From IMG/VR virus record IMGVR_UViG_3300020419_000072, positions 1-27,397 of that record: a DNA stretch of 27,397 bases; one strand, 5' to 3'. This document shows, piece after piece, positions 1 through 27,397 of this stretch. Within the stretch, counting starts at the first letter, position 1. Each line of letters begins with the position of its first letter. The notes beneath the pieces are model-generated. The model was not told the DNA's origin, did not search any database, and saw nothing but the letters and a program-made list of their open reading frames with translations. The position numbers were made by a program, and so were the translations under genes. The stretch is from a virus.

Positions 1-111
1 GATGGTGGTGCTAAGATAGTTGCAGTGAATGGGGATAGATTATATATTAAATCAAATGTAGCAAGTTCAGTAGACGCAATAGTATCTGTTGTAGATGCAA
101 TTAGTACATAG
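1..111 (+). CDS. C-terminal end of a tail fibre-like protein (partial)
   Basis: The frame is open from base 1 and ends at the TAG at 109-111, giving 36 residues that begin DGGAKIVAVNGDRLYIK. The fragment is too short to assign a family. It directly precedes an array of fibre genes and its stop codon sits inside the Shine-Dalgarno sequence of the next gene (TAGGAGG, then ATG at 120), so it probably belongs to the same array and is translationally coupled to it. The start lies upstream of the window. Confidence 0.6.
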   Translation, partial: DGGAKIVAVNGDRLYIKSNVASSVDAIVSVVDAIST

Positions 112-119
112 GAGGTTAT

Positions 120-1730
120 ATGCCATACGTAGGAAACCCTTTAGCAAATGCTTTTTCATCTAGGGTAAAGCAAGATCTTACAGGACAAAGTGGTACAAGT
201 TTTACTTTAACTCATGCAGTATCTAGTGCAAATGATTTATCAGTTTATATAAACCATGTACGACAAGAACCAACAACAGCTTATACAGTTGATTATAATA
301 CATTGACAACTACAGGTAGTGTTGCAGGTACAGATGACTTCTATATTATATATGATGAATTAGGATTACAAAGTATAGCACATGATTCTGCTCAAGCTAT
401 GAAAGCTACTAGTGGAACTTTTACTGGTGCTATTACTGCAACTGGAGTAACATCTAGTGGTGCTGTATCAGGAACTACTGGTACGTTTAGTGGTGCTGTA
501 GCAGGAACTACTGGTACGTTTAGTGGTGCTGTAACTGCTAACAGTACATTAGACATGAACGGAACTGAACTAATATTAGATGCTGATGGTGATACATCAA
601 TTACTTCTGATACAGATGATGAAATAGATTTTAAAACTGCCGGTACGGATAGATTCCTTATTGATTCAAGTGGGTTTTTGCGTCAAAGATTTACATCAGA
701 TAACTCAACGACTGCTGAAGGTTTTTTTATAAACAATATGCAAAATTCAACAGGGAATAATACTTCTCTTATATTTAGTAATGATAGTGGTGGTAGAAAG
801 AAAGCAGCAATCGCACATATTGACACTGGTAATTATGGTGCAGGTGATTTGGTATTTGCTTTAGATGGTGCAGATTCTGGTGCATTACATTTAACTAATG
901 ATGAAAAAATGAGAATAGCATCTAGTGGTAATGTTGGAATAGGAACAACAAATCCAGGCACAAAATTACAAATTGTAAATGATACTGATACTGATTATAA
1001 TATTTCTACTGCAACAACTAACGCAGTATTAAATTTAAAAAATAATACTGCTGGTGCAAATAATTCTGTTGGTATGTCATTTAGTACAGAAAGTAATGGT
1101 GAATGGTACTTAACTGCTGTTCAAGAAACCTCAAGTGAGTGTGCTTTTCACATAGGTGCAAGAGCTTATGGTAGTAGACACGATAGAATGAAAATTAATT
1201 CTGATGGTACTGTATTAATCGGAAATAAAGATAGCAATCCAACTGCTTGGGGATTAAGAGTTTTTAATGTTCATGGAACTCATGCAACTATAGAAGGTTG
1301 GAACGATAATAGTGGTGGTAAAAACTTAAATCTATTTAGACATGATGATGCATCGATATTCCAAGTAAGTAATGGTGGAGCAGTATGGGCTGCTGGTGGA
1401 TATAGTTCTGATAAGGCATTTAAAAATATAATAGGTGATTGTACTGAAGGTTGGAGTAAACTTAAAGACGTTCAACCTAAATCTTACAGGCATAAAAGAA
1501 TATCAAATGTAGAGCAAGAAGATGGTACAACTAAAGAAGTATTTAGTGATGATGATATGGATAGCAATATTCATTATGGTGTTATAGCTCAAGATTTAAA
1601 AAAAGTTTTACCAGACATTACTTATGGTGAAGAAGGTAAAATGTCAGTAGATTATCATGGTTTGCTTATGGTTGCTATTAATACTATTAAAGAATTAGAA
1701 ACACGAATAACAACATTGGAGAATAAGTAA
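120..1730 (+). CDS. Tail fibre protein with C-terminal S74 intramolecular chaperone domain
   Basis: A 536-aa fibre protein. Residues 1-95 are an N-terminal module beginning MPYVGNPLANAF that recurs in the gene at 2645 and probably docks the fibre to the virion. Residues about 100-140 are low-complexity Gly/Thr/Ser/Ala repeats. A GNVGIGTTNP motif typical of such fibres follows. The last 108 residues are a Peptidase_S74 domain: S430-D431 followed five residues later by K435 matches the Ser/Lys dyad spacing of endosialidase chaperones, and the ends YGVIAQDLKKVLPD, MSVDYHGLL and a final IKELETRITTLE coiled coil are diagnostic. In this family the chaperone helps trimer folding and then cuts itself off just before the Ser. 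The stop overlaps the next ATG by one base. Role as fibre is well supported; the receptor is unknown. Confidence 0.88.
   Translation: MPYVGNPLANAFSSRVKQDLTGQSGTSFTLTHAVSSANDLSVYINHVRQEPTTAYTVDYNTLTTTGSVAGTDDFYIIYDELGLQSIAHDSAQAMKATSGTFTGAITATGVTSSGAVSGTTGTFSGAVAGTTGTFSGAVTANSTLDMNGTELILDADGDTSITSDTDDEIDFKTAGTDRFLIDSSGFLRQRFTSDNSTTAEGFFINNMQNSTGNNTSLIFSNDSGGRKKAAIAHIDTGNYGAGDLVFALDGADSGALHLTNDEKMRIASSGNVGIGTTNPGTKLQIVNDTDTDYNISTATTNAVLNLKNNTAGANNSVGMSFSTESNGEWYLTAVQETSSECAFHIGARAYGSRHDRMKINSDGTVLIGNKDSNPTAWGLRVFNVHGTHATIEGWNDNSGGKNLNLFRHDDASIFQVSNGGAVWAAGGYSSDKAFKNIIGDCTEGWSKLKDVQPKSYRHKRISNVEQEDGTTKEVFSDDDMDSNIHYGVIAQDLKKVLPDITYGEEGKMSVDYHGLLMVAINTIKELETRITTLENK
459..524 (+). repeat. 33-bp tandem repeat inside the fibre gene
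   Basis: Two adjacent 33-base units (459-491 and 492-524) are almost identical, and a partial third unit follows. Each encodes 11 residues of the form GAV-S/A-GTTGTFS. It lies in the shaft between the N-terminal module and the rest of the fibre, so copy-number slippage would change shaft length without shifting the frame. Confidence 0.8.
1407..1727 (+). other. S74 self-cleaving chaperone domain within the fibre
   Basis: Encodes residues 430-536 of the fibre. The predicted cut is immediately before S430. K435 is the expected general base. The conserved YGVIAQ and SVDY segments and the terminal coiled coil are present, so the domain looks intact and active. Confidence 0.75.
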
Positions 1731-2419
1731 TGGCATTATCAAAAATAACAGCTGCAAGTATTACAGATAATACTATAACTAATACTCAGATTAATTCTAG
1801 TGCAGCAATAGCTAAAGCTAAATTAGCATCATTAGATATTGTTAATGCTGATATTAATGCAAGTGCATCAATAGCTAAAACTAAATTAGCTTCTTTGGAT
1901 ATTGTAAATGCTGATGTTAATGCAAGTGCTGGAATAGTTGCAACAAAGTTAGGAACAATGGCAACTGCTAATATGCCAGTAGGTTCAATAATACAAGTTG
2001 TTAGTTTAAACAAAACTACTGGTCACGATGTTCAAACTCATATGACTTGGACAAGTTTGTATGCTGATAGTGACTGTCTTAAAATAACACCTACAGCTAC
2101 ATCAAGTAAAATTATTATACACTATATGTTAGACAGGGGTAATGGTTCAATAAGTGGTGAAGCTCAAACTGATTATAGAATAATAACTACAATAGGTGGT
2201 AGCCAATCAAATTATGCATTATCAAGTGGTGTAATAAATATAAGTAATTCTGGTTATCGTTATGGTTCACTTGGTTCATTTACTGGAACTGTAGTATCAC
2301 CAAGTACAACTTCAGAAATTACATTTAACATTCAAACCAGAGTTGGAAATTCAAAAAAGGGAACATTAAATCCATATCAACATAGTTGTGGAATAACTGC
2401 CATGGAGATTAAAGGTTGA
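1730..2419 (+). CDS. Small tail adhesin with 21-residue repeats and shared C-terminal module
   Basis: A 229-aa protein. After a 20-residue leader (MALSKITAASITDNTITNTQ) come three 21-residue repeats of the form I/V-N-x-SA-x-I-x-x-x-KL, covering residues 21-83. The rest is a beta-rich module that begins PVGSIIQVV and ends ITAMEIKG. The same module closes the genes at 3115 and 5656, so the three are paralogues. The leader motif NTITNTQINSSAAIA is repeated exactly in the 5656 protein. It starts on an ATG overlapping the previous stop, with GGAG at 1718-1721 eight bases upstream. Probably a receptor-binding or fibre-tip protein; no enzymatic motif is visible. Confidence 0.7.
   Translation: MALSKITAASITDNTITNTQINSSAAIAKAKLASLDIVNADINASASIAKTKLASLDIVNADVNASAGIVATKLGTMATANMPVGSIIQVVSLNKTTGHDVQTHMTWTSLYADSDCLKITPTATSSKIIIHYMLDRGNGSISGEAQTDYRIITTIGGSQSNYALSSGVINISNSGYRYGSLGSFTGTVVSPSTTSEITFNIQTRVGNSKKGTLNPYQHSCGITAMEIKG
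1790..1978 (+). repeat. Three 63-bp tandem repeats in the tail adhesin gene
   Basis: Units at 1790-1852, 1853-1915 and 1916-1978. The first two encode near-identical 21-residue blocks that share KLASLDIVNAD. The third is degenerate and leads into the C-terminal module. Heptad-like spacing of hydrophobic residues suggests a trimeric shaft. Confidence 0.75.
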
Positions 2420-2634
2420 GTACATTAATAAAAATAGGAAAAGCATTAGAAGTTTTAGGAATAGAAGAATACATTGTAAGAGCAGATGCTTTAATAGACA
2501 CAGAAGAAAAGTTTAATAATGCCTTTAGAAAAATTACTGGTAAAGATGAACACGATAATGCAATAGAAGATTCCGACACAAGTAAGTTTGGTGTTACATG
2601 GTCACAAGTAAAAGCAGAGATGGATAAACAATAA
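2416..2634 (+). CDS. Small conserved-looking protein of the tail gene array (function unknown)
   Basis: A 72-aa, acidic, probably helical protein (MSTLIKIGKALEVLGIEEYI at the N-terminus, FGVTWSQVKAEMDKQ at the C-terminus). It has no signal peptide or membrane segment. The start is a TTG overlapping the TGA of the preceding gene (TTGA), with GGAG at about 2404-2407 upstream, which implies translational coupling. Small acidic genes of this style sit beside fibre genes in marine phages, but I cannot name a function. The minus-strand frame over the same bases is a shadow. Confidence 0.6.
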   Translation: MSTLIKIGKALEVLGIEEYIVRADALIDTEEKFNNAFRKITGKDEHDNAIEDSDTSKFGVTWSQVKAEMDKQ

Positions 2635-2644
2635 GGAGAACAAC

Positions 2645-3115
2645 ATGCCATATATAGGTAAGCAATTAATACAAGGAGAGTTTATAAAGCTAGACAGTAT
2701 TACTACGTCAGCTACAGCAACTTTTGCCTTGCAACGTGCAGGTGTAGCATTTACTCCAGCTAGTGCTGAATCAATGATTGTAAGTTTAAACGGAGTAACA
2801 CAAGCACCTATTGATGCTTATACTTTAAATGGTAGTAATATTGTGTTTGCTTCTGCACTTACAAGTAATGATGTAATAGATTATATAATAATACTAGGTG
2901 AAACAGGTTCATTAACTACACCAGCTGATGGTACAGTAACAGCCGCTAAATTAAATTCACAGTTAGCTAGAGGTGCTACACCAATTAGAATAAATACTAA
3001 TACACTAGCGACTAGCCAGACAATAGCTTCAGGTGAAAATGGTAGTGTCATTGGACCAGTAACAATTAATAATGGAGTGACCATAACTGTGAATGGTACA
3101 TTTACGGTGATATAA
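2645..3115 (+). CDS. Small tail protein, paralogue of the main fibre's N-terminal module
   Basis: A 156-aa protein. Residues 1-92 (MPYIGKQLIQGEF at the start, IDYIIILGETGSL at the end of the module) align by eye with the first 95 residues of the fibre at 120: same MPYxG start, an iN-x-V-x-Q-x-P-x-x-AYT core and a D-x-I-I-I-x-x-E-x-G end. The C-terminus is a beta-rich tail with PVTINNGVTITVNGTFTVI, a pattern often closing phage tail proteins. The gene thus looks like a docking module without a long shaft. The upstream stop is fused to the Shine-Dalgarno (TAAGGAGA), with ATG at 2645. Confidence 0.72.
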   Translation: MPYIGKQLIQGEFIKLDSITTSATATFALQRAGVAFTPASAESMIVSLNGVTQAPIDAYTLNGSNIVFASALTSNDVIDYIIILGETGSLTTPADGTVTAAKLNSQLARGATPIRINTNTLATSQTIASGENGSVIGPVTINNGVTITVNGTFTVI

Positions 3116-3657
3116 TGAGTAAGTTATTTGTTGATGAAATAAAAGGAAATACAGGTACTAGTATTACAGTTCCTACTACACAAAAATTAATAGGAACAGA
3201 TGTAGCATCTATTTATGCTCCTGGAATGATAATACAAACAGTATATAATAATCAATGTAATGCTCAAACAACAAACTCTACAAGTTTAGTTGATACAGGA
3301 TTAACTATAAATATAACTCCTAAATTTCAAAATTCAGTATTTATAATACATTCTTCACAAAACTTTTATGTAACAGAAGAACCAGGAACTGATGCTCAAG
3401 CTCAGTTTGTAATACAAAGAGTTATAAGTGGAGGATCTACTACTCAAATAAAATCAGTTGTTGTAGGAGATCATACTGGTAATGGCACTAGATCTACATC
3501 ATGGGGTGAAAATAATTTTACAGTATATGATTCACCTAATACAACTTCACAATTAACTTATAAAACTCAATATAAAGTTTATAGTAGTGGTTGGAGTGCT
3601 GGTGTTCAAACATCCTCTCAATGCTCACATATTATAGTTCATGAGGTAAAACAATGA
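3115..3657 (+). CDS. Small tail adhesin sharing the C-terminal module
   Basis: A 180-aa protein. An N-terminal stretch MSKLFVDEIKGNTGTSITVP resembles the short leaders of phage fibre proteins. From about residue 36 (APGMIIQTVYNN) to the end (HIIVHEVKQ) it follows the same beta-rich plan as the 1730 and 5656 proteins. Its ATG overlaps the previous TAA by one base and there is only a weak Shine-Dalgarno, so translation probably depends on coupling. Likely a virion tail component; target unknown. Confidence 0.68.
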   Translation: MSKLFVDEIKGNTGTSITVPTTQKLIGTDVASIYAPGMIIQTVYNNQCNAQTTNSTSLVDTGLTINITPKFQNSVFIIHSSQNFYVTEEPGTDAQAQFVIQRVISGGSTTQIKSVVVGDHTGNGTRSTSWGENNFTVYDSPNTTSQLTYKTQYKVYSSGWSAGVQTSSQCSHIIVHEVKQ

Positions 3658-4466
3658 CAAGCACAATAAACGCAGATAAAATAATGAATGGATCTGGAGA
3701 TCAAGACTCTGGTTTAGATCTCTTAGTAAACGATCAGGTTAAAATAAAAACTGCTAATACTGATAGAATAACAGTGACTGATGCTACAACTACTATAGCT
3801 AATAACTTAAATGTTACTGGTAATGTTGAACCAACAGGTTCTGTTAGAGTAGATGATGGTCAATATTTTCAAGCAGGTAATTCTTATGATTTACAAATGT
3901 ATCATGATGGATCTAATTCATATGTTGAGGACCAAGGAACTGGTGATTTAAGAATTAAAGGAAGTGTAACTAGAATATTATCTGATCAAATAAATCTTTC
4001 TAATAATGCTAATACATTAGATGGATTAACAATGGATAGTGCTGGTCGTATAAATAAACCAAAGGCTCCATATTTTTTTGGTGGAAGAAGTGCTGGACAA
4101 ATAGGAGCTGGTTTTTTTGTTTCTAATGTATCTCAAACAAATACTGGAAGTCATTACAATACAAGTAATGGTTTATTTACTGCTCCAGTAACTGGTCGTT
4201 ACTATTGTATGTTTGGAAATTTTGTAAGCCCATATAATTTAGCATCTAATCATTACCAAGTATCTTTAAGAGTAAATAGTAGCTCTACAAAATTTTATTA
4301 TTTTTATCATAAAACTAGTGGTAATGAAGGCCACACACCTATCCATTTTTCTGATGTAATAACTTTAGCAGCAAATGATACTGTTGGTCATTATATACAT
4401 GGAAATCTTACTCTATATGGTGGTGATTGGACTTATGCTACACAAGCATTTTATTTATTAGGATAG
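3654..4466 (+). CDS. Tail fibre with C1q/TNF-like C-terminal head
   Basis: A 270-aa protein. It opens with a short leader (MTSTINADKIMNGSG), then beta-repeat segments such as DLQMYHDGSNSYVED and GDLRIKGS that are characteristic of marine phage fibre shafts. The last 130 residues look like a C1q/TNF-like jelly roll: the signature strand LFTAPVTGRYYCMFG is followed by VITLAANDTVGHYIHG and an aromatic C-terminal strand (AFYLLG). Such heads trimerise and bind surface ligands. The ATG overlaps the previous TGA by four bases, with GAGG at 3643-3646. Fibre assignment is strong; the ligand cannot be predicted. Confidence 0.75.
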   Translation: MTSTINADKIMNGSGDQDSGLDLLVNDQVKIKTANTDRITVTDATTTIANNLNVTGNVEPTGSVRVDDGQYFQAGNSYDLQMYHDGSNSYVEDQGTGDLRIKGSVTRILSDQINLSNNANTLDGLTMDSAGRINKPKAPYFFGGRSAGQIGAGFFVSNVSQTNTGSHYNTSNGLFTAPVTGRYYCMFGNFVSPYNLASNHYQVSLRVNSSSTKFYYFYHKTSGNEGHTPIHFSDVITLAANDTVGHYIHGNLTLYGGDWTYATQAFYLLG

Positions 4467-4475
4467 GAGAACAGA

Positions 4476-5363
4476 ATGACATCAATTTTAAAAGTACAAA
4501 ATATACAATACACAGATGGTGATGCTGCTCTTACTATTGCTGATGGTGGTGGAGTAACTGCTGCTTCAACTTTAACTTCTACTGGTGCATTTACATCTCC
4601 AGGAATAGATGATAATGCTGATGCTACTGCAATAACTATAGATAGTGCAGAAAATGTTGGAATAGGAACTACACCAGAGAATTATCATGCAAATTGGACA
4701 GCTATTGATTTTGGTGATCAAGGTGGTCTAGCACATTATGATGGTGGTGCTACCTCATTATCAACTAACTTATATCACAATGGTGGTTGGAAAGCTAAAG
4801 AAACTGGTACAAGTTCACGATATGAGATAGGTGCTGGAGGAACGCATAATTTTTATAGTGGTGCAAGTGCTAGTGCAGATGCTGCAGTAACTTTAACAAA
4901 CACATTATCCATAGATGCAGATGGTGCTGTATCAAAACCACTGCAACCAAGATTGTCTGTATGGAAATATTCAGCACAAGCTATAGCACATAACACATAT
5001 ACTATGGTTAAATTAGATGGAACTAATAGAATAGCTAATGGTATGACTGGATTTACACAATCAAATACACATACAAGATGGACAGCTTCAGTAGCAGGTG
5101 ATTATTATATAGCAGCAAGTATGAGATGGTACACTTCTAGTGCTATATCTACTTCTTTAATGGATATATACAAAAATGGAGCTAGGATATCATTTGGGTA
5201 TTCTCATTCATTACCAAACTATGAGCAACTTCATGCAAATGGTATATTTACATTAGCTGCAAATGATTATTTAGAATTACAAGTTTATCAATACAGTGGT
5301 GGGAGTGTAAATCTTAATGCACAAGACAATACTATTCAGCTAAATGCATATAAAATAAGTTAG
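4476..5363 (+). CDS. Tail fibre with C1q/TNF-like C-terminal head (second copy)
   Basis: A 295-aa protein built like its upstream neighbour: leader MTSILKVQNIQYTDGDAAL, a shaft including ENVGIGTTPENYH, then a C1q-like head from about residue 160 (PRLSVWKYSAQ, TRWTASVAGDYYIAASMRWY, FTLAANDYLELQVYQYSGG, IQLNAYKI). The GDYY and ANDYLEL strands match the C1q pattern. It is clearly paralogous to the 3654 gene but the heads have diverged strongly, as expected of receptor-binding tips. TAGGAG fuses the previous stop and the Shine-Dalgarno. Confidence 0.75.
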   Translation: MTSILKVQNIQYTDGDAALTIADGGGVTAASTLTSTGAFTSPGIDDNADATAITIDSAENVGIGTTPENYHANWTAIDFGDQGGLAHYDGGATSLSTNLYHNGGWKAKETGTSSRYEIGAGGTHNFYSGASASADAAVTLTNTLSIDADGAVSKPLQPRLSVWKYSAQAIAHNTYTMVKLDGTNRIANGMTGFTQSNTHTRWTASVAGDYYIAASMRWYTSSAISTSLMDIYKNGARISFGYSHSLPNYEQLHANGIFTLAANDYLELQVYQYSGGSVNLNAQDNTIQLNAYKIS

Positions 5364-5373
5364 GAGAAAAACT

Positions 5374-5646
5374 ATGACAGATTATACTGTAAAATTAACA
5401 GACACAGAAGATAAAGCAATGAGTTATGCAGCTTTATCAACACAAGAATGGGTAGACAATGCCCTCAAGAACAGAGCAAGGATTGCTAAAGATGAAATCA
5501 TTGCACTTAACACAGCACACTGTAATGCTAACAGCATTCAAATAGCAACAGGTGAAGATGCACAAGTAACACAAGCATTTACTTTAAAGGTAGTTAAAAC
5601 AGCTGAGGAAGTAAATAAAGAAGCAGAAGCTAACAAACCTGAATAG
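5374..5646 (+). CDS. Small conserved-looking protein in the fibre array (function unknown)
   Basis: A 90-aa hydrophilic protein (MTDYTVKLTDTEDKAMSYAA at the start). The middle, with STQEWVDNALKNRARIAKDE, looks helical; the end is acidic and Lys-rich. Proteins of this look occur beside fibre genes in other marine phages, from memory, but without an assigned role. The Shine-Dalgarno GGAG overlaps the TAG of the preceding gene. It could be a virion component or a fibre assembly factor. Confidence 0.6.
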   Translation: MTDYTVKLTDTEDKAMSYAALSTQEWVDNALKNRARIAKDEIIALNTAHCNANSIQIATGEDAQVTQAFTLKVVKTAEEVNKEAEANKPE

Positions 5647-5655
5647 GAGAATTAA

Positions 5656-6273
5656 ATGGCTATCACAAAACTAAAAGCTCTTGGCGTGACTGCTAATACA
5701 ATAACGGCAAGTCAGATAGCCAATAATACAATAACTAATACACAAATAAATAGTAGTGCTGCGATAGCTGCAAGTAAATTAGGAACTATGGATTATGCTA
5801 ATATGCCTGCTGGTTCTGTAGTGCAAGTACAAAGAGGATATACAAAAGTTAATGATGAAAATGTAACTTGGTCATGTGCTCCTGGTAATGGTAATCAATA
5901 TGGTTCTGCTATAGGCAATAGAACTTATGTAGCTGCAAGAACATTAACATTTACACCTAAGTTTAGTAATTCAATTTTATGGTGTACAGGGCAAGTTGGT
6001 TGGACAAGTGGTAACTCTGGTAATACTGGAGCTAGAGGTGCAATGATTACTTTAGATGATACTCACGCAATAGATGTAAGCGATTATCCAGAATATAGTA
6101 CGGCTTCTAATCAACCTTCATACCCTCCAGCAACTACAGTCCACGGAACTTTTGTTTTAAGTTCTGGATCACAATGTTCAATTAGATTAAGACCTTATTT
6201 ATATGTTGAAAGTGGAAGTATTACTGCTAGATATAAAGGTCATTCATTAACAGTTATGGAAATAAAAGCATAA
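5656..6273 (+). CDS. Small tail adhesin, paralogue of the 1730 gene product
   Basis: A 205-aa protein. The leader MAITKLKALGVTANTITASQ is followed by one copy of the repeat that occurs three times in the 1730 protein (NTITNTQINSSAAIAASKL). The C-terminal module begins PAGSVVQVQRGYTK and ends LTVMEIKA. Although the shared 15-residue motif is identical, the DNA differs at many third positions, so the duplication is old or was exchanged between relatives. Stop/Shine-Dalgarno fusion (TAGGAG) precedes it. Confidence 0.7.
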   Translation: MAITKLKALGVTANTITASQIANNTITNTQINSSAAIAASKLGTMDYANMPAGSVVQVQRGYTKVNDENVTWSCAPGNGNQYGSAIGNRTYVAARTLTFTPKFSNSILWCTGQVGWTSGNSGNTGARGAMITLDDTHAIDVSDYPEYSTASNQPSYPPATTVHGTFVLSSGSQCSIRLRPYLYVESGSITARYKGHSLTVMEIKA

Positions 6274-6298
6274 GATGAAACTTTCAACGGAGACTAAG

Positions 6299-6505
6299 AT
6301 GTCACAAGAACAAAAATTAGAGATTGCTTTAGCTAGGCTAGAAGAAAGAGTTGAAGCTATGCAAGAAGACATGAAAGAAATGCGAGATAGTGTTAAAGAT
6401 TTAAAAGCTACCGCTAACCGTTGGAGAGGCGCCTTCTGGTTAATGATGGGATTAGGAGGTACTATAGGTGTTGTTAGTAATATAACTGCAGGCTGGATGA
6501 AGTAA
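6299..6505 (+). CDS. Coiled-coil protein with C-terminal membrane segment (XhlA/holin-like)
   Basis: A 68-aa protein from ATG 6299, chosen over the in-frame ATG at 6275 because GGAG at 6289-6292 is spaced six bases from 6299 and nothing comparable precedes 6275. Residues 3-40 form a charged coiled coil (LARLEERVEAMQEDMKEMRD). Residues 44-65 are a hydrophobic segment rich in Gly and aromatics (GAFWLMMGLGGTIGVVS). This plan fits the XhlA/holin-associated small membrane proteins found in lysis regions. No direct evidence proves a pore. It starts the block of small membrane genes between the fibres and the reductase. Confidence 0.6.
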   Translation: MSQEQKLEIALARLEERVEAMQEDMKEMRDSVKDLKATANRWRGAFWLMMGLGGTIGVVSNITAGWMK

Positions 6506-6681
6506 TGTTATGGGTGCTAATAGTATTCTTAGCAGGTAAAGAACAAGAGCCAGTTTACTTTAACGACTTAGATGTTTGTTTAGAGTACTCAGCAAAAGTA
6601 GCACATCAAAATCATAATCAAAGAGTAGCAGGGGACAAAATATATGTGAAAGCATATTGTATACCGAGGAAGAAAGAATAG
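6505..6681 (+). CDS. Small protein with hydrophobic N-terminus and two cysteines (function unknown)
   Basis: A 58-aa frame, ATG overlapping the previous TAA, ending at TAG 6679-6681. It begins MLWVLIVFLAGKEQEPVYFN: a short hydrophobic stretch resembling a signal or anchor. C25 and C52 are the only cysteines and could form a disulfide if exported. The end AYCIPRKKE is basic. Similar short proteins of this shape occur in marine phages to my recollection, with no known role. Evidence that it is real: it tiles the gap exactly between coding neighbours and has coupled start and stop positions. Confidence 0.6.
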   Translation: MLWVLIVFLAGKEQEPVYFNDLDVCLEYSAKVAHQNHNQRVAGDKIYVKAYCIPRKKE

Positions 6682-6694
6682 AGAGGTATAACTT

Positions 6695-7171
6695 ATGGAT
6701 CCTGTAACAGCACTTGCGGCGGCTTCAACGGCCTTCGGATTAATTAAGAAGGGCTTCGCGGCGGGACGTGATATAGAATCAATGTATGGTGACATTGGAA
6801 AGTGGATGGGTGCTGTATCTGATGTAAGTCATTCAGTTAAGATGGCAAACAATCCACCAGTATTTAAAAAATTATTTGCAGGGAGTAGTGTAGAACAAGA
6901 AGCTATGGACGCATTTGCAGCTAAAAAGAAAGCCGAGGCAATGGAAGAAGAATTACGTAATTGGATTAACTTAACTCATGGACCTAATGCATGGCAAGAG
7001 CTTTTAAAAATGCAGGTTAAGATACGAAAGCAACGGCAAGAAACCTTATATAAACAAGCTGAGCTACGTAGAAACATACTTCAAGTAATAGGAATCATAT
7101 TATTAGGAATCGTATTTGTAGGGTCCATCATAGGAACTTTATGGATGCTTGTACAACGAGGAATACTTTGA
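6695..7171 (+). CDS. Membrane-anchored protein of the small-gene block (function unknown)
   Basis: A 158-aa protein. The N-terminal MDPVTALAAASTAFGLIKKG is mildly hydrophobic; the middle (residues 65-127) is highly charged and helical (RKQRQETLYKQAELRR); residues 129-153 form one strong membrane segment (VIGIILLGIVFVGSIIGTLW). The likely topology is a cytoplasmic coiled coil with a C-terminal anchor. I recall conserved hypothetical proteins of this pattern in marine podoviruses and T4-like cyanophages, often near lysis or membrane genes. The first 80 bases are much richer in GC than the rest. A Shine-Dalgarno GAGAGG at 6681-6686 precedes the ATG. Confidence 0.7.
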   Translation: MDPVTALAAASTAFGLIKKGFAAGRDIESMYGDIGKWMGAVSDVSHSVKMANNPPVFKKLFAGSSVEQEAMDAFAAKKKAEAMEEELRNWINLTHGPNAWQELLKMQVKIRKQRQETLYKQAELRRNILQVIGIILLGIVFVGSIIGTLWMLVQRGIL

Positions 7172-7395
7172 TTTATGCACATGACAAATACAAATTAGAA
7201 ATAAATAAAGATAAAGGCAAACTTTATACATACGATAAATTAATATTTCAAGGGTTTGCTTTTAAAGCATTAATGATGTTTATAGATTTTTGTGATGATG
7301 ATAATGTTAGATGGAAATTTCAATCACAATTAACTATGAGAGAACAATGTAGATTTAAGGAGAGGAAGAAAAATGATAAGGAGAAAACTTTATGA
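7168..7395 (+). CDS. Small basic protein (function unknown), TTG start
   Basis: A 75-aa protein if it starts at TTG 7168, which overlaps the TGA of the previous gene and has GAGGA at 7158-7162 five bases upstream. A longer in-frame ATG at 7141 would overlap the neighbour's membrane segment by 31 bases and lacks a good ribosome site, so I prefer the TTG. The protein has an aromatic/Lys-rich first half (KLYTYDKLIFQGFAFKALMM), two cysteines and a very basic C-terminus (FKERKKNDKEKTL). No family recognised. Confidence 0.5.
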   Translation: MIYAHDKYKLEINKDKGKLYTYDKLIFQGFAFKALMMFIDFCDDDNVRWKFQSQLTMREQCRFKERKKNDKEKTL

Positions 7396-7814
7396 GGTAT
7401 TCAATACTGCTTATATTATTATTAGCGGGTTGCCGAGCAGATTTTTCAGATATTGTTACGGGTGCTGGCGCTTCTGGCGCTGCGGCTGTTGCGAGTCTGA
7501 TGACGTCAAGTCCTGCAATAGTTGCCGGTGTGACTGCGGGTGGTGCCCTGGCTGGAAGCATAGCGGTGGATGATGCGCCTATAACTGCTGCCGATTATGG
7601 TGGTGAAGATGGACAGATAAATTCTTTTTATGAATTAATGTCTTTCGCTATTGCAAACTTTATGCAACAAATGATAGGCTTAGCCGTTGTTGTCGGAGTA
7701 CTATGGTTACTAGCAGGTTACTTTGGAGCACGTAAGAAGAGACCTGAAGAGAAAGCTATGGAGCAACAAGTTAGTATGCTTGTAGATAAAATAGGAAAAA
7801 TGAAAGAAAAATAA
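7392..7814 (+). CDS. Lipoprotein with a second membrane segment; candidate unimolecular spanin
   Basis: A 140-aa protein with a clear lipoprotein signal: hydrophobic LLILLLAGC with C14 as the lipidated residue. A Gly/Ala-rich, weakly hydrophobic stretch follows (residues 24-60), then a polar segment, then one strong membrane helix (about residues 93-112, QQMIGLAVVVGVLWLLAGYF) and a positively charged tail (ARKKRPEEK). An N-terminal lipid anchor plus a C-terminal membrane helix is the layout of unimolecular spanins such as T1 gp11, which join inner and outer membranes at lysis; the length is similar. The position after holin-like genes fits. No experimental or database support. Bases 7445-7610 are unusually GC-rich. 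The Shine-Dalgarno AAGGAG lies about ten bases upstream. Confidence 0.65.
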   Translation: MRYSILLILLLAGCRADFSDIVTGAGASGAAAVASLMTSSPAIVAGVTAGGALAGSIAVDDAPITAADYGGEDGQINSFYELMSFAIANFMQQMIGLAVVVGVLWLLAGYFGARKKRPEEKAMEQQVSMLVDKIGKMKEK

Positions 7815-7824
7815 CATATTGAAT

Positions 7825-7863
7825 GTCCCCTATAACATAAGGAAAACTACGTTTACAGGGGGT
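7825..7863 (+). promoter_or_regulatory. Hairpin that could hide the reductase ribosome binding site
   Basis: CCCCTATAA (7827-7835) pairs with TTACAGGGG (7853-7861): eight of nine positions pair with one A-C mismatch, and two wobble pairs extend the base. The 17-base loop is unpaired. The 3' arm contains the G-run that serves as Shine-Dalgarno for the ATG at 7869, so folding would lower initiation of the reductase. It lies in the only non-coding gap of over 50 bases in the window. Confidence 0.4.
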
Positions 7864-7868
7864 GCAAT

Positions 7869-9641
7869 ATGCTACATAATACAGAATTCCTAGGACCTGA
7901 AACATCTATATCACAAGAAATAGATATGATGAAGTACCGGCAAAAAGATGAAAGCTTTGATGAAAAGATTAAAAGAATAGCTAATACATTATCTGATAAT
8001 GAAGATCATAGATATAAGTTAGAAGGTATACTAGGCAACATGAGATTTCTACCAGCAGGTAGAGTACAAGCTGCAATAGGATCTAATAGAATTACAACTG
8101 CATACAACTGTTTTGTATCAGGTATAATAGACGATAACATGAATAGCATAATGGAGAAAGCCAGTGAAGCTGCTGAAACAATGCGTAGAGGCGGTGGGAT
8201 TGGTTATGACTTTAGCCGCATCAGACCAAGAGGCGATAAAATTAAATCACTCGATAGCCAGGCTAGCGGTCCTGTTTCCTTCATGGGTATCTTTGATGCT
8301 GTGTGTCAAACCATCGCTAGCTCAGGACACAGACGTGGGGCGCAGATGGGTGTCCTTAGGGTCGACCATCCGGATATTAAAGAATTCATTGCTGCTAAAC
8401 GTAATTCTGATAAGCTTACTGGTTTTAATATTAGTGTTGGTATAACTGATAAATTTATGGAGGCATTGACTAATGATTTGGATAGCAGCTTTACGTTGGA
8501 ATTCGAAGGAAAGCCGTACGGGACAATATGCGCAAAAGACCTTTGGGATGAAATCATGGATAGCACTTGGGACTGGGCTGAGCCTGGCGTATTATTTATT
8601 GATCGCATAGAGGAAATGAATAACCTTTATTACTGTGAAGAAATATTTGCTACAAATCCGTGTGGTGAGCAACCCCTACCACCATATGGCGCATGCTTAC
8701 TTGGTTCATTTAACCTTACAAAGTATTTAGATGAAGAACAAATTGCAGGTGGTGAGAAAGCACAATCACATTTTGAGTTTGATTTTAAAAAATTCAAAGC
8801 AGATATATATCAAGTAGTAAGAGCAATGGATAATGTTATTGATAGAACTATATATCCATTAAAAGAACAAGCTGACGAAGCTAAGAACAAAAGAAGAATG
8901 GGATTAGGTTTAACAGGACTAGCTAATACTGGTGAGCTATTAGGTTTACCGTATGCATCAGAAGAATTTATGACGTGGTCTGAAAAAATATTTGCATGCT
9001 TAAGAGATACTACATATAAAGCTTCAGCCTTATTAGCAAAAGAGAAAGGTGCATTCCCGTTATATAGAGAAGCATATTTAAAATCTAATTTTGTTAGAGG
9101 GTTACCTTCTTCAGTTAAAAAATTAATAAGAGAACATGGAATTCGTAACAGTCACTTAACTTCAATAGCACCAACAGGTACTATTAGTTTAGTTGCTGAC
9201 AATGTTAGTGGAGGAATTGAACCTGTATTTAGTCATTATTATGATAGAACTATCCAAACTTTTGAAGGGCCTAAGACCGAGAGAGTAAAAGATTACGCTT
9301 ACAATAAAGGAGTTGAAGGACGATCAGCTAACGATATAAATGTTAATGAACACTTAGCTGTATTATTGCTTGCACAAAACTACATAGATAGTGCGTGCTC
9401 AAAAACCTGTAACGTAGGTGATGATATTTCGTATGAAGATTTCAAACAAGTTTATGTTGATGCCTGGAAAGGCGGGGCGAAAGGATGTACCACATTTAGA
9501 CTTAGTGGTAAACGATTCGGCGTACTGCAAACCGTGGAAGAAAAAGAGAAGAACACAGATGCGATTGAGACAGTTAAGGAAGAGGAGCAAGTTGAAGCTT
9601 GTTTTATAGATCCTCAAACTGGTCAAAAGGAATGTGCTTAA
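7869..9641 (+). CDS. nrdJ: Class II (adenosylcobalamin-dependent) ribonucleoside reductase
   Basis: A 590-aa protein that reduces ribonucleotides to deoxyribonucleotides for phage DNA synthesis, in the cytoplasm. The class II signature NPCGEQPLPPYGACLLGS gives N263, thiyl Cys C265, E267 and C276; C265-C276 spacing is 11, as in Thermotoga NrdJ. C81 (TAYNCF) is the partner of the reducible pair; the 184-residue gap to C265 also fits. The phosphate loop APTGTIS is at 434-440, and C578 and C589 at the C-terminus are candidate shuttle cysteines. No ATP cone and no small-subunit gene nearby, both consistent with class II. It interrupts the tail genes. GC varies sharply within the gene (see findings). 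The Shine-Dalgarno GGGGG lies six bases upstream. Confidence 0.93.
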   Translation: MLHNTEFLGPETSISQEIDMMKYRQKDESFDEKIKRIANTLSDNEDHRYKLEGILGNMRFLPAGRVQAAIGSNRITTAYNCFVSGIIDDNMNSIMEKASEAAETMRRGGGIGYDFSRIRPRGDKIKSLDSQASGPVSFMGIFDAVCQTIASSGHRRGAQMGVLRVDHPDIKEFIAAKRNSDKLTGFNISVGITDKFMEALTNDLDSSFTLEFEGKPYGTICAKDLWDEIMDSTWDWAEPGVLFIDRIEEMNNLYYCEEIFATNPCGEQPLPPYGACLLGSFNLTKYLDEEQIAGGEKAQSHFEFDFKKFKADIYQVVRAMDNVIDRTIYPLKEQADEAKNKRRMGLGLTGLANTGELLGLPYASEEFMTWSEKIFACLRDTTYKASALLAKEKGAFPLYREAYLKSNFVRGLPSSVKKLIREHGIRNSHLTSIAPTGTISLVADNVSGGIEPVFSHYYDRTIQTFEGPKTERVKDYAYNKGVEGRSANDINVNEHLAVLLLAQNYIDSACSKTCNVGDDISYEDFKQVYVDAWKGGAKGCTTFRLSGKRFGVLQTVEEKEKNTDAIETVKEEEQVEACFIDPQTGQKECA

Positions 9642-9651
9642 GGAGATTTAA

Positions 9652-11781
9652 ATGGCAAGCAAAGTTATACCTATTACTAACTTAACACAATTTGGTGTAG
9701 TTAAAGATACACCAACAGTTGGGTTAGCACCTAATGTATTTACTGATGCCAGAAATATAAGATTCAGAGATATGGCTGCACATAAAATGAAAGGTGATGT
9801 AGCTTTATCTCCTGACTTAACTATACCAATGCCTGGAGGATCTACTGCAGGAGATATATTATTTATAACATGGTGGAATAATCCTAACTTAGTTCCATCC
9901 AGTACTACCTATTATGTATTTGTAGCTGAACAAAAAATAGGTGGTAGCGTAGTAGGTAATCGTACATTTCTTTATAGAACTGATGGTACTATAGAAGATG
10001 TAACTCCTACCATAGACCTACAAGGTACTGGAGCTAATAAAGGTTTTGCAGCAAGTGAAAACTGGCAAACTACAGAATTTGCTGGCGGCTTTTGTTTAAT
10101 AATAAATAATGGAATACAAGCTCCTCATTATATAATGGATACTCTTGATAATACTACTATAGGTAATGTACCTAACTTTGCTAAGTTACCAGGATGGGAA
10201 TCATATAACTCAGCACCTAAAGTATTAGAAGCTACAGTTAAATTAGCATTTGGTAATACAGGAGTTACAGTTGATAATCCTAGGTTATTTGATTTAGGAC
10301 AGAAAATAGATTTTACTAAGAACACTTTATTTGTAACTAAACAAACGCCCAATGAAACTACAACTGAATGTGCACCTATAGCTGCTGGCACAAATGCAGG
10401 AAGTAATGCACCTAATGGTGGTGTAATAGCAACTAACTTTGTACCAGGAGATGTACCAGCAAGTCCAGCTACTTCAGCTAATAGTAATTTTCAATATGCA
10501 ATATATACTGATACAGAAACAGATACTACTAATATTGTTTTTAATACTAACATTGTAGAGAATGATGTTGTAAGATGTTTTGTTGTATCAAGAAATCCAA
10601 TAGCTACTAGATGTGGTGTTATAAGATCTTTCGGTAACTTTTTAGTTGCAGGTAATTTAAAAGAAAGTACAACAGCTGGTGTTATACGTAGCTTACCAGG
10701 AGTTGTAAGAACTTCAGATGTAGCAGTACCAGGTTCAGTACCACAGAACTGGAATCCATTTGCAGCAGGAACAAATACTGCAGATGAGTTTACATTATCA
10801 GATACTGCAACTGTACAAGACTTAGTACAGCTTCAAGGTAATATGTATATCTATACAAATACATCTATTCATAATTTAAGATTAACTAATAGTACTGTAA
10901 CACCTGTTGCATTTTCACCGGTTACTTCACAGTATGGCGCACAAACAACTGATGGTGTTGTAGAGTTTAATGGTAAACATTTAGTTGTAGGTAGTAATGA
11001 TATATATTTATTTTCAGGAAATCCTGGTAATATAACTTCAATAGCTGATGCAAAAGTTAGAGATTATTTTTATAAACATTTAAACAATGCTAAAGCTAAT
11101 AAATTATTTATATTGCGTAATCAAAAAGAAGATGAGATATGGATTAACTATCCTAAAATTACATACAATGATAATGGCACTATTAATAATAGTAGTACAG
11201 TTTGTAATGAAGCATTAATATATAATTTTAGATTAAATAATTGGACAGTAAGAGATTTAAATGGAATTGTATCCGGTGTTATAGCGCCAGTTAAAGGAGC
11301 CACAAATGCTGATAGACCTTGGAGTGCGACTACAGTTAGCTTTGATAAATTATTTCCAGTGTTTGCACAAGTATGTACATCAGGAACCAGTAATTCTGGC
11401 TCTTCTATCTTAGCAGCTGATATAGGTTATACACATAGAGTACTAGATAATAGTGATGATCCTTATACTTCTTACTTAGAACGCAATACATTATCAATAA
11501 CACCTGAATTTTATACTGAATCATTTCAATCAATAGCTTTATTAACTCAAGGTACTGGTACATTAAATGTTAAAACAGTTTCAAGTAATAGCCCAGGAGC
11601 TACAGTAGACTTTGCTAGCCCTAATGTTACAGGTACTTTTAATGTAGCTACTTCATATAAATCAGATGCTAGATTAAATGGTAGATTTGTAAGTTATAGA
11701 ATAGATGATGGTACAGCTACATCAACATCGTGGAATTTATCTGGTATTCAAATTGAAGTACAAGATGGAGGAACAAGATGA
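9652..11781 (+). CDS. Tail nozzle / tubular protein B-like (T7 gp12 / P22 gp10 type)
   Basis: A 709-aa beta-rich protein. It opens MASKVIPITNLTQFGVVKDT, a start I recall from marine podovirus tail proteins. The middle and end carry repeated blade-like segments: LQGNMYIYTNTSIHNLRLT, GKHLVVGSNDIYLFSG, DEIWINYPKI and EALIYNFRLNNWTVRDL. This alternation is the pattern of nozzle beta-propellers such as T7 gp12 and P22 gp10, through which DNA leaves the virion. Its place just upstream of a tail-tip protein, a gene-13-position gene and the ejection proteins matches T7 order. The adaptor (gp11) is not in this window. Identification rests on pattern and order, not on a search. Confidence 0.65.
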   Translation: MASKVIPITNLTQFGVVKDTPTVGLAPNVFTDARNIRFRDMAAHKMKGDVALSPDLTIPMPGGSTAGDILFITWWNNPNLVPSSTTYYVFVAEQKIGGSVVGNRTFLYRTDGTIEDVTPTIDLQGTGANKGFAASENWQTTEFAGGFCLIINNGIQAPHYIMDTLDNTTIGNVPNFAKLPGWESYNSAPKVLEATVKLAFGNTGVTVDNPRLFDLGQKIDFTKNTLFVTKQTPNETTTECAPIAAGTNAGSNAPNGGVIATNFVPGDVPASPATSANSNFQYAIYTDTETDTTNIVFNTNIVENDVVRCFVVSRNPIATRCGVIRSFGNFLVAGNLKESTTAGVIRSLPGVVRTSDVAVPGSVPQNWNPFAAGTNTADEFTLSDTATVQDLVQLQGNMYIYTNTSIHNLRLTNSTVTPVAFSPVTSQYGAQTTDGVVEFNGKHLVVGSNDIYLFSGNPGNITSIADAKVRDYFYKHLNNAKANKLFILRNQKEDEIWINYPKITYNDNGTINNSSTVCNEALIYNFRLNNWTVRDLNGIVSGVIAPVKGATNADRPWSATTVSFDKLFPVFAQVCTSGTSNSGSSILAADIGYTHRVLDNSDDPYTSYLERNTLSITPEFYTESFQSIALLTQGTGTLNVKTVSSNSPGATVDFASPNVTGTFNVATSYKSDARLNGRFVSYRIDDGTATSTSWNLSGIQIEVQDGGTR

Positions 11782-13229
11782 CGATTACAGAACCTTCACA
11801 ATATAGTGATAAAGATCCTTCACAATCTGCATGGGAAAAACAAGTTACTGAAGCTACTAATAGAATACAACATCAAATAGATAATATAAATGAATCAGTA
11901 AATACTTCCGAATCTTTAGTTGCAATATATTCTAAAACACAAGATGGTGCAGTACAACAGTTTACACCATTTGCAGACGGTGATGGATTTGTTGCATACG
12001 TTGCATACACAGATTCATTACCTACTTTACCTGTTACCGGTGCAACATTCTCAGCATACTCAGATGAAGAAATAGATGTTATAATAAAACAATACAGAGA
12101 AGTAGCAGCAAGACCTACTAATCCAGGTACAACATCTTATCAAGTATCAGGTGCTGTATGGACTTCAAGTAGTAACTGGACTAAAACAAAACTAAATAGA
12201 GCTGGTGTTAATGTATGGTTTTGTGAAGCTAAAATAAAAGGGCAAGCTGGTCAAACAGTTACAGCTAAGTGGAGTAACCCTAAATTATTATATGGTGGTG
12301 CAGTAGCTAACGGTATACTATATTATAATGCAGCATCCACAGGAGCACCATCAGCGCCAACAGCAACTGGTTATGATTATGATTCAGGTGTATTTACAGG
12401 ATTAACTTCTGGCTGGCAATATGTTCCTATCACTTCTGCTATGGGTGGTGGTACAACTATATCACATAAGCATTGGCAAGTTACATTTCATGTTGAAACT
12501 AGTGAAGTTACTAATGGTCAGATAATAACTTTTGGAACTGTAGAAGGATTTATACCTATTGGTTCTAACTTACAATCAGATACTTATAGTGCAGGTAGTG
12601 CTGGTTGGAAAATAGAAAGAGCAACAGGTAATGCAGAGTTTAATAATGTAACTGCTAGAGGTGTGTTAGATGCTAGTAGTATTACAACAGGAACTCTTGA
12701 TTGTAGCGGTATAACTGTATCAAATTTAAATGCAGGTAGTATAACTGCAGGAAATTTAAATGCTGATATACTTAGTGGTGGTACTATTAATGGTGTTGCT
12801 TTAAATATATCTGGTTTAACATCATTAACAGGAACTATTAATGCACCTAACCTTAATGTAGGAGTTATCTTACAAGTTCATGCAGGTAATGTAGGCTTTG
12901 GAAATGCATTTAGTTTTACTACTACAAATGAATCTACTTTTAATACTGATCTTATTTTATTATCTACAGCTACAGCTAACCAATATGGTAATACTGCAAC
13001 TGTTGGTAATATTACTGTTCGAGTAATAATAGGTGGTGCAGTTACTAGTTTAGTAGGAGTAGCTGTTGGAGGAGCATCTGGAACAGGAAGTAGAGCTTTG
13101 ATAGATGCAAGAAAAATACAAGTTGGAAAAAATGTTTCAGTAGTTGTTAATGGTGCTGGAAGTGTAGATCCAAATAATCCAGCTAGTGTGATTGGAAGTT
13201 GTATTGCTTTAGAGGTGAGGAGAGTATAA
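11778..13229 (+). CDS. Tail fibre or tail-tip protein with J-like central segment
   Basis: A 483-aa protein. The N-terminal 50 residues are helical and polar (SAWEKQVTEATNRIQHQIDN), probably a coiled coil. Residues 270-310 contain SAGSAGWKIERATGNAEFNN, then TARGVLDASSITTGTL, the segment found near the end of phage J/tail-tip proteins and many fibres. Gly/Asn-rich repeats follow (LNAGSITAGNLNADILSGG) and the last 130 residues form a beta-rich head. It overlaps the nozzle gene by an ATGA and has GGAGG six bases upstream. Likely the protein attached to the nozzle; what it binds is unknown. Confidence 0.68.
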   Translation: MTITEPSQYSDKDPSQSAWEKQVTEATNRIQHQIDNINESVNTSESLVAIYSKTQDGAVQQFTPFADGDGFVAYVAYTDSLPTLPVTGATFSAYSDEEIDVIIKQYREVAARPTNPGTTSYQVSGAVWTSSSNWTKTKLNRAGVNVWFCEAKIKGQAGQTVTAKWSNPKLLYGGAVANGILYYNAASTGAPSAPTATGYDYDSGVFTGLTSGWQYVPITSAMGGGTTISHKHWQVTFHVETSEVTNGQIITFGTVEGFIPIGSNLQSDTYSAGSAGWKIERATGNAEFNNVTARGVLDASSITTGTLDCSGITVSNLNAGSITAGNLNADILSGGTINGVALNISGLTSLTGTINAPNLNVGVILQVHAGNVGFGNAFSFTTTNESTFNTDLILLSTATANQYGNTATVGNITVRVIIGGAVTSLVGVAVGGASGTGSRALIDARKIQVGKNVSVVVNGAGSVDPNNPASVIGSCIALEVRRV

Positions 13230-13561
13230 TGTTTATTACTTTAGAGAATAACGTAGTAGTTGGATGGGGTACAGCAAAACCTGATGAAGGATTAACGTAT
13301 GTTGAATCTGATGAAAAGTTTGATATGTATTGGGAATACGATCCTTCTACTAAAAAGTTTAATAAACCTGATCGTTTTAAATTTAATGATATAAGATTTG
13401 AAAGAAATCGGTTATTACAAGCTTCAGACTATACACAATTATCTGATAGCACATATCCAAGTACACAAGATGCATGGAAAACTTATAGACAACAACTTAG
13501 AGATATAACTAAAGGAGTTACAGATCCTGATATGATTGTATTTCCTGAGGAGCCAAAGTAA
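13229..13561 (+). CDS. Tail assembly chaperone-like protein (Phage_tail_APC type)
   Basis: A 110-aa protein starting at ATG 13229, preferred over ATG 13199 because GAGGAG at 13217-13222 is spaced six bases away and the longer form overlaps the upstream gene by 31 bases. The N-terminus (MFITLENNVVVGWG) resembles fibre assembly proteins. Residues 56-109 match the Phage_tail_APC pattern: RFERNRLLQASDYTQLSD, an aromatic AWKTYRQQLRDI, and a C-terminal FPEEP. Proteins with this domain help fold or attach fibres and usually follow the fibre gene they serve, which is the arrangement here with the 11778 product. Confidence 0.75.
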   Translation: MFITLENNVVVGWGTAKPDEGLTYVESDEKFDMYWEYDPSTKKFNKPDRFKFNDIRFERNRLLQASDYTQLSDSTYPSTQDAWKTYRQQLRDITKGVTDPDMIVFPEEPK

Positions 13562-14038
13562 TTGAAGATAAGATTAATAGAGGACAATGATACATTAGAC
13601 GCTATACGTTTAATGAAAGAATACGTTACAATCAATGGTGAGTTTCATGGCTTTGAATATAACGAAGCTGTATGGATGAGATACTTTTTAGATATAGTTG
13701 AACATCAAAAAACAAATCCACATTATTTAGCAATAGGTTGTTATAATGAACATAACATACAAGGATTTTTAACAGCACATGCGTATGTTAATTATTATAA
13801 TAATAAATATATAATGGATGTTAAAGATTGTATTGTAAATTTAGAAAATAAAAATAATGCTTATGTAGTATATAAATTATTTGATGCTATGGTAGAGCAT
13901 ACTAAAAAGCATGGTGGTAAACACTGGAGAGCAGACTCAGTGAGAGGGGAAAGTGATTCATTGAGATATGGAAAACTATTAGCAAAAAGATACAATGCTA
14001 AATTAAGTACTTCGATAAGAGGTATCATAGGAGAATAA
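13562..14038 (+). CDS. GNAT-fold-like protein in the T7 gene 13 position
   Basis: A 158-aa protein from TTG 13562, which abuts the previous stop and has GAGGAG at 13547-13552. The opening MKIRLIEDNDTLDAIRLMKE, the beta strands around YLAIGCYNEHNIQGFLTAHA and the C-terminal helix-strand SLRYGKLLAKRYNAKLSTSI follow a GNAT acetyltransferase plan. The acetyl-CoA pyrophosphate loop (Q/R-x-x-G-x-G/A) is not evident, so it may be non-catalytic. T7 gp13, encoded between the nozzle and gp14, also has a GNAT-like look, so synteny suggests a virion morphogenesis role. Sequence similarity to gp13 was not tested. Confidence 0.55.
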   Translation: MKIRLIEDNDTLDAIRLMKEYVTINGEFHGFEYNEAVWMRYFLDIVEHQKTNPHYLAIGCYNEHNIQGFLTAHAYVNYYNNKYIMDVKDCIVNLENKNNAYVVYKLFDAMVEHTKKHGGKHWRADSVRGESDSLRYGKLLAKRYNAKLSTSIRGIIGE

Positions 14039-14041
14039 ATT

Positions 14042-14608
14042 ATGGGTGGAGGAAGAAGCGCGCCACAACAAACAGTTACTCAATCAGGTATTGATCCAGA
14101 GTTCAAGCCTTATTTAGAAACAGTTTTAAAAGATGTTACATCTCAGTATGAAGGTGACATGGCTAAAATTAGAGATGGTGATACAAGTAGTATTGTAGCA
14201 GCAATGGATCCTAGTCAAACAGCTGCACTTGATGCACAAAAAGCTTTATCTAATCAAGCTATTACTGGAACTGGTGCATTTGATTATACGAATGCTATGA
14301 ATAGAGCTACACGAGATGTAGTAGGTTCAGCAGCTGGGCAAGCAGCACTTGGTGGTTATGGTGGATCAGCGAGAGCACAGAGAATGATGGCTAGTGCAGT
14401 CGGTGATAAGTCAATGCAATTTCAACAACAAAGACAACAAGATATAGCGTCAGGCGCTAAAGGACTTGGTCAAGTAGGTAGTGCACAACAAGCATTTAAA
14501 CAAGCTCAAATAGATGCACCTGCTACAGCAGCTTCAAGATACTTTGGTTACTTAGGTGCTGCACCTCAACAGCAAACACAAACGACTACTGGTGGCGGAG
14601 GTAAATAA
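14042..14608 (+). CDS. Small ejection-type virion protein (gp14-like position)
   Basis: A 188-aa protein, rich in Gly, Ala and Gln. It opens MGGGRSAPQQTVTQSGIDPE, followed by FKPYLETVLKDV, a start I recall from marine-phage internal virion proteins, and continues with an Ala/Gly-rich region (VVGSAAGQAALGGYGGSARA) and a Gln-rich helix. The low-complexity Gly/Thr tail is probably flexible. It begins the block of ejection genes and occupies the place of T7 gp14. AGGAG at 14029-14033 is eight bases from the ATG. It overlaps the next ATG by one base. Confidence 0.6.
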   Translation: MGGGRSAPQQTVTQSGIDPEFKPYLETVLKDVTSQYEGDMAKIRDGDTSSIVAAMDPSQTAALDAQKALSNQAITGTGAFDYTNAMNRATRDVVGSAAGQAALGGYGGSARAQRMMASAVGDKSMQFQQQRQQDIASGAKGLGQVGSAQQAFKQAQIDAPATAASRYFGYLGAAPQQQTQTTTGGGGK

Positions 14609-15237
14609 TGGTTATACAATTAGCTAAACCGTATGACGAGGAAGAAGCAAAAAGAATGATGGCACGTGCACAGTATACACCAAGACCTGCTCCTGTGGCT
14701 CCACCAGAAAAAGGTATGGTACAAACAGTAGCTGAAACTGTAGGTGCTAACGCAATGGGTAAAGTTGGAGATGCTGCTGCAGGAAAGTTAGGTAAGATGG
14801 CATTAGGTAAAGGTACAGAATTAATGGCAGGTTTAAATACTGCTGGTGCACCACTAGGAGCTATGCTTCCAGGAGGAGCTACAGCAGGAGCAGCAGGTGC
14901 TGGACTTATGCCAATGATGGCTGCGGCTGCACCATGGTTAGCTGGCGCTGCTGTATTAGGTAAAGTGTTTAAGCTATTTAATAGTGGTGGTCCAGTACCT
15001 AGAGGACCTTTATATGCTGGTGAAGGTTCATATACTTATCCTAGCGTAAATTGGGTTCCATGGTATGGTGGTACATTAGGCGAATTAGAAGATGAAGCAA
15101 AAGAAAATAGACTTTACGATCATGATAGAACCCCTAGTGAATGGGAAATAAGAGGCTATGATAAAATGTTTCCAAAATTTAAAGGACTTAATCGAGGCGG
15201 CTTAGTAGACGGACCACTTTCAAATAATAAAGCTTAG
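14608..15237 (+). CDS. Ala/Gly-rich virion protein with tape-measure-like GG motifs
   Basis: A 209-aa protein. After a charged N-terminus (residues 1-35), residues about 75-125 are strongly hydrophobic Ala/Gly-rich (AAGAGLMPMMAAAAPWLAGA), compatible with membrane insertion during DNA entry. Two short motifs, FNSGGPVPRGP and LNRGGLVDGPL, resemble the GG-x-V-x-GP segments usually found just before the 'TDTVPAxLTPGEFV' motif of tape-measure and ejection proteins. That second motif is at the start of the next gene, which lies in the same frame after one TAG and three codons, so the two may be a split of one ancestral protein. Confidence 0.6.
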   Translation: MVIQLAKPYDEEEAKRMMARAQYTPRPAPVAPPEKGMVQTVAETVGANAMGKVGDAAAGKLGKMALGKGTELMAGLNTAGAPLGAMLPGGATAGAAGAGLMPMMAAAAPWLAGAAVLGKVFKLFNSGGPVPRGPLYAGEGSYTYPSVNWVPWYGGTLGELEDEAKENRLYDHDRTPSEWEIRGYDKMFPKFKGLNRGGLVDGPLSNNKA

Positions 15238-15249
15238 GAGTTTAATATG
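15235..15249 (+). other. In-frame amber junction between two ejection-protein genes
   Basis: TAG at 15235-15237 ends the 209-aa protein. The codons GAG TTT AAT and then ATG at 15247 follow in the same reading frame, so amber read-through would yield one protein of about 1410 residues. The TAG is also the first three bases of a TAGGAG stop/Shine-Dalgarno, which argues for ordinary reinitiation instead. Confidence 0.7.
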
Positions 15250-18200
15250 AAATATAAAGCCACTCAAAAAGACCGCTATGGTAATATGAAATCTCTAGAA
15301 ATTACAATGGATAATCAGCTACAAGTTCCTCCTATGACTTCAGCTGTACCAGAGTATGATCATCCTGGAGAACCTAGAGGAACTGATACTGTACCAGCTT
15401 GGCTTACTCCTGGCGAATTTGTTGTTAATAAAGAAGCAACAGATATGTATGGACCATTAATTAAAGAGATGAACGATCAAGGTAGAGAAGTTCAGGATAT
15501 GAAAAAAGATCCTATGTATGCTAAAAAAGGTTCATCAGTTGAAGATAGAAAAATTAAAATTTATAAACATCTTGCTAATGAGTATGGGTTACCTGATAAT
15601 CAAGTAGCTGCAATTATGGGACAAATAGCTCATGAATCTGCAGGTTCATTTGATCCTTTTAAATTAGAAGATAAAGTGCCTGAGTATAAACGAGGTGAAG
15701 GTTTATTTCAAAATACTCCTGGCGCTACTAGAATGCTAAAGCCTTATCATGAGTATCTTATTAAAGAAGGTATTATTCCAAAAGAAAGTATATTAATTGG
15801 AGGCTCAGATTTATTAAAAGATAAAATGACAGAAGATCAGGCAATAAAATCTCAGTTAGATTTCTTTATGAAAAGCTTTATGGATTTTGGAGAGACTACA
15901 TTTGATAAAGATGGTAATCCTATAACAAGTGTATTAGATACAACAAATCCTGTAACAGCGCATGGTTGGAAGAAAGCAAATTTAATGAGAGATACTTTTG
16001 CAGATACAGATTTGCGTACATTAGCAGTTAAGACAGATTCAAATCCTTCATTAACAGGCAGACTTACTTCTTTTATAAATGTGCCTAATGATGCACTTGA
16101 TGCAAGAAATACTGCTACCGAAAAAATGTTAAAAGAAATTAATTCAGGAAAGTATAGTGATTATAAATATCAAGAAGACTTAGGAAATATGCCAACTATG
16201 ATTGGTACATTACCTCAAGATCCTTCTGAAATACCAGGAGGTTTGATTGTTAAAGATATTCCCAGACCTGACTCTGACAGTAAGTCTATTGGGCGTACAG
16301 TTATGGATGCAGCTCAAAAAGGTATTGCAGATACTATTGATACAATAAAATCTATTCCAAGTAATTTTACAAAGGGAGCTGAAGAAACTAAAGCAAGATT
16401 TAATAAAAGAAAAGAATTGTTTAAAAAACCAAATGATAAAGCAACAGCTGAATCAGCGTTTATGTTAGAACCTGGTGGTTTAATTCCAGGTATTGATTTT
16501 CCATCAGAGCCTAGGGATAACGAAGAAAACTTTATTAAAAGAATGTTAGGTTATGATGATAGAACAAGTAGTCCAACACCTGTTACTGATCCAGGATTTC
16601 AAGATTATGGTGAAATGATACCTAGATTTCCAATTGATTATGATCCTCAGGGACTAGGTGGTATGCCTGAAATGGAAAAAATAGATCCTACCTTTCAAAA
16701 TATATTAAGGCAGACTGTGCCAGCTCCTGTGCCTTCTTACGATCCTCAAGGATTAGGTGGAGACGAATTTATTCCAGAGGTAACACCAAATAATATGCTA
16801 ATGAATCCTAATGCAATGGATGACTTAGGTCGAAATAATGACATGACATCTATAATGGGTGGTGATAAGAGTCTTGCAGATGCATTTGCACCTACACAAA
16901 TTCCTGAACCATTTGGAATGGACGATCCTAATCTTATGAAAGCTATGGAAGAATCATTTACTAATGAGCAAGCTTATGATGGAACACCACCAGAAGGTAT
17001 AGGTATGGGAGTGCCTGAACCTACATATACAAGTATGTATGATAAGATGGTTGAAGATGAATTAACTGGTTCACCTGAATATGAGATACCTGAAGTTATG
17101 AGTATGGATCCTCAAGGAATAGGTGGAGACGAATTTATTCCAGCAGCAATAAACAAAAGCGCTAAGCCTGATATGTCTGATATAAATATACTAGATAACT
17201 TAACTTTAGAGCAATCACCTGGCGCTATTAATTCTCAAATAGAAATGTTAGAAAATAATTTAGCTACTAAACTTAATGATCTTAAAACAATTATGGCAAA
17301 CGAACCAGGAGATACAGAAGTTACTAATCTTTATAGAGAAGAAATAAAACGTTTAGAAAATGAGATAGGAGATAAAAAGAAAACACAAGCTCTTATTGAT
17401 TATAAGAAAAAATATTCACAAGAATTTGATGAACGTAAAGCAAAAGAAAAAGAACAAGCTAAAGTTACAAGTCTTCAAGAAACTATTACTTCTAGCGACA
17501 CAACTCAAACAGAAAAAAATGATGCTGCTAAACAATTAAAACAAATGAATATTAAAACACCAGAAGAAATAGCAGCAGAAAAAGAAAAAACAAAGCTAGC
17601 AGCTCTGGCTGGTAAGGTTGATGCTAATCTTGAAGCTGCTATGACTAATGATCTTACTTCAGCTGAAGGTCAAGCAACTACAACTAGTGCATCTCAGAAC
17701 GAACCTGAAGTAAGTAAAGCTAGGAAGATGTTTGATTTCTTGTTTGGTGATATGATTGATAGTGGTGAAATAGGTAGAGCTATTGGAGTGTACTTAGGGT
17801 CTAGAGCTTTAGGTTATGATCATGGTAGTAGTATTGGTTATGTTGCTAAACAATATCTTAAAAGAGTTGATGCACAAAATGCTGCATGGGATAAATGGTC
17901 ACGTGAAAATATGACTAAGTTTACACCAGCATCTATGGCTAAGTTTAAAAGAACTAGGAATCCAAATGATCTTATACCAATAGGTAATCCAATTAGATCT
18001 ACTGGTAAAAGACAAACGTACTATCATCCTACACTAGGTAAGGGACAGGCTTTTGAATTTAAAGTTGCTAATTCTAATGGTGATGATACAACTTACTGGT
18101 CATTCGATCAATCAGGTAAAAATCAAGATCTAGTATTAGGGCCAGGTTGGACTAGCGAAAATGTATTAGATGTATCAACTGAAGAAATTAATTTGATTGA

Positions 18201-18840
18201 GAAAATGTTATCAGGCTTTCAAAGTAAATATGATAAAGTAACTACAGGTAGTAAAGCTAAAGGTAATCAGAAAACTAAATACTTTAGTTCAATGAGTAGT
18301 ACACCTGGAGTTGTACCTGCGGCAGCAGCAGCTGAGGTTGCTCAGTGGTTGCATGAAAGAGGTATACCACCAGGTAAGTTTAAAGAACCTATTGCTGAAG
18401 CTTATAAGTTATTAATAGAACATAATAAACAAAGAGCTGCGGAGGGTGAAGATAGTCAAATCCAAAATTCTTTATTACCTTTCTTACAAGAGTCTACAAT
18501 TAAATTAAGATTAGAAGATATGTCTTATATAGATGATAACGGTAAGAAGCAACCAATACCATCACCTATACAAGGAAAGATAGGAGATGAGATAAGAACT
18601 ATGGATACTAAAGTATTAATGAAACTTGAAAGAGAAATTTCTACATTCTTTCCTGCAGGTACTGAAGATAGGTTCTGGGCACAAGCTGCTAAAGCTTGGA
18701 TGAATAGTTCTGAAACTAGAAAAGAATTTGAAGAAGCTGCAAAGAAGAAAGTAAACAGTGAATACACACCATTCTCATTATTTGCACAAGCTTTAATAGG
18801 AAACGAGCTTCAAAAAGCTGCGGCTAATGCTACTCAATAG
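15247..18840 (+). CDS. Large ejection protein with N-terminal lysozyme-like domain
   Basis: A 1197-aa protein. Residues 44-80 carry the tape-measure-like motif GTDTVPAWLTPGEFVV. Residues about 102-215 fit the phage tail lysozyme (Phage_lysozyme2) pattern: VAAIMGQIAHESAG with E130 as likely catalytic acid, then RGEGLFQNTPGATRML. Such a domain would open peptidoglycan during entry, as T7 gp16 does. A long, probably disordered, Pro/Met/Gly-rich linker holds three DPQG repeats (residues 466, 499, 621). Residues about 660-800 are a charged coiled coil. The C-terminal third (from KMFDFLFGDMIDSGEIG) is unassigned. It is followed by the 1443-aa ejection protein with a TAGGAG junction. Virion role inferred from order and domains. 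Confidence 0.7.
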   Translation: MKYKATQKDRYGNMKSLEITMDNQLQVPPMTSAVPEYDHPGEPRGTDTVPAWLTPGEFVVNKEATDMYGPLIKEMNDQGREVQDMKKDPMYAKKGSSVEDRKIKIYKHLANEYGLPDNQVAAIMGQIAHESAGSFDPFKLEDKVPEYKRGEGLFQNTPGATRMLKPYHEYLIKEGIIPKESILIGGSDLLKDKMTEDQAIKSQLDFFMKSFMDFGETTFDKDGNPITSVLDTTNPVTAHGWKKANLMRDTFADTDLRTLAVKTDSNPSLTGRLTSFINVPNDALDARNTATEKMLKEINSGKYSDYKYQEDLGNMPTMIGTLPQDPSEIPGGLIVKDIPRPDSDSKSIGRTVMDAAQKGIADTIDTIKSIPSNFTKGAEETKARFNKRKELFKKPNDKATAESAFMLEPGGLIPGIDFPSEPRDNEENFIKRMLGYDDRTSSPTPVTDPGFQDYGEMIPRFPIDYDPQGLGGMPEMEKIDPTFQNILRQTVPAPVPSYDPQGLGGDEFIPEVTPNNMLMNPNAMDDLGRNNDMTSIMGGDKSLADAFAPTQIPEPFGMDDPNLMKAMEESFTNEQAYDGTPPEGIGMGVPEPTYTSMYDKMVEDELTGSPEYEIPEVMSMDPQGIGGDEFIPAAINKSAKPDMSDINILDNLTLEQSPGAINSQIEMLENNLATKLNDLKTIMANEPGDTEVTNLYREEIKRLENEIGDKKKTQALIDYKKKYSQEFDERKAKEKEQAKVTSLQETITSSDTTQTEKNDAAKQLKQMNIKTPEEIAAEKEKTKLAALAGKVDANLEAAMTNDLTSAEGQATTTSASQNEPEVSKARKMFDFLFGDMIDSGEIGRAIGVYLGSRALGYDHGSSIGYVAKQYLKRVDAQNAAWDKWSRENMTKFTPASMAKFKRTRNPNDLIPIGNPIRSTGKRQTYYHPTLGKGQAFEFKVANSNGDDTTYWSFDQSGKNQDLVLGPGWTSENVLDVSTEEINLIEKMLSGFQSKYDKVTTGSKAKGNQKTKYFSSMSSTPGVVPAAAAAEVAQWLHERGIPPGKFKEPIAEAYKLLIEHNKQRAAEGEDSQIQNSLLPFLQESTIKLRLEDMSYIDDNGKKQPIPSPIQGKIGDEIRTMDTKVLMKLEREISTFFPAGTEDRFWAQAAKAWMNSSETRKEFEEAAKKKVNSEYTPFSLFAQALIGNELQKAAANATQ
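15550..15891 (+). other. Lysozyme-like domain of the ejection protein
   Basis: Encodes residues about 102-215. The AAI-x-G-x-x-x-HES segment, with Glu130 before Ser, and the following G-x-G-L-F-Q block match the catalytic region of Phage_lysozyme2 enzymes. Domain edges are estimates. Confidence 0.6.
16642..17143 (+). repeat. Three copies of a DPQG(L/I)GG repeat in the linker
   Basis: Copies start at 16642, 16741 and 17107. The second and third are 36 of 37 bases identical (encoding DPQG-L/I-GGDEFIP); the first matches only over its DPQGLGG part. High DNA identity among copies separated by about 370 bases suggests recent duplication or conversion, or a functional short linear motif. Confidence 0.7.
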
Positions 18841-18848
18841 GAGTTTAT

Positions 18849-21800
18849 ATGGTTGATTTTAGTATGCTTCCTAAGCTAGACTTACCTACAATTGAGTTAC
18901 CTAAAACCATTTCAGGAAGCGGTGGGCATACATTTATTGATGGTGATACATTAATGAATGAGGAAGGTAACTTACTTAGAATACAAGGATTAAGTGCACC
19001 AGAAATTCAAAGGCTTATGGATTCTGGTTATATGAAACCTGGTACGCCTGGTGGATTAGAAGCTTATAAACAAATTGAAAAGCTTGCAGAAGAGTTTGGT
19101 TATAATAACGTACAGTATCTTACAAATGATGATGGCTCACCTATGATGGATGCTACAGGTTCAAGGCAGCTTGTAAGGTTAGTTGATGATAAAGGTAGAG
19201 ACTTTACTGAAACACTTTCTCGTTATAATATTAATAAGTTAAGTAAATTTAGTACTAATGAAGAGATAGATAAGTATCGTTTAGGTATGGTTAAAAGATC
19301 TACTAGAAATATTAGAGATCCTTTAAATGAATATGAGAAGTCTTCTTTAATATTAAATGATGCTATTAAATCTGAGCAGTGGTATGATACTCAATTTGCA
19401 AAGGCTGCGTTTAATGAACAAGAACTTGCAAGATTAAATGCTGATAGACAACCTGGAGAATCATTAGCTGCTTTTGCTTTTAGAAAAAAAGAAGCTGCTA
19501 AGTATTCTAAAGTAAGAGTACAGCAAAGAAATACAGATAGAGATATAGAAAACAAATCACTTCATCCGTGGTCTGAAAGTTTTGATGTAGGATGGCAAGG
19601 AGTTATTGAAAGTTTATATGGTGCTGCTGAATTACTTGGTTATAAAACTGGATTTAATTGGTTAGAAAACGTAGGTGAACGAGGTATTAAAAGACAAAGA
19701 GAATATCTTTCAACAAAACCTGATTTAAAGCTAAGTGTTTTAAAACCTGTGCTAGATCCTGATGGTAATGTTATTACTAATGAATGGGATATAAATGGCT
19801 TAGGTGAATTCTTTGAATACATGGGTAACATGACAGCTGTTTCACTTCCTTATATGGGTGTTACTGCTGCAGGTGCTTTAACTGCACCTATTGGTGGTAT
19901 GGCTGCACCAGCTTCTATGTATACAGGTATGACTTGGAATGATATGGAAGGAGAGAACAAAGATAAGAGTGCAACATTAGCAGTAGCTGGTGGTCTTACA
20001 ATGACTGTTCTTGATAGACTAGGTATTAAATTGTTAATGGGTAATGCTACTGGCACTTTATTAAGTAGTAAATACCGTAATGAAATGGTTAAAGGTTTTA
20101 TAAAAAAGAATCCTGGTTCAACTGAGCAACAAGCAAGAGCTGCTATAGCACAGATGACTAGGAAAGCTGCAGCTGAACTTACAGGAGATGCTGCAAAAGT
20201 TGCTAAAGAACAATTAAAGTATGGTAATATTATTAGATCTTTTGCTGCTAGAGCTGGTGTAGGTTTTGGTACAGAATCTATAACAGAAGTAGGTCAAGAG
20301 CTTGCACAATACCTAGCATCAACTGTTGGTAGTGATAAAGAATTTGATTCAGTTGAATTACATGAACGATTAATTAATGCATTTGTAGCTGGTGGTACTT
20401 TAGGTTCTGCATTTTCAGTACCTGGAACTGCATATGATGTAGGTCAATGGACTGATATAAATGTTAGGCAGCTACCAAACCAAGAAAAATTAATGTCACA
20501 AGAACAGAAGTGGCATGAAGAAGAAAATAAAGATTTGCATGATAGATATGTAGAAGGAGATCAAATACCTGCAGGAAAAAATATAGGTGATATAAAACCT
20601 GGTGGTAAATTTGCAAAAGGTAAATCTAAAAGTATTGAAGATAACTTTAATAAGTTTAGAAAAGATGCTTTAAAAAGAGATGCACAATTTAGAAGAAGAC
20701 AAAGAGCACAGACAACTCAAATACAAACTCTTGAAAATCAATTAGCAGATCCTGGAATACCTGCAAATGAAAAAGCTATTATACAAATTAGACTTAATGA
20801 ACTACAAGCATTGCAAGCTAGAGAGGGCGCAGACAGAACTTCATTTCAAGATAAAGTAGAAGCTGGTAAGAAACAATATAAAGCTAGGGATTATTGGGAA
20901 ACATTTAAAGATGCTGCTAATAATTTACCTGTGTTATGGAGAGGAGGTCCAAGGCATTTCTTTTGGAAGGATTCTTTTGGAGCACCTACTCTTAGAAAAA
21001 TGGCAGGCGGTATAGGATCTTACTTAAGAGCCGTGCATACAGGACAAACTTTAGAAAACTTTAAACAAAATAAACTAACTGAATTTAAAAATGACTTAGG
21101 TAGAGTTACATTTAAAGATAAAGATGGTAATGATGTTCAAGAAGAATTTAGTGAAGCTGCTGTAGCAAAAGCATTAGGCTATAAGAATATTAATAAGATA
21201 AAAATATCTGAAGACATATATGAATTCTATAGATTAATAAAGCAAACACCATGGCGTGATATTCAATGGGATACTTTACCTGCTAAGTTTCAAGCAGATA
21301 GAGTTTTCTATGAGAGTATAGCTAGAAGATTTAAATTTGCTGGTGATAGTATGTATGAGCAGCAAAAGAATGCTAGAACTAAATTTGATGATGGCTCATC
21401 GACTGGTAAAAAATGGACAGCAGGTAGGATTGAAAACTATCTTGGTACATTTAGATCTATAGATAAAGCAATGGTTGAAAAGAATAGGGAACAGTTTATA
21501 AAAGATCTACAAGAAGAAAAGAATTATACTTATGAAGAAGCAGTTGCATTAGCAGATGCTATATTAAATAATAATGATATTGTAGATGAAGTATCTTTGA
21601 TGGACTTTAATGTAGGAAGAGGAATACATATACCTGGTCAGCTTAAGAAAAGAACTTTAAACATGGCAGAGAATGAAGTATTAAATAAATATTTAGAAAA
21701 AGATTTGTTTATAAATATTTCTAATGCAGCTAAAGCCGCAGCAAGATATATTACTTATCAAAAATATGTTGGTGATAATGCAGAAATTTTTAATGAAGCA

Positions 21801-23180
21801 TTAGAACAAACGATAGGTAATAAAGAATATACTAGAGAGAAAGCAAACTTTGCTGCTGCGTTTATTCAAGATTATTTAGATGGAGAATCAGGTAACTATA
21901 AGAAGATAAGTAATCCTCAGCTAGCTAACCTGCAAAGAAACCTATTAGTATGGACTACTATGGCTGGCTTACCTATGGCTACTATATCTTCATTCGTAGA
22001 ATACATGATGATACTTAGAGCGCTAAGTCCTGAACAAATAAATGATGTGCTAAAGTTTACTGCTAAAGAATTTGCAAATGCAATATGGGAAACCATGACA
22101 ACAGCTACACCTAATATGAAATTAGCTACATCAACTGAAGGACAGCTGGCTAAAGAAAGAAGGCAAGCTCGTTTAAAAAGATTAGGTTACTTTACTTGGG
22201 ATACAGGTGCAGCTCAAACTACAGGTGCTACTGAGAATACATTTGCTTCAAGATATTTATTAGATAAGTATTTTAGAATAATCTTATTACAACAATGGAC
22301 TGATATAACACGTAATATTCGTGGTGCTATTGCTGATGATTTTATTATGGATCATTTAAGAATTATAAAAAATCAAAGAGATGGTGATACTTTATATACT
22401 AATGAAGTACAAGAATCAGAAGAGCAGTTAAGAAACCTAGGTATAAGAGTTGAAGAACTTTTAGAAATAGATAACTTACCTTTTGATAAGCCAGCTGATA
22501 TGTCAAGAGAAGATCACTTACTTATATTAAGAGATGGTAATAGAAGACTAGATGAGATATTTAGAAATGCTGAATTTAATTTTATTAATGAAGCTATTGC
22601 ATTACCAGGTACTGCAAACAGACCATTGTTTTATCAGAATCCGCACTTAGCATTGTTCACACAGTTCCAGGGTTTTATATCTACATTCTCTGCAACTATT
22701 ATACCAAGACTATGGGGTGACTATATTAAAAGAGGAACACCAGCATTGAAGTATAATGCTTTTGCTATCATGACTACAATGATTGCACTTGGTTTTGTTT
22801 CACAATACTTAAAAGATTTATTAAAGTATGGTCAAGGAAGTCCTTACCTAGATCAAATGGAAAAGTTTCAAAGAGGTGTAGGTTCATCTGGTATGTTAGG
22901 TGTAGCTGAAAGACCATTAAACTTTTTCTTTCCTATATATGAAACATCTTCTAGTAATATAATTGAAGCTATCTTTGATACAGGTACGGGAGAAGCTGCT
23001 GCTTTATCTAACTTATCAAGAGCAGCTACTGGTGCAGGTCAAGTATTGAAAGGATCATTAATGGAAGATGCTAGTATAGAACCAGGTGTATATAAGTTAC
23101 TTAAGACTACTCCAGGTGTAGGACCGTTTAATCAGTTTAATAGATGGACTGCCGCAAAAATCTCAGCAATATTTGAATAA
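18849..23180 (+). CDS. Giant ejection protein with N-terminal nuclease-like (SNase) fold
   Basis: A 1443-aa internal virion protein in the place of T7 gp16. Residues 27-135 align by eye with staphylococcal nuclease: FIDGDTL (D33 = D21), LLRIQGLSAPE (R44 = R35, E52 = E43) and DATGSRQLVRLVDDKGRDFT near R106 (= R87); D40 is replaced by S49 and T41 by A50. The middle has several hydrophobic stretches (SLPYMGVTAAGALTAPIGGM; ATLAVAGGLTMTVL; AFVAGGTLGSAF) compatible with a membrane channel, and a basic coiled coil at about 610-690. The C-terminal part has a conserved-looking block FINEAIALPGTANRPLFY, then LALFTQFQGFISTFSATI. Function as DNA-ejection channel is inference from order and length. Confidence 0.7.
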   Translation: MVDFSMLPKLDLPTIELPKTISGSGGHTFIDGDTLMNEEGNLLRIQGLSAPEIQRLMDSGYMKPGTPGGLEAYKQIEKLAEEFGYNNVQYLTNDDGSPMMDATGSRQLVRLVDDKGRDFTETLSRYNINKLSKFSTNEEIDKYRLGMVKRSTRNIRDPLNEYEKSSLILNDAIKSEQWYDTQFAKAAFNEQELARLNADRQPGESLAAFAFRKKEAAKYSKVRVQQRNTDRDIENKSLHPWSESFDVGWQGVIESLYGAAELLGYKTGFNWLENVGERGIKRQREYLSTKPDLKLSVLKPVLDPDGNVITNEWDINGLGEFFEYMGNMTAVSLPYMGVTAAGALTAPIGGMAAPASMYTGMTWNDMEGENKDKSATLAVAGGLTMTVLDRLGIKLLMGNATGTLLSSKYRNEMVKGFIKKNPGSTEQQARAAIAQMTRKAAAELTGDAAKVAKEQLKYGNIIRSFAARAGVGFGTESITEVGQELAQYLASTVGSDKEFDSVELHERLINAFVAGGTLGSAFSVPGTAYDVGQWTDINVRQLPNQEKLMSQEQKWHEEENKDLHDRYVEGDQIPAGKNIGDIKPGGKFAKGKSKSIEDNFNKFRKDALKRDAQFRRRQRAQTTQIQTLENQLADPGIPANEKAIIQIRLNELQALQAREGADRTSFQDKVEAGKKQYKARDYWETFKDAANNLPVLWRGGPRHFFWKDSFGAPTLRKMAGGIGSYLRAVHTGQTLENFKQNKLTEFKNDLGRVTFKDKDGNDVQEEFSEAAVAKALGYKNINKIKISEDIYEFYRLIKQTPWRDIQWDTLPAKFQADRVFYESIARRFKFAGDSMYEQQKNARTKFDDGSSTGKKWTAGRIENYLGTFRSIDKAMVEKNREQFIKDLQEEKNYTYEEAVALADAILNNNDIVDEVSLMDFNVGRGIHIPGQLKKRTLNMAENEVLNKYLEKDLFINISNAAKAAARYITYQKYVGDNAEIFNEALEQTIGNKEYTREKANFAAAFIQDYLDGESGNYKKISNPQLANLQRNLLVWTTMAGLPMATISSFVEYMMILRALSPEQINDVLKFTAKEFANAIWETMTTATPNMKLATSTEGQLAKERRQARLKRLGYFTWDTGAAQTTGATENTFASRYLLDKYFRIILLQQWTDITRNIRGAIADDFIMDHLRIIKNQRDGDTLYTNEVQESEEQLRNLGIRVEELLEIDNLPFDKPADMSREDHLLILRDGNRRLDEIFRNAEFNFINEAIALPGTANRPLFYQNPHLALFTQFQGFISTFSATIIPRLWGDYIKRGTPALKYNAFAIMTTMIALGFVSQYLKDLLKYGQGSPYLDQMEKFQRGVGSSGMLGVAERPLNFFFPIYETSSSNIIEAIFDTGTGEAAALSNLSRAATGAGQVLKGSLMEDASIEPGVYKLLKTTPGVGPFNQFNRWTAAKISAIFE
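18927..19253 (+). other. Degenerate staphylococcal nuclease-like domain
   Basis: Residues 27-135 of the ejection protein. The order DGDT, R-x-x-G-x-x-A-PE, G-x-EAYKQIEKL, D-x-x-G-S-R and L-x-R-x-x-I-x-K-L-x-K follows the SNase fold end to end. Two of the calcium-binding positions are changed (Asp40 to Ser, Thr41 to Ala), so activity is doubtful. Confidence 0.5.
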
Positions 23181-23191
23181 GGAGAATATAA

Positions 23192-26100
23192 ATGGTACAA
23201 TTTGTACAACAACAAACTGCTAATACTACACCTTCAGATGTATTGCAAGAAAGAAAACGCTTACAAGGATTAGCAAAAAATGTAGGGCTAGTAACTACAG
23301 ATGATAGAATTCAAAGGCGACAATCAGATGCTGCAGTTGAATATAAAAATCCTCAAGAAGAATTATTAAATGAAAACTTAGCAGCACTAGAACAATCTCA
23401 AGATCTTCCTGATGATGCTACACCTGAAGAGTTAGTTAAGATTATGACTAGCCCTACTTATTCTGCAACAATAGATGAAAATGCTGAGCTACAAAAAGAA
23501 ATAAGAAAAACAAATAAGATGGTACCTAAAGTAGCAATGGCTGCAGCTAACTTAGGATTTAAAGGAATAAATACATTAGGTGGTCTTTACAATGTAGCTA
23601 AAGCAACAGAAGCAGTTGGTAAAGAAGGAAGACCATTTACTACAGCGCTAGCAAGAATTGGTAAGACTGCTGCATTAGCTCAAGACTCTATTAATTTGCA
23701 GGTAACTAAAGCACAAAAGAAAATACTATTAGAGACTGGTAGTTGGAAAAATTCTTTCAATGCAAAACAAATAGGTAATGTTGAACCTAAAGCTGGTATA
23801 GAAGGTGGTGTTACATTTGGAACTTTAGAATCTGTTACGCCATCGGTATATATAGGCGATAGAACTATGCCTATAAATCAAACTAATATTTTATTAGATA
23901 CTGTAGGAGCTGCATCTTTAAATGAGAAGGGAAGTATTATTGTAGACCCTGAGTTCTTTAATATCATGGCAGTAAATGCTGAGGACGCTTTCATTTCAGC
24001 AATGTATGCTACTGATCAAGAGCAACAGTCACCTGATATTTTAAATGATATGCAGGATGCAGAGCAACAAGAAAAATCTTATGTAATTAAAAAAGCACAG
24101 GGACTTGAAAGGTTAGGTAAAAATATTTATAGAGAATATAAACAAACTCGTGCAGCTATAGATCAATTACCTACTGATGCTTATATGCAAGAAATTGATA
24201 ATATAAATCCCGGTGTATTTACTATGATAGGTGGTATGGCTAAAGAGTTTTATGCTTCTGCTAACTCAGATATTATGAAAAGAAATAATCCTGATGCTAC
24301 TAAAAAAGAACCTGTATTATATTTTATTAATGAAGAAGGTGCTAGAATATTTGAAGATATGTATAGAATATACTCAGGATTGTTTGCTGCAAAAGAAGTT
24401 AAGCCTCAACCAGGATCTACTAGTGATGGGATTATTGGTGGAGAAGGTGGTCAAATTACAAAGCTAATGACTACACGTATGGCAAAAGATATAGGTGATC
24501 CTGATCAAGCATTTGAAGCAATGAAAAATCAGAATGAAGTAAAAATAAAAAATGATACACAAAGAACTAAGCTAAGTACTTTAATGTTTATGTTAGCTGT
24601 AGGAAATGCTGGAACACCTAAGTCTCAAGGAGATGCAGCTACTAATCAACAACTACCACCTGAGTTTGATTACTTTGAAGACGGACCTAATGGTAGAAAT
24701 TATTATGCTGATGTATTTAAAATTGGTGGTGAAAAGTTTAAAGCATTACAAAATGAAAAGCTTACACTAATTCAAAATGTAAAAGACTTAAGAGCTGCTG
24801 GTGAACCAGAAGCTGTGATTAGTGCGGCACAAGCAATAGCAGATAACTATAGACCTAAAACTATTCTTAGACTTGAAAGAGAAAAAGCTATTAATCTACA
24901 AGAAGCTATACTAAGATATGATAATAAAGAAAATCATTTAACATATGCTTTACAATTATTAACTGGTAGAATGCATGCTCAACAAACTCTTTATAATCCT
25001 CAAGCTCATAAGCAAGTAAGAGGTGTAATAGGTGGTGGTAATGTATTTCAATATGTACCTGGAACTAATAGCGCTGCTGAATTAAATTTTAAACAAGGTA
25101 CAGTTGCTAATTTATTTGAGGATCCTAAAGTTATAGACCCTGCTACTCAACAAAAAATGGGTGAAAGCTTTAAAAAGATGGCAGGCTTTCGTATGCCTAA
25201 AGAATTAAGGTTAAGTACATTTGAAAACCAGCAAGCAACTAAAGGTACTGGTGGATTATGGGATCAGTATGTAGCATGGGGAGAAGAACTTAAAAAACTT
25301 ACTGCTACTTTTACTTTAGCAGAATCAAAATCATATTTAACACAACTTAAAAATGCTAAAAATAATTCTGAAGTTGCACAAATTAAACAAGTATTAACTC
25401 AAAGATTTGGTAATGATCCTATGAGTCCTAGATTAAAAGCTTACTTAGCTGAGTTTGAACAGGATGGTATTAGGCAGGGCGATTACTTAATGGCTTTATA
25501 TGATTATGATACTGTTACTACAAAAAATAAAACAGCATCTGAGCCTATTAAGTTTAATGATACACAGCAATGGGAGAAGGATGGTAAGACACATGGACCT
25601 GCAACTATGGGTATGCAGTTTGGTAGTGTTAGTATGGCTAAGCGATCTGATATGATAATGGAAGTTCCTTATGCAGAGAAGATTCAATCAGGTGAATATA
25701 AAGATTTAAGAGATGCTATGTCTGATACTATGATTAATTCATTAGATAGAATTGTTAACAGTGGTAGTTTAAATAATCTTGGTAGTAATACAGCACCAGT
25801 TTTAAAAGAAATCTTGGATTTATCTATAGCTGATAGAGAAAACTTTTTAAAAAAATCACCTATGACTATGGGGTATGGACAAGATATAAAATCATTAAGA
25901 AGTCATGTTCAAAAAACTGTAGCACAGAATGCTAAGATTAGAAAGTTAATTGAAGATAATGGGCTTGGTTCAAAAAGAACTATAGACTGGCTTCATACAA
26001 TGATGGTAGACTCTGTATTTCAAAACATGGATGCTGATGCTATTCAAACTATGGATACTTTAAAATCTGTAGCTTGGCAATCTGTATTATTAAATCAAAT

Positions 26101-27154
26101 GATTACTATTAGACAACCCAATGGATTAAAAGCATATGCTGGTGGTGTATCATATACAGAAGACACTGATAAATTAAATTGGAAAGCACCTACTGGTACG
26201 AAGATGCGTGAAAAAGAAATACCTTCATCTTTATCAAATGATAAAATTACTCCAGGCACAATAACAGAATCAGGTTTAGTAGCAGAAACAACTTATAAAG
26301 GTACGGCTTCAGCTCAAGCATTAAGAAAAAGACAAGGTGATACTTATGAAGTAGGAGGATGGACTGTTAGTAGAATACTTGCTGAATTAATACAAGCATA
26401 CGATGGTAGTATGGCAGCAGGTGTATTTAGTAATACAAAGTATAATCATAATGGAGGACCACCTTTAGAAACCGGAAACTGGAATAGAATTAAAGCTGTT
26501 GCTAAAGCTAACGGTTCTACTAATACTTTTGTATTACAAAACTTTGATGCGTTTATAGGTGACTCCGGAAGTATAGGTATTGTTGGAGAAGTAGCAAATG
26601 ATATACATAAAAAAGATATCTTAAATGAAAATGCTGCGGCTAAAGTTTTTAATTGGTACCATACAGAAAGAGTTGCTAAGTTAAAAGCATTATCAGAAGA
26701 TGAATCAACTTATGTTATGTTACAAGGTGGTACTTATTATTCGGGAGATGATGCGCAGTTCATGAAGATAGCTGAAATGTTTTCAGGTGAAAGGTATGTA
26801 CCTAAAGGTAAGGGTAAAGCACCTTATAAATCTTTAACTAAATGGCTTAAGAAAAATATACATATGCCATGGGAAAGAGTTAACAGTAAAGAAAGCTTAG
26901 CTGAATGGGATAAAAGAAAGTTTAATGCATCCTGGAAAATGGCTACATCTATTCAAGAAGATTTAAAAGAAACTCTTGAAGCAATGAATAAAGATAATAT
27001 ATTAACTGGTATACAAATACATCAGATAATACAAACTATAAATAAGTATTTAAACTTAGATGCTGCTGTTGCTTTAGCTGAAAAGAATATAAATAAAGGA
27101 AAGCAAACTATAGCTAAGATGATGCCTGGAGCAACAAACAATATCGACTTTTAA
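23192..27154 (+). CDS. Single-subunit RNA polymerase (T7/N4 family) at the end of the virion cassette; candidate virion RNAP
   Basis: A 1320-aa protein. From about residue 560 it carries the single-subunit RNA polymerase motifs in order: TGRMHAQQTLYNPQ (R593 = T7 R425 of the T/DxxGR motif), KDGKTHGPATMGMQ (D797 = D537, motif A), KKSPMTMGYG (K887 = K631, Y895 = Y639, motif B), LNWKAPTG (T7 has VHWVTPDG), YDGSM (T7 QDGSH) and NFDAFIGD (D1119 = D812, motif C). Both metal-binding Asp and the catalytic Lys and Tyr are present; T7 H811 and H784 are replaced. About 560 N-terminal residues (one hydrophobic patch near 112-135) and 130 at the C-terminus are extra relative to T7. The TAAGGAG junction couples it to the ejection protein, as expected for a packaged polymerase like N4 gp50. 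It would transcribe early genes after injection. Confidence 0.85.
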   Translation: MVQFVQQQTANTTPSDVLQERKRLQGLAKNVGLVTTDDRIQRRQSDAAVEYKNPQEELLNENLAALEQSQDLPDDATPEELVKIMTSPTYSATIDENAELQKEIRKTNKMVPKVAMAAANLGFKGINTLGGLYNVAKATEAVGKEGRPFTTALARIGKTAALAQDSINLQVTKAQKKILLETGSWKNSFNAKQIGNVEPKAGIEGGVTFGTLESVTPSVYIGDRTMPINQTNILLDTVGAASLNEKGSIIVDPEFFNIMAVNAEDAFISAMYATDQEQQSPDILNDMQDAEQQEKSYVIKKAQGLERLGKNIYREYKQTRAAIDQLPTDAYMQEIDNINPGVFTMIGGMAKEFYASANSDIMKRNNPDATKKEPVLYFINEEGARIFEDMYRIYSGLFAAKEVKPQPGSTSDGIIGGEGGQITKLMTTRMAKDIGDPDQAFEAMKNQNEVKIKNDTQRTKLSTLMFMLAVGNAGTPKSQGDAATNQQLPPEFDYFEDGPNGRNYYADVFKIGGEKFKALQNEKLTLIQNVKDLRAAGEPEAVISAAQAIADNYRPKTILRLEREKAINLQEAILRYDNKENHLTYALQLLTGRMHAQQTLYNPQAHKQVRGVIGGGNVFQYVPGTNSAAELNFKQGTVANLFEDPKVIDPATQQKMGESFKKMAGFRMPKELRLSTFENQQATKGTGGLWDQYVAWGEELKKLTATFTLAESKSYLTQLKNAKNNSEVAQIKQVLTQRFGNDPMSPRLKAYLAEFEQDGIRQGDYLMALYDYDTVTTKNKTASEPIKFNDTQQWEKDGKTHGPATMGMQFGSVSMAKRSDMIMEVPYAEKIQSGEYKDLRDAMSDTMINSLDRIVNSGSLNNLGSNTAPVLKEILDLSIADRENFLKKSPMTMGYGQDIKSLRSHVQKTVAQNAKIRKLIEDNGLGSKRTIDWLHTMMVDSVFQNMDADAIQTMDTLKSVAWQSVLLNQMITIRQPNGLKAYAGGVSYTEDTDKLNWKAPTGTKMREKEIPSSLSNDKITPGTITESGLVAETTYKGTASAQALRKRQGDTYEVGGWTVSRILAELIQAYDGSMAAGVFSNTKYNHNGGPPLETGNWNRIKAVAKANGSTNTFVLQNFDAFIGDSGSIGIVGEVANDIHKKDILNENAAAKVFNWYHTERVAKLKALSEDESTYVMLQGGTYYSGDDAQFMKIAEMFSGERYVPKGKGKAPYKSLTKWLKKNIHMPWERVNSKESLAEWDKRKFNASWKMATSIQEDLKETLEAMNKDNILTGIQIHQIIQTINKYLNLDAAVALAEKNINKGKQTIAKMMPGATNNIDF

Positions 27155-27178
27155 TTGTCTCCTTAAAGAGGAAAACAA

Positions 27179-27331
27179 ATGAAGCATTTTAAAACATATT
27201 GGTTTTTAATTCCTGTATATTTATTATTAATTATGATATTCGGCGCAGGTTTGGTAAATGATTTATGTGATAGATGTGTACAAAAACGTGGTAATATATT
27301 ATATGATGTGAGACAATACGATGATAAGTAA
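27179..27331 (+). CDS. Small membrane protein with a CxxC motif (function unknown)
   Basis: A 50-aa frame from ATG 27179 to TAA 27329-27331, with AGAGGA at 27167-27172 as Shine-Dalgarno. Residues 7-25 form a membrane segment (YWFLIPVYLLLIMIFGAG); the end is polar and contains C30-x-x-C33 (DLCDRC). In T7 the genes after the ejection proteins and fibre include the holin, so a lysis or membrane role is possible but unsupported. No match to a named family is claimed. Confidence 0.55.
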   Translation: MKHFKTYWFLIPVYLLLIMIFGAGLVNDLCDRCVQKRGNILYDVRQYDDK

Positions 27332-27397
27332 ATTTTTTAAAAGGAGATTTTTAGATTTTAACTATGACTATATAGATTTTTCAAAACTGTTTAGCCG
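27321..27397 (+). CDS. N-terminal fragment of an unidentified gene (runs off the window)
   Basis: ATG 27321 overlaps the previous stop region and the frame stays open for 25 codons to the window end (MISKFFKRRFLDFNYDYIDF at the start). The N-terminus is basic and aromatic. No strong Shine-Dalgarno precedes it, so coupling to the upstream gene is required if the start is right. No function can be assigned. Confidence 0.4.
   Translation, partial: MISKFFKRRFLDFNYDYIDFSKLFS

What the first reader, a model, noticed from the sequence alone, without database searches (positions are those of the whole stretch)
18927..19253. SNase-like domain at the tip of a giant ejection protein, with metal ligands altered
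Seen: an end-to-end pattern match to staphylococcal nuclease over residues 27-135 with D21, R35, E43 and probably R87 equivalents kept but D40 to Ser and T41 to Ala. Known: D21, D40 and T41 help bind the calcium in SNase. Inference: either a nuclease with changed metal use, or a former nuclease reused to bind DNA or peptidoglycan-linked polymer at the front of the ejected complex. It could also trim host DNA or the leading phage DNA end.
Basis: partly seen in the sequence, partly recalled or inferred. Interest (0 to 1): 0.72.

Follow-up and report, generated by a model that had tools for sequence, protein, structure and literature searches.

The report
Nuclease domain on phage ejection protein
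A group of uncultured marine phages, and one cultured relative, carry a staphylococcal-nuclease-type domain with nearly all its cutting residues intact at the front of a giant protein that is probably injected into the host with the phage DNA, so the particle may bring its own DNA-cutting enzyme.

Summary
Residues 27-135 of the 1443-aa ORF 18849-23180 form an SNase domain. Top Foldseek hits of two AlphaFold models are all staphylococcal nuclease (best E 1.4e-5; VIA-align Z 10.2 over 117 residues). Profile comparison with natural SNases gives E 8e-7, far above 100 shuffles. Across 19 homologues only eight columns are invariant, and six are SNase active-site positions: D19, D21, T22, R35, E43, R87. 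This fits a working nuclease better than a dead one. The Asp40-to-Ser change is real but not fixed: Ser in the window's clade and one other row, Asp, Glu or Asn elsewhere. Ala at position 41 occurs in a natural SNase. The host protein is a full-length homologue of gp34 of the cultured Roseobacter podovirus CRP-7; its core, without the SNase domain, matches particle proteins of LUZ24-like phages. I read it as a divergent, probably active SNase carried on a podovirus ejection protein. Virion location, activity, metal and target are inferred. One precedent exists: an SNase domain on the BtI1 prophage baseplate hub (PMC2147016). The spatial 'tip' claim is untested.

The parts
18849..23180 (+). ORF of 1443 aa, probable ejection (internal virion) protein: N-terminal SNase domain plus large core
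   Evidence: full-length collinear homologue of CRP-7 gp34, hhalign E 6.7e-26
18927..19253 (+). SNase-like domain, residues 27-135 (the finding)
   Evidence: Foldseek, VIA-align and hhalign against SNase
18915..19298 (+). Residues 23-150, the stretch that superposes on SNase residues 11-136
   Evidence: Z 10.2, rmsd 3.4, 117 aligned
18939..18950 (+). D31-G-D33-T34 motif (SNase D19, D21, T22)
   Evidence: D31, D33, T34 invariant in 19 homologues
18978..18980 (+). R44 (SNase catalytic R35)
   Evidence: invariant
18993..18995 (+). S49, codon AGT (SNase calcium ligand D40)
   Evidence: S/D/E/N across homologues
18996..18998 (+). A50 (SNase T41)
   Evidence: A, M or S in homologues; Ala also in natural SNase L062
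19002..19004 (+). E52 (SNase catalytic E43)
   Evidence: invariant
19164..19166 (+). R106 (SNase catalytic R87)
   Evidence: invariant
21636..22013 (+). Core stretch matching PHROG 6958, virion structural protein
   Evidence: E 9.2e-19, residues 930-1055; residues 843-1342 match the phage tf particle protein
15247..18840 (+). Upstream giant ORF (1197 aa) with Phage_lysozyme2 domain, probable partner entry protein
   Evidence: PF18013 E 1.9e-8, above its cut-off; syntenic with CRP-7 gp35
23192..27154 (+). Downstream giant ORF (1320 aa), third of the set, function not identified
   Evidence: same order as CRP-7 gp33; no family hit

Best explanation
The domain is a divergent but catalytically competent SNase-type nuclease fused to the N-terminus of a podovirus ejection protein. 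Shown: the SNase fold (by prediction), invariance of the catalytic Asp/Arg/Glu/Arg set across a diverse family, homology of the whole protein to CRP-7 gp34, and homology of its core to annotated virion proteins. Inferred: the protein is packed in the capsid and ejected ahead of or with the DNA, as T7 gp15/gp16 are, so a few nuclease molecules are delivered at entry. In the envelope or cytoplasm the domain would then hydrolyse nucleic acid with a divalent metal held mainly by D31/D33 and backbone, Ser49 giving a weaker or water-mediated contact. The most likely target is host DNA (or RNA), supplying nucleotides and disabling the host early; this last step is a guess, about 40% given that the domain is active.
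For: Fold: AF2 pLDDT 80; all 50 listed Foldseek pdb hits are SNase, best E 1.4e-5, probability 1.00; VIA-align Z 10.2. An earlier model from a shallower alignment agreed. Sequence: hhalign against 11 natural SNases, E 8e-7, with shuffled controls; relative L072 hits NCBIfam thermonuclease NucI at E 6.9e-5 and CRP-7 gp34 at E 3e-12. Activity: invariant columns in 19 homologues are D31, D33, T34, R44, E52, R106 plus two Gly; overlap with eight SNase active-site positions has P about 2e-8 on a uniform model. In nearly all comparisons the domain is as well or better conserved than residues 136-330 and much better than 561-800. Position 40 is Asp in L040, L070, L072, L074 and the CRP-7 group, Glu in L064 and L066. 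Entry protein: PHROG 6958, LUZ24-like and KPP25 structural proteins, CRP-7 synteny, lysozyme domain in the preceding gene; CRP-7 is a short-tailed phage (PMC6918029).
Against: No activity data for any member. Position 40 lacks a carboxylate in the window clade. The domain is net acidic (12 K/R, 17 D/E over residues 27-135), unlike staphylococcal nuclease, which is basic (own knowledge). PF00565 does not detect any tested member. Virion presence is shown only by annotation of distant homologues; the phage tf bands were assigned by molecular weight. A metal-dependent nuclease packed with DNA in calcium-rich seawater needs a restraint that I cannot identify.
Confidence: 0.72

Rival explanations
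1. A former SNase that lost catalysis with Asp40 and now only binds DNA, RNA or an envelope polymer at the front of the ejected complex.
For: Asp40 replaced by Ser in 10 of 19 representative rows; acidic domain; binding-only SNase domains exist in Tudor-SN proteins (own knowledge).
Against: R35, E43, R87 and D21 equivalents never vary in 19 homologues down to about 25% identity; a dead enzyme would be expected to lose some. Asp or Glu at position 40 is kept in eight rows.
Confidence: 0.15
2. Active nuclease whose job is in the periplasm: it works where calcium is high, cutting competing or extracellular DNA near the entry site, and is silent in the calcium-poor cytosol, so spares the phage genome.
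For: SNases are calcium enzymes and the cytosol is calcium-poor (own knowledge); the N-terminal enzyme domain of T7 gp16 acts on the envelope (PMC11440229); the neighbouring gene carries a lysozyme domain.
Against: No substrate evidence; the phage's own DNA passes the same place; metal preference of the Ser40 form is unknown.
Confidence: 0.2
3. A processing nuclease for phage DNA: it trims the leading genome end or frees DNA from the ejection channel.
For: It travels with the DNA if it is an ejection protein (inference).
Against: SNases are largely non-specific (own knowledge); nothing in the sequence suggests end specificity; not tested here.
Confidence: 0.06
4. The SNase match is a convergent OB-fold or chance motif with no common descent.
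For: Pfam and NCBIfam miss the window domain.
Against: Profile score far above shuffles; SNase is the only fold among the top hits; intermediate L072 reaches a thermonuclease model.
Confidence: 0.02

Closest known systems
Staphylococcal nuclease (micrococcal nuclease, thermonuclease; PF00565)
   Same: Fold; D19, D21, T22, R35, E43, R87 equivalents kept
   Different: Asp40 is Ser in the window; longer beta-hairpin before R87 (LTNxDGSPxxD); acidic; part of a 1443-aa protein; below Pfam detection
Roseobacter phage CRP-7 gp34 (MK613349, annotated hypothetical protein)
   Same: Collinear over its length, same N-terminal SNase domain, same gene order
   Different: About 24-29% identity; keeps Asp at position 40 and the DPYGR motif
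LUZ24-like particle protein (phage tf gp51; PHROG 6958)
   Same: Core of the protein
   Different: No SNase domain at its N-terminus; 1021 aa
BtI1 prophage homologue of phage 0305phi8-36 gp147 (baseplate hub)
   Same: N-terminal SNase domain on a virion entry protein, where a relative carries a peptidoglycan-cutting domain (PMC2147016)
   Different: Bacillus contractile-tail lineage, hub protein, not a podovirus ejection protein
T7 gp16
   Same: Giant ejection protein with an N-terminal enzyme domain (PMC11440229)
   Different: The enzyme is a lytic transglycosylase; no sequence homology was shown here

Membership tests
SNase-like fold superfamily | SNase OB-fold barrel with following helices | tested here: met
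   predicted structure
SNase-like fold superfamily | Profile-level sequence similarity to natural SNases | tested here: met
   E 8e-7 and shuffled controls
SNase-like fold superfamily | Catalytic D21, R35, E43, R87 | tested here: met
   all invariant
Canonical Ca-dependent thermonuclease (PF00565) | Asp40 as calcium ligand | tested here: not met
   S49 in window; Asp in several homologues
Canonical Ca-dependent thermonuclease (PF00565) | Score over Pfam's curated cut-off | tested here: not met
   no PF00565 match in window or tested homologues
Canonical Ca-dependent thermonuclease (PF00565) | Calcium-dependent cleavage of DNA and RNA | not testable with these tools
   needs an assay
CRP-7 gp34 / PHROG 6958 virion-protein family | Homology of the core | tested here: met
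CRP-7 gp34 / PHROG 6958 virion-protein family | Conserved gene order with two other giant proteins | tested here: met
Podovirus ejection protein (T7 gp15/gp16 type) | Packed inside the capsid and ejected | not testable with these tools
   inferred from position and homology
Podovirus ejection protein (T7 gp15/gp16 type) | Sequence match to a solved ejection protein | tested here: inconclusive
   no PDB sequence match for the core profile; its fold was not predicted

The most novel reading that the evidence does not exclude
A widespread marine podovirus lineage carries a virion-borne nuclease whose metal site is tuned at one ligand (Ser, Asp, Glu or Asn at position 40) so that it stays silent beside packaged DNA in calcium-rich seawater and switches on only at or after entry.
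Probability: 0.15. Interest if true: 0.75.

Novelty: new variant of a known kind. Interest (0 to 1): 0.52.

Why it matters
If active, these ocean phages would inject a nuclease with their DNA, giving an immediate route to host-genome breakdown or early takeover, and raising a sharp question of how the particle keeps its own genome safe. The natural series of Ser, Asp, Glu and Asn at a textbook metal ligand, with all catalytic residues fixed, is also a ready-made set for testing what Asp40 does. A cultured member with the same domain (CRP-7 gp34) makes both testable.

Tried and rejected
Pfam and NCBIfam on the window domain and close homologues gave nothing useful. A phmmer search of PDB sequences with the window domain gave only chance hits. 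tblastn of the domain alone in phage records gave CRP-7 only at E 5, made credible later by position, profile and the L072 intermediate. Sequence searches of solved structures with the core gave no ejection protein. The CRP-7, tf and polyvalent-protein papers do not mention an SNase domain on this protein in the passages searched. Considered and set aside: chance motif; pseudogene (open frames in almost all members; L020 has one in-frame stop); 'T41A as damage' (Ala occurs in a natural SNase). Searches for papers on Asp40 mutants found none usable.

Full report
WHAT WAS CLAIMED. The ORF is 18849-23180 (+), 1443 aa, between two other giant ORFs. The window is a 27.4-kb virus record.

IS IT SNASE? 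Library HMMs miss it and phmmer against PDB finds only chance hits. Profiles and folds find it clearly. An AlphaFold2 model from 17 homologous rows (mean pLDDT 66) has staphylococcal nuclease as its 29 best Foldseek hits (E 1.1e-4; VIA-align Z 8.7 over 123 residues). A second model from 19 more diverse rows reached pLDDT 80; its 50 listed Foldseek hits are all SNase (best E 1.4e-5, the Ca/pdTp complex 1SNC), with VIA-align Z 10.2, rmsd 3.4 over 117 residues, model 23-150 on SNase 11-136. TM-scores are moderate (0.44 query, 0.56 target), so this is a divergent SNase, not a close copy. The profile of window-type plus CRP-7-type rows against 11 natural SNases from phages and plasmids gives hhalign E 8.1e-7; with the SNase side trimmed to the domain the score is 48.4, compared with a maximum of 17.2 in 100 column shuffles and 15.5 for the reversed profile. 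The window-type rows alone score 36.0 against a shuffle maximum of 18.4. One full-length relative, L072, matches NCBIfam thermonuclease NucI over residues 18-132 at E 6.9e-5, though far below that equivalog's curated cut-off.

THE FAMILY. Scans of IMG/VR found window-type relatives at 42-99% identity in the domain and more distant full-length ones at 32-51% to L048. One cultured phage carries it: Roseobacter podovirus CRP-7 (MK613349), gp34, 1368 aa, 'hypothetical protein'. The window protein and gp34 are collinear by profile alignment (E 6.7e-26, columns 4-1270 on 20-1266). L072 joins them by plain tblastn to gp34 (E 3e-12). The best BFVD structural hit is a 1368-aa viral protein, the same length as gp34 (A0A646QXC0, E 1.9e-8); I did not verify that it is gp34.

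ACTIVE SITE. In 19 representative homologues (A8) only eight columns are invariant: D31, D33, T34, R44, E52, G69, R106 and G116. Six are the equivalents of SNase D19, D21, T22, R35, E43 and R87. Taking eight SNase active-site positions among 180, an overlap of six has P about 1.8e-8 under a uniform model, which ignores that structural positions are also conserved. This pattern is what a working enzyme leaves.

POSITION 40. The window has Ser49 (codon AGT). Ser is present throughout a nine-row clade that holds the window, and again in L046; L048 uses TCT where the others use AGY. Asp is found in L040 (GLDAPET), L070, L072, L074 and the CRP-7 group, Glu in L064 and L066, Asn in L073. On a tree of the core with the domain left out, the Ser label needs at least two changes and the whole set five; some long branches make details unsure. 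L040 (Asp) and L046 (Ser) are sisters (98/99). So the change is not fixed across the family, and an oxygen-bearing side chain is kept at this site in all forms. Position 41 is A, M or S in the family, and Ala occurs in a natural SNase (L062). From memory, loss of Asp40 in SNase is much less damaging than loss of D21, R35, E43 or R87; I could not confirm this in the held library.

THE HOST PROTEIN. Residues 930-1055 match PHROG 6958, 'virion structural protein' (E 9e-19), and residues 843-1342 match the particle protein of the LUZ24-like phage tf, with KPP25-type structural proteins also hit. By profile, tf gp51 aligns with the window family only from column 260 onward (E 3.9e-13), so the SNase domain is an N-terminal element of the marine lineage that tf lacks. 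The preceding giant ORF has a Phage_lysozyme2 domain (PF18013, E 1.9e-8). Gene order follows CRP-7: ribonucleotide reductase, structural protein, tail fibre, then three giant proteins. CRP-7 is short-tailed (PMC6918029). This makes 'ejection protein' the natural reading, but capsid location and ejection are inferred; the tf virion bands were assigned by molecular weight (PMC3517423).

HOW IT MIGHT WORK. T7 gp16 carries an N-terminal peptidoglycan-cutting domain and is ejected ahead of the DNA to build a channel across the envelope (PMC11440229); P22 ejection proteins behave similarly (PMC8402733). I propose the same delivery here with a nuclease in the N-terminal slot. Target choice is open. 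Host DNA or RNA is my first choice because early breakdown frees nucleotides and the phage encodes ribonucleotide reductase; calcium dependence would instead favour the periplasm. The restraint that stops it cutting packaged DNA is unknown. A weaker metal site in the Ser forms could be part of it, but the Asp forms must manage too.

PRECEDENT AND NOVELTY. Hardies and co-workers reported an N-terminal SNase-related domain on the BtI1 homologue of the phage 0305phi8-36 baseplate hub protein, in the place of a peptidoglycan-cutting domain, and said its purpose was not obvious (PMC2147016). So SNase decorating a virion entry protein has been seen once in a contractile-tail lineage. I found no report of it on podovirus ejection proteins in the papers searched; absence from this library is weak evidence. 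Verdict: new variant of a known kind.

LIMITS. No solved structure or assay; the domain is net acidic; the core's fold was not predicted; the E-values from hhalign are for single comparisons.

Noticed in passing
L076:4501-5010: A relative of the L006/L014 type lies on a 15.6-kb contig binned into a Candidatus Pelagibacter MAG (NZIO01000029.1), hinting at a SAR11 host for that branch, or mis-binning.
   Followed up: no
L020:1866-1868: One homologue has an in-frame TAA just after the SNase domain while the frame continues; sequencing error or truncated allele.
   Followed up: no
window 19119-19151: The hairpin before R106 carries a strongly conserved LTNxDGSPxxD stretch in the window-type clade, replaced in CRP-7 and L072 by the short SNase-like DPYGR/DPHGR form; it could supply extra polar ligands.
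   Followed up: no
window 20529-21248: Residues 561-800 of the giant protein are far more variable (20-59% identity) than the SNase domain and the C-terminal core.
   Followed up: no
BFVD A7KUR9_2 (structural hit, not in the window): Second-best viral fold hit (E 3.3e-3) is a segment of another large, unnamed viral protein; possible further SNase domain on a large protein.
   Followed up: partly

Follow-up and report, generated by a model that had tools for sequence, protein, structure and literature searches.

The last gene of the ejection cassette in the window, the whole 27,397-nt stretch of viral DNA analysed here, very probably encodes a compact virion-associated RNA polymerase, a homologue of the polymerase domain in gp50 of phage N4 that is a late product and the third of the large ejection proteins (Table 1). 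Phage N4 carries the giant RNA polymerase gp50 in its particle, and such virion RNA polymerases (vRNAPs), proteins of about 3,500 residues, are a hallmark of N4-like phages. The long ORFs of the family described here span only ~1160-1480 aa, and the 1320 aa of the window protein lie below the ~2842-3820 aa of vRNAPs in reference genomes (PMC10654107).

Table 1. Ejection cassette, vRNAP-like gene, and polymerase motifs in the window.
Feature	Position	Strand	Description and basis
Two small Cys-free genes, cassette head	14042..15237	+	188 and 209 aa; ORF calls, Cys count
Ejection protein 1, lysozyme domain	15247..18840	+	1197 aa, 0 Cys; Phage_lysozyme2, Pfam E 1.9e-8
Ejection protein 2, virion structural family phrog_6958	18849..23180	+	1443 aa, 0 Cys; PHROG E 9e-19
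Compact vRNAP-like single-subunit RNA polymerase (putative)	23192..27154	+	1320 aa, 0 Cys; last ejection-cassette gene
Predicted polymerase domain, ~residues 236-1250	23900..26950	+	hhalign and AF2; boundaries approximate
GR...YNPQ..K..R motif, residues 591-610	24962..25021	+	motif search, hhalign, relatives' alignment
Motif A EKDGKTHG, residues 795-802	25574..25597	+	motif search, profile alignment
Motif B KKSPMTMGYG, residues 887-896	25850..25879	+	motif search, profile alignment
Motif C NFDAF, residues 1117-1121	26540..26554	+	motif search, hhalign

The complete residue set of single-subunit RNA polymerases (ssRNAPs), formed by the arginine of the GR motif, the aspartate of motif A, the lysine and tyrosine of motif B, and the aspartate of motif C, is present in order within the strings TGR593MHAQQTLYNPQ, EKD797GKTHG, FLK887KSPMTMGY895GQ, and QNFD1119AF. 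In the profile alignment, R593 corresponds to T7 R425 and N4 R424, D797 to T7 D537 and N4 D559, while E795 pairs with N4 E557, and K607 and R610 with N4 K437 and R440. Likewise, K887 matches T7 K631 and N4 K670, Y895 matches T7 Y639 and N4 Y678, and D1119 matches T7 D812 and N4 D951. In N4 vRNAP, E557, K437, and R440 touch the initiating NTP (PMC4496689). Moreover, motif A conforms to ExDGxxxG, the published vRNAP signature (PMC10654107). The K887-Y895 spacing of 8 residues equals that of T7 K631-Y639, and motifs A and B are separated by 90 residues compared to 94 in T7.

Relatives were collected from IMG/VR by the DNA seed patterns GRM..YNPQ and SPMTMGYG. Among the unique relatives, G592/R593 (46/46), K887 (51/51), and Y895 (51/51) are invariant, a conservation that in these two blocks was partly selected for because both served as seeds. 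Outside the seed patterns, R610 (46/46), E795 (48/48), D797 (49/49), and D1119 (49/49) are likewise invariant, as are G798 and G802 (both 49/49), and K607 is kept in 35 of 46 sequences. Thus, the five catalytic residues and the A-to-B distance proposed in an earlier note on this DNA hold, each residue being found at its place and without exception in about 50 relatives. The W-x-x-P-x-G segment that the note placed between motifs B and C (W997, P1000, G1002) does not hold, as it shows no conservation, with W in only 5/51 relatives; the T7 segment WVTPDGF pairs instead with IRQPNG, where G978 is invariant (51/51). The motif B counterpart of T7 R627 and N4 R666 is shifted by one residue and variable, R882 being R in 40, K in 7, T in 3, and A in 1 of the sequences.

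Profile and structure comparisons, both proposed in the earlier note, point to an RNA polymerase of the N4 type. Aligned by hhalign to 13 Schitoviridae vRNAPs, the family scores 98.8 (prob 97, E 1e-10), whereas 100 column shuffles reach at most 27.5 and the reversed profile 19.8. The score against T7-like RNAPs is 50.0, so that by profile the window protein is closer to N4 vRNAP than to T7 RNAP. A two-sequence profile proved too shallow (E 0.17 to N4, 0.26 to T7), with its best matches on motifs A and B. In a global alignment with N4, R593, D797, and D1119 are in register with R424, D559, and D951, and K887-Y895 falls on the KNPLTITIYG block, this motif B pairing being judged by eye. The AF2 model (pLDDT 77) confidently predicts a cupped-right-hand ssRNAP fold. 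In a Foldseek search of the PDB, its top match is 2po4, the polymerase domain of N4 vRNAP (E 1e-11, prob 1.00), and all matches listed are ssRNAPs; 2po4, 3c2p, and 9pnq are structures of the N4 gp50 virion RNA polymerase. The outcome that the earlier note had set as a refutation, a model lacking an RNAP fold, did not occur. With TMq at a moderate 0.36-0.40 and an rmsd of 10-18 Å, the matches are no tight superposition, as expected for a distant and multi-domain homologue. At a low MAC threshold, residues 236-1286 of the window protein pair with residues 127-1093 of N4 mini-vRNAP, and the model covers residues 131-1320. Consequently, the polymerase is present but not limited to residues 560-1320 of the C-terminal half, where the earlier note had located it; the predicted domain fills most of the protein.

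Sequence-only searches of the window protein against Pfam, PHROGs, PDB sequences, and phage records, including tblastn, gave no match, nor did hmmsearch of a 33-sequence family profile against PDB sequences. These null results would suit an ordinary internal virion protein with chance motif matches and no polymerase kinship. Such a chance resemblance is contradicted by the shuffled and reversed profiles and by negative controls, and we assign it a negligible probability: genuine ejection proteins taken as controls score 20-22 against N4 mini-vRNAP, ejection proteins 1 and 2 of the cassette show no match to it, and the Foldseek matches argue against it as well. When one relative (L071) was searched by tblastn in 50,697 phage records, the sole matches were to the vRNAPs of Vibrio phages of the N4-like group (E 0.03-0.08).

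The same phages encode a second RNA polymerase. A canonical T7-like RNAP gene of ~730 aa occurs in 10/10 relative contigs searched and in one 98%-identical contig (PF00940 E 5e-59 for that of L003). It forms the end of a leftward replication operon and, in the sister contigs, lies on the opposite strand and convergent with the vRNAP-like gene, which strengthens the mixed N4/T7 lifestyle suggested before. The vRNAP-like proteins are merely 30-46% identical between genomes whose T7-like RNAPs share 76-97% identity, and their gene is the fastest-diverging of those compared, one tail gene excepted. This divergence, the availability of another enzyme for transcription, and the variable R627/R666 counterpart would fit a dead or repurposed ssRNAP fold with a structural ejection role only, e.g., as a channel or DNA-pulling part, and no RNA synthesis. 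We regard this as improbable, since the metal-binding and NTP-handling residues are all invariant in about 50 sequences whose remainder falls to ~30% identity, as is typical when selection maintains an enzyme.

Portal and MCP genes are absent from the window, and the placement of the lineage rests on the complete relative G004. Its portal and MCP find their best matches in Roseobacter phage CRP-7 and in podoviruses such as Pseudomonas phage tf, and Schitoviridae are absent among the matches listed. By portal and capsid sequence, these phages are therefore outside Schitoviridae.

The position of the vRNAP-like gene at the end of the ejection chain, as claimed earlier, is borne out. It begins 11 nt downstream of the ejection protein 2 stop and abuts two ejection protein genes, both Cys-free in the window, not only here but also in G001 and G004. 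At the Cys rate of the other window proteins, zero Cys in 1320 aa has a probability of ~1e-5; across the family, a single Cys occurs in 40,547 residues and is located before the likely start of the L003 protein. All 13 Schitoviridae vRNAPs are Cys-free, in contrast to 8-11 Cys in the T7-like RNAPs of the relatives' own contigs. Since ejection proteins are generally Cys-free, this feature supports ejection and not polymerase function; ICP2 gp6 is Cys-free as well, yet carries no RNAP signal. Gene position, lack of Cys, and resemblance to N4 together suggest that the protein is packaged and injected. A T7-type RNAP whose gene merely resides in the late cassette, and which acts unpackaged in the infected cell when made late, would agree with the usual work of ssRNAPs in the cytoplasm. 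This explanation is quite unlikely, given that the protein is nearer to vRNAP than to T7 RNAP, resembles the ejection proteins, and not the phages' own T7-like RNAPs, in lacking Cys, is encoded directly beside ejection protein genes, and has a cytoplasmic T7-like RNAP as neighbor. Thus, sequence and predicted fold support an N4-type enzyme in the ejection cassette, and this N4-vRNAP relative together with the second T7-type RNAP in sister contigs indicates that an RNA polymerase of the phage itself is probably injected into the host as a starter enzyme.

In the relay we propose, the vRNAP-like protein would be made late, packaged, and ejected from the virion alongside ejection proteins 1 and 2. 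Once injected, it may start at promoter hairpins formed by single-stranded DNA and transcribe the early genes, which would be the first to enter. The T7-like RNAP would then be produced in the early and middle phases and would transcribe other genes, probably the late ones. This would resemble the N4 relay from vRNAP to RNAPII, with a one-chain T7-type enzyme replacing the two-chain RNAPII. The window contains no early region, and the hairpin evidence comes from G004, whose early region contains five conserved hairpins of 8-bp stem and 4-nt loop (consensus AAATTTnn-loop-nnAAATTT). We consider these candidate vRNAP promoters; operators or terminators are possible instead. Searches of CRP-7 and of the partial genomes G001 and G005-G009 did not recover this hairpin family, and N4-style hairpins (6-bp stem, 3-nt loop) are not enriched in G004.

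That ocean podoviruses outside Schitoviridae inject a minimal vRNAP, use hairpin promoters, and hand over to a one-chain T7-like RNAP, with the gp50 flanks dispensable, is a proposal to which we give even chances. If true, neither packaging and ejection nor early transcription would require the giant flanking domains of gp50. A natural vRNAP of about one third the usual size, in phages whose portal and capsid show no kinship with N4, would reveal the essential part of gp50 and make a small enzyme available for biochemical work with hairpin promoters on single-stranded DNA. It would also add a further case in which the coupling of ejection proteins to transcription can be tested, and suggest that bypassing host transcription by means of a packaged starter enzyme is more widespread. 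An IMG/VR survey of N4-like viruses discarded vRNAP homologues below 2,500 aa (PMC10654107), a cut-off that would have excluded enzymes of ~1320 aa.

Precedents for vRNAPs outside Schitoviridae are weaker claims only. ORF30 of the Poorviridae phage vB_PunP_Y3, a 48.9-kb marine podovirus, is reported as a distant vRNAP hallmark; it was identified through PSI-BLAST, and the DNAP and MCP of that phage are N4-related as well (PMC11654794). For StenR_269, DES1, and Zobellviridae, a large Cys-free ejection-region protein was proposed as a short vRNAP on the basis of size, helicity, lack of Cys, and low-confidence models (PMC10747016). We tried the Zobellviridae protein ICP2 gp6 as a vRNAP relative and rejected it, as it did not match N4 mini-vRNAP. 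The nearest cultured phage found is CRP-7 (MK613349; portal 52%, MCP 53%, T7-like RNAP 35-36% identity). Its hypothetical gp33 (1235 aa) is Cys-free and occupies the syntenic slot; it matches N4 weakly and at motif C only (E 2e-4), shows no local sequence match to the window family, and its family is modeled by AF2 with a pLDDT of 37.

With T7 RNA polymerase (Autographiviridae, PF00940), the window protein shares the ssRNAP catalytic motifs and a gap-free pairing of motif B (KRSVMTLAYG/KKSPMTMGYG). It differs in its weaker profile match to this group, in lacking a PF00940 match and any Cys, and in its late structural location, the PF00940 enzyme of its phages being a separate gene. N4 gp50 differs by a one-residue shift in motif B and by its size of ~3000-3600 aa, so that 1320 aa leave no room for its ~1000-aa N-terminal and 1400-aa C-terminal parts. 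Moreover, N4 belongs to Schitoviridae, and its partner RNAP is the gp15/gp16 heterodimer instead of one chain. Common to gp50 and the window protein are the motifs GRM..YNPQ..K..R, ExDGxTxG, K.P[LM]T...YG, and FD, the counterparts of E557 and R440 and, in most family members, of K437, the absence of Cys, and the ssRNAP fold, here predicted. In both, the gene is the 3'-most of the ejection set, beside convergent early or replication genes, and a second T7-type RNAP co-exists.

Profile comparison and structure prediction, both suggested in the earlier note, point to P0001, the 1320-aa product of the last ejection cassette gene, as a single-subunit RNA polymerase (ssRNAP) resembling the virion RNA polymerase (vRNAP) of N4. 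The family domain aligns with the vRNAP profile in hhalign at a score of 98.8 (probability 97, E 1e-10), compared to 50.0 against T7-like RNAPs, at most 27.5 for 100 column shuffles, and 19.8 for the reversed profile. As negative controls, the cassette's two other ejection proteins and ICP2 gp6 reach only 20-22 against the vRNAP profile. Forced global alignment pairs R593, D797, and D1119 with N4 R424, D559, and D951, while the T7 alignment pairs D797 with D537 and KKSPMTMGYG with KRSVMTLAYG. The AlphaFold2 model of residues 131-1320 (33 sequences; pLDDT 76.9, pTM 0.73) matches ssRNAP folds. In the PDB, Foldseek ranks 2po4, the N4 vRNAP polymerase domain, first (E 1e-11), above mitochondrial and T7 RNAPs, all matches listed being ssRNAPs; a viral library returns phage RNAPs, vRNAPs among them. 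TM-scores are moderate (0.36-0.40, normalized by query length). The earlier note placed the polymerase in the C-terminal half; instead, the profile alignment reaches back to residue 236, and thus the polymerase fills most of P0001.

Searches of Pfam, PHROGs, PDB sequences, and 50,697 phage records gave no match to P0001. An IMG/VR search yielded one homologue (on contig L003), about 59% identical in the alignment, besides two contigs nearly identical to the window and a fragment at 99%. DNA patterns of two conserved blocks extended the family to about 50 relatives, with identities down to 26%. R593, R610, E795, D797, G798, G802, K887, Y895, and D1119 are invariant; conservation in the two blocks is partly selected since both served as search seeds, of which E795, D797, R610, and D1119 were not part. 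The catalytic residues named in the earlier note are found at its positions, but its W997-x-x-P1000-x-G1002 element lacks conservation, with W occurring in 5 of 51 sequences. T7 WVTPDGF pairs instead with IRQPNG, whose G978 is invariant. The motif B arginine (T7 R627, N4 R666) is shifted by one residue and variable. Alignment with vRNAPs from 13 Schitoviridae reveals the common elements GRM..YNPQ..K..R, ExDGxT(N/H)G, K.P(L/M)T...YG, and FD; PMC10654107 uses ExDGxxxG to define the vRNAP signature. N4 E557, K437, and R440, which touch the initiating nucleotide (PMC4496689), are matched by E795, K607 (in 35 of 46 relatives), and R610. With the relative L071 as query, tblastn gave weak matches (E 0.03-0.08), all of them to vRNAPs from N4-like Vibrio phages. 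The 15.6-kb contig L122 (NZIO01000029.1), which encodes one of the relatives, was binned with a ‘Candidatus Pelagibacter’ MAG and thereby hints weakly at a SAR11 host.

The late cassette occupies the right part of the window, a 27.4-kb piece of an IMG/VR virus contig. P0001 is devoid of cysteine, for which P is about 1e-5 given the Cys content of the window's other proteins. Across the 40,547 residues of its family there is a single Cys, upstream of the likely start in L003. The adjoining ejection proteins and all 13 Schitoviridae vRNAPs are likewise Cys-free; T7-like RNAPs encoded on the same contigs as family members have 8-11. As ICP2 gp6 is Cys-free without an RNAP signal, this state points to ejection rather than polymerase function.

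Coordinates of features in the window and related loci
Feature	Locus	Position	Strand	Remark
270-aa protein	window	3654-4466		tail fibre region; C1q-like match barely over Pfam cut-off
Class II (B12-type) ribonucleotide reductase (RNR)	window	7869-9641		within structural gene block; 93% identical to G004 copy
Two small Cys-free genes	window	14042-15237		late cassette
1197-aa protein	window	15247-18840		late cassette; phage lysozyme domain
1443-aa virion structural protein	window	18849-23180		late cassette; phrog_6958
P0001, 1320 aa	window	23192-27154	+	starts 11 nt after phrog_6958 gene
T7-like RNAP, canonical, 729 aa	L003	14661-16850	-	PF00940 E 5e-59; convergent with vRNAP-like gene
T7-like RNAP, canonical, 729 aa	L002	12920-15109	-	convergent with vRNAP-like gene
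Two annotated ssRNAPs	L013	921-3047, 19779-22169		Alteromonas phage vB_AspP-H4/4
CRP-7 gp33	L011	17859-21566		also L113-L121
Hairpin	G004	21375		L107 1375 (L107 = G004:20001-40000)
Hairpin	G004	24675		L107 4675
Hairpin	G004	25319		L107 5319
Hairpin	G004	25617		L107 5617
Hairpin	G004	26191		L107 6191

A second, T7-like polymerase is present in all 10 relative contigs searched and also in L002, whose vRNAP-like protein is 98% identical to P0001; in L003 its gene closes a leftward operon of replication genes. The window lacks this gene solely because its contig stops too early. Between G004, the genome of a relative, and other relatives, T7-like RNAPs are 76-97% identical and vRNAP-like proteins 30-46%. 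Among the genes compared across genomes G001 and G004-G009, the vRNAP-like gene diverges fastest save one tail gene, its catalytic residues remaining invariant. One of the two ssRNAP genes in L013, an Autographiviridae record, is labelled ‘N4-like RNA polymerase’.

G004 (58,008 bp) is complete, given its 77-bp terminal repeat. TerL, portal, scaffold, MCP, class II RNR, ejection genes, and vRNAP run rightward, whereas the replication genes and the RNAP gene run leftward. For the G004 portal and MCP, the nearest counterparts are in Roseobacter phage CRP-7 (52-53%), followed by other podoviruses, e.g., Pseudomonas phage tf, with no Schitoviridae among the matches listed. CRP-7 gp33, a Cys-free 1235-aa hypothetical protein in the equivalent slot, matches N4 vRNAP at motif C only (E 2e-4), and is possibly a more divergent vRNAP in a cultured phage.

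The early region of G004 carries five hairpins in a single orientation, sharing AAATTTnn-4nt-nnAAATTT with compensating stem changes, an 8-bp stem, and a GWTA/TAWC loop. They are computed to fold as single-stranded DNA, and four precede leftward early ORFs by 38-180 nt. No comparable family occurred in 20 shuffles of this region or in the other genomes examined, all partial. Because N4 vRNAP uses hairpin promoters (PMC4496689), candidate vRNAP promoters are the natural reading, while operators or weak terminators are possible. Most likely, P0001 would be packaged in the virion and ejected together with its two neighbouring ejection proteins; it would then transcribe early genes from such promoters, and the T7-like RNAP, as product of the leftward operon, would later take over. 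The identity and fold of P0001 come from computation; its packaging, activity, and promoter use, like the switch to the second polymerase, are inferred.

In the literature searched, which covered few subscription papers or preprints, we found no compact vRNAP alongside a one-chain T7-like RNAP. Beyond Schitoviridae, a vRNAP has been guessed at in StenR_269 and Zobellviridae (PMC10747016) and reported for Poorviridae (PMC11654794).
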